A stretch of DNA of 44,993 bases from Kiritimatiellota bacterium (GTDB lineage: Bacteria; Verrucomicrobiota; Lentisphaeria; Oligosphaerales; JAADHN01), in the NCBI GenBank assembly GCA_013151865.1, contig JAADHN010000027.1:1-44993 (forward strand). The letters run 5' to 3'. The translations under genes were made by a program, and so were the position numbers. The notes beneath the pieces are model-generated. The model ran no database searches. It saw only the letters and a list, made by a program, of their open reading frames with translations, and was not told the origin of the DNA. Positions 1 to 44,993 of this stretch are shown one piece after another. Numbering within the stretch: the first letter of the stretch is position 1; every line of letters starts with the position of its first letter.

Positions 1-1
1 C

Positions 2-91
2 CTGGATCATTTCGAACGCCTGGGGATCTCTGCCGTACCCGTCCGGACCCCGGACCAGCTCGGCGAACTGGCTGGACTCGTCATCCCCGGC
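2..91 (+). pseudogene. pdxT: N-terminal fragment of a PdxT-like glutaminase subunit, broken
   Basis: Reading from base 2 the translation gives RLGISAVPVRTPDQL and then GLVIPG. This matches the N-terminal part of PdxT, the glutaminase subunit of pyridoxal 5'-phosphate synthase, up to the strand just before the conserved PGGES oxyanion region. After base 91 the resemblance stops, because the sequence becomes the antisense of pdxS; the open frame runs on to a stop at 206-208. The true start lies left of the window. PdxT is normally encoded next to pdxS on the same strand; here the fragment is head-on and overlaps the pdxS stop at 81-83. The break sits at the palindrome CCGGCCGG (87-94). Either a real inversion or a mis-join at a contig end would explain it. 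Assignment rests on about 30 residues. Confidence 0.5.
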
Positions 92-959
92 CGGCGAGGC
101 GTTCGTTTTCCGGGATCGTCCCGATTTCGAGGCCGGGCATGGGGTCGCCCAGGTTCATCGAGGCTTCGAGTACTTTTGCCGGATCGTCGTAGTGGGCCGT
201 GGCCTTGACGATGGCGCGGGCGCGCTTGGCCGGGTCCGCCGATTTGAAAATCCCGGACCCGACAAACACTCCGTCGCATCCCAATTGCATCATCAATGCG
301 GCATCCGCGGGGGTGGCGATACCGCCCGCCGCAAAATTCACGACCGGTAAACGCCCGAGTTCTTTGACCTGCAGCGCAAGCTCCACGGGCATGCCCTTCC
401 CTTTGGCGAACGGGACCACTTCTTCGACGGGCATATTGACCAGTTGCCGGATTTCGCGGTTCACCGTGCGAACGTGCCGCACGGCTTCGACCACGTTTCC
501 CGTTCCGGCTTCTCCCTTGGTGCGGATCATGGCCGCGCCCTCGGAGATCCGCCGGAGCGCCTCTCCGAGATTGCGGGCGCCGCACACGAACGGGATCGAG
601 AATTTCGTCTTGTCGATGTGGCACTCCTCGTCGGCGGGAGTCAGCACTTCGCTTTCGTCGATGTAGTCGATTCCGAGCGCCTCCAGAAGCTGGGCTTCGA
701 CGAAATGCCCGATGCGGGCTTTGGCCATAACCGGAATCGAAACCGATTCCTTGATTTCCCGGACCATTTCCGGGGCGGACATGCGGGCCACGCCGCCCTG
801 CTTCCGGATGTCCGCCGGCACGCGTTCGAGCGCCATCACGGCCACCGCCCCGGCTTCCTCGGCGATCTTGGCCTGGTCCGGCGTGGTCACGTCCATGATG
901 ACGCCGCCCTTGAGCATTTGCGCGAGCTGGACGTTCAGTGTGTAACGTTCTTTGTCCAT
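81..959 (-). CDS. pdxS: Pyridoxal 5'-phosphate synthase lyase subunit PdxS
   Basis: This is the synthase subunit of the ribose-5-phosphate-dependent vitamin B6 pathway. It condenses ribose 5-phosphate, glyceraldehyde 3-phosphate and ammonia from PdxT into PLP, in the cytoplasm as a dodecamer. The product has 292 residues, the usual family length, with a (beta/alpha)8 fold. Asp23, Lys80 (in [10 protein letters not shown]) and Lys148 (in [11 protein letters not shown]) occupy the positions of the catalytic residues of the Bacillus enzyme. The C-terminus aligns with the usual family end, so the gene is complete. The ATG at 957-959 is preceded by GAGGAGAG about ten bases upstream; longer in-frame extension lacks family similarity. 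A sigma70-like promoter lies at 1136-1164. Its usual partner pdxT is not intact in the window. Confidence 0.97.
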
Positions 960-1418
960 GGTCCCCGTCTCTCCTCGTTGTAAAGAACCGGCGGGAATGT
1001 CCGTTTCAGCCGGGATACATCCGGCCCCGCGGCATCGGGCGGGACCATTGGGGATTGTGCCCCGACAGCGCCCGTTCGACAACTCGCCCGGCCCTGTCCG
1101 GCGCCGGCCTTGTCGGTGTTCGAAAAAGGAGTTGTAGCATACCGTGACAACGGGCTGTCGTCAACCGTGAAGAGCGGGGTGTCGTAGCCGGGTGGAGCTG
1201 AACGGCAAGCCTCGATATCCGGGCCGCCGCGTCGGTTTTGCCTCATGGCAACCGGGCGATCTGCGGTTATGTTTCCTGTCAGGTCGCCCCGGCGCCTTGC
1301 CGCGGGCCCCAAAAAGGCCGTTTTCGGGACGGGGTGCGACGGCCGGCTTCCAATCGGAAGGCGTTTGTCGGCCCGTCGTCTCCAGTGACAGCGCATCGAA
1401 CCGGCGAGGAACAGTATC
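960..1418. other. Divergent intergenic region between pdxS and the oxidoreductase gene
   Basis: No gene is supported here. It holds the pdxS promoter (1136-1164, minus strand) and a small inverted repeat, TTGCC-TCAT-GGCAA at 1238-1251, that could be an operator but is short. I could not find a convincing promoter for the plus-strand gene. Confidence 0.6.
1136..1164 (-). promoter_or_regulatory. Sigma70-like promoter for pdxS
   Basis: On the minus strand TTGACG (1164-1159) is followed after exactly 17 bases by TATGCT (1141-1136). It points at pdxS, giving a leader of roughly 170 bases. Five of six -35 bases and four of six -10 bases match consensus. Confidence 0.5.
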
Positions 1419-2444
1419 GTGGACACTCAGACTATCGGCGTTGGCGTGATCGGATTGCGTATGGGGCGAAGCCATCTGGCCGGATACGCCCGAAACCCGC
1501 ATACCCGGATCGTCGGAGTGTGCGATGTGGACGAGACGGTCCTGCAGGCGTGCGCGACCGAGTTCGGAGCCGAGCTGGCCGTCACGGATTACCGACGTTT
1601 GCTTGACTCCCCCGAGATCGACCTCGTTTCCGTGGCCTCCCCCGACTACTTTCACTCCGAGCAGAGCGTGGCCGCCATGGAGGCCGGCAAAGACGTGCTT
1701 TGCGAAAAACCTCTGACCCTGACGATGGAGGCGGCCAACGCAATCATCGACGCGGTGGAAAGAACCGGGCGGCGCTTCATGATCGGGCAGGTTTGCCGTT
1801 TTGCTCCCGGTTTCGCACTGGCCAAGCGCATGGTCGACCGCGGCGATATCGGAGAGCTGTACTTGGTCGAAAGCGAGTACGCTCACCACTATGGGCACGC
1901 CCGCGGGGTGGGCGACTGGCGCGTGGATCCGCGCCGCGATCCGTTCATCGGCGGCGGCTGTCATGCCGTGGACCTGTTGCGGTGGGTCGCCGGCGAGGCA
2001 GTGGAAGCCCACGCCTTCGCCAATCACAAATGCCTGCGCGATTGGCCGGTCAACGACTGCGTGGTCGCGATCTATCGGTTCAATTACGACATCCTCGGTA
2101 AAGTCATGGTGTCCATCGGCTGCACCCGTCCGTACACCATGCGAAGTGTGTTCTACGGACTCGAGGGCACGATCATCTGCGACAACACCAGTCCCGAGAT
2201 TCACCTCTGCAGCAAGGAGAACCTCAGCGGTCCGCCCAAATTTGCCACGTTCCCTGTGAATATCGCCAGTCACAACGTGGGGGCCGAGATCGACGAAATG
2301 GTGGATTGCATCCTCAACGACAAGCCGGTGGAGACCGATGTGTACGAGGGCGCCCGAACCGTGGCTACCTGCCTCGCCGCGGTCGAATCGGCCCGGACCG
2401 GCCGCACGGTCCGGGTGGACGACCTACTGGCGCGCGACAAGTGA
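1419..2444 (+). CDS. Gfo/Idh/MocA-family NAD(P)-dependent oxidoreductase
   Basis: A cytoplasmic dehydrogenase family that oxidises or reduces hydroxyl groups of sugars, inositols and amino sugars. The 341-residue product has the N-terminal Rossmann strand with VGVIGLRMGRSH (residues 8-19), the acidic end of the second strand at CDVDE (35-39), the family hallmark CEKPLT (95-100), and the C-terminal substrate motif GGGCHAVDLLRW (178-189) with the expected His182 and Asp185. Start is GTG at 1419, preceded by GGCGAGGA. The substrate cannot be read from sequence; myo-inositol or a sugar acid is plausible given the carbohydrate genes nearby. The DJ-1-like gene follows 32 bases downstream, probably co-transcribed. 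Confidence 0.9.
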   Translation: MDTQTIGVGVIGLRMGRSHLAGYARNPHTRIVGVCDVDETVLQACATEFGAELAVTDYRRLLDSPEIDLVSVASPDYFHSEQSVAAMEAGKDVLCEKPLTLTMEAANAIIDAVERTGRRFMIGQVCRFAPGFALAKRMVDRGDIGELYLVESEYAHHYGHARGVGDWRVDPRRDPFIGGGCHAVDLLRWVAGEAVEAHAFANHKCLRDWPVNDCVVAIYRFNYDILGKVMVSIGCTRPYTMRSVFYGLEGTIICDNTSPEIHLCSKENLSGPPKFATFPVNIASHNVGAEIDEMVDCILNDKPVETDVYEGARTVATCLAAVESARTGRTVRVDDLLARDK

Positions 2445-2476
2445 CCCGGTCTCCCCGAACCCCGGAGGGAGCGGAA

Positions 2477-3031
2477 ATGGATAAAACGCGTGTGGCCGTC
2501 CTGTTGGCCGAGGGCTTCGAGGAAATCGAAGCGGTCACCATCATCGACGTTCTCCGGCGGGCCGACCTGAGCGTCACGACGTTCGGCCTGAACGGCGCCG
2601 GCCCGGTTCTGGGTTCCCATGAAATCCAGGTGACCGCGGACGCCGCACTCGACGCCATTGTCGGGCAGCGGTTCGAGATGGTCGTACTTCCCGGCGGGAT
2701 GCCGGGCTCGAAGCACCTCGCGGAGAATGAGACGGTCCGCACGCTCCTGCGGGAGACCGTTGCGCGCGGCGACTGGGTCGCGGCACTCTGCGCCGCGCCC
2801 CTGGCCCTGCACGCTGCAGGATTGATATCCGACGGCCGGCGCGTCACTGCCTATCCGGCCATGGCGGCGCAACTCGCCGGGGCCGTTTACACCGGGGCCC
2901 GTGTCGAGGTCGACGGACGGATCGTCACCGGAGCCGGACCGGGGGCGGCGTTCGATTTTGCTCTGACTTTGGTCGAGGCGCTCGATTCACCGGAAACGGC
3001 TGCGTCGCTGCGCCGCGCCATGCTGGTTTGA
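2477..3031 (+). CDS. DJ-1/PfpI-family protein (YajL/ThiJ-like)
   Basis: A 184-residue single-domain class I glutamine-amidotransferase-like protein. The family includes the stress proteins DJ-1 and YajL, proposed glyoxalase III or deglycase enzymes and chaperones. The nucleophile elbow is visible as AALCAAPLA with Cys105, and the neighbouring acid is Glu18 in AEGFEEIEAV, aligning with Glu18/Cys106 of DJ-1. LPGGMPG (71-77) is the oxyanion loop. The position of DJ-1 His126 is Tyr (TAYP), as in some bacterial members. The ATG at 2477 follows the strong ribosome site GGAGGGAGCGG; an in-frame ATG upstream would overlap the previous gene and lacks similarity. No signal peptide. Exact role unknown; stress or glycation repair is the family expectation. 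Confidence 0.9.
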   Translation: MDKTRVAVLLAEGFEEIEAVTIIDVLRRADLSVTTFGLNGAGPVLGSHEIQVTADAALDAIVGQRFEMVVLPGGMPGSKHLAENETVRTLLRETVARGDWVAALCAAPLALHAAGLISDGRRVTAYPAMAAQLAGAVYTGARVEVDGRIVTGAGPGAAFDFALTLVEALDSPETAASLRRAMLV

Positions 3032-3093
3032 ACCGACCGGGCTGACCGCCTCGCGCCGCTCGATCCCCTCTACCCGGGCGCCGCCGGACCGGC

Positions 3094-3216
3094 CGCCCTG
3101 CGCTCCCAGCCGATCCCGCTCGGCGGGAGAGACGGGTCCGCCTCAGGCGGACAGCGATTCGTCTCTGGCGAAGAGCGACAACTCCCGCGGCTCGCGCCCC
3201 CTTTGTGGCCGGGCTC
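3094..3216 (+). repeat. Copy A of a dispersed structured repeat (inverted relative to 25066-25186)
   Basis: This 123-base stretch matches the reverse complement of 25066-25186 with about two substitutions and a 2-base indel. It contains a perfect hairpin GTCCGCC-TCA-GGCGGAC (3136-3152) and CCCGC-TCG-GCGGG (3115-3127), and ends in TGTGGCCGGGCTC. It sits between the DJ-1 gene and the large secreted protein, ending 40 bases before the latter's start codon. It could be a transposon-derived relic, a terminator for the upstream gene or a shared leader element. Confidence 0.85.
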
Positions 3217-3256
3217 TTGCTCGCGCGTTGCCGATACAACCGGAGGAAACCGCTCG

Positions 3257-6200
3257 ATGTCGTTCAACGTTTTTCCTGCGCTGTCGTGCGGGTCGCGTCA
3301 AGCTTGGCCCAAGGTCCGGGGCCCCGCGCCGAAACGCTGCCGCCTGCCCCTCTCCCTCTGCTCCCGGACCCTCCGCCGCACGCTGCTGGGCTGTGCTGTC
3401 GCCGCCATCGCAATTCAAGCCGCTGTCAAGGGACCGGTCGCTGTGTGTTCGTTCGAACGCGACACCGACTTGAAGACCGTCCGCCCGGGCGGCGTGCGCG
3501 CCCGGCGGGTCCGCCAACATGCCACCGACGGCGATTTCGCCTTGAAATGCGTATTCCCCGGAAACGAGCGCGACACGTGGCCGGGACTGGCTTGGCGCCC
3601 GAATCAGGATACGCGGGTTTCGGACTTTGACATGCTCTCGCTGGACGTGTTCAATCCCGGGCCGGACCCCGTGCACCTCTCCTGGCGCATCGACGATGCC
3701 GCCGGCGGCAAGACGTTCGGCGGCACGGCCCTGCCGCCGGGCAAACTCACCCGGGTCGACATCGGCGTGCGGCGCAAGACCGGCCCGCCGAAAAGACGGC
3801 GGATCACACAAGTCTACCCCTACGTCCGTTGCCCGCGGAAGGATGTCGTGCTCTATTTCGATAATTTCCGCCTGACCTACTTCTCGCTGCGTTTTACGCC
3901 GTTGGTGTACCGGGAAGACGGTCCGTTCGTCGAGCCCACCGCCGAAGATCTCCGCCGGGGCTGCCAGCTTTTTCACCGGCATTGGATGGATTTCGTCTTC
4001 CCCGTGAGCCGCCCGCGTCCCGGCGAAGACGCACCGTCCCTGCGTCTGGCCGCCGCGCCGGGCGAGACAGAGCCGGCCACGGTGGCGCTCCGTGCGCTCC
4101 GTCCGCTGCGCAAGGTGCGTGCCCGACTCACGGCGTTGCGCGGTCCGCGAGGAACGGAGATCCCACCGTCCGCGGCCTCGGTTTACGTTGTGCGTGCCCT
4201 GAACAAGCGCGTAACGTATTCGTCGACGCAGTATATCGCCGACCTGCCCGTGTACCTGTCCAGGCAGGCGGACGTGGACGTCCCCCGGGGGCGCTCGCAG
4301 CGTTTCTGGCTCGATATTCATGTGCCCGAAAACGCCGCGCCCGGCCTCTACACCGGCAGCATCCGGATCGAAGCCGCCGACGGCGTGCAGTCCGTGGAAA
4401 TCCCTCTCCGGCTCCGGGTCTGGCCGTTCCGTCTCGACGAACCGAAACAGATCCTCGGCGACTATTACCAATCGCCGCGTCCCGCCGTGACCGATGCCGA
4501 AAAGCACGCCCGACTCGAAAAGGACTTGCGGGACATGCGCGCCCGGGGCGCCACGTCCGTTGGGCTCTGTTTCGGCTGTCCGGTCGAGCAGGTGGTGCTT
4601 GGAGCGGACGGAACAGTCCGCCTGAATCTGCCGCCCGACTCTCTCTACGTGCATTTCATGGACCTGTACCGCGACCTCGGTTTCCCCGCGCCGGTCGTGC
4701 AATTGAGCGACTCGGGACAAGCCTTCGCCGCCGTCCGCAAACTTCGTTTTGGCACACCCGAGTACGCCGCTGCCTATAAAGGGTTTTGGAAAGCCATGCA
4801 GGCCGAAGCAAACAAGCGCGGCTGGCCCGAGATCATCGTTCAACCAGTGGATGAGCCCGGTTGGAAAGACGCCGCCGCAAAGGACCGCAACGTCGTTCTG
4901 CTCAAGCTGCTGAAACAGATTCCGGGGTTGCGGACCGAACAGGACGGCCCCGGGGACGCCTACTTCCACCGGGTCGCCGGCCCCTGGGCGGATGTTTGGA
5001 ATTATAACGGCGCCCTCGGCACGGACGAACAGCTCCTGGCCGCCCGGCGCAGCGGACGCCGCCTCATGATTTACAACTGCGACGTGGAATCGTGGCGTCC
5101 CGAAATGGACCGCTATGTCGCCGGGTTTTTCCAGGAACGGGCCGGGATCGACGGTTGCTACAATTGGGCCTACATGTCGTACTACGGAAGCCCGTACGAC
5201 GACCTCGACGCCAAGACCGGCACGTGGATGCACGTTTACCCGGAACTCGAGGACGAGCCGGGCGGTCCGTCCACCGGCTGGCAAGGGTTCCGGGAAGGCG
5301 TCGACGATCTTCGGTACGTCACCACGCTGCGCAACACCATCCGCCGGGCCCGCAAGTCCGGACACGCCCCCGTGTTGAAGCTTGCCGCGGAGGCGGAGAT
5401 CAACTTGGACGGCCTGCTCCGCACCCTCCGTTACGACCGGCGCCAACGCGGTACGGCCCGCTGGGCCGAGAAGAAACGCGTCGGGAAGCAGTACGACATC
5501 CGCGGGCCGTACTCGCTGCCCAATGGCTGGTCGTTTGCCGAGTACGACGCGGCTCGGCGTCAGGCCGCGGTGGACATCTGGCGACTCCTGGCCGCCCTGG
5601 GCCGAACGCCCGCTCTGCCTGTCGGTGCCGGAGGATCGGCGAACGCGCCGGCGGCCTCCCCCATAATCCGTACGTTTTCGGCCGCCGATCGGCCGACTGG
5701 GGGGGCGGACGCGGCCGGCATCGAACCCCGGGCTGTGCCGTTCGTCAACATTCCAGTGCGGTCCACGGTCGACGTCAAGCTGGACGGACGAACCGATGAA
5801 CCCGCCTGGCGGAACGCGGCTTCGATCCCGGGGCTGGTTCTCGTCCGCGACGGCGCCCGGCCCCAAGCCGCCACTCGGGTCCGGCTTCTTGCGGACGCCG
5901 CGACCCTCTACGTCGCCTTCGAATGCATCGAACCGAAGATCGGCCATTTGACCGCCACGGTCACAAAGGACGGCGGTTTGACCTGGAAAGACGATTGCGT
6001 GGAACTCTTCGTGGACCCGACGGGCGCCGGGCGGGATTACCGGCAGGTCGTTGTGAATTGCCTCGGCAAACAGTTCTGGAACGCTACGGACCGGCAATCA
6101 TGGCGGGCCCGGTCGAGGGCCGCGGCCCGAATCGGCGCGGACCGTTGGACGGCGGAACTGGCGGTGCCCCTGGCCGACCTCGGCATACGGCCCGGACGTC

Positions 6201-6952
6201 CTTTCGGTCTGAATCTCTGCCGCGAGCGCCGGCCCATGGAGGCTTTCGAACTCAGTGCCTGGTCGCCCACTGGCGGCAAGTTCGGCCTGCCCGGCCGGTT
6301 CGGGGCTGCGCTCATCGGCGGGAATTGCGGACTCCGCAAAGTCGTGTTCGGCTCCCCAACTGTCGGGGAACACGTCTGTCGTGCGGAGATCGCCGGGCGC
6401 GGTGCGCCGGTCCGGTATCGATTGGACGCCGCCGTCGAGGCCGGCGGCAAACAGCAAATGTTCCGTGGCCGTCCCGTGGACGTACCGCCCGAGGGTGTTG
6501 CAGAACTCGAATGCTCCTATCGCCTCGACTCGCCTGCCCGGGATGCCGTGCTGCGGGCCGTCTTGGTCGAGTTGAAGGGGCGGAACGAAACAGCGGTCAT
6601 CGCCTTGCAGCAGCGGCAGCGGATTCGGCCATTGCTCGACACCCTTGCGATCTCCCCCGCCATTGCCCGTTCGGGCACGCCGCGGGCTTTCCAGGCCGCG
6701 GTGTTCGCCCCCGTCCGCTTGCGTCCTCGGCTCCGGGTCACCGCCTTGCTGATCCAAGGGGATGTCGAAACGGGTCGGGAAATCCTGCGCCGCCGCCTTG
6801 TCTTGCCGGCGTTCGGTCCCGTCCGTGGCGAACTCGATCTGCGCGGTGTCCGCACTGGATTGTACAGTTTTGTGCTGCGTTGTCGTCCTCCCGGGTCGGG
6901 TGCGGCGACGGAAGTCCGTCGCCCCGTCCTGGTCGTTCCCAAGCCGTTTTGA
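3257..6952 (+). CDS. Secreted DUF4091/GH123-like glycosidase with CBM9-like module
   Basis: A 1231-residue exported protein. After a positively charged start a hydrophobic stretch, LLGCAVAAIAIQAAV (residues 43-57), looks like a signal peptide. Residues about 61-215 form a beta-sandwich module ending in VVLYFDNFRL, resembling carbohydrate-binding modules. The next part is the DUF4091/GH123-like catalytic region: the pair Asp532-Glu533 in PVDEPG matches the Asp-Glu pair used by GH123 N-acetylgalactosaminidases, and GFREGVDDLRYVTTLR (about residue 677) is the typical end of the barrel. Residues about 837-1035 are a CBM9/DOMON-like domain with KLDGRTDEPAW and DDCVELFVDP. A further 170 residues are beta-rich and unassigned. 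ATG chosen because GGAGGA lies nine bases upstream. The glycan substrate is unknown; hydrolysis by substrate-assisted catalysis is inferred. Confidence 0.85.
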   Translation: MSFNVFPALSCGSRQAWPKVRGPAPKRCRLPLSLCSRTLRRTLLGCAVAAIAIQAAVKGPVAVCSFERDTDLKTVRPGGVRARRVRQHATDGDFALKCVFPGNERDTWPGLAWRPNQDTRVSDFDMLSLDVFNPGPDPVHLSWRIDDAAGGKTFGGTALPPGKLTRVDIGVRRKTGPPKRRRITQVYPYVRCPRKDVVLYFDNFRLTYFSLRFTPLVYREDGPFVEPTAEDLRRGCQLFHRHWMDFVFPVSRPRPGEDAPSLRLAAAPGETEPATVALRALRPLRKVRARLTALRGPRGTEIPPSAASVYVVRALNKRVTYSSTQYIADLPVYLSRQADVDVPRGRSQRFWLDIHVPENAAPGLYTGSIRIEAADGVQSVEIPLRLRVWPFRLDEPKQILGDYYQSPRPAVTDAEKHARLEKDLRDMRARGATSVGLCFGCPVEQVVLGADGTVRLNLPPDSLYVHFMDLYRDLGFPAPVVQLSDSGQAFAAVRKLRFGTPEYAAAYKGFWKAMQAEANKRGWPEIIVQPVDEPGWKDAAAKDRNVVLLKLLKQIPGLRTEQDGPGDAYFHRVAGPWADVWNYNGALGTDEQLLAARRSGRRLMIYNCDVESWRPEMDRYVAGFFQERAGIDGCYNWAYMSYYGSPYDDLDAKTGTWMHVYPELEDEPGGPSTGWQGFREGVDDLRYVTTLRNTIRRARKSGHAPVLKLAAEAEINLDGLLRTLRYDRRQRGTARWAEKKRVGKQYDIRGPYSLPNGWSFAEYDAARRQAAVDIWRLLAALGRTPALPVGAGGSANAPAASPIIRTFSAADRPTGGADAAGIEPRAVPFVNIPVRSTVDVKLDGRTDEPAWRNAASIPGLVLVRDGARPQAATRVRLLADAATLYVAFECIEPKIGHLTATVTKDGGLTWKDDCVELFVDPTGAGRDYRQVVVNCLGKQFWNATDRQSWRARSRAAARIGADRWTAELAVPLADLGIRPGRPFGLNLCRERRPMEAFELSAWSPTGGKFGLPGRFGAALIGGNCGLRKVVFGSPTVGEHVCRAEIAGRGAPVRYRLDAAVEAGGKQQMFRGRPVDVPPEGVAELECSYRLDSPARDAVLRAVLVELKGRNETAVIALQQRQRIRPLLDTLAISPAIARSGTPRAFQAAVFAPVRLRPRLRVTALLIQGDVETGREILRRRLVLPAFGPVRGELDLRGVRTGLYSFVLRCRPPGSGAATEVRRPVLVVPKPF

Positions 6953-6985
6953 GGACTCCTTGGTTGCCGCTGAATCCGCCACCGA

Positions 6986-7010
6986 CCGCTCGACTTTCGC
7001 GGGCGGTTTT
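6986..7010 (+). terminator. Possible intrinsic terminator after the DUF4091 gene
   Basis: CCGCTCG (6986-6992) pairs with CGGGCGG (7000-7006), one G-U pair, loop of seven, followed by TTTT and then CG. It begins 33 bases past the stop codon. The T tract is short, so termination may be weak. Confidence 0.4.
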
Positions 7011-7060
7011 CGCGCGGCCGGGGGCGACCGGGATCTCGTCGGAAGTCTCAGTCCACGACA

Positions 7061-10000
7061 ATGGAATCGATCCTCATGTTCTTGTTTTCCTGTTCGGCAG
7101 CGAGGCAAACAGTTCGAAACTCGATCATCGGCGTTGTCCCTGTCCGGGCCGGACTGCGGCTGCGGCGGGGGGTCGTCCCCGTCTCTGTGTTCCTGGCTGT
7201 GTTGTCCGCGCCGGCGGGTTGGAGCGGGGCGCCTCCGGCGCGGAATTCGATCCCGTGTTTCTATGCTCCGTTCGACGGAAGCATGCAGGCGTTGTCCGCC
7301 ACGGGGCACACGCTGCCTGCGAACTCCGCGTCGGCAACGTTTCGGTTCGTCCCGGGCATTCGCGGCGGGGCGGTTCGAATTACCGGGACCGATTGTCGCT
7401 ACACGGCAGGGGCCTTTTTCCCCAGGAATGCCGGTACGTTGGCGTTTTGGGTCCGACCGCACTGGGATGGGACCGACGGCAAGGGCCGCTATCTCTTCAC
7501 GCTTTACGGTGGGGTCGGCGTGCGCGACGGCTACCAGCGAAACCGCTGGAGCGTGGGGATCGGCGGCCGGAAGCTCAACTTTGCTGTCTACGGGGCAAGC
7601 GGCCGCCCGGTGTCGGTGGAGACGTCGGTCGCGGACTGGCGCGCTGGGGAATGGCGGCAAGTGACGGCGACTTGGACGGGGATCAATTCCGGTCGTGCCG
7701 ACGCGGAGATCGCGCTTTACGTGGACGGCCGGCCGGCGGGGCGACAGGGTGGCCTGCGGCTGAACGCAGGGCCGGTGAACGAGTGGTTCGCCCTGGGCGA
7801 GGACTCCGACAATTCGCCGGATTTCGCGGACGCGGACTTCGACGAGTTGTTACTCTACGCCCGCGCTCTGTCTCCCGGCGAAATCTTGCGTGGAGCGGCC
7901 GCGGTTTCTTCGGCGCCGGAATCCCGTCCGGGTCCGATCCCGAACGGCGGTCCCCGAGGAGATTGGTGGAACGACGCCTGGCCGTTCCGATGTCGGGTCG
8001 GCGTCCCGCCGGTGAAGTCGGGGGCGGAAGGAGCAGGGCGGAACGTGCGGTTGCCGCTCGATTTGCAGAACGACATCGATGCCTTTGGCTTCCAGGGACT
8101 GGTTGATCCCGCCAGTATTCGGCTGGTCCCCTGCAGTCCGGATACCGGACGCAGCGTTCCGGGCGCGACCCCGCTTCCGATGCGCGTCGAGCAGGACGTC
8201 ATTGTGTGGGAGCGCACCGGGAGAAATGCGGCCGCCGTGATGCTGTATTTTGGTCTTCGCGAGCTGGACTTCTCGCTTCCTCTCCGAATCCGGCTTCGGA
8301 AGCACACTTGGCCGCTTTCGCCGCCGCAAACGCTTGACCGACCGGGGCGCGACTATGCTGCCGATACCTACGGCGGCGATGCATGGGACTTCGACGAGGG
8401 AGATTTCGAGGGGATCGATCAGTGGGGCAATAAGCCTCGGTATCTCAGGAATCGGCACGTGGCAAACGGCATCCTCAGCTTCGATGTCAGCACAGACCCG
8501 TGGTTCATTTGGGGGGACATGTGGGGCCAGGCAGGCAAAACGAATCGTCCGGTGGCGATCGATTTGAAGCGGTACCCGGTCCTCAGGATGCGGATCCGGC
8601 AGAGCTGTTCGGCGGCGACTTGGGAATTGTACGGGCGCCGACGCGGTGGCGGCGGCCGGTTGTTGCACTGGAAATTCGTGGTCAACGGCACCGGATGGCA
8701 GACGGTCCGCGTCGATCTGGGTCGGCAAGCCCGTTGGGCGGGGGTGCTGGATGCGTTTCGGATCGATCCGACTTCGGAGATCGCGAAAGCGCATGTCGAG
8801 ATCGACTGGATCCGATTGACCGGCCGGGAGACGCCGGCCGTGCGCGGCGCCGTGGAAGTCCTGCCCCCGGCGCGGGCGGTCGTGGGGCGAGTGGAGCTGG
8901 AAGTGCCGCAGCACAAGGCATCGGCCGGCGGCCGACAGGCGTTGGCCGCGACGGTGCGCGATCAGCGGGGGAAACCGATTCGAGGGTGGCCGGTGACGCT
9001 GCGTTTTACCCGAACTTCGGACGGCCGATTCGACGCGCCCCGCGGCAGCGGCCTGCTCCGGGTGGACGTGCGCACGGTGCGGGGACTGACCGGTGCGGAT
9101 GGGCGGTTGGCGGTGGTGGTGACGCACGGGAGCCGGGCGGGCGCCAGCGCCGACATCATCGAGGCCCGGGCCGATTTCAGTGCGGTCGCTCCCGAACGTG
9201 TTGCCGTTACGCTCGTTCCCGGGCCGCCGCACCATTATCGCGTCGCGCCGGAGAAGGCGCAGATACTCTCGATCACACGATTCCCGTTCGAAGTGACGGT
9301 CCAGCTCGTCGACGCCGCGGACAACCCCGTTGCATTGGCCGGTCGCAAACTGCGCTTCTCGTCTGCGAACGGACCCGCGAACTTCGCTCCGACTGCAGCC
9401 GTCACCGATAACGCCGGTCGCGCTCGGACCCGGCTCTCGGTGTTTCCGGACAAGCGTTGGGTGTACTGTGTCCGTGTCCGAGACAATGCCGGGCTCGAAG
9501 GTCGGAGCGGGTTGCTTGCGGTAATTGACGCGCGCCCGAAACAAGACCCGATTTCTCTGCTGCCCAACGGGTATTTCGGCCACGCCGACGGACGGTCTTT
9601 TGTCCCGCTGGGCGGGTTTTACGCGAATTGGGTCCAAACGCCCACGCCGGATGGAGAATGGGGGCGGCTGTTGTCCTTTACGGACACGACGGATGTCCAG
9701 AAACGGGCGTGGCTGCGATTCCTTGCCGACAACGGCTGCACGGCCATGCGGTTCATGCTGCGCACGCATCGCTCGGACGCCGCCGGCATCGAGCCCATGG
9801 ACGTGGGGGGACGGGTCAACCGCGAGCTGTTTGCTGAAGCGCTGAACTACCTCGATCTGGCCCGGAAAGACAAGCTCCATTTCCTGCTCGTACTGCACGA
9901 AGACTACACGAAACCGGTTTACTGGAACAAGCAAAAGTTCGAACGGTACGCCCTGCCGCACTTCGTGGGCGAAGATTTGGATGGCTTGCCGCCGGCCCAG

Positions 10001-11161
10001 CGGCGGTTCATTCGGGACCGTCGTCTGCTGGATTGGATCGGAGAGAAATACACTGACCCGGACGCGATCGCCTGCCAGGACATGTACACCCGTGAACTGA
10101 TCGGCGCGCTCCGCAACAACCCGCAGGTGTTCGCCTACGAACTCGAGAATGAAATGGTCGACTGCCCGGCGTCCTGGGTGAACCATCAAATCCGGGTGAT
10201 TCGGGAAGTGGACAAGCGCACGCCGATCTGTGTCAGTCACGGCGGGGGTGGGCTGAGCACCGCCGACCCGCTGTGGTGGCTGCGGAATACGAAGATCGAC
10301 TTCTACACCTACCATCTCTATCCCAGCGGCCGCACGACGAACCGCGAACTGGACTACGGCGCCGCGACGGACCTGCTGGCGCGTTACGGCCGGATGTGCG
10401 GTCCGTGTTTTCTGGGGGAATCGGCGGGCGACCAATTCCGGTTGCATCCGAGCGTGGAAACACGGCGCTGGACCATGCGCGACATCATCTGGATGTCTCT
10501 GGCGAACGGGAATCCGGGCGTGTTTTTCTGGAATGCCCGCGGCCCCGAAGTCCGGGAATTCCGTTTGGCTCGCGAGGCCCTGTCGTACCTGCATCTGGCC
10601 ACGTTCGAGCGGGCCCGCCCCGAGATCGGCATCGACGTGCGCCACCCGCTGGACGACGACAAGTTCTACCGCACTCCGGCGGGACGTCGGGCGTACACTG
10701 TCATGGGGAAATACGTGCAGTATTACCTGAATGAAGGCGTGGATTTCGACTTCACGCTCGAGCCCGAGCGATACCCGCTTCGAGCCGGGCTTGCGCAGTT
10801 CGCTCCGCCGCGCCCGTCGCGCCGCCCGTTCCGGGTCTCCCCAGGCTGGCAGCTGAAGTACCTGGCGGACAGGGACTGGCGCGAGGGGCTCGTGTACATC
10901 CGCAATCTTGCCGGGATCGAGCGTTGGGATTCCGAAACCGGTCGACGCCGGCGCACGCAATACCTGCGCCGGCGCCGGGCCTCCCTCCTGACTGTTGAAT
11001 TTCGCCTGCCCGGTGACGGTACGTATGCGCTGCGCATCTACGACTTGGATCGACAATCGGTGACGCGGCGGAAGGTTCCGGCTTCCCATCGACTCGATTT
11101 GGGAACGACCGACCACGATTTCGCCGTGGTGTTTGCCCGCAGCACGGCGCCCGACCGGTGA
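7061..11161 (+). CDS. Secreted multidomain GH5-like glycosidase with LamG-like and invasin-Ig-like modules
   Basis: A 1366-residue exported protein with a signal-like segment VVPVSVFLAVLSA near residue 40. Modules in order: a LamG/concanavalin-like domain (about 62-275; FYAPFDGS, TLAFWVRPHWDG, DFDELLLYARALSPGE), a DUF2341-like sandwich beginning WWNDAWPFRCRV (about 302-400), a binding-module-like region (about 460-590), two invasin/Big1-like Ig domains (about 610-825), and a clan GH-A type TIM barrel (about 833-1270). In the barrel ELENEM places the acid/base at Glu1031 directly after Asn1030, and CFLGESAG gives the nucleophile Glu1120, the GH5 pattern. The ribosome site for ATG 7061 is poor; an in-frame ATG at 7076 is an alternative and still upstream of the signal segment. 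Polysaccharide hydrolysis on or outside the cell is inferred; substrate unknown. Confidence 0.82.
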   Translation: MESILMFLFSCSAARQTVRNSIIGVVPVRAGLRLRRGVVPVSVFLAVLSAPAGWSGAPPARNSIPCFYAPFDGSMQALSATGHTLPANSASATFRFVPGIRGGAVRITGTDCRYTAGAFFPRNAGTLAFWVRPHWDGTDGKGRYLFTLYGGVGVRDGYQRNRWSVGIGGRKLNFAVYGASGRPVSVETSVADWRAGEWRQVTATWTGINSGRADAEIALYVDGRPAGRQGGLRLNAGPVNEWFALGEDSDNSPDFADADFDELLLYARALSPGEILRGAAAVSSAPESRPGPIPNGGPRGDWWNDAWPFRCRVGVPPVKSGAEGAGRNVRLPLDLQNDIDAFGFQGLVDPASIRLVPCSPDTGRSVPGATPLPMRVEQDVIVWERTGRNAAAVMLYFGLRELDFSLPLRIRLRKHTWPLSPPQTLDRPGRDYAADTYGGDAWDFDEGDFEGIDQWGNKPRYLRNRHVANGILSFDVSTDPWFIWGDMWGQAGKTNRPVAIDLKRYPVLRMRIRQSCSAATWELYGRRRGGGGRLLHWKFVVNGTGWQTVRVDLGRQARWAGVLDAFRIDPTSEIAKAHVEIDWIRLTGRETPAVRGAVEVLPPARAVVGRVELEVPQHKASAGGRQALAATVRDQRGKPIRGWPVTLRFTRTSDGRFDAPRGSGLLRVDVRTVRGLTGADGRLAVVVTHGSRAGASADIIEARADFSAVAPERVAVTLVPGPPHHYRVAPEKAQILSITRFPFEVTVQLVDAADNPVALAGRKLRFSSANGPANFAPTAAVTDNAGRARTRLSVFPDKRWVYCVRVRDNAGLEGRSGLLAVIDARPKQDPISLLPNGYFGHADGRSFVPLGGFYANWVQTPTPDGEWGRLLSFTDTTDVQKRAWLRFLADNGCTAMRFMLRTHRSDAAGIEPMDVGGRVNRELFAEALNYLDLARKDKLHFLLVLHEDYTKPVYWNKQKFERYALPHFVGEDLDGLPPAQRRFIRDRRLLDWIGEKYTDPDAIACQDMYTRELIGALRNNPQVFAYELENEMVDCPASWVNHQIRVIREVDKRTPICVSHGGGGLSTADPLWWLRNTKIDFYTYHLYPSGRTTNRELDYGAATDLLARYGRMCGPCFLGESAGDQFRLHPSVETRRWTMRDIIWMSLANGNPGVFFWNARGPEVREFRLAREALSYLHLATFERARPEIGIDVRHPLDDDKFYRTPAGRRAYTVMGKYVQYYLNEGVDFDFTLEPERYPLRAGLAQFAPPRPSRRPFRVSPGWQLKYLADRDWREGLVYIRNLAGIERWDSETGRRRRTQYLRRRRASLLTVEFRLPGDGTYALRIYDLDRQSVTRRKVPASHRLDLGTTDHDFAVVFARSTAPDR

Positions 11162-11183
11162 GGAGGCGTCCGGTCGGGGTCGG

Positions 11184-11208
11184 AGCGCCCTCGCGAGTTG
11201 CGCTTTTT
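11184..11208 (+). terminator. Likely intrinsic terminator after the GH5-like gene
   Basis: AGCGC (11184-11188) pairs with GCGCT (11200-11204) around an inner CTCGCGAG, followed by TTTTT. It lies 23 bases after the stop, in the convergent gap before the minus-strand ATPase gene. The rest of the 224-base gap shows only a small hairpin, CCGTC-GTTG-GACGG at 11354-11367. Confidence 0.5.
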
Positions 11209-11385
11209 GGGCGGGCGTTTCCGTCGACCGGGAGGCCCGGTGCCCGGCGGCGATGTTTTTCGCCAAGCAGGGACCGGGGACTGTTTCAGCGGAGGGGCAT
11301 GGAGCTGCACGGGAGGTTCGGCCCGAATGGCGAGTTCCGGATTGGACCGGCTGCCGTCGTTGGACGGATTCCGTGCGATGGGGGA

Positions 11386-12126
11386 TCAGACGACCTCCTG
11401 GCCGTCCAGCGTGCCGATGTGGATCTTCAGGTCCTGGCGATCCATGATCCGGTCGATCTTGCCGTCGAGGATCCAGAGGACCCGGTCCGAGGTGCTGAGC
11501 ATCTTCACGTCGTGGGTGGCGGAGATAACGGTCACCCCGGCTTCGCGCTTGAGGCCGTCGAGCAGTTCGATGATTTCGCGTCCGGTCCGCAAATCGAGGT
11601 TCCCGGTAGGTTCATCCGCAAGCAAGACGCGGGGTTCGTTGGCCAGGGCCCGGGCCACGGCCACACGCTGCTGCTGGCCGCCGGAAAGTTCGAACGGGTG
11701 GTGGCGAAGCCGGTCGCCGAGCCCGACCCGCGCCAGGACTTGGGCTGCCCGTTCCTCGGCTTCTTCCAACGGGACCCCGGAAAAGATGAGGGGCAGCGAC
11801 ACGTTCTCGACCGCCGTCATCACCGGGATCAGGTTGAAGGTTTGGAAGATGTACCCAATGTTGTGGCAACGCAACCAGGCCAATTGGCGTTCGGTGAGTT
11901 CGGAGATGTCCTGGTCGTTGAAAAAGATGCGTCCGGAGGTGGGGATGTCCAGTCCGCCGATTACGTTGAAAAAGGTGCTTTTTCCCGAGCCGGACGGGCC
12001 CATGATCGACAGGAATTCCCCTTCGTAAATGTCCACGGTCACGCCGTCCAGGGCGTGAACGGTTTCGTCGCCCATACGGTAGTGGCGGCGGATGTCCTCG
12101 GTATGGATCAGGACACGGTTACTCAC
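11386..12126 (-). CDS. LolD/MacB-type ABC transporter ATPase (second of pair)
   Basis: A 246-residue nucleotide-binding protein of the LolD/FtsE/MacB class, which works with FtsX-like permeases by mechanotransmission rather than classical transport. Visible motifs are Walker A GPSGSGKST (43-51), Q-loop Gln95 in GYIFQTFNLIP, signature LSGGQQQR (147-154), Walker B LLADEP (168-173) and switch His205 in SATHD. The start is GTG at 12126, lying inside the last codons of the upstream ATPase gene (8-base overlap GTGAGTAA), which implies translational coupling. It is the last gene of the six-gene minus-strand cluster. It is about half identical by eye to its neighbour, so the two probably arose by duplication. 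Partner permeases are the FtsX-like proteins at 13019 and 16274. Confidence 0.95.
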   Translation of the reverse strand: MSNRVLIHTEDIRRHYRMGDETVHALDGVTVDIYEGEFLSIMGPSGSGKSTFFNVIGGLDIPTSGRIFFNDQDISELTERQLAWLRCHNIGYIFQTFNLIPVMTAVENVSLPLIFSGVPLEEAEERAAQVLARVGLGDRLRHHPFELSGGQQQRVAVARALANEPRVLLADEPTGNLDLRTGREIIELLDGLKREAGVTVISATHDVKMLSTSDRVLWILDGKIDRIMDRQDLKIHIGTLDGQEVV

Positions 12127-12922
12127 CGGACACGTCTCCTATCTGGATATCCATGTTCTTGCGCTCTTCGATGCGCTCGCATCGACCGTCCCGGATCCAG
12201 ACCACGCGCTCGCAGCGGTCGAGGATTTTCATGTCGTGCGTGGCGCTGATGACGGTTACGCCGGTTTCCTCTTGGAGTCGCACGAGCAGGTCGATGATTT
12301 CGTTTCCGGTGTTCGTGTCGAGGTTTGCGGTGGGTTCGTCGGCGAGGATGATGGCCGGTTGGTTTGCCAGAGCGCGGGCAATGGCGATGCGCTGCTGTTG
12401 GCCGCCGGACATTTGGGGCGGTTTGTGGGTCAGTCGATGCCCCAGACCCACTTGGCGGAGAATGTTGCACGAGCGGTCGAACGCCTCTTCCGAGGGGACG
12501 CCTGCAAAGGTCATGGGCAACATGACGTTTTCGAGGCAGGTCATGACGGGGATCAGGTTGAAAGACTGGAAGATGTATCCGATCTTGCGGCATCGTAGCC
12601 ACGCCAGCTCGAACGCGTCGAGCTGGGCGATGTCCACTTCGTCGATGAAGACTTTGCCGGCGCTGGGTTTGTCCAATCCGCCGATCATGTTGAAAAAAGT
12701 GCTCTTCCCCGACCCGGACGGGCCCATGATGGCGATGAACTCCCCGGCGAAAACGCACAGGTCGACGCCTTGCAGCGCCTTCACCTTGATCCTGCCGAGG
12801 TCGTACGTCTTATGCACATGCTGGGCGCGCACGACGATTCGCCGTTCCGCAATGTCCTCGTCGAAATAGAGGAAGTCCCGGATCTCCTGCTCCGACAGAG
12901 CCTTGGATGTCGACGTTTCCAT
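12119..12922 (-). CDS. LolD/MacB-type ABC transporter ATPase (first of pair)
   Basis: A 267-residue ATPase of the same class as the next gene. It has Walker A GPSGSGKST (67-75), Gln119 in GYIFQSFNLIP, signature MSGGQQQR (171-178), Walker B IILADEP (191-197) and His229. All catalytic positions are intact. It carries an extra N-terminal stretch of about 28 acidic residues (SEQEIRDFLYFDEDIAERR) not typical of LolD, which might contact a partner. The ATG at 12922 is preferred over an in-frame GTG at 12991 because similarity begins downstream, although the ribosome site (AAAGGG) is modest. The FtsX-like gene ends 96 bases upstream. Two different ATPases next to two different FtsX-like permeases suggests either a heterodimer or one ATPase per permease. 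Confidence 0.94.
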   Translation of the reverse strand: METSTSKALSEQEIRDFLYFDEDIAERRIVVRAQHVHKTYDLGRIKVKALQGVDLCVFAGEFIAIMGPSGSGKSTFFNMIGGLDKPSAGKVFIDEVDIAQLDAFELAWLRCRKIGYIFQSFNLIPVMTCLENVMLPMTFAGVPSEEAFDRSCNILRQVGLGHRLTHKPPQMSGGQQQRIAIARALANQPAIILADEPTANLDTNTGNEIIDLLVRLQEETGVTVISATHDMKILDRCERVVWIRDGRCERIEERKNMDIQIGDVSGE

Positions 12923-13018
12923 CTGGAAACCCTTTACGCATTGTTCCGCGACAACCCGGGCGGGCGAATTCGCGGTCGGTGCAGCGCCCACCCAAACGAT
13001 TCCGAGACGCTTCCCATC

Positions 13019-14146
13019 TCACACATTGGTCCGCAGAGCGTCGGCCGGCACCATTCGGGCGGCCACCACGGCGGGGTAAATCGCCGCCACGATGGCCAGG
13101 CCCGTGCCCGCCGCGATCGAGGCAAGGCCATAGATGGCCAGTTGCAGAAACGGCGTACTGTGAACCAGCAGACTTGCCCCGGCACTGAGCATGTAGGCCA
13201 TGAACGGCACCAAGAAACCGAGAATGGTCCCGAAAACGGCCCCGAGGACGCCGATGATCAGGCTTTCGATCAGGAAGAGCTTGACCACAAACTTGGAGAG
13301 TGCGCCAAGGCATTTCATGGTGCCGATTTCGCGAATACGCTCCGTCACGGACATCAGCATGGCGTTGGCGATGCCGATGACCGTGACCAGCATGGATACG
13401 ACGGTGATCCAGATGCTCCGTGCTTCCTGTTGCGCTTTGCGGCGTTGGGCCTTCTTGATTTCTGCTTCGCTCATCTGGTAACTGAGGGAGCTGTAGACGA
13501 TCTTCGGGTTGATCTTTTGCAGCTCCGCTTCGTCGTACCGCCCGTGGTAGTAATCGAGAAGCACCGGCTGGCGCATCGAGGCCAAATACTTGGCCAACGC
13601 GGCATCGGAGATTCGGGGCAGTTCCCGGTCGAGCAGCAAAAGCACGTGCGCGTCCCGCACGCAGTCCGCAAAGTCCGAGGCCAGTTTGAAGGCGCCGGTC
13701 TTCATTTCCGCCGGGATCGGCACTGTGGCCGGGACGAGGCGGTCCGGCTGTGTTGCGAACACCGCGATGCTTTGAGGGTCGCTCCGGGCCGCAATGCGTT
13801 CGAGCATTCGACGCTTGTGCTCGTCGGTGACCGGTCCGGAAATCAAGACGGCGATCTTGCGTCCCTTGAAAGTGCCCACTTCGTCCTCGATCAGTTTCAC
13901 CAGGCGCGTCACTTCCGTCTTGGTGCGGGTTTCTGCGGCAAGTCCGGCTCTGAAGGCGTCGCCGGAGAGAACGGACATCAGGAAAGCGATACCGAGAACC
14001 ACGCCGCTCATGGTGATCAGAGACCGACCGAGACGGATCTTCAGACCGCGCAAGGTGATGCGGATCGCGATATTCCACGGCAGTATGACCTGCTCGTGAA
14101 TGCGCTCTCCGGCCGGCAGGATGTCCTTGCCCCGTTCTTCTGGCAT
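13019..14146 (-). CDS. FtsX/MacB-like ABC transporter permease
   Basis: A 375-residue inner-membrane protein with four predicted membrane segments (about 42-62, 244-266, 288-312, 334-360). One extracytoplasmic domain (63-243) lies between the first and second, the topology of FtsX, LolC/E and MacB permeases. The coupling region after the second segment reads ERIREIGTMKCLGA (269-282), the family hallmark, and the end YPAVVAARMVPADALR is typical. Partner ATPases are encoded directly downstream. The periplasmic domain is small and contains an alpha/beta pattern (KIAVLISGP, SIAVFATQPDRLVP) unlike the usual MacB porter core, so the substrate is not predictable. It lies 93 bases downstream of the OPT-like gene. 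Confidence 0.93.
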   Translation of the reverse strand: MPEERGKDILPAGERIHEQVILPWNIAIRITLRGLKIRLGRSLITMSGVVLGIAFLMSVLSGDAFRAGLAAETRTKTEVTRLVKLIEDEVGTFKGRKIAVLISGPVTDEHKRRMLERIAARSDPQSIAVFATQPDRLVPATVPIPAEMKTGAFKLASDFADCVRDAHVLLLLDRELPRISDAALAKYLASMRQPVLLDYYHGRYDEAELQKINPKIVYSSLSYQMSEAEIKKAQRRKAQQEARSIWITVVSMLVTVIGIANAMLMSVTERIREIGTMKCLGALSKFVVKLFLIESLIIGVLGAVFGTILGFLVPFMAYMLSAGASLLVHSTPFLQLAIYGLASIAAGTGLAIVAAIYPAVVAARMVPADALRTNV

Positions 14147-14239
14147 GATGGTCAGGTTCTTCTTTCGCTGCCGTTCAAGCTGCTCTCCCCCGCGCTCCGT
14201 ATCGCGTGGGCAGGCCGGGACCGTTTCGGCGCAGGGCCG

Positions 14240-16240
14240 CTACAACGGTAATCCGGAAATGGCTTTCGAGATCAGGGTCACCGCCACGCACGCCATTCCG
14301 ACCAGCCCTTCACCCACCATGTAACCGGCCATGATGACCGGCATGATGCGCAAGACAGTCTGACGTCCGTATTTCTTGTGCAGGTAATACCGGGCGATGA
14401 TCGCCCCAATGATCTCGAGAACAAAAGGATGGCAATGGCGTCCTATGCCACGGACGAAACCGTACACGAACATGATCGGGGCCCCGAACGAGCTGAGTAT
14501 GAGGAACATGGTCGTGGTTGTCAGCGTGCCGATGCCGATGATGCCGGGCTTGAACGCCTTGTCGAACATGGTCTCGGTGAGTCCGTCGCCGGTGGTGGCC
14601 GAGACCATGATCAGCCAGTTCTTGACACGCAGGTCCCACATGACCTGGGTGAAGGGGAATGTCTCGGAGGGGATGGGGGTCGAGTGCCAGATGAATCCCC
14701 AGAAGATGAATCCCAACAAGATGCTGAGGGGCATGCGGATCAGGTCGATCTTAATCAGGCTGGTGAGTTTCGTGCCGGTCAGTTCCGTGACGCGCATACT
14801 GCCTGCGACACCGCCGAAGTTCTCTTTGGGGAAGGGCGCCAGCCATACGTCGAGGCCGCGGCAGCCGGAGAGAAGAATGGCGCCTTCTCGAATGAAGGGG
14901 ATCTCGACGTGTTGTCCGTTCACGGCGATGAGGCGTGCGTTCAGGTATGAGATCAATGGGGTATAGAGGAAACCGAAGAAGAATAGAAACACCAGCGGAA
15001 AATCGGGCACCAGCTTTTTGCACAGGACGATCAGCGCGGTCGCGGCGATAAAATAGCCGACGAAACAGAGCTTCAAAGACCAGTCACCCCGGCCGGGGGG
15101 AGTATCCCACACGCTTCGCCTGTCTCCGAAAAGCTCACGTCGGCGACGCCGGCTCTCGGCAAAGCTTTTCTTGAGTGCGCGGATGGTCTGACCGACGGAC
15201 ACCAAAGCAATCCCGAGGGCGCAGCCGATGCCGAAACTGAAATAGAAGTCGATATTGTTCGAAATCTGGGTGTCGACTGTGCCCATGCCCGGTTGCCATG
15301 TGGTCAGGATGCCCGTCTTGACCAGGATGGGATTGAGCAGGAAGGTCACCAGGATCGCCAGCCCCGTGCCTTGCACGGCCCGCCACGGAATGATCATGCC
15401 CGTGATGACCAAACCCAGGCGCCAGACAATGCCGGTGGGCACGGCGGGCAGGAGTTTCTCGGTCAGGGTCGTCGTGTCGTACCATGGCAGGGGGAAGAGC
15501 ATCATGGGCTTGGCGAGAAAGGCGCCCGAGAGCACGGGCAGGCCGATGTAGAACAGTCCAAACACCAGTCCGATCATTGTTCCGGAGGAGAATGCGCGCC
15601 ATTTCCAGGCGTTCTTCTTGTCTCCGGCTTCGGCAATGGCCATTGAGCCTTGGGCGGAGATGGGGGCGAACGGGAAGGGAAGACGTTCCAGGTCGGATGT
15701 AATCCGGAACATGGCGTACCCGAGCGTATACTTTTTGACAAGCGAGAGGACCGATGTGAAGAGAAGGATGGAGACGGGCAGGAGCCAATCCGGATGCAGA
15801 AACGTGCGCTCGGTAATGGCGGCCGAGTCGGCGGCGGGCGCAAACCATTTGGGAAACTGCCCCGCCAAGCCCGCGGCCAGGACCGGGTCGCTGCCGACCA
15901 GGAAAGCTTTGTAAACGAACCCCCCGAAGATGCCGCCCGTGGCGGCCATCATGGTGTTGGCCACGAAGAGCAGAACCACGACTTCTTGCCGGTTCATCGT
16001 CTTGAGGGCACGACGACTGACCTCTGAAAAGATGATGAGCGTCACCCAGGACGCCGCCCCCAATTGTCCACCGTTGATCAGGCTGAGGTAGATCGCCCCG
16101 GGGTACATGAGAATACCGCAGAACAGGGCCCCGACCACGGTCGTCCAGGTGAAGCCGTCCTTGAACTCGGTCGGCTCCTCCATGATCGTGCGGTAAAGCT
16201 CGAGTTCCTTGTCGGTTGTTGCGCGTCCGTTTTCCGCCAC
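14240..16240 (-). CDS. OPT-like / DUF6785-type polytopic membrane protein
   Basis: A 666-residue integral membrane protein with roughly 14 hydrophobic segments and no signal peptide. It resembles the oligopeptide-transporter (OPT)-like proteins of Planctomycetes and relatives that databases often label peptide transporter or DUF6784/DUF6785. Features seen: YLSLINGGQLGAASWVTLI (51-69), the motif SDLERLPFPFAPISAQGS (182-199), and near the end FPFTQVMWDLRVKNWLIM. The ER-x-x-FP motif recurs in the DUF6785-type protein at 22178, so the two are probably distant relatives. Translation likely starts with GTG at 16240, 33 bases after the giant upstream gene. Transport of a peptide-like or other organic solute is a guess from family naming; the cluster context suggests a joint function with the FtsX-like machine. 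Confidence 0.75.
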   Translation of the reverse strand: MAENGRATTDKELELYRTIMEEPTEFKDGFTWTTVVGALFCGILMYPGAIYLSLINGGQLGAASWVTLIIFSEVSRRALKTMNRQEVVVLLFVANTMMAATGGIFGGFVYKAFLVGSDPVLAAGLAGQFPKWFAPAADSAAITERTFLHPDWLLPVSILLFTSVLSLVKKYTLGYAMFRITSDLERLPFPFAPISAQGSMAIAEAGDKKNAWKWRAFSSGTMIGLVFGLFYIGLPVLSGAFLAKPMMLFPLPWYDTTTLTEKLLPAVPTGIVWRLGLVITGMIIPWRAVQGTGLAILVTFLLNPILVKTGILTTWQPGMGTVDTQISNNIDFYFSFGIGCALGIALVSVGQTIRALKKSFAESRRRRRELFGDRRSVWDTPPGRGDWSLKLCFVGYFIAATALIVLCKKLVPDFPLVFLFFFGFLYTPLISYLNARLIAVNGQHVEIPFIREGAILLSGCRGLDVWLAPFPKENFGGVAGSMRVTELTGTKLTSLIKIDLIRMPLSILLGFIFWGFIWHSTPIPSETFPFTQVMWDLRVKNWLIMVSATTGDGLTETMFDKAFKPGIIGIGTLTTTTMFLILSSFGAPIMFVYGFVRGIGRHCHPFVLEIIGAIIARYYLHKKYGRQTVLRIMPVIMAGYMVGEGLVGMACVAVTLISKAISGLPL

Positions 16241-16273
16241 GACTCAAATGCTCCGTATCAGGGCAGGGGTTGT

Positions 16274-19200
16274 TTAGGCCGGCGCCGGGGGAACGGCCTC
16301 CGCGGGGGGCGGGGCGTCCGGGACCGAATCGGTTGTGGTCAAAACTGTCCGCGCACGCTCCAGAAACGCTTCCTTTTCGTCTTCCGGCACCACGCGCCAA
16401 TCGAGAAAATGTTTCCGCAACAATTTCAGGAACAAGTAATTGGTGCGCTGCCACGATGAAATATCGCCGGAGAGGCGCCGGAGCGTGAGGTGGGCCAGGG
16501 TCATTTCGTTTTCCGGGTCTTCGCTGAAATGGATCACGACTTCCTGACTCACGCCGAGGTCATAGGGACGCAGCCAAATCACCACGCGGACCGCAGCCGC
16601 GACTCGGTCTTCGAACGCTTCGATGGTGCAGGTCGGCGGGGCGGCGAAGAACTTGGCGGATGAGCCTTCACCGAATTCGTCGAACCACCCCATGAAATAG
16701 GCCACGATCGCCACGCGGTCGCGGTGGCTGAATGTGAAAGGAAGGTAGAAGGCGATCACGTCGCCGACAGGATCGGGCACCCGCCATTTCATTTCTTCGG
16801 AAGGCGCCGCGAGTCGAGCCGCGGCCCGGGCCGGAAACCACGTCGAGACCAGGACCGCCGCCATGATGACGATCGAGTACATCACCGCGTAAATCGAGGA
16901 GTAGTTGATGGTGAGGCCGGCGTTCCAGCCCAAGATCCCCAACAGCTTGCCGGTGAAGTTGGCCAGCAGGTAACCGCCCAGGGCCCCCACCACTGCATAA
17001 ACGCACGCCTCGGCGATGAAGAGAAAGAAAATGTGGGACGGGTTCAAGCCGACGGCATTGTAAACGTATATCTCGTCTTGTCGTTCGTAGACGCTCCCGC
17101 GCATGGTGTTGAGTACCGTCAGCGACGCGATCAGCAGAGGAATCAGCAGTTCGAGGTAGTTCGAGCCCCGGGGTCTGCGGAACCGGGCCCCAAAATAGGC
17201 CGTGGCGCCGATCCCATAAAAAGCTTTGGCGCCCGTTTTTTCGAGGTATCGGTCCAGGACTTCCCGTACCCGCTTGTGCGACCCCAGCTTGCTCAGGTCG
17301 ATCGCAATCGAGGCCACGTGCCAGCCGTGGGTGGTCGAGCGGTCGTTGCAGATGATGATGTCGCTGCCGGAAAGTCGCTTCATGGCTTCCGGCATTTCGT
17401 CTTCCTCGAACGAATCCTCCTGAGGACGCCCGACGATGCTCTCCACATCGTACGGGGCCAGGCTCTCCTGATCGAGATCGTGGATCTGGTCGAAAACGGC
17501 CCCGTCGTAGATGCCTTTCACGGTCAGCACCGTACCCTGCACCATGATGCGAACGTCCCCGGTCTCGACCATGCGCGGCGTGATGCGCATTTCGGCGGCC
17601 ATGCGGGCCGGGATGAAGCAGGTCTGCGGGTCGTCGTCTCGGAACCAATAATGTTTGTGTCGGGTGTCGCCCTCCGCAGGCGGTACGCGGGTAATGAACA
17701 TGCGGTCGAAGTTGATGGGTTCTTTCTGGTTTACCCGCAACTTGCCTTTGAAGTGACTGGTGATTTTTTCAGGTCGCGGCTGCCGTTGGGTCGGGAACAG
17801 CACCAAGTTTGCGGCCGGGATGCGGACGGGTTCGCGGGCGGGCTTTTCCGCGGTTTCGGCGCCGGCGGTGCCGTTTCCTGTCGTGTCGGATGCGGAGTTC
17901 GCGGTTTCGGCCCCGGCCTGTTTCTTGTTCGCGGCCGAGGATGTTTTCGCGGCTTTGGGCGAGTCCGCAGCGGCCTTGGCGTTCGCCGCGGGTGCGGCGG
18001 TCTCGGGAGCGGGGCCCTTATCGACGCCGGTCGTTTTCTCTCGAGCGTCGGCTTCGGCCTTTTCCCGGGCCTTTGCCGCCTTTTCCGCCGCCAGATCGAT
18101 GGGGGTAATGGGCTTGTCCTTGCGGTCCCGATAGGCATCGAGTTTGGTCTCGTCGAAAAGGTTGATGACTTCGAGGTCTCGTCCGTCCACGCGTACTGTG
18201 GGATACGGGCCGTCGCCTTTCAGCATTTCGGGCGTGATACCGAGTTTTTTCGCCGCGCCGAGGGGCAGGACGCAGCTCTTGCCGCTTTCGGTCTTGAACC
18301 AGCGGTCGGGGAAGACCAGGAAGGCGTTTTCGTCGAAATTCGGACCGGGCCCGATCCCCATCGAGCCCTGTGAGGTCCACTTCAACGTCTTGCCGTCCAC
18401 GATCCGGACCACCGGCACGGGGAGGTTGTCCACCTCCTCCGGGCTGATATAGGTGTCGGCCTCGAGTTTCTTGTTCAGAGGCATGAGTCCCCACAGTCCC
18501 GCCACGTCCCAGCGGCGGACTGCAACGTCGTAATCGTTCTCGAAGGCGTTGACCAACACGGTGGTCTGCGTGCCGAGGTGCCCCAGGGTGTTCTTGCGGA
18601 TTTCGATCCCGGTGTAGGGGGATTTGCCGATCGGGTATTCCACTTCGATGTAGTCGTTTTCGACCGCCGTGAAGCAGATCATGACGAACGTGATCAGCAC
18701 TAGGGTGATCGCCGTCAGGGCCGTTCGCACTTTGCGTTTCCGCATGTTGTTGATGCCCAGCAGGAAGCCGGTGAACGCCGCGCTGGCCTTGGTCACCTCG
18801 GCCGTGGTCTGCTGGCCCTGGACCATTTTCTGGTACTCCATGACGGCCCCACGAAATTTCGAGCCTACGAACGACGTCACCACCAGGCTGAGGATCAGGG
18901 TGATGAACCCGAGCAGGATCATGAAGGAGGAGCGGACGATTTCGAAAGCGGGGTGAATGGCTCGGAGGGCGAAGAAGACCACGAGGAAAATGATTCCCAC
19001 CAGCAGCATCTGATAGCGGATGTCCGGATGGCCGAAAAGCAGTTTTTCCATGAAGAAACAGAATGGGATCAACAGGATGAGATAGAAAATGATGCCGTAA
19101 ACCGCTTCCGACTTGCTGTCCCGAATCACCGGATGGATGTTGGTCGAGTACGCCAGGCTGTCCTTCATGGTTTGGAAGGCTTCGTACTGTTTGTCGGCGG

Positions 19201-22126
19201 CCCTGAGGCGGGCGCCCTCGATGGCCAGGCGGCGCGCCTTTGCGGCCGCGGCGACCGTCGGTTCATCGAGCAGGTCGTATTTCTTGTACTTCAGAACGCG
19301 CCGGGTGTTGATGGCCGACATACTCCGGGCAAGGTCGTCTTCGGGATGGTAGAGGAACTTGGCGTCCGCAGCGAGATAGCCTTTGCCGAAAACTTCCGAC
19401 TGGTCCGCCGTGATGTTGTTCTCGAATTCATCCGGACTGATGTTCAGGCTGATCCCGGAAATGCGCAGCAAGTTCGGGTTGTGCGGTGCGCCGGATAGAA
19501 AGACCGGGAAGAACACGGCATCCGGCTCGAGGTAAAGCACGTATTCGCCGGCATAGAACTGCTCGGCGAAGTATCGGCGCGGCTTGGCGAACCCACGGAC
19601 AAGCCGGGCCTCGACCCGGTCGTAGAGCTTCATTTTCTGTGGGTTTTCGGCCTTGAAGATGTTGACCGGGTCGCCGCGGAACATGACGATTCGTACCAGC
19701 TCGGGCACCTGGTACACCCGCAGATCGTTTGTCGGATACTTCTGTTCGTAGCCCAGGTCGCGAATCCATTGGATGTTGCCGGTCTCCGGGTTCGAGCGGG
19801 CCGCGTGAAACGTGACCTTCCACCAGCGGTGCGCGAAATAGGATTCCAAGTTGAAACGTCCGAGTTCGTCGCTGATGTCCAAGGGGTAGGGGTCCATGTG
19901 CGCGGTGTAATAGCCGCCGCCGTTTGTGTAATGGAGCCAGCTCCGCGGAGTCCAAAAGGTCCCGATCAATTGGACGACGGCCCCGGGTTCCGGGTGGTTG
20001 GGGACCAAGGAGTTGCCCTTGACAGATGTCACCAGCCCAGGGAAATCCCGACTCCAAATCGGCATACTGATCGGGATGATTTTCGCCCCGCCGAGAGCGA
20101 TCTGTTCGAGCCCGGCCAGGATTACACGTTCTTCGTCCACCACGTTGGCCCATTTGATCCCGTCCGGCGTGTCCATGGGTGTGGCGAAGAATTCGCGGTC
20201 GTCCCCCTTGGTGATCAACACGAACGACGTGTACCCATTGAAGACCATGTGCGTACTGTGGAAGTAGTTGATGCTGAAGTACCAGCAGCCTGTACTCCAG
20301 CAGTCGCCCTTGGGAACTACGCTGACGAACTTGTCTTCGTCCTGCACCAGCGGATTCAAGTTTTCCTGGGCGTACTTGAATTGGAGTGCAAACTCACGGT
20401 CCGCAGGGATGCAACGAGGCGACCACCACCAGCCGCCGGAGCCAAGCACGAGCTTCTTGGTTTTGTCCGTGAAATTCAGTTCCAGCCCGGCCACGCGCCG
20501 CTGGCCCTGTTCGCCACGAATTTCCCGGAACACCCTCAGGTTCTCGTCCAGTTGCTGCAGGTAGAAGCGGTTCCGTTCGATGCGCAGTGCGATCCGTGCC
20601 TCGAGGTCCTTGACTTGTGTCTGCAGGTAGTCGTCGTAGGTGGCTTCGTCCATGACCGCGCGGACGGCGCTGGCATCGGTGGTGTCCGCCTGGGAGGGGG
20701 GGGCGTCCCGGGGGATTTCGAAATACTTGACGTATCCGCCGCCGTCCGGCAGGAGGTACGGTTTCGAGTTGGCTATGCTCCGGTAGATCTGCGACTTCTT
20801 GTTGGCTCGCAGAAAGGCCGTCAGTTCTTTGCCGCGCCCGGAACCGGCGCGCACCCAGGCAACCCGCGCCTGCAAAGCCTCCTCGTCCACTGCGGCGGCC
20901 CGTTTCTCGAGAACAAGGGAGAGTTCGTCCCGGAAGAGCTTCTCGACCTTCCTGCGCCCCTTCCAAAACCGGGCATGGTCTTTACGCGAATGGACTTCGC
21001 GGAAGTACCGCGGGACCAAGTCCTTGAGTTGAGTGAGTCGTTCCAGCTCTTCGCGGAATTCGGTCTGTTTCTCCGCGATTTTTTCGAGAGTTCTTGCCGG
21101 TTCCGGTTCGCTGCCCAAAGCCGACATCAGATGGCGACTGCCGGCCCCCGCTTGACCGCGCCCGGCGGCCACGAAAAAGACGATTTTGCGACGGAACTTC
21201 TTGCGGTTAGGAGAGTTGGCCAAGTGCTCCGCGGACAACATCAGGGCCTGCAGGCTCAGGGTCTGCCGAGCGCCCGGCGCCAAACTGGGCACCGGGCTCC
21301 AAGTGTCGTAATACGCCGACAGCAGAAGGGTCTCGTTGCGGACTTCGGCGAAATCGGGGTCCGGGTCAAGCACTGCCAGGATGTTGCGGACTTTTTCCTT
21401 TTTCCAATTCACCCGGGCCTTGATCGTTATCTTCTTGCCTACAAGTGACTTAGCGTCACCATCGACAAAGAATACGGGCACGTCGATGGAAGCGTGGGAT
21501 TCTTTGCGCCGGAATTGCCAGGCCTTCGTGTCTTTGGCCTCGTCATTGTAGTAAAGGACGGCGCGGGCGCCGAAATTGGCGTAGTCTTGGAAGCGTTCCC
21601 GGATCCGCAGCAGGATGATGTTTCCGTCGCACTGGTCCAGGGCCTGGATTTTGTCGTCCTCGGCGGGATCGCCTTTGAAGACCACCTTTCCCGTGATGCC
21701 CTCCGGCGGGGTCGTGGCCGTGCGCAGTCGGTTCGGATACCAGGGATGGAGTGTGATGCCCGGGACCGGCTTGCCGTCTTCGCCCAGGAGCCGACTGAAA
21801 GCCGTTTTGGGTACCACTACTTCATGGGTCTGGGTCAACACCCTGTAGCCCAAGTCCTTGAAGCGTTGGATCAAGGCGTCGCCCAGCTTGCGAAAGCCTT
21901 CCGACGCGGTGAAGCGCGAGCCGAACTTCATGTACCAGTCCAGGTCATCCTCGAGGGCCTGGCCCGTAACCTTCTTCGCCACGGCGTCGTAATCCGGCTT
22001 CTCCGAATACGGGTTGGGCAGAATCGCCTGCCGTGGGCGCAGCAGGTGATCATACCCCAGGCTGAGAGCGGCGGCGACGGCCAGTCCCAGCACGATCCAC
22101 AGAATGTTCAGGACCCAATTCTTCAT
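16274..22126 (-). CDS. Giant fusion: degenerate M28-peptidase-like ectodomain plus FtsX-like permease
   Basis: A 1950-residue membrane protein. After an N-terminal membrane anchor (5-24), residues about 45-340 and 549-700 follow the M28 aminopeptidase fold, with a PA-like insert (145-240). The zinc-binding motifs are changed: SAYYDT replaces the usual H-x-D, SLAPGARQT replaces the GAND loop, and VAAGRGQAGAGSRH lacks the Glu-Glu pair, so it is probably catalytically dead. A charged helical segment (about 345-545) interrupts the domain. A beta-rich part (700-990) follows. Membrane segments lie near 1008-1027, 1038-1055, 1066-1087 and 1133-1153; a second ectodomain (1154-1655) contains an Ala/Lys/Glu-rich linker (1342-1432); three more segments end it (1658-1672, 1698-1722, 1741-1764), with EIYVYNAVGLNPSHIFFLF as the FtsX coupling motif. 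The last 185 residues are cytoplasmic. Partner ATPases lie downstream. Confidence 0.85.
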   Translation of the reverse strand: MKNWVLNILWIVLGLAVAAALSLGYDHLLRPRQAILPNPYSEKPDYDAVAKKVTGQALEDDLDWYMKFGSRFTASEGFRKLGDALIQRFKDLGYRVLTQTHEVVVPKTAFSRLLGEDGKPVPGITLHPWYPNRLRTATTPPEGITGKVVFKGDPAEDDKIQALDQCDGNIILLRIRERFQDYANFGARAVLYYNDEAKDTKAWQFRRKESHASIDVPVFFVDGDAKSLVGKKITIKARVNWKKEKVRNILAVLDPDPDFAEVRNETLLLSAYYDTWSPVPSLAPGARQTLSLQALMLSAEHLANSPNRKKFRRKIVFFVAAGRGQAGAGSRHLMSALGSEPEPARTLEKIAEKQTEFREELERLTQLKDLVPRYFREVHSRKDHARFWKGRRKVEKLFRDELSLVLEKRAAAVDEEALQARVAWVRAGSGRGKELTAFLRANKKSQIYRSIANSKPYLLPDGGGYVKYFEIPRDAPPSQADTTDASAVRAVMDEATYDDYLQTQVKDLEARIALRIERNRFYLQQLDENLRVFREIRGEQGQRRVAGLELNFTDKTKKLVLGSGGWWWSPRCIPADREFALQFKYAQENLNPLVQDEDKFVSVVPKGDCWSTGCWYFSINYFHSTHMVFNGYTSFVLITKGDDREFFATPMDTPDGIKWANVVDEERVILAGLEQIALGGAKIIPISMPIWSRDFPGLVTSVKGNSLVPNHPEPGAVVQLIGTFWTPRSWLHYTNGGGYYTAHMDPYPLDISDELGRFNLESYFAHRWWKVTFHAARSNPETGNIQWIRDLGYEQKYPTNDLRVYQVPELVRIVMFRGDPVNIFKAENPQKMKLYDRVEARLVRGFAKPRRYFAEQFYAGEYVLYLEPDAVFFPVFLSGAPHNPNLLRISGISLNISPDEFENNITADQSEVFGKGYLAADAKFLYHPEDDLARSMSAINTRRVLKYKKYDLLDEPTVAAAAKARRLAIEGARLRAADKQYEAFQTMKDSLAYSTNIHPVIRDSKSEAVYGIIFYLILLIPFCFFMEKLLFGHPDIRYQMLLVGIIFLVVFFALRAIHPAFEIVRSSFMILLGFITLILSLVVTSFVGSKFRGAVMEYQKMVQGQQTTAEVTKASAAFTGFLLGINNMRKRKVRTALTAITLVLITFVMICFTAVENDYIEVEYPIGKSPYTGIEIRKNTLGHLGTQTTVLVNAFENDYDVAVRRWDVAGLWGLMPLNKKLEADTYISPEEVDNLPVPVVRIVDGKTLKWTSQGSMGIGPGPNFDENAFLVFPDRWFKTESGKSCVLPLGAAKKLGITPEMLKGDGPYPTVRVDGRDLEVINLFDETKLDAYRDRKDKPITPIDLAAEKAAKAREKAEADAREKTTGVDKGPAPETAAPAANAKAAADSPKAAKTSSAANKKQAGAETANSASDTTGNGTAGAETAEKPAREPVRIPAANLVLFPTQRQPRPEKITSHFKGKLRVNQKEPINFDRMFITRVPPAEGDTRHKHYWFRDDDPQTCFIPARMAAEMRITPRMVETGDVRIMVQGTVLTVKGIYDGAVFDQIHDLDQESLAPYDVESIVGRPQEDSFEEDEMPEAMKRLSGSDIIICNDRSTTHGWHVASIAIDLSKLGSHKRVREVLDRYLEKTGAKAFYGIGATAYFGARFRRPRGSNYLELLIPLLIASLTVLNTMRGSVYERQDEIYVYNAVGLNPSHIFFLFIAEACVYAVVGALGGYLLANFTGKLLGILGWNAGLTINYSSIYAVMYSIVIMAAVLVSTWFPARAAARLAAPSEEMKWRVPDPVGDVIAFYLPFTFSHRDRVAIVAYFMGWFDEFGEGSSAKFFAAPPTCTIEAFEDRVAAAVRVVIWLRPYDLGVSQEVVIHFSEDPENEMTLAHLTLRRLSGDISSWQRTNYLFLKLLRKHFLDWRVVPEDEKEAFLERARTVLTTTDSVPDAPPPAEAVPPAPA

Positions 22127-22177
22127 GCTTTACAGTCCGGAAAAAAGCCGCGGCAAGGCGATGGACCGCGGCCTGCG

Positions 22178-24838
22178 TCAGAGCACGTTCGGGACGCAGA
22201 ACGTGTCCATGTAACCGAAGGCGTTCAGGGTCAAGCCGATGATGTCCCAAAAAATGAAGGAACTCACGGCCCCCAGGAAAACACCGACGAAAAAGGGCGT
22301 CATGGTCTTGCGGACCGTCATGACGCCCCCGACTTTCAAGGCAATGAACTTGATGAGCATGGCCGTCAGCAATGAGCCCCACACCATGTTGATGAAATAC
22401 GTGTTGGCCAAGATGTACCCCACGGGGTGTAGAGGGAAGTTGACCCACATGCTCTTGCCGACGAAGAGGAGGATGGTCGTCACGAAGGAAATACCCAGGG
22501 CCCAGAGCCGCGGCTTGTCCAAGTAGTTTCCGTACTTGTCCCCTGTTTCCTCGGCGTGCTGTCGTCGCTGATCCTGGAAGGCGACCTCGCGCGTTACGAT
22601 TCGGATCTGGAAAGACTGGTTCGCCGCCCAGTCGCCGATGTACGGGACGTTCATGGCGCCTTTGCCGTAGGCGATGGCGAACAAGAAATACCCGCCCAAC
22701 AACAAGCCGCCCAGAGCGCCGAAGATCGCGGCCTTCCCGATGGACCGGGCCTTGACCTTGAACAGGTTTCCGAGCTGGAGCATCTCGACCTGTGTCGGGG
22801 CGCACAACAGGTAGGAGGCCGAGCACATGAAGCCGCCGGACACGATCATGATGACGAACATGTCGATTCCGAACAGGTAGGTGCCTCCAAGCGCCGTAAA
22901 GATGATCAGGGGCGTGTAGGGCGTCAGGTAACTCCACGGAGTGCCGCATTCGGTCCGGATCCGGGCCGTGGAAAGCCCGCAGGCCATGAGGAAGAGGAAG
23001 TAGAGCAGTCCTTTCCACGCTCCCACGTCGACATACCACATCCACCAGCAGAAAAAGACCATGCAGGCCAGGAGCAGGACCACCATGGCCCGGTAGCTCC
23101 AGGCTTCTTCGCGGTCGTCCATGCTGTTCTTCTTGCCGAAAAAGACCTTGCGCAATACCTCTTTCAGGTGCCGTCGCGCCGCGTAAAGGGTAATCAGGGC
23201 CAGCGCCATGTACGCTCCGGTGTGTTGCTCCCGAACAAACGGAAAATCCTTGATGGATTTCCAGCTTGGGAACATGTCCTCCCGCAAGTAATACGGCAGT
23301 TGACAGATAAAGAAACTGAGCAGAATGCTGCCGAGCAGCTCGAGTTCGATGAAAAACGCGATGGGCAGCACTACCAGCGAAATGTTGAAGGGGTGCCAAT
23401 AGAACCCGCGGAAGAAGGAATAAAGGGGACGGTTGTTCTGAAAGAACTTGGCCAGGTCCACTTGCGTATGCAGCGACGGGACTTTGAAATAGTGGTGCAA
23501 TCCCTGCAGCAGGATCAAAAAGAAGGCGATGCCGAAGCCGACCCAAGTCACGCGCTTGCGGAAAAGCGGATAGAACGTGAAACCGTTTTCGTCGGTGACC
23601 TGTTCGAGCAGGCAGCGGGGCACGATCAGCATGGGAAAACCGAAGCGTTCGTTCTCCGCCCACTGTTTTCGCATGATCACCATCAGAGCCAGAAGCGCCA
23701 GGAAGACCGCCATGATCAACGATCCCCACAGCATGGCCGGCCGGGCCCATTGATCGACCGGGATGGCCGCACGCAGTCGGTGCAGGATCCCGCGCGGGGA
23801 CAGCTCCCGGTCCGGCCGAACGTCCACCCGGGCCCGCTGGTTCGGGGGTAGCTCCGACAGGTCGGAGGCGCGAACTTCGGCACGCCCCTGATACAGCGAT
23901 TGGATCGCCTCGTTGTTGTAGAACCGAATGTCCGCCAACCGGATCGTGCCCGCGCCGCGAAACTCGAACACCAAGTCCACATACTCATCGATCCGGTCGG
24001 GGATGATCACCCGCGCGTTGGTATACGGCAAGAACCCGGACGGGGTCGAAAAGTTGAGCTTGGTGTCCCGGTTGAGACTGTTGATGGTGGTCTTGTCTTT
24101 TCGGTCGGTAAGCAGGTAGCAATTGAGCAGCGTGCTCCCTTTGGCCCCCTCCACTTTGGCCAAATAGCTCAATAAATAGTTCTCGCCGGGCACGATGACC
24201 GCACGCCCGTTGCGGAGCCGCGGAATACGAAACTTCAGCAAGATCATCTCGTCGTCGACGGTTTTCAGCACCAGGGCTCGACGGATGCCTTGCGGGTCCT
24301 TCTCGAGATCTTCGACAAAAGCTCGCTTCGGGTCCGGCAACGTCGCCTCGACCGCTTCTTCGTCTTTGGTCGGCGCCACGGCCAGCCGATAGCCCGACAG
24401 CGGCGGATCGGCCTCGAACTTGCCGTTCTCGATGAGTTGGGGTCCGTGAGGCCAGAGCTTGTCCGAGTAATGGTAAAAGAGTCGGGCTTGGTTCCCGTCC
24501 CGGGGAATGGTGTACACCAGACCGATGAACCGGTACCAAATCCCGTGGCCCATCCACGGCGCGGCGACCATGAGCATCGTGTACACCACAATCAGTTCGC
24601 GACGGGGGAAACGGAACCTGCGATTGACCAACTCGATCAGGAGAATGACGACAAAGACGGCAAGGAAGATCCCGAAGCCGCCGATGGGCGGAGAGTTGTC
24701 GTTCAACGGCGTCCGGTTTACCGAAATGACGTTGTGCCAGTGGGACCAGACTGCCAGAAGCACCAAGCTGACCAGCCCAATCGCCAGTGTGCGCGCGTTG
24801 AATGCTGAAGGTTTGCCTTGCGGCGATTGAGACTTCAC
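22178..24838 (-). CDS. DUF6785/DUF6784-type polytopic membrane protein
   Basis: An 886-residue membrane protein and first gene of the six-gene cluster. Three hydrophobic segments (about 16-38, 53-73, 80-95) precede an extracytoplasmic beta-rich region of about 250 residues (115-365), followed by about ten further segments. Family-like features are ENERFGFP (about 393-401), RTECGTPWSYLTPYTPL, and near the end FPLHPVGYILA and VGGVMTVRKTMTPFFVGVFL, which I recognise as the DUF6784 part. Function is unknown for the family; its abundance in Planctomycetes and Lentisphaerae and its likeness to OPT transporters suggest solute movement. The start is GTG at 24838 with GAGGAG about 11 bases before it. 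The gap to the next gene is 51 bases. Promoter not identified; a structured repeat lies 228 bases upstream. Confidence 0.8.
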   Translation of the reverse strand: MKSQSPQGKPSAFNARTLAIGLVSLVLLAVWSHWHNVISVNRTPLNDNSPPIGGFGIFLAVFVVILLIELVNRRFRFPRRELIVVYTMLMVAAPWMGHGIWYRFIGLVYTIPRDGNQARLFYHYSDKLWPHGPQLIENGKFEADPPLSGYRLAVAPTKDEEAVEATLPDPKRAFVEDLEKDPQGIRRALVLKTVDDEMILLKFRIPRLRNGRAVIVPGENYLLSYLAKVEGAKGSTLLNCYLLTDRKDKTTINSLNRDTKLNFSTPSGFLPYTNARVIIPDRIDEYVDLVFEFRGAGTIRLADIRFYNNEAIQSLYQGRAEVRASDLSELPPNQRARVDVRPDRELSPRGILHRLRAAIPVDQWARPAMLWGSLIMAVFLALLALMVIMRKQWAENERFGFPMLIVPRCLLEQVTDENGFTFYPLFRKRVTWVGFGIAFFLILLQGLHHYFKVPSLHTQVDLAKFFQNNRPLYSFFRGFYWHPFNISLVVLPIAFFIELELLGSILLSFFICQLPYYLREDMFPSWKSIKDFPFVREQHTGAYMALALITLYAARRHLKEVLRKVFFGKKNSMDDREEAWSYRAMVVLLLACMVFFCWWMWYVDVGAWKGLLYFLFLMACGLSTARIRTECGTPWSYLTPYTPLIIFTALGGTYLFGIDMFVIMIVSGGFMCSASYLLCAPTQVEMLQLGNLFKVKARSIGKAAIFGALGGLLLGGYFLFAIAYGKGAMNVPYIGDWAANQSFQIRIVTREVAFQDQRRQHAEETGDKYGNYLDKPRLWALGISFVTTILLFVGKSMWVNFPLHPVGYILANTYFINMVWGSLLTAMLIKFIALKVGGVMTVRKTMTPFFVGVFLGAVSSFIFWDIIGLTLNAFGYMDTFCVPNVL

Positions 24839-25065
24839 CAGTAGAACGACTCCTCACGACAGACTGGAGCACCTCCATCCGAGGGGACAGGGGGTCGATA
24901 ACGGCCTCCCGGGACAGAGAGCAACGGTCGGCTGGGGCAATACCCGTAGAAACGCATCGAACGATGGTTGCCGGTGGGTGTTGGCACACTTGGAATCGGA
25001 GTCCGCAAACCCGGCGGAACGGGCGGCCGAGGTCGTGCCCCGCGATGCGGGAAGTGCTTAATCCA

Positions 25066-25186
25066 GAGCCCGGCCACAACGGGGGCGTGAGCCGCGGGAG
25101 TTGTCGCTCTTCGCCAGAGACGAATCGCTGTCCGCCTGAGGCGGACCCGTCTCTCCCGCCGAGCGGGATCGGCTGAGCGCAGGGCG
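25066..25186 (-). repeat. Copy B of the dispersed structured repeat
   Basis: The left half of the MITE-like element, about 98 percent identical to the reverse complement of 3094-3216. Relative to its downstream gene (the cluster start at 24838) it has the same orientation as copy A has to its own gene. Contains the perfect hairpin GTCCGCC-TGA-GGCGGAC at 25130-25146. Confidence 0.85.
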
Positions 25187-25313
25187 ACCTTTCGCCGTTT
25201 CCGCCTCCCGCCGAGCGGGATTACCCCTGAGGGTAGCATCGCCGGACGAAAACAACGAAATCTCACCCAAAACCGTACTCGCGCGCGGCCACGCACCTTT
25301 TGTGGCAGGGCTC
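25066..25313. mobile_element. MITE-like element with terminal inverted repeats
   Basis: The left end (25066-25089, GAGCCCGGCCACAACGGG and onward) and the reverse complement of the right end (25290-25313, GAGCCCTGCCACAAAAGG and onward) agree at 20 of 24 bases. Similarity continues inward with a gap to about 36 bases (GCCGCG, GAGT). The 248-base interior is a chain of small tri- and tetraloop hairpins: 25130-25146, 25155-25167, 25207-25219 and 25222-25235. No coding capacity. Flanks show no clear target duplication. A half copy lies at 3094-3216. Confidence 0.6.
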
Positions 25314-25528
25314 AATCTAGCGGGTGCCGGAGTGAGGTCAAGTCCCGGGCCGGCGGTTTTCCGATCTCGAACCCCGTGCAGTGCACCGCGGTCAAACCTG
25401 ACAGCGACGATTTTCGCGCCCATCCGGTTCGCAGTTCGGCGGCCCGCTCCGGGGATCGGTGGGAGCGCGAAACGGAAAACGGTCTGGGCCCCACACGGGA
25501 TGCCCGGCGGGTATCGGGGGGGGCGGGG

Positions 25529-27034
25529 TCAGAGTTCGGCGTTTGGGTCGTAGGCTTTGCCGTTCTTCTCTGCAGGTATGATCGCGGCTTTTTTGCCGGC
25601 GCGAATTTCTTCGATGGTCCGCACTTTTTTTCGGGCGGCGCCGCCGGTGACCGGGGCCCGGATCGGAATGGGATGCTCGAGCGCACTCCGTGCCTGCTCG
25701 ACGCCGGCCTGATACTGGGGCAACCACCGGGCCTGTGCCGCGAGCATTTCATCGGTGAGCTGCCAGATTTCGGGCGGATTGAGGACCGCAGCGGTCAAGG
25801 GATCGTGGAGCATCGCCTGTTTGAGCAGGGCGACGTCGCCGCGGACGGCCGCCTCGACCGCCATCTCCTGAACCCGCACGCTCGCCGCGCACGTGGCGGC
25901 GCAGGCCAGAGGCAAATCGCCGATCACCGGGATATGCACGCCGGTGGCGTCCACGTAACCCGGCACCTCCACGATGCACCCGTCCGGCAGGTTGGTGATG
26001 ATGCCGCGGTTGACCACGTTGAAGTGCCCGCGGTACGTGCGCCCGGTTTCCAGACCCTCGACGATGAACGACCCGTGTTCGTGACTGCGATTGTCCGGGC
26101 CGATCCGGGGCGGGTCTTTTTTCAGGAGGTTGGGATACTCGGTGTCGAACCAGTTCCGGTTCTCGGTGCAGACCCGGAGATACCCGCCGGTTTCGCCGTG
26201 GATCCACTGCGCGAGGTCGATCCAGTCGCGGATTTCGTCGGGACGTTTGCGGTACCATGGGACGTACTCGGAGACATGCCCGTTGGACTCGGTGGTGAAG
26301 TAACCGAACCGCTTGAGCATGTCGATCCGGACTTTCTCTGTCCGACTGTAGGTGGGGTGTCGCTCCAGAGCGGAGGTCAGTTCGTCCGCAGTGATGTCGC
26401 GCCCCTTGTGCTTCAGCGAGATGTACCAGGTCTGGTGGTTGATCCCGGCGCAGATGTAATCCAGTTCATCGCGGGGAATGCCGAGGGCGTCGGCGAGCAG
26501 GACGTGGCCGCCTTGAACGCCGTGACACAAGCCGATGGTGGGCACGCCGCCGTATTTGTTGGCCGCCCACGTGTTCATGGCGTTCGGATTGGAGTAATTG
26601 AGGAACAGCGCTCCCGGCTTGGCCGCCTCTCGGATGTCCCGACAGAAATCGAGTATGCATGGGATTGTACGTTGCCCGTACATGATGCCGCCGGCGCACA
26701 AAGTGTCGCCGACGCACTGGTCCACTCCGTATCGGAGCGGAATTTCGATGTCGAGTTTGAAGGCCTCGAGTCCGCCCACCCGGACGCAGCAGACCACGTA
26801 ATCGGCGTCGGCGACGGCGGCGCGCCGTTCGAGATGCGTGGTTACCCGGGCCGGCAGTTCGTTCCCTTCGATGTCCCGGCGCAAGAGTCGCGACACCATT
26901 TCGAGGTTGTGCTCGTTGATATCGTGCAGGGCAAAATGGGCATCGCCGAATTCCGGGACCGCCAGGACGTCGTAGACGAGACGCCGGGTGAAGCCCAGGC
27001 TGCCGGCGCCGATGAAAGCGATCTTGAGTGCCAT
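25529..27034 (-). CDS. Glycoside hydrolase family 4 (alpha-galactosidase/alpha-glucuronidase-like)
   Basis: A 501-residue cytoplasmic enzyme of GH4, which cleaves glycosides by an unusual NAD- and metal-dependent oxidation-elimination mechanism. The N-terminal NAD-binding motif is FIGAGSLGF (7-15). GVDQCVGDTLCAGGI (103-117), NYSNPNAMNTW (146-156), Cys170 in GLCHG and His200 in GINHQTW correspond to the metal and substrate residues of the family. The pattern is closest to MelA-type alpha-galactosidases or alpha-glucuronidases rather than phospho-glucosidases. Length is slightly above average because of a C-terminal Lys-rich tail. The start ATG follows GGAGGG by eight bases. The gene lies 21 bases after a small secreted protein gene and is probably in the same operon. 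It would act on imported oligosaccharides. Confidence 0.93.
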   Translation of the reverse strand: MALKIAFIGAGSLGFTRRLVYDVLAVPEFGDAHFALHDINEHNLEMVSRLLRRDIEGNELPARVTTHLERRAAVADADYVVCCVRVGGLEAFKLDIEIPLRYGVDQCVGDTLCAGGIMYGQRTIPCILDFCRDIREAAKPGALFLNYSNPNAMNTWAANKYGGVPTIGLCHGVQGGHVLLADALGIPRDELDYICAGINHQTWYISLKHKGRDITADELTSALERHPTYSRTEKVRIDMLKRFGYFTTESNGHVSEYVPWYRKRPDEIRDWIDLAQWIHGETGGYLRVCTENRNWFDTEYPNLLKKDPPRIGPDNRSHEHGSFIVEGLETGRTYRGHFNVVNRGIITNLPDGCIVEVPGYVDATGVHIPVIGDLPLACAATCAASVRVQEMAVEAAVRGDVALLKQAMLHDPLTAAVLNPPEIWQLTDEMLAAQARWLPQYQAGVEQARSALEHPIPIRAPVTGGAARKKVRTIEEIRAGKKAAIIPAEKNGKAYDPNAEL

Positions 27035-27055
27035 TGCTTATTCCCTCCGCGGGCG

Positions 27056-27658
27056 CTATTCGGCCTTTGCCGGCTGTACGAGCACCTTGAGTGTGTATTG
27101 GCCCACGGACGCCAAGGCGATCGACTTGCCGACCGCCACCCGGACGCTGCCGTTGGCCCGCAACGTCTGAAGAGAGTCGTTCTCTTGTTCCAGCTCAATG
27201 GCCGCGTCGAAGGTCAGCAGCAGGCTGCCGTCGGGCTTGTCCGCCTCTTTCAAACTGCCGGTCACTGTGATACGATGATTTCGGCCCGGTTGTTCGGCAT
27301 AGCTCTCGATTGTGTAGCGGGTCGTTGCCGTGCCGACGGAAACCGCCGGCAGATCGGATGGCTGAAAACTGAATTCGAGGCGGACGGCCTGCCCCAAAGG
27401 TTCGGCCTTGCCGGATTCGGCGCGCCATTCGTCTTGTTTCCGACGCCACCACTGCCGTACCTGGTCCGCTGCTTCATCCCGGGCCCGGGCCAGTCGCTCG
27501 CGCAATTCGCCGATCTGGTTCTTGAGGTCTTCCAAGTTCTCCTGCAGGTCGTTGCGCAGTTCTTCGTCTTCCTGAGCGCACGCCGGCAAGGGGAGGGCGA
27601 TCAGGCCCGCCAGGCACCCCAGGATCGCAATTCGTGCAAACCATCGTGAAGTCCGCAT
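27056..27658 (-). CDS. Small secreted or lipid-anchored coiled-coil protein, function unknown
   Basis: A 200-residue protein not recognised as any family. The first 28 residues form a signal sequence; LPAC with Cys27 could be a loose lipobox, otherwise signal peptidase I would cut after ACAQ. Residues about 31-75 are a charged heptad-rich helix (EELRNDLQENLEDLKNQIG) ending in QWWRRKQDEW. The rest is a beta-rich domain with alternating strands (HRITVTGSL, LLLTFDAAIEL, YTLKVLVQPA). The start has the strong site GGGAGGAC. A sigma70-like promoter lies 80 bases upstream (27738-27765). The GH4 gene follows after 21 bases; pairing an exported protein with a cytoplasmic glycosidase suggests a sugar-uptake theme but gives no function. 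Confidence 0.75.
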   Translation of the reverse strand: MRTSRWFARIAILGCLAGLIALPLPACAQEDEELRNDLQENLEDLKNQIGELRERLARARDEAADQVRQWWRRKQDEWRAESGKAEPLGQAVRLEFSFQPSDLPAVSVGTATTRYTIESYAEQPGRNHRITVTGSLKEADKPDGSLLLTFDAAIELEQENDSLQTLRANGSVRVAVGKSIALASVGQYTLKVLVQPAKAE

Positions 27659-27737
27659 GACTCTGTCCTCCCATTCCTATTGTCCGGCGCCGGGTCCGCA
27701 GAAGCGCATCCAATCCCTGCGACATGGCAATGCAATC

Positions 27738-27765
27738 AAGATATTCCGTGCGGGGCAATTGACAA
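27738..27765 (-). promoter_or_regulatory. Sigma70-like promoter for the secreted protein/GH4 pair
   Basis: On the minus strand TTGTCA (27765-27760) is separated by 16 bases from TATCTT (27743-27738). The leader would be about 75 bases. The surrounding bases are locally AT-richer than the rest of the gap. Confidence 0.5.
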
Positions 27766-27928
27766 GCGCCCCCGTCCGTCCGGTTTCGGCGCTTCCTCAC
27801 GCCCCCACGCGGCTATCTTCCCGGTTGTTCCGGGCAACGGAAGCGGCTACATTGCAGAAAACCCGTCCGCGCCCCGGCCGTAGCGGACCGCCGCGCGGGC
27901 GGAAGACCGGTTCGAGCAGCGGCCTGTC

Positions 27929-27978
27929 GGGTCGGGCCCCCAGCCCAGCTTTGCCCAAAGATGGGGGCCGTCCGACCC
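27929..27978 (+). promoter_or_regulatory. Bulged 14-bp stem-loop in the leader of the isomerase-like gene
   Basis: GGGTCGGGCCCCCA (27929-27942) pairs with TGGGGGCC (27962-27969) and, after a GTC bulge, with CGACCC (27973-27978). The loop has 19 bases. It ends about 95 bases before the ATG at 28074 and could be an attenuator or other leader RNA. There is no T tract after it. It matches no riboswitch that I recognise. Confidence 0.45.
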
Positions 27979-28073
27979 CGCTGGACGGGGCCGTGGCACA
28001 CCGAAACCATTGACGAGCGAGAGAGGACCGCAGCCGCGGAAAAAAGCGCGCGGCGCAGCCGGGAGAGGGCCGA

Positions 28074-29543
28074 ATGCCAACACTGCAACGCCGCAAACTG
28101 CCGATTGGCCGGGTCGGGGTCGTGGCCGTCGGTCACCATGTGTACTGGGACCAGTTCGACGGACTGAGGGCCGAACTCCTCGACAAAGCCCGGTTCCTGG
28201 TGGACAGACTCGAAGGCAATGGAGTCGAGGTGCATGATTTCGGACTCGTGGATCGGGCGGCTTCGGTCTACGCTCTCCTGCCGAAGCTGAAGGCCGCCGA
28301 CCTGGACCTGCTTTTCATCGATATGGTCACCTACGCCACGTCGGCCACGTTCGGCGTGCTGGCACGCGGTTTGGATATCCCGATCGTGCTGGTGGCGCTT
28401 CAGCCGCGCGCCGCCCTCGACTATGCCGCGGGGACGACCTACATGCAGCTCTGCAACGACGATTTCTGCTCGGTCCCCGAATTCAGCGGTGTGGCTCTCC
28501 GCATGGGACGGTCCGCGCCGCCGGTTGTGCTGGGCACACTCGAAAACGATCCGGTCGCGGAGGCGGAACTGGCCGAATGGTGCGCGGTCGCCAATGTCCT
28601 CAAGAGTCTGCGGACTGCGCGAATCGGGCACATGGGTCACGTCCTCGAGGCCATGTTGGACATGCACACCGATCCAACGGCGGTGACCGCGGCGTTCGGG
28701 TGTCACGTGGTCCAATGCGAGGCGGAAGAACTCCTCCCGTTCTATCGCAACGTCTCCGAATGCGAGTTGAATGCAAAGAAGGCCGAGATTCTCGGGTTTT
28801 TCGATACCCCCGATCCGGGGGCGGACCCGGTCGCGCAAAAACTCGACTCGAAAGATCTCGAATCGGCGGCGCGCGCCGCTGTGGCCCTGGACGCATTTGT
28901 GGAGGCAAAACGCCTGGATGCCCTGGCGTACTACTACGAGGGTGCGGCGGATTCGGAACTCCGGGAAGTGCTGGCCAGCCTGATCGTGGGCAATTCCCTC
29001 CTATGCGCCTCCGGGTTTCCCATGTGCGGTGAGTTCGACCTCAAGACCTGCCTGGCCATGCTGATCATGGACCGGCTCGGGATGGGGGGGAGTTTCGCGG
29101 AGTTCCATCCGATCGATTTCGAGCGCGGTACCGTGTTGGTGGGGCATGACGGCCCCCATCACATCGGCATCGCCGACGGCAAGCCCGTACTGCGGAGTCT
29201 GCGCAAATACCATGGAAAACCGGGGGCGGGGGCCGGTGTCGAGTTCCGCGTGCGGGAAGGTCCGATCACCATTCTCAGTATCGGGGTCACGGCTGTCGGC
29301 GGGTTCAAATTCGTTGTCGGCCAAGGGGAATCCGAGCGCCTGCCGATTCCGGCCACCGGCAACACGAACACGCACGGTCGGTTCGGACCGGACATTCGCT
29401 CGTTTCTGTTGCGTTGGGTGAGGGAGGGCCCCACACATCATTTTGCCCTGGGCGTGGGACACCGGGCAGCGGCCATCGAGAAGGTCGCGCAGTGCCTTGG
29501 AATCCCCTGCGTCCGAGTGACGCCGGACGGCGCGCCGCGGTGA
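28074..29543 (+). CDS. L-fucose/L-arabinose isomerase-like protein
   Basis: A 489-residue cytoplasmic protein of the FucI/AraA-like superfamily, which interconverts aldoses and ketoses using a divalent metal. The N-terminal alpha/beta region begins VGVVAVGHHVYWDQF. Candidate metal ligands are Glu320 in CGEFDLKTC, His345/Asp348/Glu350 in FHPIDFE and the His cluster GHDGPHHIG near residue 357. The C-terminal part has NTHGRFG and GPTHHFALGVGH. It belongs to the broad family often named L-fucose isomerase-like, whose members in environmental bacteria mostly lack assigned substrates. The ATG follows GGGAGAGGG. It stands alone on the plus strand, convergent with thiD. Pentose or deoxyhexose isomerisation is inferred. 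Confidence 0.82.
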   Translation: MPTLQRRKLPIGRVGVVAVGHHVYWDQFDGLRAELLDKARFLVDRLEGNGVEVHDFGLVDRAASVYALLPKLKAADLDLLFIDMVTYATSATFGVLARGLDIPIVLVALQPRAALDYAAGTTYMQLCNDDFCSVPEFSGVALRMGRSAPPVVLGTLENDPVAEAELAEWCAVANVLKSLRTARIGHMGHVLEAMLDMHTDPTAVTAAFGCHVVQCEAEELLPFYRNVSECELNAKKAEILGFFDTPDPGADPVAQKLDSKDLESAARAAVALDAFVEAKRLDALAYYYEGAADSELREVLASLIVGNSLLCASGFPMCGEFDLKTCLAMLIMDRLGMGGSFAEFHPIDFERGTVLVGHDGPHHIGIADGKPVLRSLRKYHGKPGAGAGVEFRVREGPITILSIGVTAVGGFKFVVGQGESERLPIPATGNTNTHGRFGPDIRSFLLRWVREGPTHHFALGVGHRAAAIEKVAQCLGIPCVRVTPDGAPR

Positions 29544-29564
29544 ACTCGGTTTCGGGGCCGTTTC

Positions 29565-29617
29565 GGCCGGTCCGGGACCGGCCCGGTAGTTGCGCCGCCG
29601 GGGTCGCCCCGGCGGCG
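29565..29617. terminator. Two strong GC hairpins in a convergent gap
   Basis: GGCCGGTC-CGG-GACCGGCC (29565-29583) and a perfect 11-bp stem with a TCG loop, CGCCGCCGGGG-TCG and complement (29593-29617). They fill the 83-base gap between two converging stop codons. Neither has a T tract, so they may stall or protect transcript ends rather than act as standard terminators. Confidence 0.45.
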
Positions 29618-29626
29618 AGGCGTCGA

Positions 29627-30493
29627 TTACACGGCAACCGGCTCGATGACGACTTCGGAAAGCGGCAGGACGTCGGGCGGGACCAAACCCCAGATGTCCG
29701 GACCGATCCGACGACAGGACTTCAGAGAGCCGTATACGTACGCCTTGGCTCGGTGCAGCGCTTCGAGCGGCTCGAGCCCGCGGGCCAGGCAGGCCGCCGC
29801 GGCCGCACTCAGAGCACAACCGGTCCCGTGCGTTGTCCGGGCAGATACTTTCGGGCTGCTCAGACGCCACACCCGCTCTCCGTCGCTGACCCAATCCACC
29901 GAAACCGCGTCGGAATGGCCGCCCTTGATCATGGCAAAACCGCGACAACGCTCCGCCAACTCCCGTGCCGCGTCGACGCAGGCTTGCGGACTCCGCAACG
30001 GGCGCCCGAGCAAGATTTCGGCTTCGGGCAGGTTCGGGGTCACGATCGTGGCCCGGGGCAGCAGTTCGGCCTCGAGGATTTCTGCGGCGTCCGCCTCCAG
30101 GAGCCTGGCCCCGCTGGTGGCCGCCATGACCGGGTCCAGAACGAGCGGGGTGGATTCATGTCGTGCGACGGCCCGAGTCGCGGCCCGGACCCCGGCCGCG
30201 TTGGCGAGCATTCCCGTTTTCACGGCCCCGATTGCGAACTCCGCAAACACGGCCTCGATTTGTTCGAACAAGTTCGCGGCGGGCACGATGTGCACGTCGG
30301 CAACCTGGCGGGGGTTCTGGGCGGTGACGGCAGTGATCGCGGTCAGGCCGAACACACTGAACCAAGCGAAGGCTCGGAGGTCGGCCTGGATCCCGGCCCC
30401 GCCGCCGCTGTCGCTGCCGGCGATGCTCAAGGCGCAAGGCAGAGAGGCAAGTCGGTCGTCGGGGCGTGGGGTCTTGGCCGGGCGTGGGGTCAT
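29627..30493 (-). CDS. thiD: Hydroxymethylpyrimidine/phosphomethylpyrimidine kinase ThiD
   Basis: A 288-residue ribokinase-like enzyme that phosphorylates hydroxymethylpyrimidine and its monophosphate in thiamine synthesis. The N-terminal signature ALSIAGSDSGGGAGIQADL is diagnostic, followed by GAVKTGM, LDPVMAATSGARLL, TPNLPEAEILLG and the anion-hole motif THGTGCALSAA with its Cys. The ATG at 30493 overlaps the stop of the upstream gene (ATGA), so translation is probably coupled; a TTG at 30517 is less likely. Length and motifs are normal for a single-domain ThiD. No other thiamine gene is nearby, and no TPP riboswitch is visible upstream. Pyridoxal kinase activity occurs in some relatives, so a link to the pdxS gene at the window start is possible but weak. 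Confidence 0.93.
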   Translation of the reverse strand: MTPRPAKTPRPDDRLASLPCALSIAGSDSGGGAGIQADLRAFAWFSVFGLTAITAVTAQNPRQVADVHIVPAANLFEQIEAVFAEFAIGAVKTGMLANAAGVRAATRAVARHESTPLVLDPVMAATSGARLLEADAAEILEAELLPRATIVTPNLPEAEILLGRPLRSPQACVDAARELAERCRGFAMIKGGHSDAVSVDWVSDGERVWRLSSPKVSARTTHGTGCALSAAAAACLARGLEPLEALHRAKAYVYGSLKSCRRIGPDIWGLVPPDVLPLSEVVIEPVAV

Positions 30494-31161
30494 GGACCGA
30501 AGATCTCGACTTTCCAATGAGTCTTGACCGCCGTGATGTGCACGGTAAAGTCGCCGCTGCCGTGAATCCAGCTCGTCCGTTCGCCGGGATCACTGGAGTT
30601 AGCGGCCAGCGCCACCAAACCCGCCCGGTTGCGGACCATGATCTGCAGCATACCCGCGCCGGTATTGGAGTGAACGATTTTCCAGGAGCCGGTCACCGGC
30701 AGCGTGACCGCATAATCCGCGTCGGTGTCTTCCCCGAACCAGACGGCGATCTTGCGAAGGGTCGGTTTCGGTTGCTTGGCCGCTTCGCGGAGCTGCCATT
30801 CTTCGAGAATCGACAAGTACTGTTCGACCGTGACTTCCCAACTTGTCTCGATGCCGTTGATGGCCAGGTATCGGTCGCCGCGCCCGGTGAGTGTGTGGAC
30901 CCCGGAGACAGGTTGGCGCAGGTTGGCGGCCATATCGAGCAATCCGCCGCCGGCATCGTAGACGCCGATCTGAAACAGGCCGTTGCCCTGATGGCGATGC
31001 CGGACGCGCCATTTGCTCCCGTAGATCCGGAAAATGCGCGTTTGACACGTGCCCGTTCCGGACCATTCTCCGGTTTTAACCCAGCGACGGTCACCGGCCC
31101 GGAGCACCACTCCCCCCAGGATGCAGCACAGCACGATCGGAAGAACGGACACACGGTTCAT
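30490..31161 (-). CDS. Secreted protein with two tandem beta-domain repeats, function unknown
   Basis: A 223-residue exported protein: signal sequence VSVLPIVLCCILGGVVLRAG (5-22 region) followed by two copies of one beta-rich domain. Copy 1 (27-115) has GSKWRVRHRHQGNGLFQIGV, LLDMAAN and TSWEVTVEQY. Copy 2 (137-222) has GSWKIVHSNTGAGMLQIMV, LVALAAN and THWKVEIFG. A charged linker of about 20 residues joins them. The chosen start is the second of two adjacent ATGs because GGGGG lies six bases before it; ATGs at 31164 and 31179 are alternatives. It overlaps thiD by four bases. I do not recognise a named family; a ligand-binding or envelope role is all the export signal allows. Confidence 0.75.
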   Translation of the reverse strand: MNRVSVLPIVLCCILGGVVLRAGDRRWVKTGEWSGTGTCQTRIFRIYGSKWRVRHRHQGNGLFQIGVYDAGGGLLDMAANLRQPVSGVHTLTGRGDRYLAINGIETSWEVTVEQYLSILEEWQLREAAKQPKPTLRKIAVWFGEDTDADYAVTLPVTGSWKIVHSNTGAGMLQIMVRNRAGLVALAANSSDPGERTSWIHGSGDFTVHITAVKTHWKVEIFGP

Positions 31162-31341
31162 CATGGACCCCCGGATCATTTGGATTCAATTCATCCCGGT
31201 CGGTTGGCCGGTGCAAGCCGGAGTGCGCGTCGGGGCATTGCGACCGCTGCCGTGCCGCCGCAATCGGGAAAACACGCTCCACGGGACGCACCCGCTACGT
31301 GCGTGGCTCGAAAAATACAGGCTGTCCGCCGGACTGCAACT

Positions 31342-31367
31342 CCCCGGATCGGGCCGAGCATCCGGGG
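31342..31367 (-). terminator. Hairpin downstream of the tandem-module gene
   Basis: CCCCGGAT and ATCCGGGG form a perfect 8-bp stem with a 10-base loop, 34 bases after the stop at 31401 on the minus strand. There is no T tract on either side, so its strength as a terminator is doubtful. A further 6-bp hairpin, ACGCAC/GTGCGT, lies closer to the next gene. Confidence 0.35.
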
Positions 31368-31400
31368 CATCCAACCGTGGTTCGGAATCGTTTCCATGCC

Positions 31401-32519
31401 TCACTTGCCCGCGGGTTCGAGGGTGGGGACAGCCTCGACCGAGACCGTCCAGATTTGTCCCGAACCGCCTTTGCCGCTCGCGACGCCGTGGGCCCCCACG
31501 CAGACTTTGCGCACGTCGTCCAGGTCGAGCTTGCCGTTCGCGTCCCGGGTCCATGTTCCGTGCTTGAACCGGGAGAAGGGGATGACGATGGATTTCCAGG
31601 TTTCGGTCGGGGGTGGGGGCGGGGACGCGTAATACTGGGCGCCGCCCGCCTCGACCAACATGAACAGGAGCCCGCCAATGCCCTTGGGGAGCTTGGCCTT
31701 GTAAGTCAAACGTATCCCTTTGTAAGCGCCGAGTTCGAGCGGGCGAATGGGGTGCGACGGCACCACGTACATGTGGCGCCCGCCCGGGAAGTTGAAATCG
31801 AGTCGAGAGCACTTCCGGCCGCCGGGGCCCGGAACGTCCGTTTCGATCGAGGCCTTTACGGCCGGGTCGTGCCCGACACTCCAGGCCAGAGGGCCGTCCG
31901 GCAGCAGCGAGGCCGGTCCCACAGGACGGTAGGGGCGGTCAGTGACCCGGATACCCGAGATGGACACGCGGCCCTTGCCCGTCCCGTCCACGACGAACCC
32001 CAGCCAAACCCGGTCGATGGCGTTCCACTCGATCTTGCCCGACGCGTCTCGGCTGAACGCCGCTTGTCGCAGCGATTTGAGCGGCAAGCGCAGCCGCCCG
32101 CCCGGCGGCGGCGGAAGGGGGGCGCCGGCGCTCAACTTGACCCAGACCCCGCCGGACTTTTCGAAAAACAGGACCGCCGGAAGCACCGTCAGGCCGGGAG
32201 CAAGTTCCGCACTGCAATCCAGTTCGAGCGCCTGCAGTCCGGTCAGATCCCGAGTAACCGACCGGGAAAGCGCCACCATACGGCGTTCCGGACCGGCCTT
32301 CTCGAAAGTGACGATCAGCCGCCCGGAGGTCGGGTCGGAGGGCGCCTGCACCGAAACTTTGACGGCGTTCCCTCCCGCCAGGGCCGGCCGCCAGTCGTCC
32401 AGGCCGCGGGGACCGGCGCCCAGCGGAAAATCAGCCCCGGCGTGCGCCAGCGCGACACACAATACACCCACTCCCACTCCGACTGCGAGACGCGACGCGC
32501 CCTGAAACGGGGTCTTCAT
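31401..32519 (-). CDS. Secreted protein with two carbohydrate-binding-like modules
   Basis: A 372-residue exported protein with a signal peptide (LAVGVGVGVLCVALAHA, ending near residue 27). It has two beta-sandwich modules that look like CBM11 or CIA30-type galactose-binding folds. Module 1 (about 55-200) contains RLRLPLKSLRQAAFSRDASG and IDRVWLGF; module 2 (about 225-365) contains KSIVIPFSRFKHGTWTRDAN and VRKVCVGAH. The shared core RDA-x-GK-(I/L) shows an internal duplication. No catalytic domain is present, so it probably binds glycans or presents them at the cell surface. GGGGAG precedes the ATG. It is divergent from the sugar-uptake operon. Confidence 0.75.
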   Translation of the reverse strand: MKTPFQGASRLAVGVGVGVLCVALAHAGADFPLGAGPRGLDDWRPALAGGNAVKVSVQAPSDPTSGRLIVTFEKAGPERRMVALSRSVTRDLTGLQALELDCSAELAPGLTVLPAVLFFEKSGGVWVKLSAGAPLPPPPGGRLRLPLKSLRQAAFSRDASGKIEWNAIDRVWLGFVVDGTGKGRVSISGIRVTDRPYRPVGPASLLPDGPLAWSVGHDPAVKASIETDVPGPGGRKCSRLDFNFPGGRHMYVVPSHPIRPLELGAYKGIRLTYKAKLPKGIGGLLFMLVEAGGAQYYASPPPPPTETWKSIVIPFSRFKHGTWTRDANGKLDLDDVRKVCVGAHGVASGKGGSGQIWTVSVEAVPTLEPAGK

Positions 32520-32640
32520 GTTTTCAGTCTCCCCATCTGGGTCCGACAGTCCGGCACGATCGACTCGATTCTTTCCCTAAAGACCTGCTCGCTCTGTCCC
32601 GTCGTCTCCGAGTCAAGCCAGCACCGGCGGCGTGTGGTTC

Positions 32641-32662
32641 CGCCCCCTTTTCGGACGGGCTC
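32641..32662 (+). repeat. Half-site related to the MITE-like element ends
   Basis: CGCCCCCTTTTCGGACGGGCTC resembles the outer ends of the repeats at 3216 and 25066 (CGCCCCC, TT, G-C-GGGCTC). It points toward the operon start in the same sense as the copies upstream of 3257 and 24838. It is short, so chance similarity is possible. Confidence 0.4.
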
Positions 32663-32728
32663 AATTTAAGGCTGTTCGGGCAATGCGCAAGCTGTGGGGG
32701 GCGCCGTGAAGACCGGCGGGTTTGGGCA

Positions 32729-32756
32729 TTGAAAAACGGCCCAGGCGCATTAGCAT
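32729..32756 (+). promoter_or_regulatory. Sigma70-like promoter for the sugar-uptake operon
   Basis: TTGAAA (32729-32734), 16-base spacer, TAGCAT (32751-32756). The leader to the chosen ATG would be about 100 bases. Confidence 0.4.
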
Positions 32757-32864
32757 ATCGTGCTTGTGAACCCGGATCGCACCGCCTCGCAAAGGGGTCG
32801 GCTTCTTCCGATGGGGCCGGGTGCCGTCGTCCTTCTTCGTTCCCACGCGTCGGGGGCCTGCAGA

Positions 32865-35657
32865 ATGGCTTTCATACGTTTTCTCTCGACAGATCTCCCG
32901 GGCCGTTTCGGCCGGGTCTGGACTGCGTGCGTCTTCCTCGCCGGTACGGCTGTGGCCACCGCGGGGTGGGTCGAGGACGCTCCGGGTAAGACGATTATTC
33001 ACGTCAAGCTGTACTGGCTTCCCGACCCGACGCGTACGGACACGGCGACGCGGGCCGACGTGGCCGGAGTCCGTGAGTTCGTGCGCCGGTTCCCGAAGAT
33101 ATTTGCGGCGCGCTACCGGGACAAATACAAAGCCAACCCGGAAAAATACGGCCGGCACGACTGGGACCATGTGGAAATACGTCTCCACAAGTCGTCCGGC
33201 ATCCGGGTGGAAGGGGTGGAGAACGACCTGTTGGCTATTGCCGGCGGTGTGGCTCCCGACGTTCTGTACGTGAATTTTCGCAAGTCGGACACGTACATTA
33301 CCCAGGGCTTCTTGTATCCATTGGACAATCCGGAGGACGGGTATCTGACGTCCATGTCTCAGGAAGAGCAGGACTTCCGTATCCACCCCAAGATTTGGCC
33401 GGTGATCCGCCGGAAAGGGCCGCATGGCGTCAAGCGCGTCTGGGCCATTCCCTACGGCGGGGCCCTGGGCAAAGTCTTGCTCTACCGGAAAGACCTGTTT
33501 GAACAAGCGGGACTGCCTTACCCGACGAACGATTGGACCTGGGACGACTTGTACACGGCCTGCCGGAAGATCACCGATCCCGGGAACGGCGTTTACGGGG
33601 TGCGCTTCGGTCGGGGCAAGCACGAGTCATGGTATTGGATCACGTTCCTCTGGTCTGCGGGCGGAGATATTCTTGTCGAAGACGAAAAGACCGGCAAATG
33701 GCGGGCGGTGTTCGACAGTCCCGAAGCCGCCGTGGCGCTGGATTTCTACACCCGGCTCTGCACCGAACCGTGGTTGGACAAAGATGGACAGAAGCGCTTC
33801 GGCTATGCGTACAAAGAGGCCAGCGAGGCCAGCCAGAAGTGGGACCGCGGCGAAATCGCCATGATGTTCGCCTATATCGACGAGAAGCTCTTTCAGACCA
33901 TCAATCCGGACGTGACCGGGATGGTTCCGGTGCCGAAAGGGCCGACGGGCATACGGGCCGCGGAACTCAACAGCCGCATGATGGGCCTGTTTTCGGACAT
34001 CAAAGACCCGGTCGTCCGGGACGCGGCCTGGGAATACCTGCGTTTCTACGATTGCAAAGATGCCGTGCGCATCAAAACCCGGATCATGGTCGAGGGCGGT
34101 TTGGGGCGTTTCGTCAACCCGAAGTATCTCAACATGTTCGGATACCCGGAGGTGGCGCGCCTGGCGCCGCGGGGCTGGTCGGAGACGTTCAATATCGCCA
34201 TCCGGACCGGAAAGCCGGAGCCCTACGGTCCGAACAGCAATCTGGCCTACAACATCATGACCTACCCGATCCAGGATGCCGAAGACATGGCTCTGAGCGG
34301 GGACTTGCCCAAGTATGTTCCGGGACGCAAGGTGCGTTACAACGAGAAGCGGCTGTCCATCCTGAAGGGGTTGCTCCACAAGGCGGTCCTCAAGGCCAAC
34401 GAAGAGATGCTCCAGGAGTATACGCCCCGGGAGTTGTTCAAACGTCGCGTTTCGGCGGCGGTCCTCCTGGTTGCCATTACCATCACCTTCGCCCTGGTTT
34501 TCCGGTATATCAACAGAGTCTTCAGCGGTCCGGACCTGCCCGCTGGCGTCAGGCGGCCCACTTTCCTCGACGAGTTGCGGCGCTTTCGTTGGGCCTTCGT
34601 CCTGCTGTTGCCGGCGCTGGGGACCATTCTGGTGTGGCGCTATTTTCCATTGCTGCAGGGCTCGATGATGGCGTTCCAGGATTACCGTATTCTCGGCGAT
34701 TCGAGATGGGTGTGGTTGGACAATTTCGGCCACGCACTCTACGATCCGGACTGGTGGGGTTCTGTCTGGAATTCTCTTCGGTACAGCTTCTTGGTGATTG
34801 CCCTGACCTTCCTGCCGCCGGTGATCCTGGCCATCCTGCTCCAGGAAGTCCCCCGGGGCAAGGTGGTGTACCGTACCATCTTCTACCTGCCCGCCGTGAT
34901 CACCGGCCTGGTCATCATTCTGCTCTGGAAATCGTTCTACGAACCCAGTGAGCGCGGGGCCCTGAACGGGATCCTCATGCACATCCCGGCGGCTGCTTAC
35001 CTGGCGGTCGGCCTTGTCCTCTTCCTCATCGCCGTGTCCTTTTCTCGACGTCTGCTCTACCACCGGATTTATGCCGTTGCGATGATCTTTTTCCTGGTCG
35101 GATGCGCCTTGCTCTACACCTGTTACTGCTTGGCCCACCCCATCCTTGCCCGGCCGGGCTTTTCGCTGTTCGCGCGATTGTTCACCCTGCGGCTCGACGT
35201 GCCGTACCGATGGCTCGGGGACCGCGAAACCGCCATGCTCGCCTGCGTGCTGCCGATGGTCTGGGCCGGAATGGGGCCCGGATGCCTCATCTACCTCGCC
35301 GCGCTCAAGGGGATTGCCGACGATTTCTACGAGGCGGCGGACATTGACGGGGCCACGTTCATCGACAAGATCCTCTTCATTGTGTTCCCCATCCTCAAGC
35401 CGCTGCTGATTATCAACTTCGTGGGCGTATTCATCAATTCCTGGCGCTCCACAGCCAACATTCTCGCCATGACCGGCGGAGGCGCCGGCACCGAGGTGGC
35501 CGGGCTGCACATCTTTTACAAGGCCTTTATTTTTCTCAAGTTCGGTCCGGCAACCGCCATGGCCTGGATTCTCGGGTTCATGCTGATTGGGTTCACCGTG
35601 TACCAGCTCCGCATCCTTTCACGTCTCGAATTCCGGACAACGGGGAACAAGACCTGA
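32865..35657 (+). CDS. Fused extracellular sugar-binding protein and ABC permease (MalE-MalF-like)
   Basis: A 930-residue protein combining two parts normally encoded separately. A signal segment (VWTACVFLAGTAVATAG) leads into a family 1 solute-binding protein (about 30-520; GGVAPDVLYVNF, GFLYPLDN, VWAIPYGGALGKVLLYRKDL, NDWTWDDLYTACRKI). At about 527 a membrane helix AAVLLVAITITFALVFRYI starts the MalF-like permease, followed by about six further segments and the EAA loop EAADIDGATFIDKI near residue 825. The binding protein is thus tethered to the outer face of its own permease. The ATG at 32865 has GGGGG eight bases upstream. Stop and next start overlap in ATGA-like fashion (one base). No ATPase gene is in the window, so a shared MsmX/UgpC-like ATPase must be supplied from elsewhere. 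Confidence 0.9.
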   Translation: MAFIRFLSTDLPGRFGRVWTACVFLAGTAVATAGWVEDAPGKTIIHVKLYWLPDPTRTDTATRADVAGVREFVRRFPKIFAARYRDKYKANPEKYGRHDWDHVEIRLHKSSGIRVEGVENDLLAIAGGVAPDVLYVNFRKSDTYITQGFLYPLDNPEDGYLTSMSQEEQDFRIHPKIWPVIRRKGPHGVKRVWAIPYGGALGKVLLYRKDLFEQAGLPYPTNDWTWDDLYTACRKITDPGNGVYGVRFGRGKHESWYWITFLWSAGGDILVEDEKTGKWRAVFDSPEAAVALDFYTRLCTEPWLDKDGQKRFGYAYKEASEASQKWDRGEIAMMFAYIDEKLFQTINPDVTGMVPVPKGPTGIRAAELNSRMMGLFSDIKDPVVRDAAWEYLRFYDCKDAVRIKTRIMVEGGLGRFVNPKYLNMFGYPEVARLAPRGWSETFNIAIRTGKPEPYGPNSNLAYNIMTYPIQDAEDMALSGDLPKYVPGRKVRYNEKRLSILKGLLHKAVLKANEEMLQEYTPRELFKRRVSAAVLLVAITITFALVFRYINRVFSGPDLPAGVRRPTFLDELRRFRWAFVLLLPALGTILVWRYFPLLQGSMMAFQDYRILGDSRWVWLDNFGHALYDPDWWGSVWNSLRYSFLVIALTFLPPVILAILLQEVPRGKVVYRTIFYLPAVITGLVIILLWKSFYEPSERGALNGILMHIPAAAYLAVGLVLFLIAVSFSRRLLYHRIYAVAMIFFLVGCALLYTCYCLAHPILARPGFSLFARLFTLRLDVPYRWLGDRETAMLACVLPMVWAGMGPGCLIYLAALKGIADDFYEAADIDGATFIDKILFIVFPILKPLLIINFVGVFINSWRSTANILAMTGGGAGTEVAGLHIFYKAFIFLKFGPATAMAWILGFMLIGFTVYQLRILSRLEFRTTGNKT

Positions 35658-37660
35658 TGGCCATTATTTCAGAGATCGGGCGAAAGGCCCCCAAAGTCAG
35701 GCTCCTGATCTGGAGCATCTATACCGTGCTGACGCTCGGGGCACTCTCGATGATTTACCCGTTCCTCCTCATGATTTCCGGCAGTATGAAGAGCAGCGTG
35801 GACCTGAAAGACTTCGACGCCGTGCCGAAGTTCCTCTACAGCGATACCGATTTGTACCGGAACCATATCAGCAGATACCTGCAGGGACTGTCCCGCCTTT
35901 TCCATGTCAGCGCCTTTCGACCGGCAGATCCCAACGTACTCTACCGAAAGTATATCGAGGGCTTGTTCAATGAGTCGTTGGACGTGGTGCGGGAAACTTA
36001 CGATATCGAGTTCCGCTCTTTCGAGACGGTCGATCCGCCCGCGACGATCAACCGGGATCGGGTTCGGCTCTGGCATGAATTCCTGAAAGACATCCGGCCG
36101 TCGCAGCTCGCGTCCGCCTGCGGCTTTGTCTCGACCCCGGCCTCCCGGACCGAGCCGGAAATGCTGCGGCGTTTCAAACGTCGTATCATGAAGAAGACCG
36201 AGGGAGATGTGGACGTCGCCAACCGCGAGTACCAGACTCAATTCGTCAACTGGAATGCCTTTTACGTGCTGCCCGAGGACTACCTGCTCCGGCGGAACAA
36301 GCCCAACCCGACCCCGTTCATGCGCGAATTCTGGCAGTTCAAGAGTGAACAGCCGGAAGTCGACATCTATTATTTTTCTGTGAAAGGGTTCTATAAACGC
36401 GTTTTCCTGAAGGCGCAATACACCAAGGAGATCGAGGCTTACAACAAGGCCCATCACACGACATTCGAATCCTGGGACGAGGTCGTGCTCCCCCGTCGTT
36501 ACCCGGCCGAGGCGCCGGGACCGGTGCGCGACGACTGGGAACATTTCGTCCGGAACACGCTCAACCTGCTCTGGGTCCGGGCCAAGCCCGAGGCCGCGCC
36601 GCTCTATCGCGCTTTTCTCAAAGCGAAATACGGCGACATCGGCGCCTTCAAACGCAACTATGGCCCGAAGTTCAATGCCTTGCGCTCGTTCGACGAGGTC
36701 CCTCTTGTCCGAGATCCGCCACTGACCGGCGTCGTGCTCAGTGACTGGGAGGCGTTCCTGACCGGGTGGAAAGACCCGGACACCGGCCGAATGCACATGC
36801 TCCCCGCCTCCATGGTGTACATCCAGTGCCTGGACTTCCAATTCCAGGATTGGCTCATGAAGCGATTCGGGTCGCTTGCGCGGGTCAATGCCGCCTTGGG
36901 CACGAACTACGCCGTTCCGGAGCAGATCGCCATGCCGCAGCGGGAGGCCCACTACGCGGCGTTCCAGGCCAACAAGGGACGCCTCCGCCGCGAGTTTGTC
37001 GTGCGCAATTACGCCACGGTCCTGGATTATCTGGTCTTCCACGGACGCGGTATCATGAACACGGTCATTTACTGCTCCCTGGCCGTACTCTGCGCGCTGT
37101 TGGTCAACCCGTTGGCCGCCTATGCCATGAGTCGCTACAAGATGCCGTCCACCTACAAGATCCTGCTGTTTCTCATGCTGACCATGGCGTTTCCGCCGAT
37201 GGTGACGCAGATCCCGGTTTTCCTGATGCTCCGCAACTTCCATCTGCTGAACACGTTTGCGGCTCTGATCCTCCCGGGGCTCGCCAACGGATATTCGATA
37301 TTCCTGCTCAAAGGTTTCTTCGACTCGCTTCCCAGGGAACTCTACGAGAGTGCGGCGCTCGACGGGGCCGGGGAATGGACCATGTTCTGGCAGATCACCA
37401 TGAGCCTGTCCAAGCCCATTCTGGCCGTGATCGGGTTGAGCGCGTTCACCTTGGCGTATTCCAATTTCATGTTCGCCTTGCTCATTTGCCAGGACGAGAA
37501 GATGTGGACCATGATGGTCTGGCTCTACCAGCTCCAGATGCGCAGCGGTCAGGCAGTGGTCTACGCGTCTCTGATCATTGCCGGGATTCCAACCTTGCTC
37601 ATCTTCGTTTTCGCCCAGAACATCATCATGCGCGGCATCGTGGTGCCGGTCGAGAAATAA
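35657..37660 (+). CDS. MalG-like ABC permease with a ~415-residue extracytoplasmic repeat insert
   Basis: A 667-residue carbohydrate ABC permease, more than twice the usual 280. Segment 1 lies at about 17-41; residues about 45-460 are an insert, and the remaining permease core is at 465-667, with the EAA loop ELYESAALDGAGEWTMFW (561-578). The insert contains five divergent repeats of about 75 residues starting near 96, 172, 246, 317 and 395. Each has a pattern such as YRAFLKAKYGDIGAFKRNYG or WLMKRFGSLARVNAALGTNY, then S-[WF]-x-E-V and a proline, resembling a motif seen in GH42-type glycosidases. It would dock against the fused binding protein of the previous gene, whose stop overlaps this start by one base. 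Binding of long oligosaccharides is inferred. Confidence 0.9.
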   Translation: MAIISEIGRKAPKVRLLIWSIYTVLTLGALSMIYPFLLMISGSMKSSVDLKDFDAVPKFLYSDTDLYRNHISRYLQGLSRLFHVSAFRPADPNVLYRKYIEGLFNESLDVVRETYDIEFRSFETVDPPATINRDRVRLWHEFLKDIRPSQLASACGFVSTPASRTEPEMLRRFKRRIMKKTEGDVDVANREYQTQFVNWNAFYVLPEDYLLRRNKPNPTPFMREFWQFKSEQPEVDIYYFSVKGFYKRVFLKAQYTKEIEAYNKAHHTTFESWDEVVLPRRYPAEAPGPVRDDWEHFVRNTLNLLWVRAKPEAAPLYRAFLKAKYGDIGAFKRNYGPKFNALRSFDEVPLVRDPPLTGVVLSDWEAFLTGWKDPDTGRMHMLPASMVYIQCLDFQFQDWLMKRFGSLARVNAALGTNYAVPEQIAMPQREAHYAAFQANKGRLRREFVVRNYATVLDYLVFHGRGIMNTVIYCSLAVLCALLVNPLAAYAMSRYKMPSTYKILLFLMLTMAFPPMVTQIPVFLMLRNFHLLNTFAALILPGLANGYSIFLLKGFFDSLPRELYESAALDGAGEWTMFWQITMSLSKPILAVIGLSAFTLAYSNFMFALLICQDEKMWTMMVWLYQLQMRSGQAVVYASLIIAGIPTLLIFVFAQNIIMRGIVVPVEK

Positions 37661-37689
37661 CACCGCAGCCGTGTACTGCCGGGGGTTAA

Positions 37690-38520
37690 ATGGCACTTTT
37701 CGACGACCTTCCCGAGTCACTCCTCGCCAACCTCGAGCGGACCGCGCGCACCGCCGGTGCACTTGTCTTGGACCATTACGGCGCCGTGCAGGCGTTCGAG
37801 AAAGTCGACGGCAGCGTCATTACCGAGGCGGACAAGGCTGTCGAGAGGTTCCTCCGGCGCGAACTCCCCCTGCTTTTCGAAGGGGCGTACATCGGGGAGG
37901 AAACGCCGCGGGACGCAGCCGTCTTGAAAGAGGCCCGCCGTGCCGAATGGCTGTGGATTGTGGACCCGATCGACGGGACAGCGGCGTTCATGGACCGGCT
38001 CGACACGTTTTGTGTGTCCATCGGCCTTTTCCGGCGGGGCCGTCCTTATGCGGGCCTGGTTTACTTTCCCGCGGTGGATCACTGTTATCGGGCCTCGCGT
38101 GGACGCGGCGCCGAGTGCGACGGCCGCCCGATTCATGCCCTGGAAGCCCCTCCCATTCCCGACCGGGCGACCTTGTATGTGGATGCCCGCGCCCACCTCA
38201 GGTACCGCATCGGATACCCGGGAAAGACGCGTTCCCTGGGCAGTACGGCCTTTCACTACCTGTTGGTCGCCCGCGGCGCGGCGGTCGGGGCGCTCTCCAC
38301 GGCCCGTATTTGGGATTATGCCGGGGCCGCGGCTGTTTTGCTCGAAGCCGGCGGTGTGCTTCGCCACCTGGACGGGAGCGAAATCGACTGGTCCAACTGG
38401 TTCGCGGGGCAACGTCTTTCGCCCCCGGTCCTCGGGACCGCCCCGTTTTTCTTCGACGAAATCCGGGGACATGTGACTTCTCTCGAAACGAGTGGCTGCG
38501 GAAGGTGCGAAGAACAATGA
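37690..38520 (+). CDS. Inositol monophosphatase-family phosphatase
   Basis: A 276-residue Mg-dependent sugar or inositol phosphatase of the IMPase/FBPase/CysQ superfamily. Motif 1 is Glu70-Glu71-Thr in YIGEET, motif 2 is WIVDPIDGTAAF with Asp92 and Asp95, and motif 3 is Asp209 in ARIWDYAGAAAVLLEAGG. All metal ligands are present. It lacks a signal peptide and acts in the cytoplasm. It lies 29 bases after the permease gene with GGGGG before its ATG, so it is co-transcribed with sugar uptake. The substrate could be inositol phosphate, a sugar phosphate, histidinol phosphate or phosphoadenosine phosphate. Its operon position favours a sugar- or inositol-phosphate, and the Gfo/Idh/MocA dehydrogenase at 1419 would fit inositol use. 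Confidence 0.9.
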   Translation: MALFDDLPESLLANLERTARTAGALVLDHYGAVQAFEKVDGSVITEADKAVERFLRRELPLLFEGAYIGEETPRDAAVLKEARRAEWLWIVDPIDGTAAFMDRLDTFCVSIGLFRRGRPYAGLVYFPAVDHCYRASRGRGAECDGRPIHALEAPPIPDRATLYVDARAHLRYRIGYPGKTRSLGSTAFHYLLVARGAAVGALSTARIWDYAGAAAVLLEAGGVLRHLDGSEIDWSNWFAGQRLSPPVLGTAPFFFDEIRGHVTSLETSGCGRCEEQ

Positions 38521-38614
38521 ACCGGGCCGCAAGCGTCTCGCGGCGCAGCAATCGCGCACTCCCACACGCGGATGGCGCGACGTCCCTCGTGGCCGGCCCG
38601 GGGGAGGTGAGGAG

Positions 38615-39670
38615 ATGTTTGGGACAGGCGGCTTGTCGGTACATGCCCGGGCGGGAACGACGGTGACGGCCGGGCGTCCACCGTTCGTGTCCCTTGTTTG
38701 GGGGAGCTGCCTGGCGGTCGGTCTCGCGAATGCCGCCGTACCGGTGGAAAAGGCGGTTCGGACCCCGGCGGGCACTGCGCGCGAACTGATTGCAGACCGG
38801 CATTTCCGGCGTGGCTTCATCCTGCTCAACCCCAAAGCCGGTCGCGTGGTCAAAGTCGCGGAACTGCGGTGGGCCGGGGCCGGACCCGGCCCGCCGGTTT
38901 GGCGCCTGGCCCAGTGGAACAGCCGCTATTCACTGGCCGGCGTCGCCCCCGAGCAGCCGGCGAGCGGCGTCGTCCGGTTTGCGAACAAAGCCAAAGAAGT
39001 GATGGTTGCCGTTCCCGGACGTCCGGAAGCCGACTTGACCCTGACAGTAAACGGCAGTGCCGAATACGCCGGGCGTCCGCGTCGCAAAGGGCAGCCGTGG
39101 CCTCACTTGCTGGTCTCCCAGCGTTTCGCCGATCCGCCGCGGGTTGCGGAATTGTCCGAGGCCCGCTTTCGCGTTTCGGCCAGACTCCTCTTCAGCCGCC
39201 TGCAGAAAACCCCGGATTTCACGCCGCGGCTGCACGCCGCACAGTTTCTGGTCTTCCTGACGATTCAGAACCTGAACCGGAGATCCGCAGGGTACGGCGA
39301 TTTCCTGTACTTGGGCATTCCGCTGTACGACAGTCGTTATCCGACCCCCAGACGCTTCACCGCCCCGGACCAGGCGGGAAAGTTCATTTATACTCCCGAC
39401 GGGACGGTTTATACCCGTCGGCGTCTGGCGGACGGCAAATGGGTCTCCATCGACAAAGACGTGTTGCCGATCATACGGTCGGGATTGCGCGAGGCGTGGC
39501 GCCGGGGGTTTCTGGCGGCATCGCACGACCTCGTCGACTACCGGATCGCCGGGATGAACCTGGGCTGGGAAGTGCCGGGAATCTACGATGTCGGCGCCCG
39601 CGTGCGGGACCTGTCCCTGACGGTCTTCTCGGCCGATCCCCGCCCCGTCGCGTCCGACCGGAACGACTGA
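38615..39670 (+). CDS. Secreted protein of unknown function in the uptake/GH2 operon
   Basis: A 351-residue exported protein that I do not recognise. A signal peptide (FVSLVWGSCLAVGLANA) precedes a mostly beta-rich body. Notable stretches are RRGFILLNPKAGRVVKVAEL, WRLAQWNSRYSL, LYLGIPLYDSRYPTPRRF and, near the end, GMNLGWEVPGIYDVGARVR. The ATG at 38615 has an ideal ribosome site, GGAGGTGAGGAG; upstream in-frame ATG codons overlap the phosphatase gene and extend before the signal peptide. It ends 10 bases before the GH2-like gene and is clearly coupled with it. Binding or processing of the same glycan is a plausible role from context only. Confidence 0.75.
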   Translation: MFGTGGLSVHARAGTTVTAGRPPFVSLVWGSCLAVGLANAAVPVEKAVRTPAGTARELIADRHFRRGFILLNPKAGRVVKVAELRWAGAGPGPPVWRLAQWNSRYSLAGVAPEQPASGVVRFANKAKEVMVAVPGRPEADLTLTVNGSAEYAGRPRRKGQPWPHLLVSQRFADPPRVAELSEARFRVSARLLFSRLQKTPDFTPRLHAAQFLVFLTIQNLNRRSAGYGDFLYLGIPLYDSRYPTPRRFTAPDQAGKFIYTPDGTVYTRRRLADGKWVSIDKDVLPIIRSGLREAWRRGFLAASHDLVDYRIAGMNLGWEVPGIYDVGARVRDLSLTVFSADPRPVASDRND

Positions 39671-39680
39671 GGAACAGATC

Positions 39681-42600
39681 ATGCGTGCTTGCTCTTTTTG
39701 TCGCGGCGGAACTTCGCTTTTTCTCGGTAATTGGGGCGTGAGCGCCGTTTTCAGTGCCGTCGTCGCGGCGGCGGCGCTCTGCATTTCGGTCGCAGCCGGA
39801 CAGAACGCTCCGGCGAACCTGGTGCGGAACGGCAGTTTCGAAGCGGACGTCGACCGCGACGGCCGCCCCGACGGCTGGCAGCAGAGCGAACACGCGGTGT
39901 TGAAATCGGACGGCCGCAATCGTTGGTTGTTGCTGGACGGTGGAGGCGTGAGTTCCGGCCAGAACATTCCCCTCAAACCGGAATGGTGGCGCCTTACTCT
40001 GAGTATGCGAATGAAAGCCACCGGCGTGGTCCGCGGCAAACAAAGTTGGCAGGACGCGCGCCTGGCCATGGCATTCTACGACAAATCCGGCAAACGGGTC
40101 GGGCCGTGGCCCAATGTCTTCCATGCCGTAGGCACGACGGACTGGATCCAGTGCCGCCGAGATTACTACGTGCCCTGGGGCGCGACGGAACTGCAGTTGG
40201 GGGCGGCGAATTTCGGCCGCGCCGGAACGGCCGAGTTCGATGACATTCGCATCGTCGTCAGCGCCCGTCGTCCGAAAGATCCGACCGACGCCTCACTGCC
40301 GGCAGGCGTGGTCCGGCCCTGGGCGATGGAGTCGGCTTGGCGTCGGGCGAATGCCGCACGTGAGCGGGTCTGCCTGAACGGGCTCTGGCGTTTCGCACCG
40401 GTTGCGACCGAGGAGCACGCCGAAGCGCCGCCGCCCGAAGGCAGAGGCTGGTGGGGCTGGTTCAAGGTGCCGGGGACATGGCCGGGACGTTTGGCGCCGG
40501 ATACGTCCGGGGATGTCCAGGCCGTCCGCTTGTCGCCCTGGTTCTTTCGACTCACCGACAAGACCGGGTTCGATCAGGCATGGTACCGCCGGACCTTTAC
40601 CGCGCCGCCGTCGTGGAAAGGACGCCGCATTCTGCTCGACCCCGGACTGGTACAGACCCATGCCCGGGTCCGGGTGGATGGGCGTGACGCAGGCCGAATA
40701 TGGTTTCCGGGGGGGCGACTCGATCTCACCGATTTTGTCCGCCCCGGCATGGAACAGACTCTGGACATCCTGGTGACGGCCCGGCCGCTGGCCGCGGAGA
40801 GCACGGCCTTCATGGCGCCGGACCGAATCGTGAAGCAGAAAGCGACTGTGCGTTGGAAAGGACTCGTCGGCGATGTGTTCCTCGATGCGGAGCCGGAGCG
40901 TGACGCCATTCAGGCCGTACATGTAATCACTTCGGTGCGCCGGAAGACCATTGCCTTCGAGATCGAACTGGCCCGGGCGAGCGGGACGGTGCGCCGTGCC
41001 ACCGTACGTATCCTCCGCGGGGGAAGGGTGGTGCGACAGTTCGAGTTTCCCCAAGTGCACCCCGGACGGAACGGCGCCGCGCTCCGTTTGGAGGCCCCGT
41101 GGTCCGATCCGGACCTTTGGGACCTGGACACACCCGAGAATCTCTACGACGCAGTGGTAACCCTCGATGATGCGACGGGAGGACTCGTGGACGAATCCCT
41201 CCCGATCCGTTTCGGGTTCCGCGAATTCCGGATCCAGGGCCGGGACTTCTATTTGAACGATTCGCCCATTCACCTCCGGGCCCTGTTGTCGCGCAATATC
41301 AATTCCGCAGCGGACAAGGCCGACCGTGCCGGCGGCGTTCGCACCTGTCGTCGGCTTAAGGCGTACGGGTTCAATTTCCTTATCACCTCGAATTACAACT
41401 TTGCCCCGGGGGCGGTGAGCTACATGAACGGCCTGCTGGAAGCCGCGGACACCACCGGATATCTGGTTTCGTTTTCTCTGCCCCATGTCAAGGACTTCAA
41501 CTGGAATCTGAGCGCCCCGGACCAACGCGCCCGTTACCGGGCCATCGCCCGTTGGATCATCCGTCGCGTTTGGAATCATCCCAGCGTTGCGACCTACGCC
41601 ATGAATCACAATGCCTGCGGGTACTTCGGGGACCAGAATCCCCTTAAGATCGACGGACGCTACGACCCGGACACCGTCGCCGGCAGGCCGCCCCGGCGCA
41701 GTCGGGCCCAGGCCCGGATCGCCGCCGGGATTGTCGAGGCCATAGATCCCACTCGGCCCGTCTACCATCACCAGTCCGGCAATCTCGGGGAGATGCACAC
41801 CGTCAACATCTACCTGAACTGGGCCCCCCGCCGCGAGCGCAGCAATTGGCTCGAACATTGGGCGACCACCGGAACCAAGCCGGTCTTCTTCGTCGAGTGG
41901 GGATTGCCGCACATTTCCTCGTGGTCAAGTTACCGCGGCCCGCGATTCATCTGGCGGTACGCTGCCTTCCAGCGACTGTGGGACAGCGAATTCGCCGCGG
42001 CGATCAAAGGCGAAGGCGCTTATCGTATGACGAAGATCAAACAGCAGTCCCTCGATTTGGAGGAGCGGCTGTGGGCGACGGGCAAGCCGTTTCATTGGTA
42101 TGAGTTGATACGATACTTGCGCGGTCGGGAAGAGGACCACCTCGACATCAAGGCGTGGTTTGCCGCCGACAATTGGCGCTCGCACCGCACGTGGGGTGCT
42201 TCCGCCATGCTGCCCTGGGACCAGGGCGGTTTTTGGACGCGGGTGAAAGAGACCCCGCCCACCGACAACCCCGCCGCCTTCAAGAACCTCCAACAGCCGG
42301 GCATTGTCCCGGACCGTTTTTTGGCCGGCGATCAGTACATCGACGACACCGGTTCGGAATCGAATTTCGAGCCCACGATCCTGGGCCGTACGTTCCTGCG
42401 CTGGAACCGACCGGTGATTGCCTACATTGCGGGCAAGCCGGGAGAGTTCACGGAACGGAGCGGCAATTTCCGGCCGGGCGAAACGGTCCGCAAGCAACTG
42501 ATCGTCGTCAACGACTCCCGGCGCACGTTGGAATGCCGGTGGTCGTGGCGGTTCGTATCCGGCGGACCCCGGGCGCACGGCGCCGTCAGGGTCCGGCCGG

Positions 42601-44579
42601 GCGAACGGGCGTCGGTCCCGATAGCGATCCCATTGTCGCCGGATGCCCCGGCCGGTCGTCGACGCATCGAAGCACGGTTCGACTTCGATCACGGTCTGAA
42701 GTCGCAACAGGACGCAATGGACGTATTTCTGCTGCCGGTACGCACCGCCGACAGGAGTGGTGCGGCGACGCGACGCGTGGTCCTGTTCGATCCCAAGGGG
42801 TTGACCTCCAAACTCCTCCAGCGCCTGGGCGTGTCGTTCGAGTCGGTGCGGGCCGAGGCCGTGAGCCAACTATCGCCTGCTCTAACTCTGCTCGTCATCG
42901 GGCGCGAAGCCCTCGGGTCGGACGACCCGAGCCTCGAGCTGTCGGCGGTGCCGAAGGGGTTGAACGTACTCGTGTTCGAACAGTCCGCCAAGACCCTGGC
43001 CGACCGTTTCGGGTTCCGGATCAATGTGCATGGCCTGCGCCGGGTCTTCCTGCGAACCCGGCATCCCGGCCTGTCCGGCATCCGACCGGAAATGCTCGAA
43101 AACTGGCGAGGCAAGGCCACGCTCACTCCCCCGTACCTCGATGTGCCCGCAGTGGAAAACGGCAACCCGAAATGGAAATGGTGCGGGTTCGAGAACACCC
43201 GTGTCTGGCGCTGCGGCAACGAGGGCAATGTGGCCTCCGTGTTGATCGAGAAGCCGCCGCGGGGCAACTGGCTGCCGCTTGTCGACGGCGGCTTCGACCT
43301 GCAGTATGCGCCCCTGCTCGAATACCGCGAGGGCAAGGGACGGATCGTGTTCTGTCAACTCGACGTCACCGGGCGTACCGAGCCGGATCCCGCGGCGGAT
43401 CGGCTCTGTCGAAACCTGCTCCTCGACCTGACGCAACGGGCACAGACAGGTGCGCTCGAACGGGCGATGTCCTCCAAACGCGTTTTCGTGCTGGGGGACG
43501 GCCGGGGGCGGCGTTTACTCGAGACCTTGGGCGTGCTTTTCACGCCCGGTTACGATCCGTCCGCATCGGACGCAGTGCTGGTGGTGGGGCCCGGAGCAAA
43601 ACCCCCCGTGAATTTCACCGACGCCGTGAGGAAGAATGGGTTGCGGGTGCTGTGCCTCGGCCTCGGCGCCCGCGAACTGGAACGGCTGTTGCCCGGGATG
43701 ACGACGGCGAAACGGGTGGAGAGTACGTCCGACCTGTTCCGGCCCTCGGGCAGGACGGTCGATCCGGCCCTGGCCGGGATTTCCGCTGCGGAACTGCACT
43801 GGCGGACGAAACTGGCTTACACCGCAGTGAGTCGACCGGGTGCGCCCGGGGCGCCGGCCTTGCGTGTACTTCGTCTCGGGCGCGGTGTGGTGGTCCTGAA
43901 CCAAGCCCCGCCCTGGATGTTCGATTCGAGAGAAAAGCCGTACTTGCGGACCACCTCCCGCCGCAGCGTCTTTCTGGCGGCACGCCTTCTGGCGAACTTG
44001 GGCGTCGCGTTTCGGACTCCGGTGATTGAGCGATTCCGTTCGCCCCCCGGGCCCTGGATGCTGTCCCTGAACGCAGGTTGGAAAGGCCGTGCGGATCCGG
44101 ACGATTCCGGACGTGAAGGCGGGTGGCAGCGGCCCGGTTTCGCGGACTCCGCATGGCAGGCCATTCATGTGGGCGCCACGTTCGAGTCCCAGCGCCCGAA
44201 ACTGAAAGACTTCAACGGTGCGTTCTGGTACCGCCTGCACTTCCGGGTCCCGGCGAGCTTCGTCCGGCGTGGGGTGCGACTGTGGCTCGGACCGGTGGAC
44301 GACGAGTCGTGGGTCTGGCTCAACGGGAAGTTCCTGGGGCAGGTCACCAAGAAGACGCGGCCCAAAGACTATTGGGTGTTCCCGCGCGAGTATGCGCTCG
44401 ATCGCGGCTGGCTGAACCCCGACGGGGAGAACGTATTGGTTGTCCGCGTAAACGACACCTACCAAACCGGCGGCATGATGGGTACGCCTTATCTGGCCGT
44501 GCCCGCGCCTTGGCTGGATTCTTATTACGTGCAGAAACCGGAGTCGGTGGACGATCCGTATCGCTACTATCGGTGGTGA
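39681..44579 (+). CDS. Secreted GH2-like giant protein with altered acid/base site
   Basis: A 1632-residue exported protein. A signal segment (SAVFSAVVAAAALCISVAAG) is followed by a binding module starting LVRNGSFEADVDRDG, then GH2-type parts: jelly-roll (about 215-400; CLNGLWRF, AWYRRTF), Ig-like (400-510) and TIM barrel (about 515-850; FYLNDSPIHLRALL). In the barrel NHPSVATYAMNHN (632-644) aligns with the NHPS-x-x-x-W-x-x-GNE acid/base motif, so the Glu is Asn644, while VEWG keeps the likely nucleophile Glu739. After the barrel lie two copies of an alpha/beta amidotransferase-like domain (about 1030-1250 and 1267-1430), and a C-terminal galactose-binding-like module (about 1457-1600; DESWVWLNGKFLGQ). 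It may be a beta-galactosidase relative with unusual catalysis or a binding protein. Ten bases separate it from the previous gene; GAGG precedes the ATG. Confidence 0.85.
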   Translation: MRACSFCRGGTSLFLGNWGVSAVFSAVVAAAALCISVAAGQNAPANLVRNGSFEADVDRDGRPDGWQQSEHAVLKSDGRNRWLLLDGGGVSSGQNIPLKPEWWRLTLSMRMKATGVVRGKQSWQDARLAMAFYDKSGKRVGPWPNVFHAVGTTDWIQCRRDYYVPWGATELQLGAANFGRAGTAEFDDIRIVVSARRPKDPTDASLPAGVVRPWAMESAWRRANAARERVCLNGLWRFAPVATEEHAEAPPPEGRGWWGWFKVPGTWPGRLAPDTSGDVQAVRLSPWFFRLTDKTGFDQAWYRRTFTAPPSWKGRRILLDPGLVQTHARVRVDGRDAGRIWFPGGRLDLTDFVRPGMEQTLDILVTARPLAAESTAFMAPDRIVKQKATVRWKGLVGDVFLDAEPERDAIQAVHVITSVRRKTIAFEIELARASGTVRRATVRILRGGRVVRQFEFPQVHPGRNGAALRLEAPWSDPDLWDLDTPENLYDAVVTLDDATGGLVDESLPIRFGFREFRIQGRDFYLNDSPIHLRALLSRNINSAADKADRAGGVRTCRRLKAYGFNFLITSNYNFAPGAVSYMNGLLEAADTTGYLVSFSLPHVKDFNWNLSAPDQRARYRAIARWIIRRVWNHPSVATYAMNHNACGYFGDQNPLKIDGRYDPDTVAGRPPRRSRAQARIAAGIVEAIDPTRPVYHHQSGNLGEMHTVNIYLNWAPRRERSNWLEHWATTGTKPVFFVEWGLPHISSWSSYRGPRFIWRYAAFQRLWDSEFAAAIKGEGAYRMTKIKQQSLDLEERLWATGKPFHWYELIRYLRGREEDHLDIKAWFAADNWRSHRTWGASAMLPWDQGGFWTRVKETPPTDNPAAFKNLQQPGIVPDRFLAGDQYIDDTGSESNFEPTILGRTFLRWNRPVIAYIAGKPGEFTERSGNFRPGETVRKQLIVVNDSRRTLECRWSWRFVSGGPRAHGAVRVRPGERASVPIAIPLSPDAPAGRRRIEARFDFDHGLKSQQDAMDVFLLPVRTADRSGAATRRVVLFDPKGLTSKLLQRLGVSFESVRAEAVSQLSPALTLLVIGREALGSDDPSLELSAVPKGLNVLVFEQSAKTLADRFGFRINVHGLRRVFLRTRHPGLSGIRPEMLENWRGKATLTPPYLDVPAVENGNPKWKWCGFENTRVWRCGNEGNVASVLIEKPPRGNWLPLVDGGFDLQYAPLLEYREGKGRIVFCQLDVTGRTEPDPAADRLCRNLLLDLTQRAQTGALERAMSSKRVFVLGDGRGRRLLETLGVLFTPGYDPSASDAVLVVGPGAKPPVNFTDAVRKNGLRVLCLGLGARELERLLPGMTTAKRVESTSDLFRPSGRTVDPALAGISAAELHWRTKLAYTAVSRPGAPGAPALRVLRLGRGVVVLNQAPPWMFDSREKPYLRTTSRRSVFLAARLLANLGVAFRTPVIERFRSPPGPWMLSLNAGWKGRADPDDSGREGGWQRPGFADSAWQAIHVGATFESQRPKLKDFNGAFWYRLHFRVPASFVRRGVRLWLGPVDDESWVWLNGKFLGQVTKKTRPKDYWVFPREYALDRGWLNPDGENVLVVRVNDTYQTGGMMGTPYLAVPAPWLDSYYVQKPESVDDPYRYYRW

Positions 44580-44993
44580 CGCAGGTTGTGCGGAACGCCG
44601 CTTTGCGGACTTCGCAGCGCGGGCGAGTCGGGCTGCGCTCCATGCTCGACCGGGGCTCGCTCCACAACAGGCGTGTCACTGTCGTGCGCGGCCGTCCAAC
44701 GTGCACTGTGCCCGAACTCCAAAGCGCCAGGGCGCGACTTGGACGGGATCCGACTTTCGCACCGGCCGCCGGAGGGGTCCGTGCTGCAACATCGCCTCGG
44801 TCGGCAGGGAGCGACCGTGCTCTGCGGACAAGCGAGACGCGCCGTCGTCGACGGATCGCAACCGAGTCAGGTCGAATCCATCGGCTCGACTGCGGCGACG
44901 GGGGGAACGTCCGGAGTGCGGCGGGAGAACAGTCGCGGCAGGAGGGACCGCCGACGTCGTTGGAGTAGTCGAGCCTGCAACCGCGGCAGTGTT
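44580..44993. other. 414-base tail without a supported gene
   Basis: No recognisable gene, RNA or terminator with a T tract. A tiny hairpin CCGC-TTT-GCGG follows the GH2-like stop. An open plus frame from a GTG at 44781, preceded by GGAGGGG, runs to the window edge, but its translation is Arg/Ser/Gly-rich and unlike any family I know. Confidence 0.6.

Follow-up and report, generated by a model that had tools for sequence, protein, structure and literature searches.

The window analysed here, a 44,993-nucleotide stretch of contig JAADHN010000027.1 from a Kiritimatiellota bacterium, encodes a sugar importer of the ABC type, whose MalG-type permease carries an array of five repeats related to a segment of GH42 glycosidases. 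The array is inserted between the first two transmembrane helices, and the permease is encoded next to a fusion of the sugar-binding protein with MalF. With confidence that is about evenly balanced, we propose that the array is a periplasmic scaffold to which the tethered binding protein would dock.

A large insert in a MalG-type permease

The permease was assigned to the MalG type by a Pfam match to BPD_transp_1 (PF00528, residues 487-660, E 1.4e-14), the EAA coupling motif ESAALDGAGEW starting at residue 564 of its sequence, and the best PDB matches of its model in Foldseek, the MalG chains 3rlf_G and 2r6g_G (TM-score 0.6 of target). The start codon of the permease gene and the stop codon of the fusion gene overlap. 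In the AlphaFold2 (AF2) model, calculated from an alignment of 58 sequences, the helices of the transmembrane domain span residues 12-42, 463-493, 499-508, 514-527, 545-557, 586-602 and 632-666. The topology is that of six transmembrane helices with an insert of ~400 residues between TM1 and TM2 (residues ~43-462, window ~35783-37042; Table 1). By homology to MalG, this loop should be periplasmic, in agreement with the ectodomain placement given in a preliminary description of the sequence. An insertion artefact or a frameshift as the source of the array was ruled out, as the reading frame stays intact in scores of homologues belonging to other families and phyla.

A shorter insertion of 29 residues (65-93) is absent from order-level relatives as well and resembles an incomplete duplicate of the beginning of R1. 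Two further MalG-type permeases of the same genome (L007:235-2163:+ and L011:1483-2802:-) have different, seemingly beta-rich insertions between TM1 and TM2, so that this loop looks like a general insertion site for ectodomains.

Table 1. Positions of the permease, its repeat units and the fusion partner in the window.
Feature	Position	Strand	Basis
Fusion gene: signal peptide, sugar-binding protein, tether TM and MalF (965 aa)	32760..35657	+	Pfam
Tether TM between binding protein and MalF core, fusion residues 563-581	34446..34502	+	hydropathy
Extra two-TM hairpin in MalF, fusion residues 742-788	34983..35123	+	hydropathy, homologue comparison
malG-type permease gene with periplasmic repeat array	35657..37660	+	ORF, 667 aa
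TM1 of MalG, residues 12-42	35690..35782	+	AF2 helix 12-42; hydropathy peak 16-34
29-residue insertion, residues 65-93	35849..35935	+	gap in 98% of homologues; pLDDT 63-70
Repeat R1, residues 94-155 (HMM core 96-144)	35936..36121	+	profile comparison, unit HMM, AF2
Repeat R2, residues 168-239 (HMM core 173-219)	36158..36373	+	profile comparison, unit HMM, AF2
Repeat R3, residues 242-309 (HMM core 248-303)	36380..36583	+	profile comparison, unit HMM, AF2, Pfam GH42
Repeat R4, residues 311-389 (HMM core 317-373)	36587..36823	+	profile comparison, unit HMM, AF2
Repeat R5, residues 392-438 (HMM core 396-453), with linking helix 440-461	36830..37039	+	profile comparison, HMM, AF2
TM2-TM6 of MalG including EAA motif	37043..37657	+	sequence; identity to homologues

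The insert consists of five homologous units

The preliminary description had read five repeats of ~75 residues into the MalG-like permease, and profile comparison, a unit HMM and the pattern of the AF2 model all bear this out, with five units of ~70-77 residues. For the profile-profile comparison, the homologue alignment was cut into five segments and set against 100 column-shuffled controls. Nine of the ten pairs scored 15-51 against 11.6 for the best shuffled control, R1/R5 reaching 9.8, and the repeats therefore withstood the self-comparison by which the earlier claim could have fallen. The unit HMM, which was seeded with four units of the window and then iterated, gave 400 hits in 86 real proteins, compared with five weak hits, none above 10.5 bits, in 1,720 shuffled arrays (20 x 86) and no hit in the reversed proteins. 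It located the repeat starts at residues 96, 173, 248, 317 and 396, almost exactly where they had been proposed (96, 172, 246, 317 and 395).

The HMM hits also contain the shared motif as it had been described (Y/F...L...N...T-x-F...S-[WF]-x-E-V-x-x-P), more fully written as F/Y...L...Y...I...N..x-G-T-x-F-x-S-F/W-x-E-V-x-x-P, with the unit consensus FrkyLearYngdiaalNralgTdfasfnevplPqry...ldWeffvr. The D-W-x-x-F-[LV] element said to follow this motif holds for part of the array: it is evident in R3 and R4 and incomplete in R1 (LWHEFL) and R2 (REFWQF), whereas R5 has LRREFVVRNY in its place. R1 is the most diverged of the five units. No repeat was found in the array at the DNA level, which indicates that the duplication is old.

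The residues conserved in every unit are mainly core positions of the small fold. Invariant residues outside the core are K98, E101, N105, E106, R212, R299, E446, R450 and N451; in the helix linking the array to TM2 (440-461), E446, F447, R450 and N451 are near-invariant.

Predicted structure of the array

The AF2 model reached a mean pLDDT of 92.0 and a pTM of 0.88, with pLDDT values of 94-98 in the array. R1 to R4 share a pattern of helix A (10-15 residues), helix B (~8), a 3-residue 310 helix, helix C (11-14) and a terminal 3-residue strand (153-155, 237-239, 307-309 and 387-389), while R5 is composed of three helices, after which the linking helix continues into TM2. The insert is hence a tandem repeat protein, built of homologous units with a common secondary structure, and the structure prediction, which had also been named as a possible refutation, shows a repeating pattern. 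The units may stack as a solenoid. In this single model, both the fold of the array and its placement on the transmembrane domain are predicted with confidence. A sequence search of the PDB with the whole array returned no significant match. Among the 50 Foldseek matches listed for the confident model, the transmembrane domain alone was matched, and an earlier low-confidence model gave no reliable match.

The repeat unit is related to the beta4-alpha4 segment of GH42

Resemblance to a GH42 motif had been noted at the outset. The relationship to GH42 was confirmed by Pfam: the window protein matches PF02449 at model positions 155-214 of 376 (E 5.7e-10; 39.5 bits, cut-off 21), and 51 of 58 homologues match it at E<=0.01. 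The resemblance is more than that of a look-alike pattern: the units are truly homologous to a single segment of the enzyme, the elaborated beta4-alpha4 portion of its barrel. The significant match falls on R3. When the units were scanned singly, GH42 was recovered with R3 (E 2.9e-5) and weakly with R4 (E 0.035) and R5 (E 0.038), and GH14 with R5 (E 0.0074). Single scans of R1 and R2 against Pfam gave no support for GH42, and the membership of these two units rests on the profile comparison. The R3 profile alone hit only GH42 structures in the PDB, weakly but in the same segment (E 0.1-0.5). Among the ORFs of all fetched loci, the unit HMM detected 15 outside the MalG proteins, with one copy each and all from GH42-match loci of this genome; in several of these GH42 enzymes, the unit directly follows the beta4 N-E motif. 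GH14 beta-amylases share weak matches to the helix-loop motif (Pfam in 5/58 homologues; weak Foldseek matches), but there it is a single segment within the enzyme.

The structure 8ibr (chain of 702 residues), which we take to be BiBga42A as its numbering fits E160, W200 and F221, allowed a comparison at residue level. Here, E160 is the acid/base, and Trp-200 and Phe-221 of the beta4-alpha4 segment contact the sugar. In GH42 enzymes, this segment extends into the active site of the adjacent subunit and is located at the trimer interface. In 8ibr, AQRMNNFSEIIPPR comes directly after residue 200 and is followed by ...GNF(221)...DWKRF.

The permease units share with GH42 a module of ~60 residues (Y, G, N, G-T, F, F-x-E-V/I, P, D-W-x-x-F) and have kept its core, namely F, L, Y, I, N, G-T, F, F/W-x-E-V, P and W..F. 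In contrast to GH42, they are tandem copies in a membrane protein. Neither catalytic Glu is present, since the matched segment starts after the acid/base E160 and the nucleophile region is missing, and no N-E motif precedes the units in the permease sequence. The AF2 model shows short repeated units without barrel elements instead of a complete (beta/alpha)8 barrel. In the alignment of the R3 profile to the PDB, the stretch holding Trp-200 (FWSQR) is deleted from the permease units, and none of the five has a conserved aromatic residue at the position of Phe-221. With the core kept and the enzymatic and known sugar-contacting features gone, the array is best described as a tandem amplification of a glycosidase sub-module.

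These losses bear on the glycan-guiding funnel of the preliminary description, in which the array would bind glycan chains and guide them to the binding protein or the translocation path. A role of this kind would suit an importer of sugars whose genome contains dozens of GH42-like matches, the more so as the homologous GH42 part contacts sugar in the active site of a neighbouring subunit (Trp-200 and Phe-221 of BiBga42A) and every unit keeps the aromatic residue in T-x-[FY]. What is left, however, is a ~60-residue GH42 piece that lacks the catalytic Glu and counterparts of both sugar-contacting residues; the positions conserved across all units belong to the fold core, and besides the GH42 segment Pfam finds no carbohydrate-binding module. 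The funnel thus found no support, and we regard it as unlikely.

Co-occurrence of the array with an SBP-MalF fusion

The partner upstream of the permease combines a binding protein (SBP_bac_1, E 6.7e-24) with a MalF-type permease (BPD_transp_1, E 1.6e-6). At the site where E. coli MalF carries its P2 domain, this MalF has a loop of only ~38 residues. The extra hairpin in MalF lies between core TM3 and TM4 and has an Arg-rich turn in the fusion homologues displayed. In the loci L043 and L044, MalG itself has a hydrophobic hairpin-like insertion at the place pseudo-symmetric to the MalF hairpin.

Among 289 Verrucomicrobiota genomes, 75 encode the array and 79 the fusion. All 75 array-bearing genomes have both, no genome has the array without the fusion, and four have the fusion without a detected array (Fisher p ~4e-65, a value that is no true probability, as the genomes are related). 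The tethered binding protein, which had been suggested as the partner of the array, is therefore present in every one of these genomes. Since the array is found across the phylum only where the fusion occurs, it probably holds the binding protein in place. The fusion lies within the same locus as the array MalG in 63 of the 80 loci listed, and many of the remaining loci are at contig edges. For the unlinked cases, nine of ten genomes carry the fusion elsewhere, and the remaining one is a 2.1 Mb assembly. A strict adjacency of array MalG and fusion was ruled out: the two are unlinked in some lineages, several of which have a helicase gene in between. In the R1-R2-R3-R5 lineage (L139, L143 and L134; Kiritimatiellae/Verrucomicrobia-type MAGs), a helicase-like ATPase gene is directly upstream of MalG, which in L139 and L143 places it between the fusion and MalG.

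No conserved neighbour other than the fusion was found in the 80 loci listed, nor any clue to the substrate. This argues against a third reading, in which the array recruits another periplasmic partner, such as a glycan-degrading enzyme, peptidoglycan or an outer-membrane uptake protein, and would thereby couple breakdown to import, because no candidate is shared between the loci. The GH42 module does sit at a protein-protein interface in the enzyme trimer, repeat arrays often act as protein-binding surfaces, and the genome is rich in GH42-like enzymes; still, we give this reading only a small chance. Downstream of the importer, the window encodes a 1632-aa secreted GH2-like protein with sugar-binding domains (39681-44579; PF02837, PF00703 and BetaGal_ABD2), which is not conserved beside this importer in other genomes. 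A single MalK-type ATPase (OB_MalK, locus L147) was found for eleven MalG loci in the source genome, which suggests that these share one ATPase.

Distribution and conservation of the array family

Array MalGs are present in 75 of the 289 sampled Verrucomicrobiota genomes, and the genome scan gave at least 80 loci. The 80 loci listed include MAG records of Lentisphaerae, Kiritimatiellae, Verrucomicrobia, Phycisphaerae, Planctomycetota, Armatimonadetes, Gemmatimonadetes and Latescibacterota and the isolate Oligosphaera ethanolica DSM 24202. With position-specific profiles, the order R1-R2-R3-R4-R5 was found in 62 proteins (including those that trained the profiles) and R1-R2-R3-R5 in 10, whereas five proteins have a duplicated R4 and two an R3-R4-R3-R4 duplication. 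The array thus has four, five, six or seven units. In the unit tree, R1, R2 and R3 each form one cross-species clade, R4 nearly does, and R5 does not do so cleanly. Judged from these sequences, each unit position appears orthologous across the family within one fixed architecture. Together with the variation by whole units, this indicates that the array is older than the spread of the family and was later changed by entire units.

Compared with homologues from other families and phyla, the proteins of the window have a mean identity of 81% in TM2-6, 65% in the MalF core, 64% in the binding protein and 38-49% in the units, and even this last value across phyla points to a constrained array sequence. 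Both the differing unit number (R1-R2-R3-R5, five, six or seven) and the lower conservation would be expected of a structural brace or spacer that serves assembly or stability or raises the tethered binding protein, without a specific docking role, and the prediction of array and transmembrane domain as one rigid body (pTM 0.88) is in line with it. The near-invariant charged residues outside the core and the orthologous, non-interchangeable unit positions suggest more than spacing, however, and we consider a mere brace improbable.

The source genome has nine array-less MalG loci, from which the TM tree separates the array MalGs as a single clade (modest support, 0.67). A paralogous importer of the same genome (L002:1501-3564:+, contig C78) has a diverged array in which about three units can be recognised, and a MalF is encoded upstream of it in an open frame of 967 aa; with its relatives L042 and L046 this importer forms a separate branch of the TM tree. 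In three Oligosphaeraceae-type loci (L031:778-2988, L033:384-2600 and L120:384-2600), R1 contains an insertion with two CPxC-type pairs (RCPKCETWF...HQASCPKCQQ), which is zinc-ribbon-like.

A proposed docking scaffold on MalG

In E. coli MalFGK2, the P2 domain of MalF is located between TM3 and TM4 and contacts MalE during the transport cycle. MalF and MalG are related by pseudo-two-fold symmetry, and the MalG loop between TM1 and TM2 is what we take to be the counterpart of MalF-P2. The interaction of P2 with the binding protein throughout the cycle, and the damping of P2 motion by bound MalE, are described in PMC8134467 and by Daus et al. (2009; from the listing in PMC3328499).

Based on the array in MalG at the P2-matching site, the ~38-residue loop in MalF and the strict co-occurrence with the fusion, a relocated docking scaffold is the best reading. 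The five GH42-derived modules of the beta-alpha type would stack into an elongated rigid domain between TM1 and TM2 and offer a surface on which the tethered binding protein docks and is kept in position above the translocation path; the array would then take over the job of the P2 domain missing from this MalF. The confident fold and placement in one AF2 model, the constraint with its invariant non-core residues, the fixed architecture of orthologous positions and, with modest support, the separate clade of the array MalGs are consistent with this scaffold. On the other hand, the transmembrane tether alone could make a docking domain unnecessary. The array is less conserved (38-49%) than the binding protein (64%) or the transmembrane core (81%), and the variable unit number makes a strict one-to-one interface less certain. 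The array resembles MalF-P2 in that both are large periplasmic domains at pseudo-symmetric sites of the two permease halves, and the array would likewise work with the binding protein. It differs in being part of MalG and in its fold, which is built of helical repeats that include short strands, whereas P2 is Ig-like. The two were not found to be related in sequence.

Large inserts at this place of MalG are already known. The Thermotogales proteins MalG1 and MalG2 have a hydrophilic region of ~500 residues between TM1 and TM2, reported in 2008 to resemble no known protein (Noll et al., 2008, PMC2246101). Compared by their description (PMC2246101), they share the position of the insert with the importer presented here, but their binding protein is encoded by a separate gene, so such an insert need not imply a tethered binding protein. 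The importer shares its MalG-type core (Foldseek 3rlf_G and 8hps_B), the EAA motif, a sugar-type binding protein (SBP_bac_1) and a MalK-type ATPase, of which the source genome has one, with CUT1 importers such as E. coli MalFGK2 and M. tuberculosis LpqY-SugABC. It differs from them by the ~400-residue MalG array, the fusion of the binding protein to MalF via a transmembrane segment, the extra MalF hairpin and the lack of P2. We therefore consider it a CUT1 importer with a new ectodomain. In agreement with the preliminary description, which knew of no earlier account, we found none of a GH42-derived array or of its bond to an SBP-MalF fusion in the open-licence literature.

More tentatively, a GH42 beta4-alpha4 fragment may have been amplified into a new alpha/beta repeat fold on the permease, have replaced the docking function of MalF-P2 from the opposite subunit and have enabled, or become required by, a binding protein built into the channel, giving a new, phylum-spanning class of carbohydrate ABC importers. 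The finding would illustrate how duplication of a small part of an enzyme barrel can give rise to a repeat domain. A class of importers would also be defined by it, conserved from Lentisphaeria and Kiritimatiellae to planctomycete MAGs, with a permanently tethered binding protein and a new periplasmic domain on MalG. For annotation, a GH42 Pfam match in these permeases does not denote an enzyme. Finally, the system offers a natural test of the purpose of MalF-P2, namely whether a docking domain is still needed once the binding protein is tethered, and what follows when this domain moves to the other permease half.
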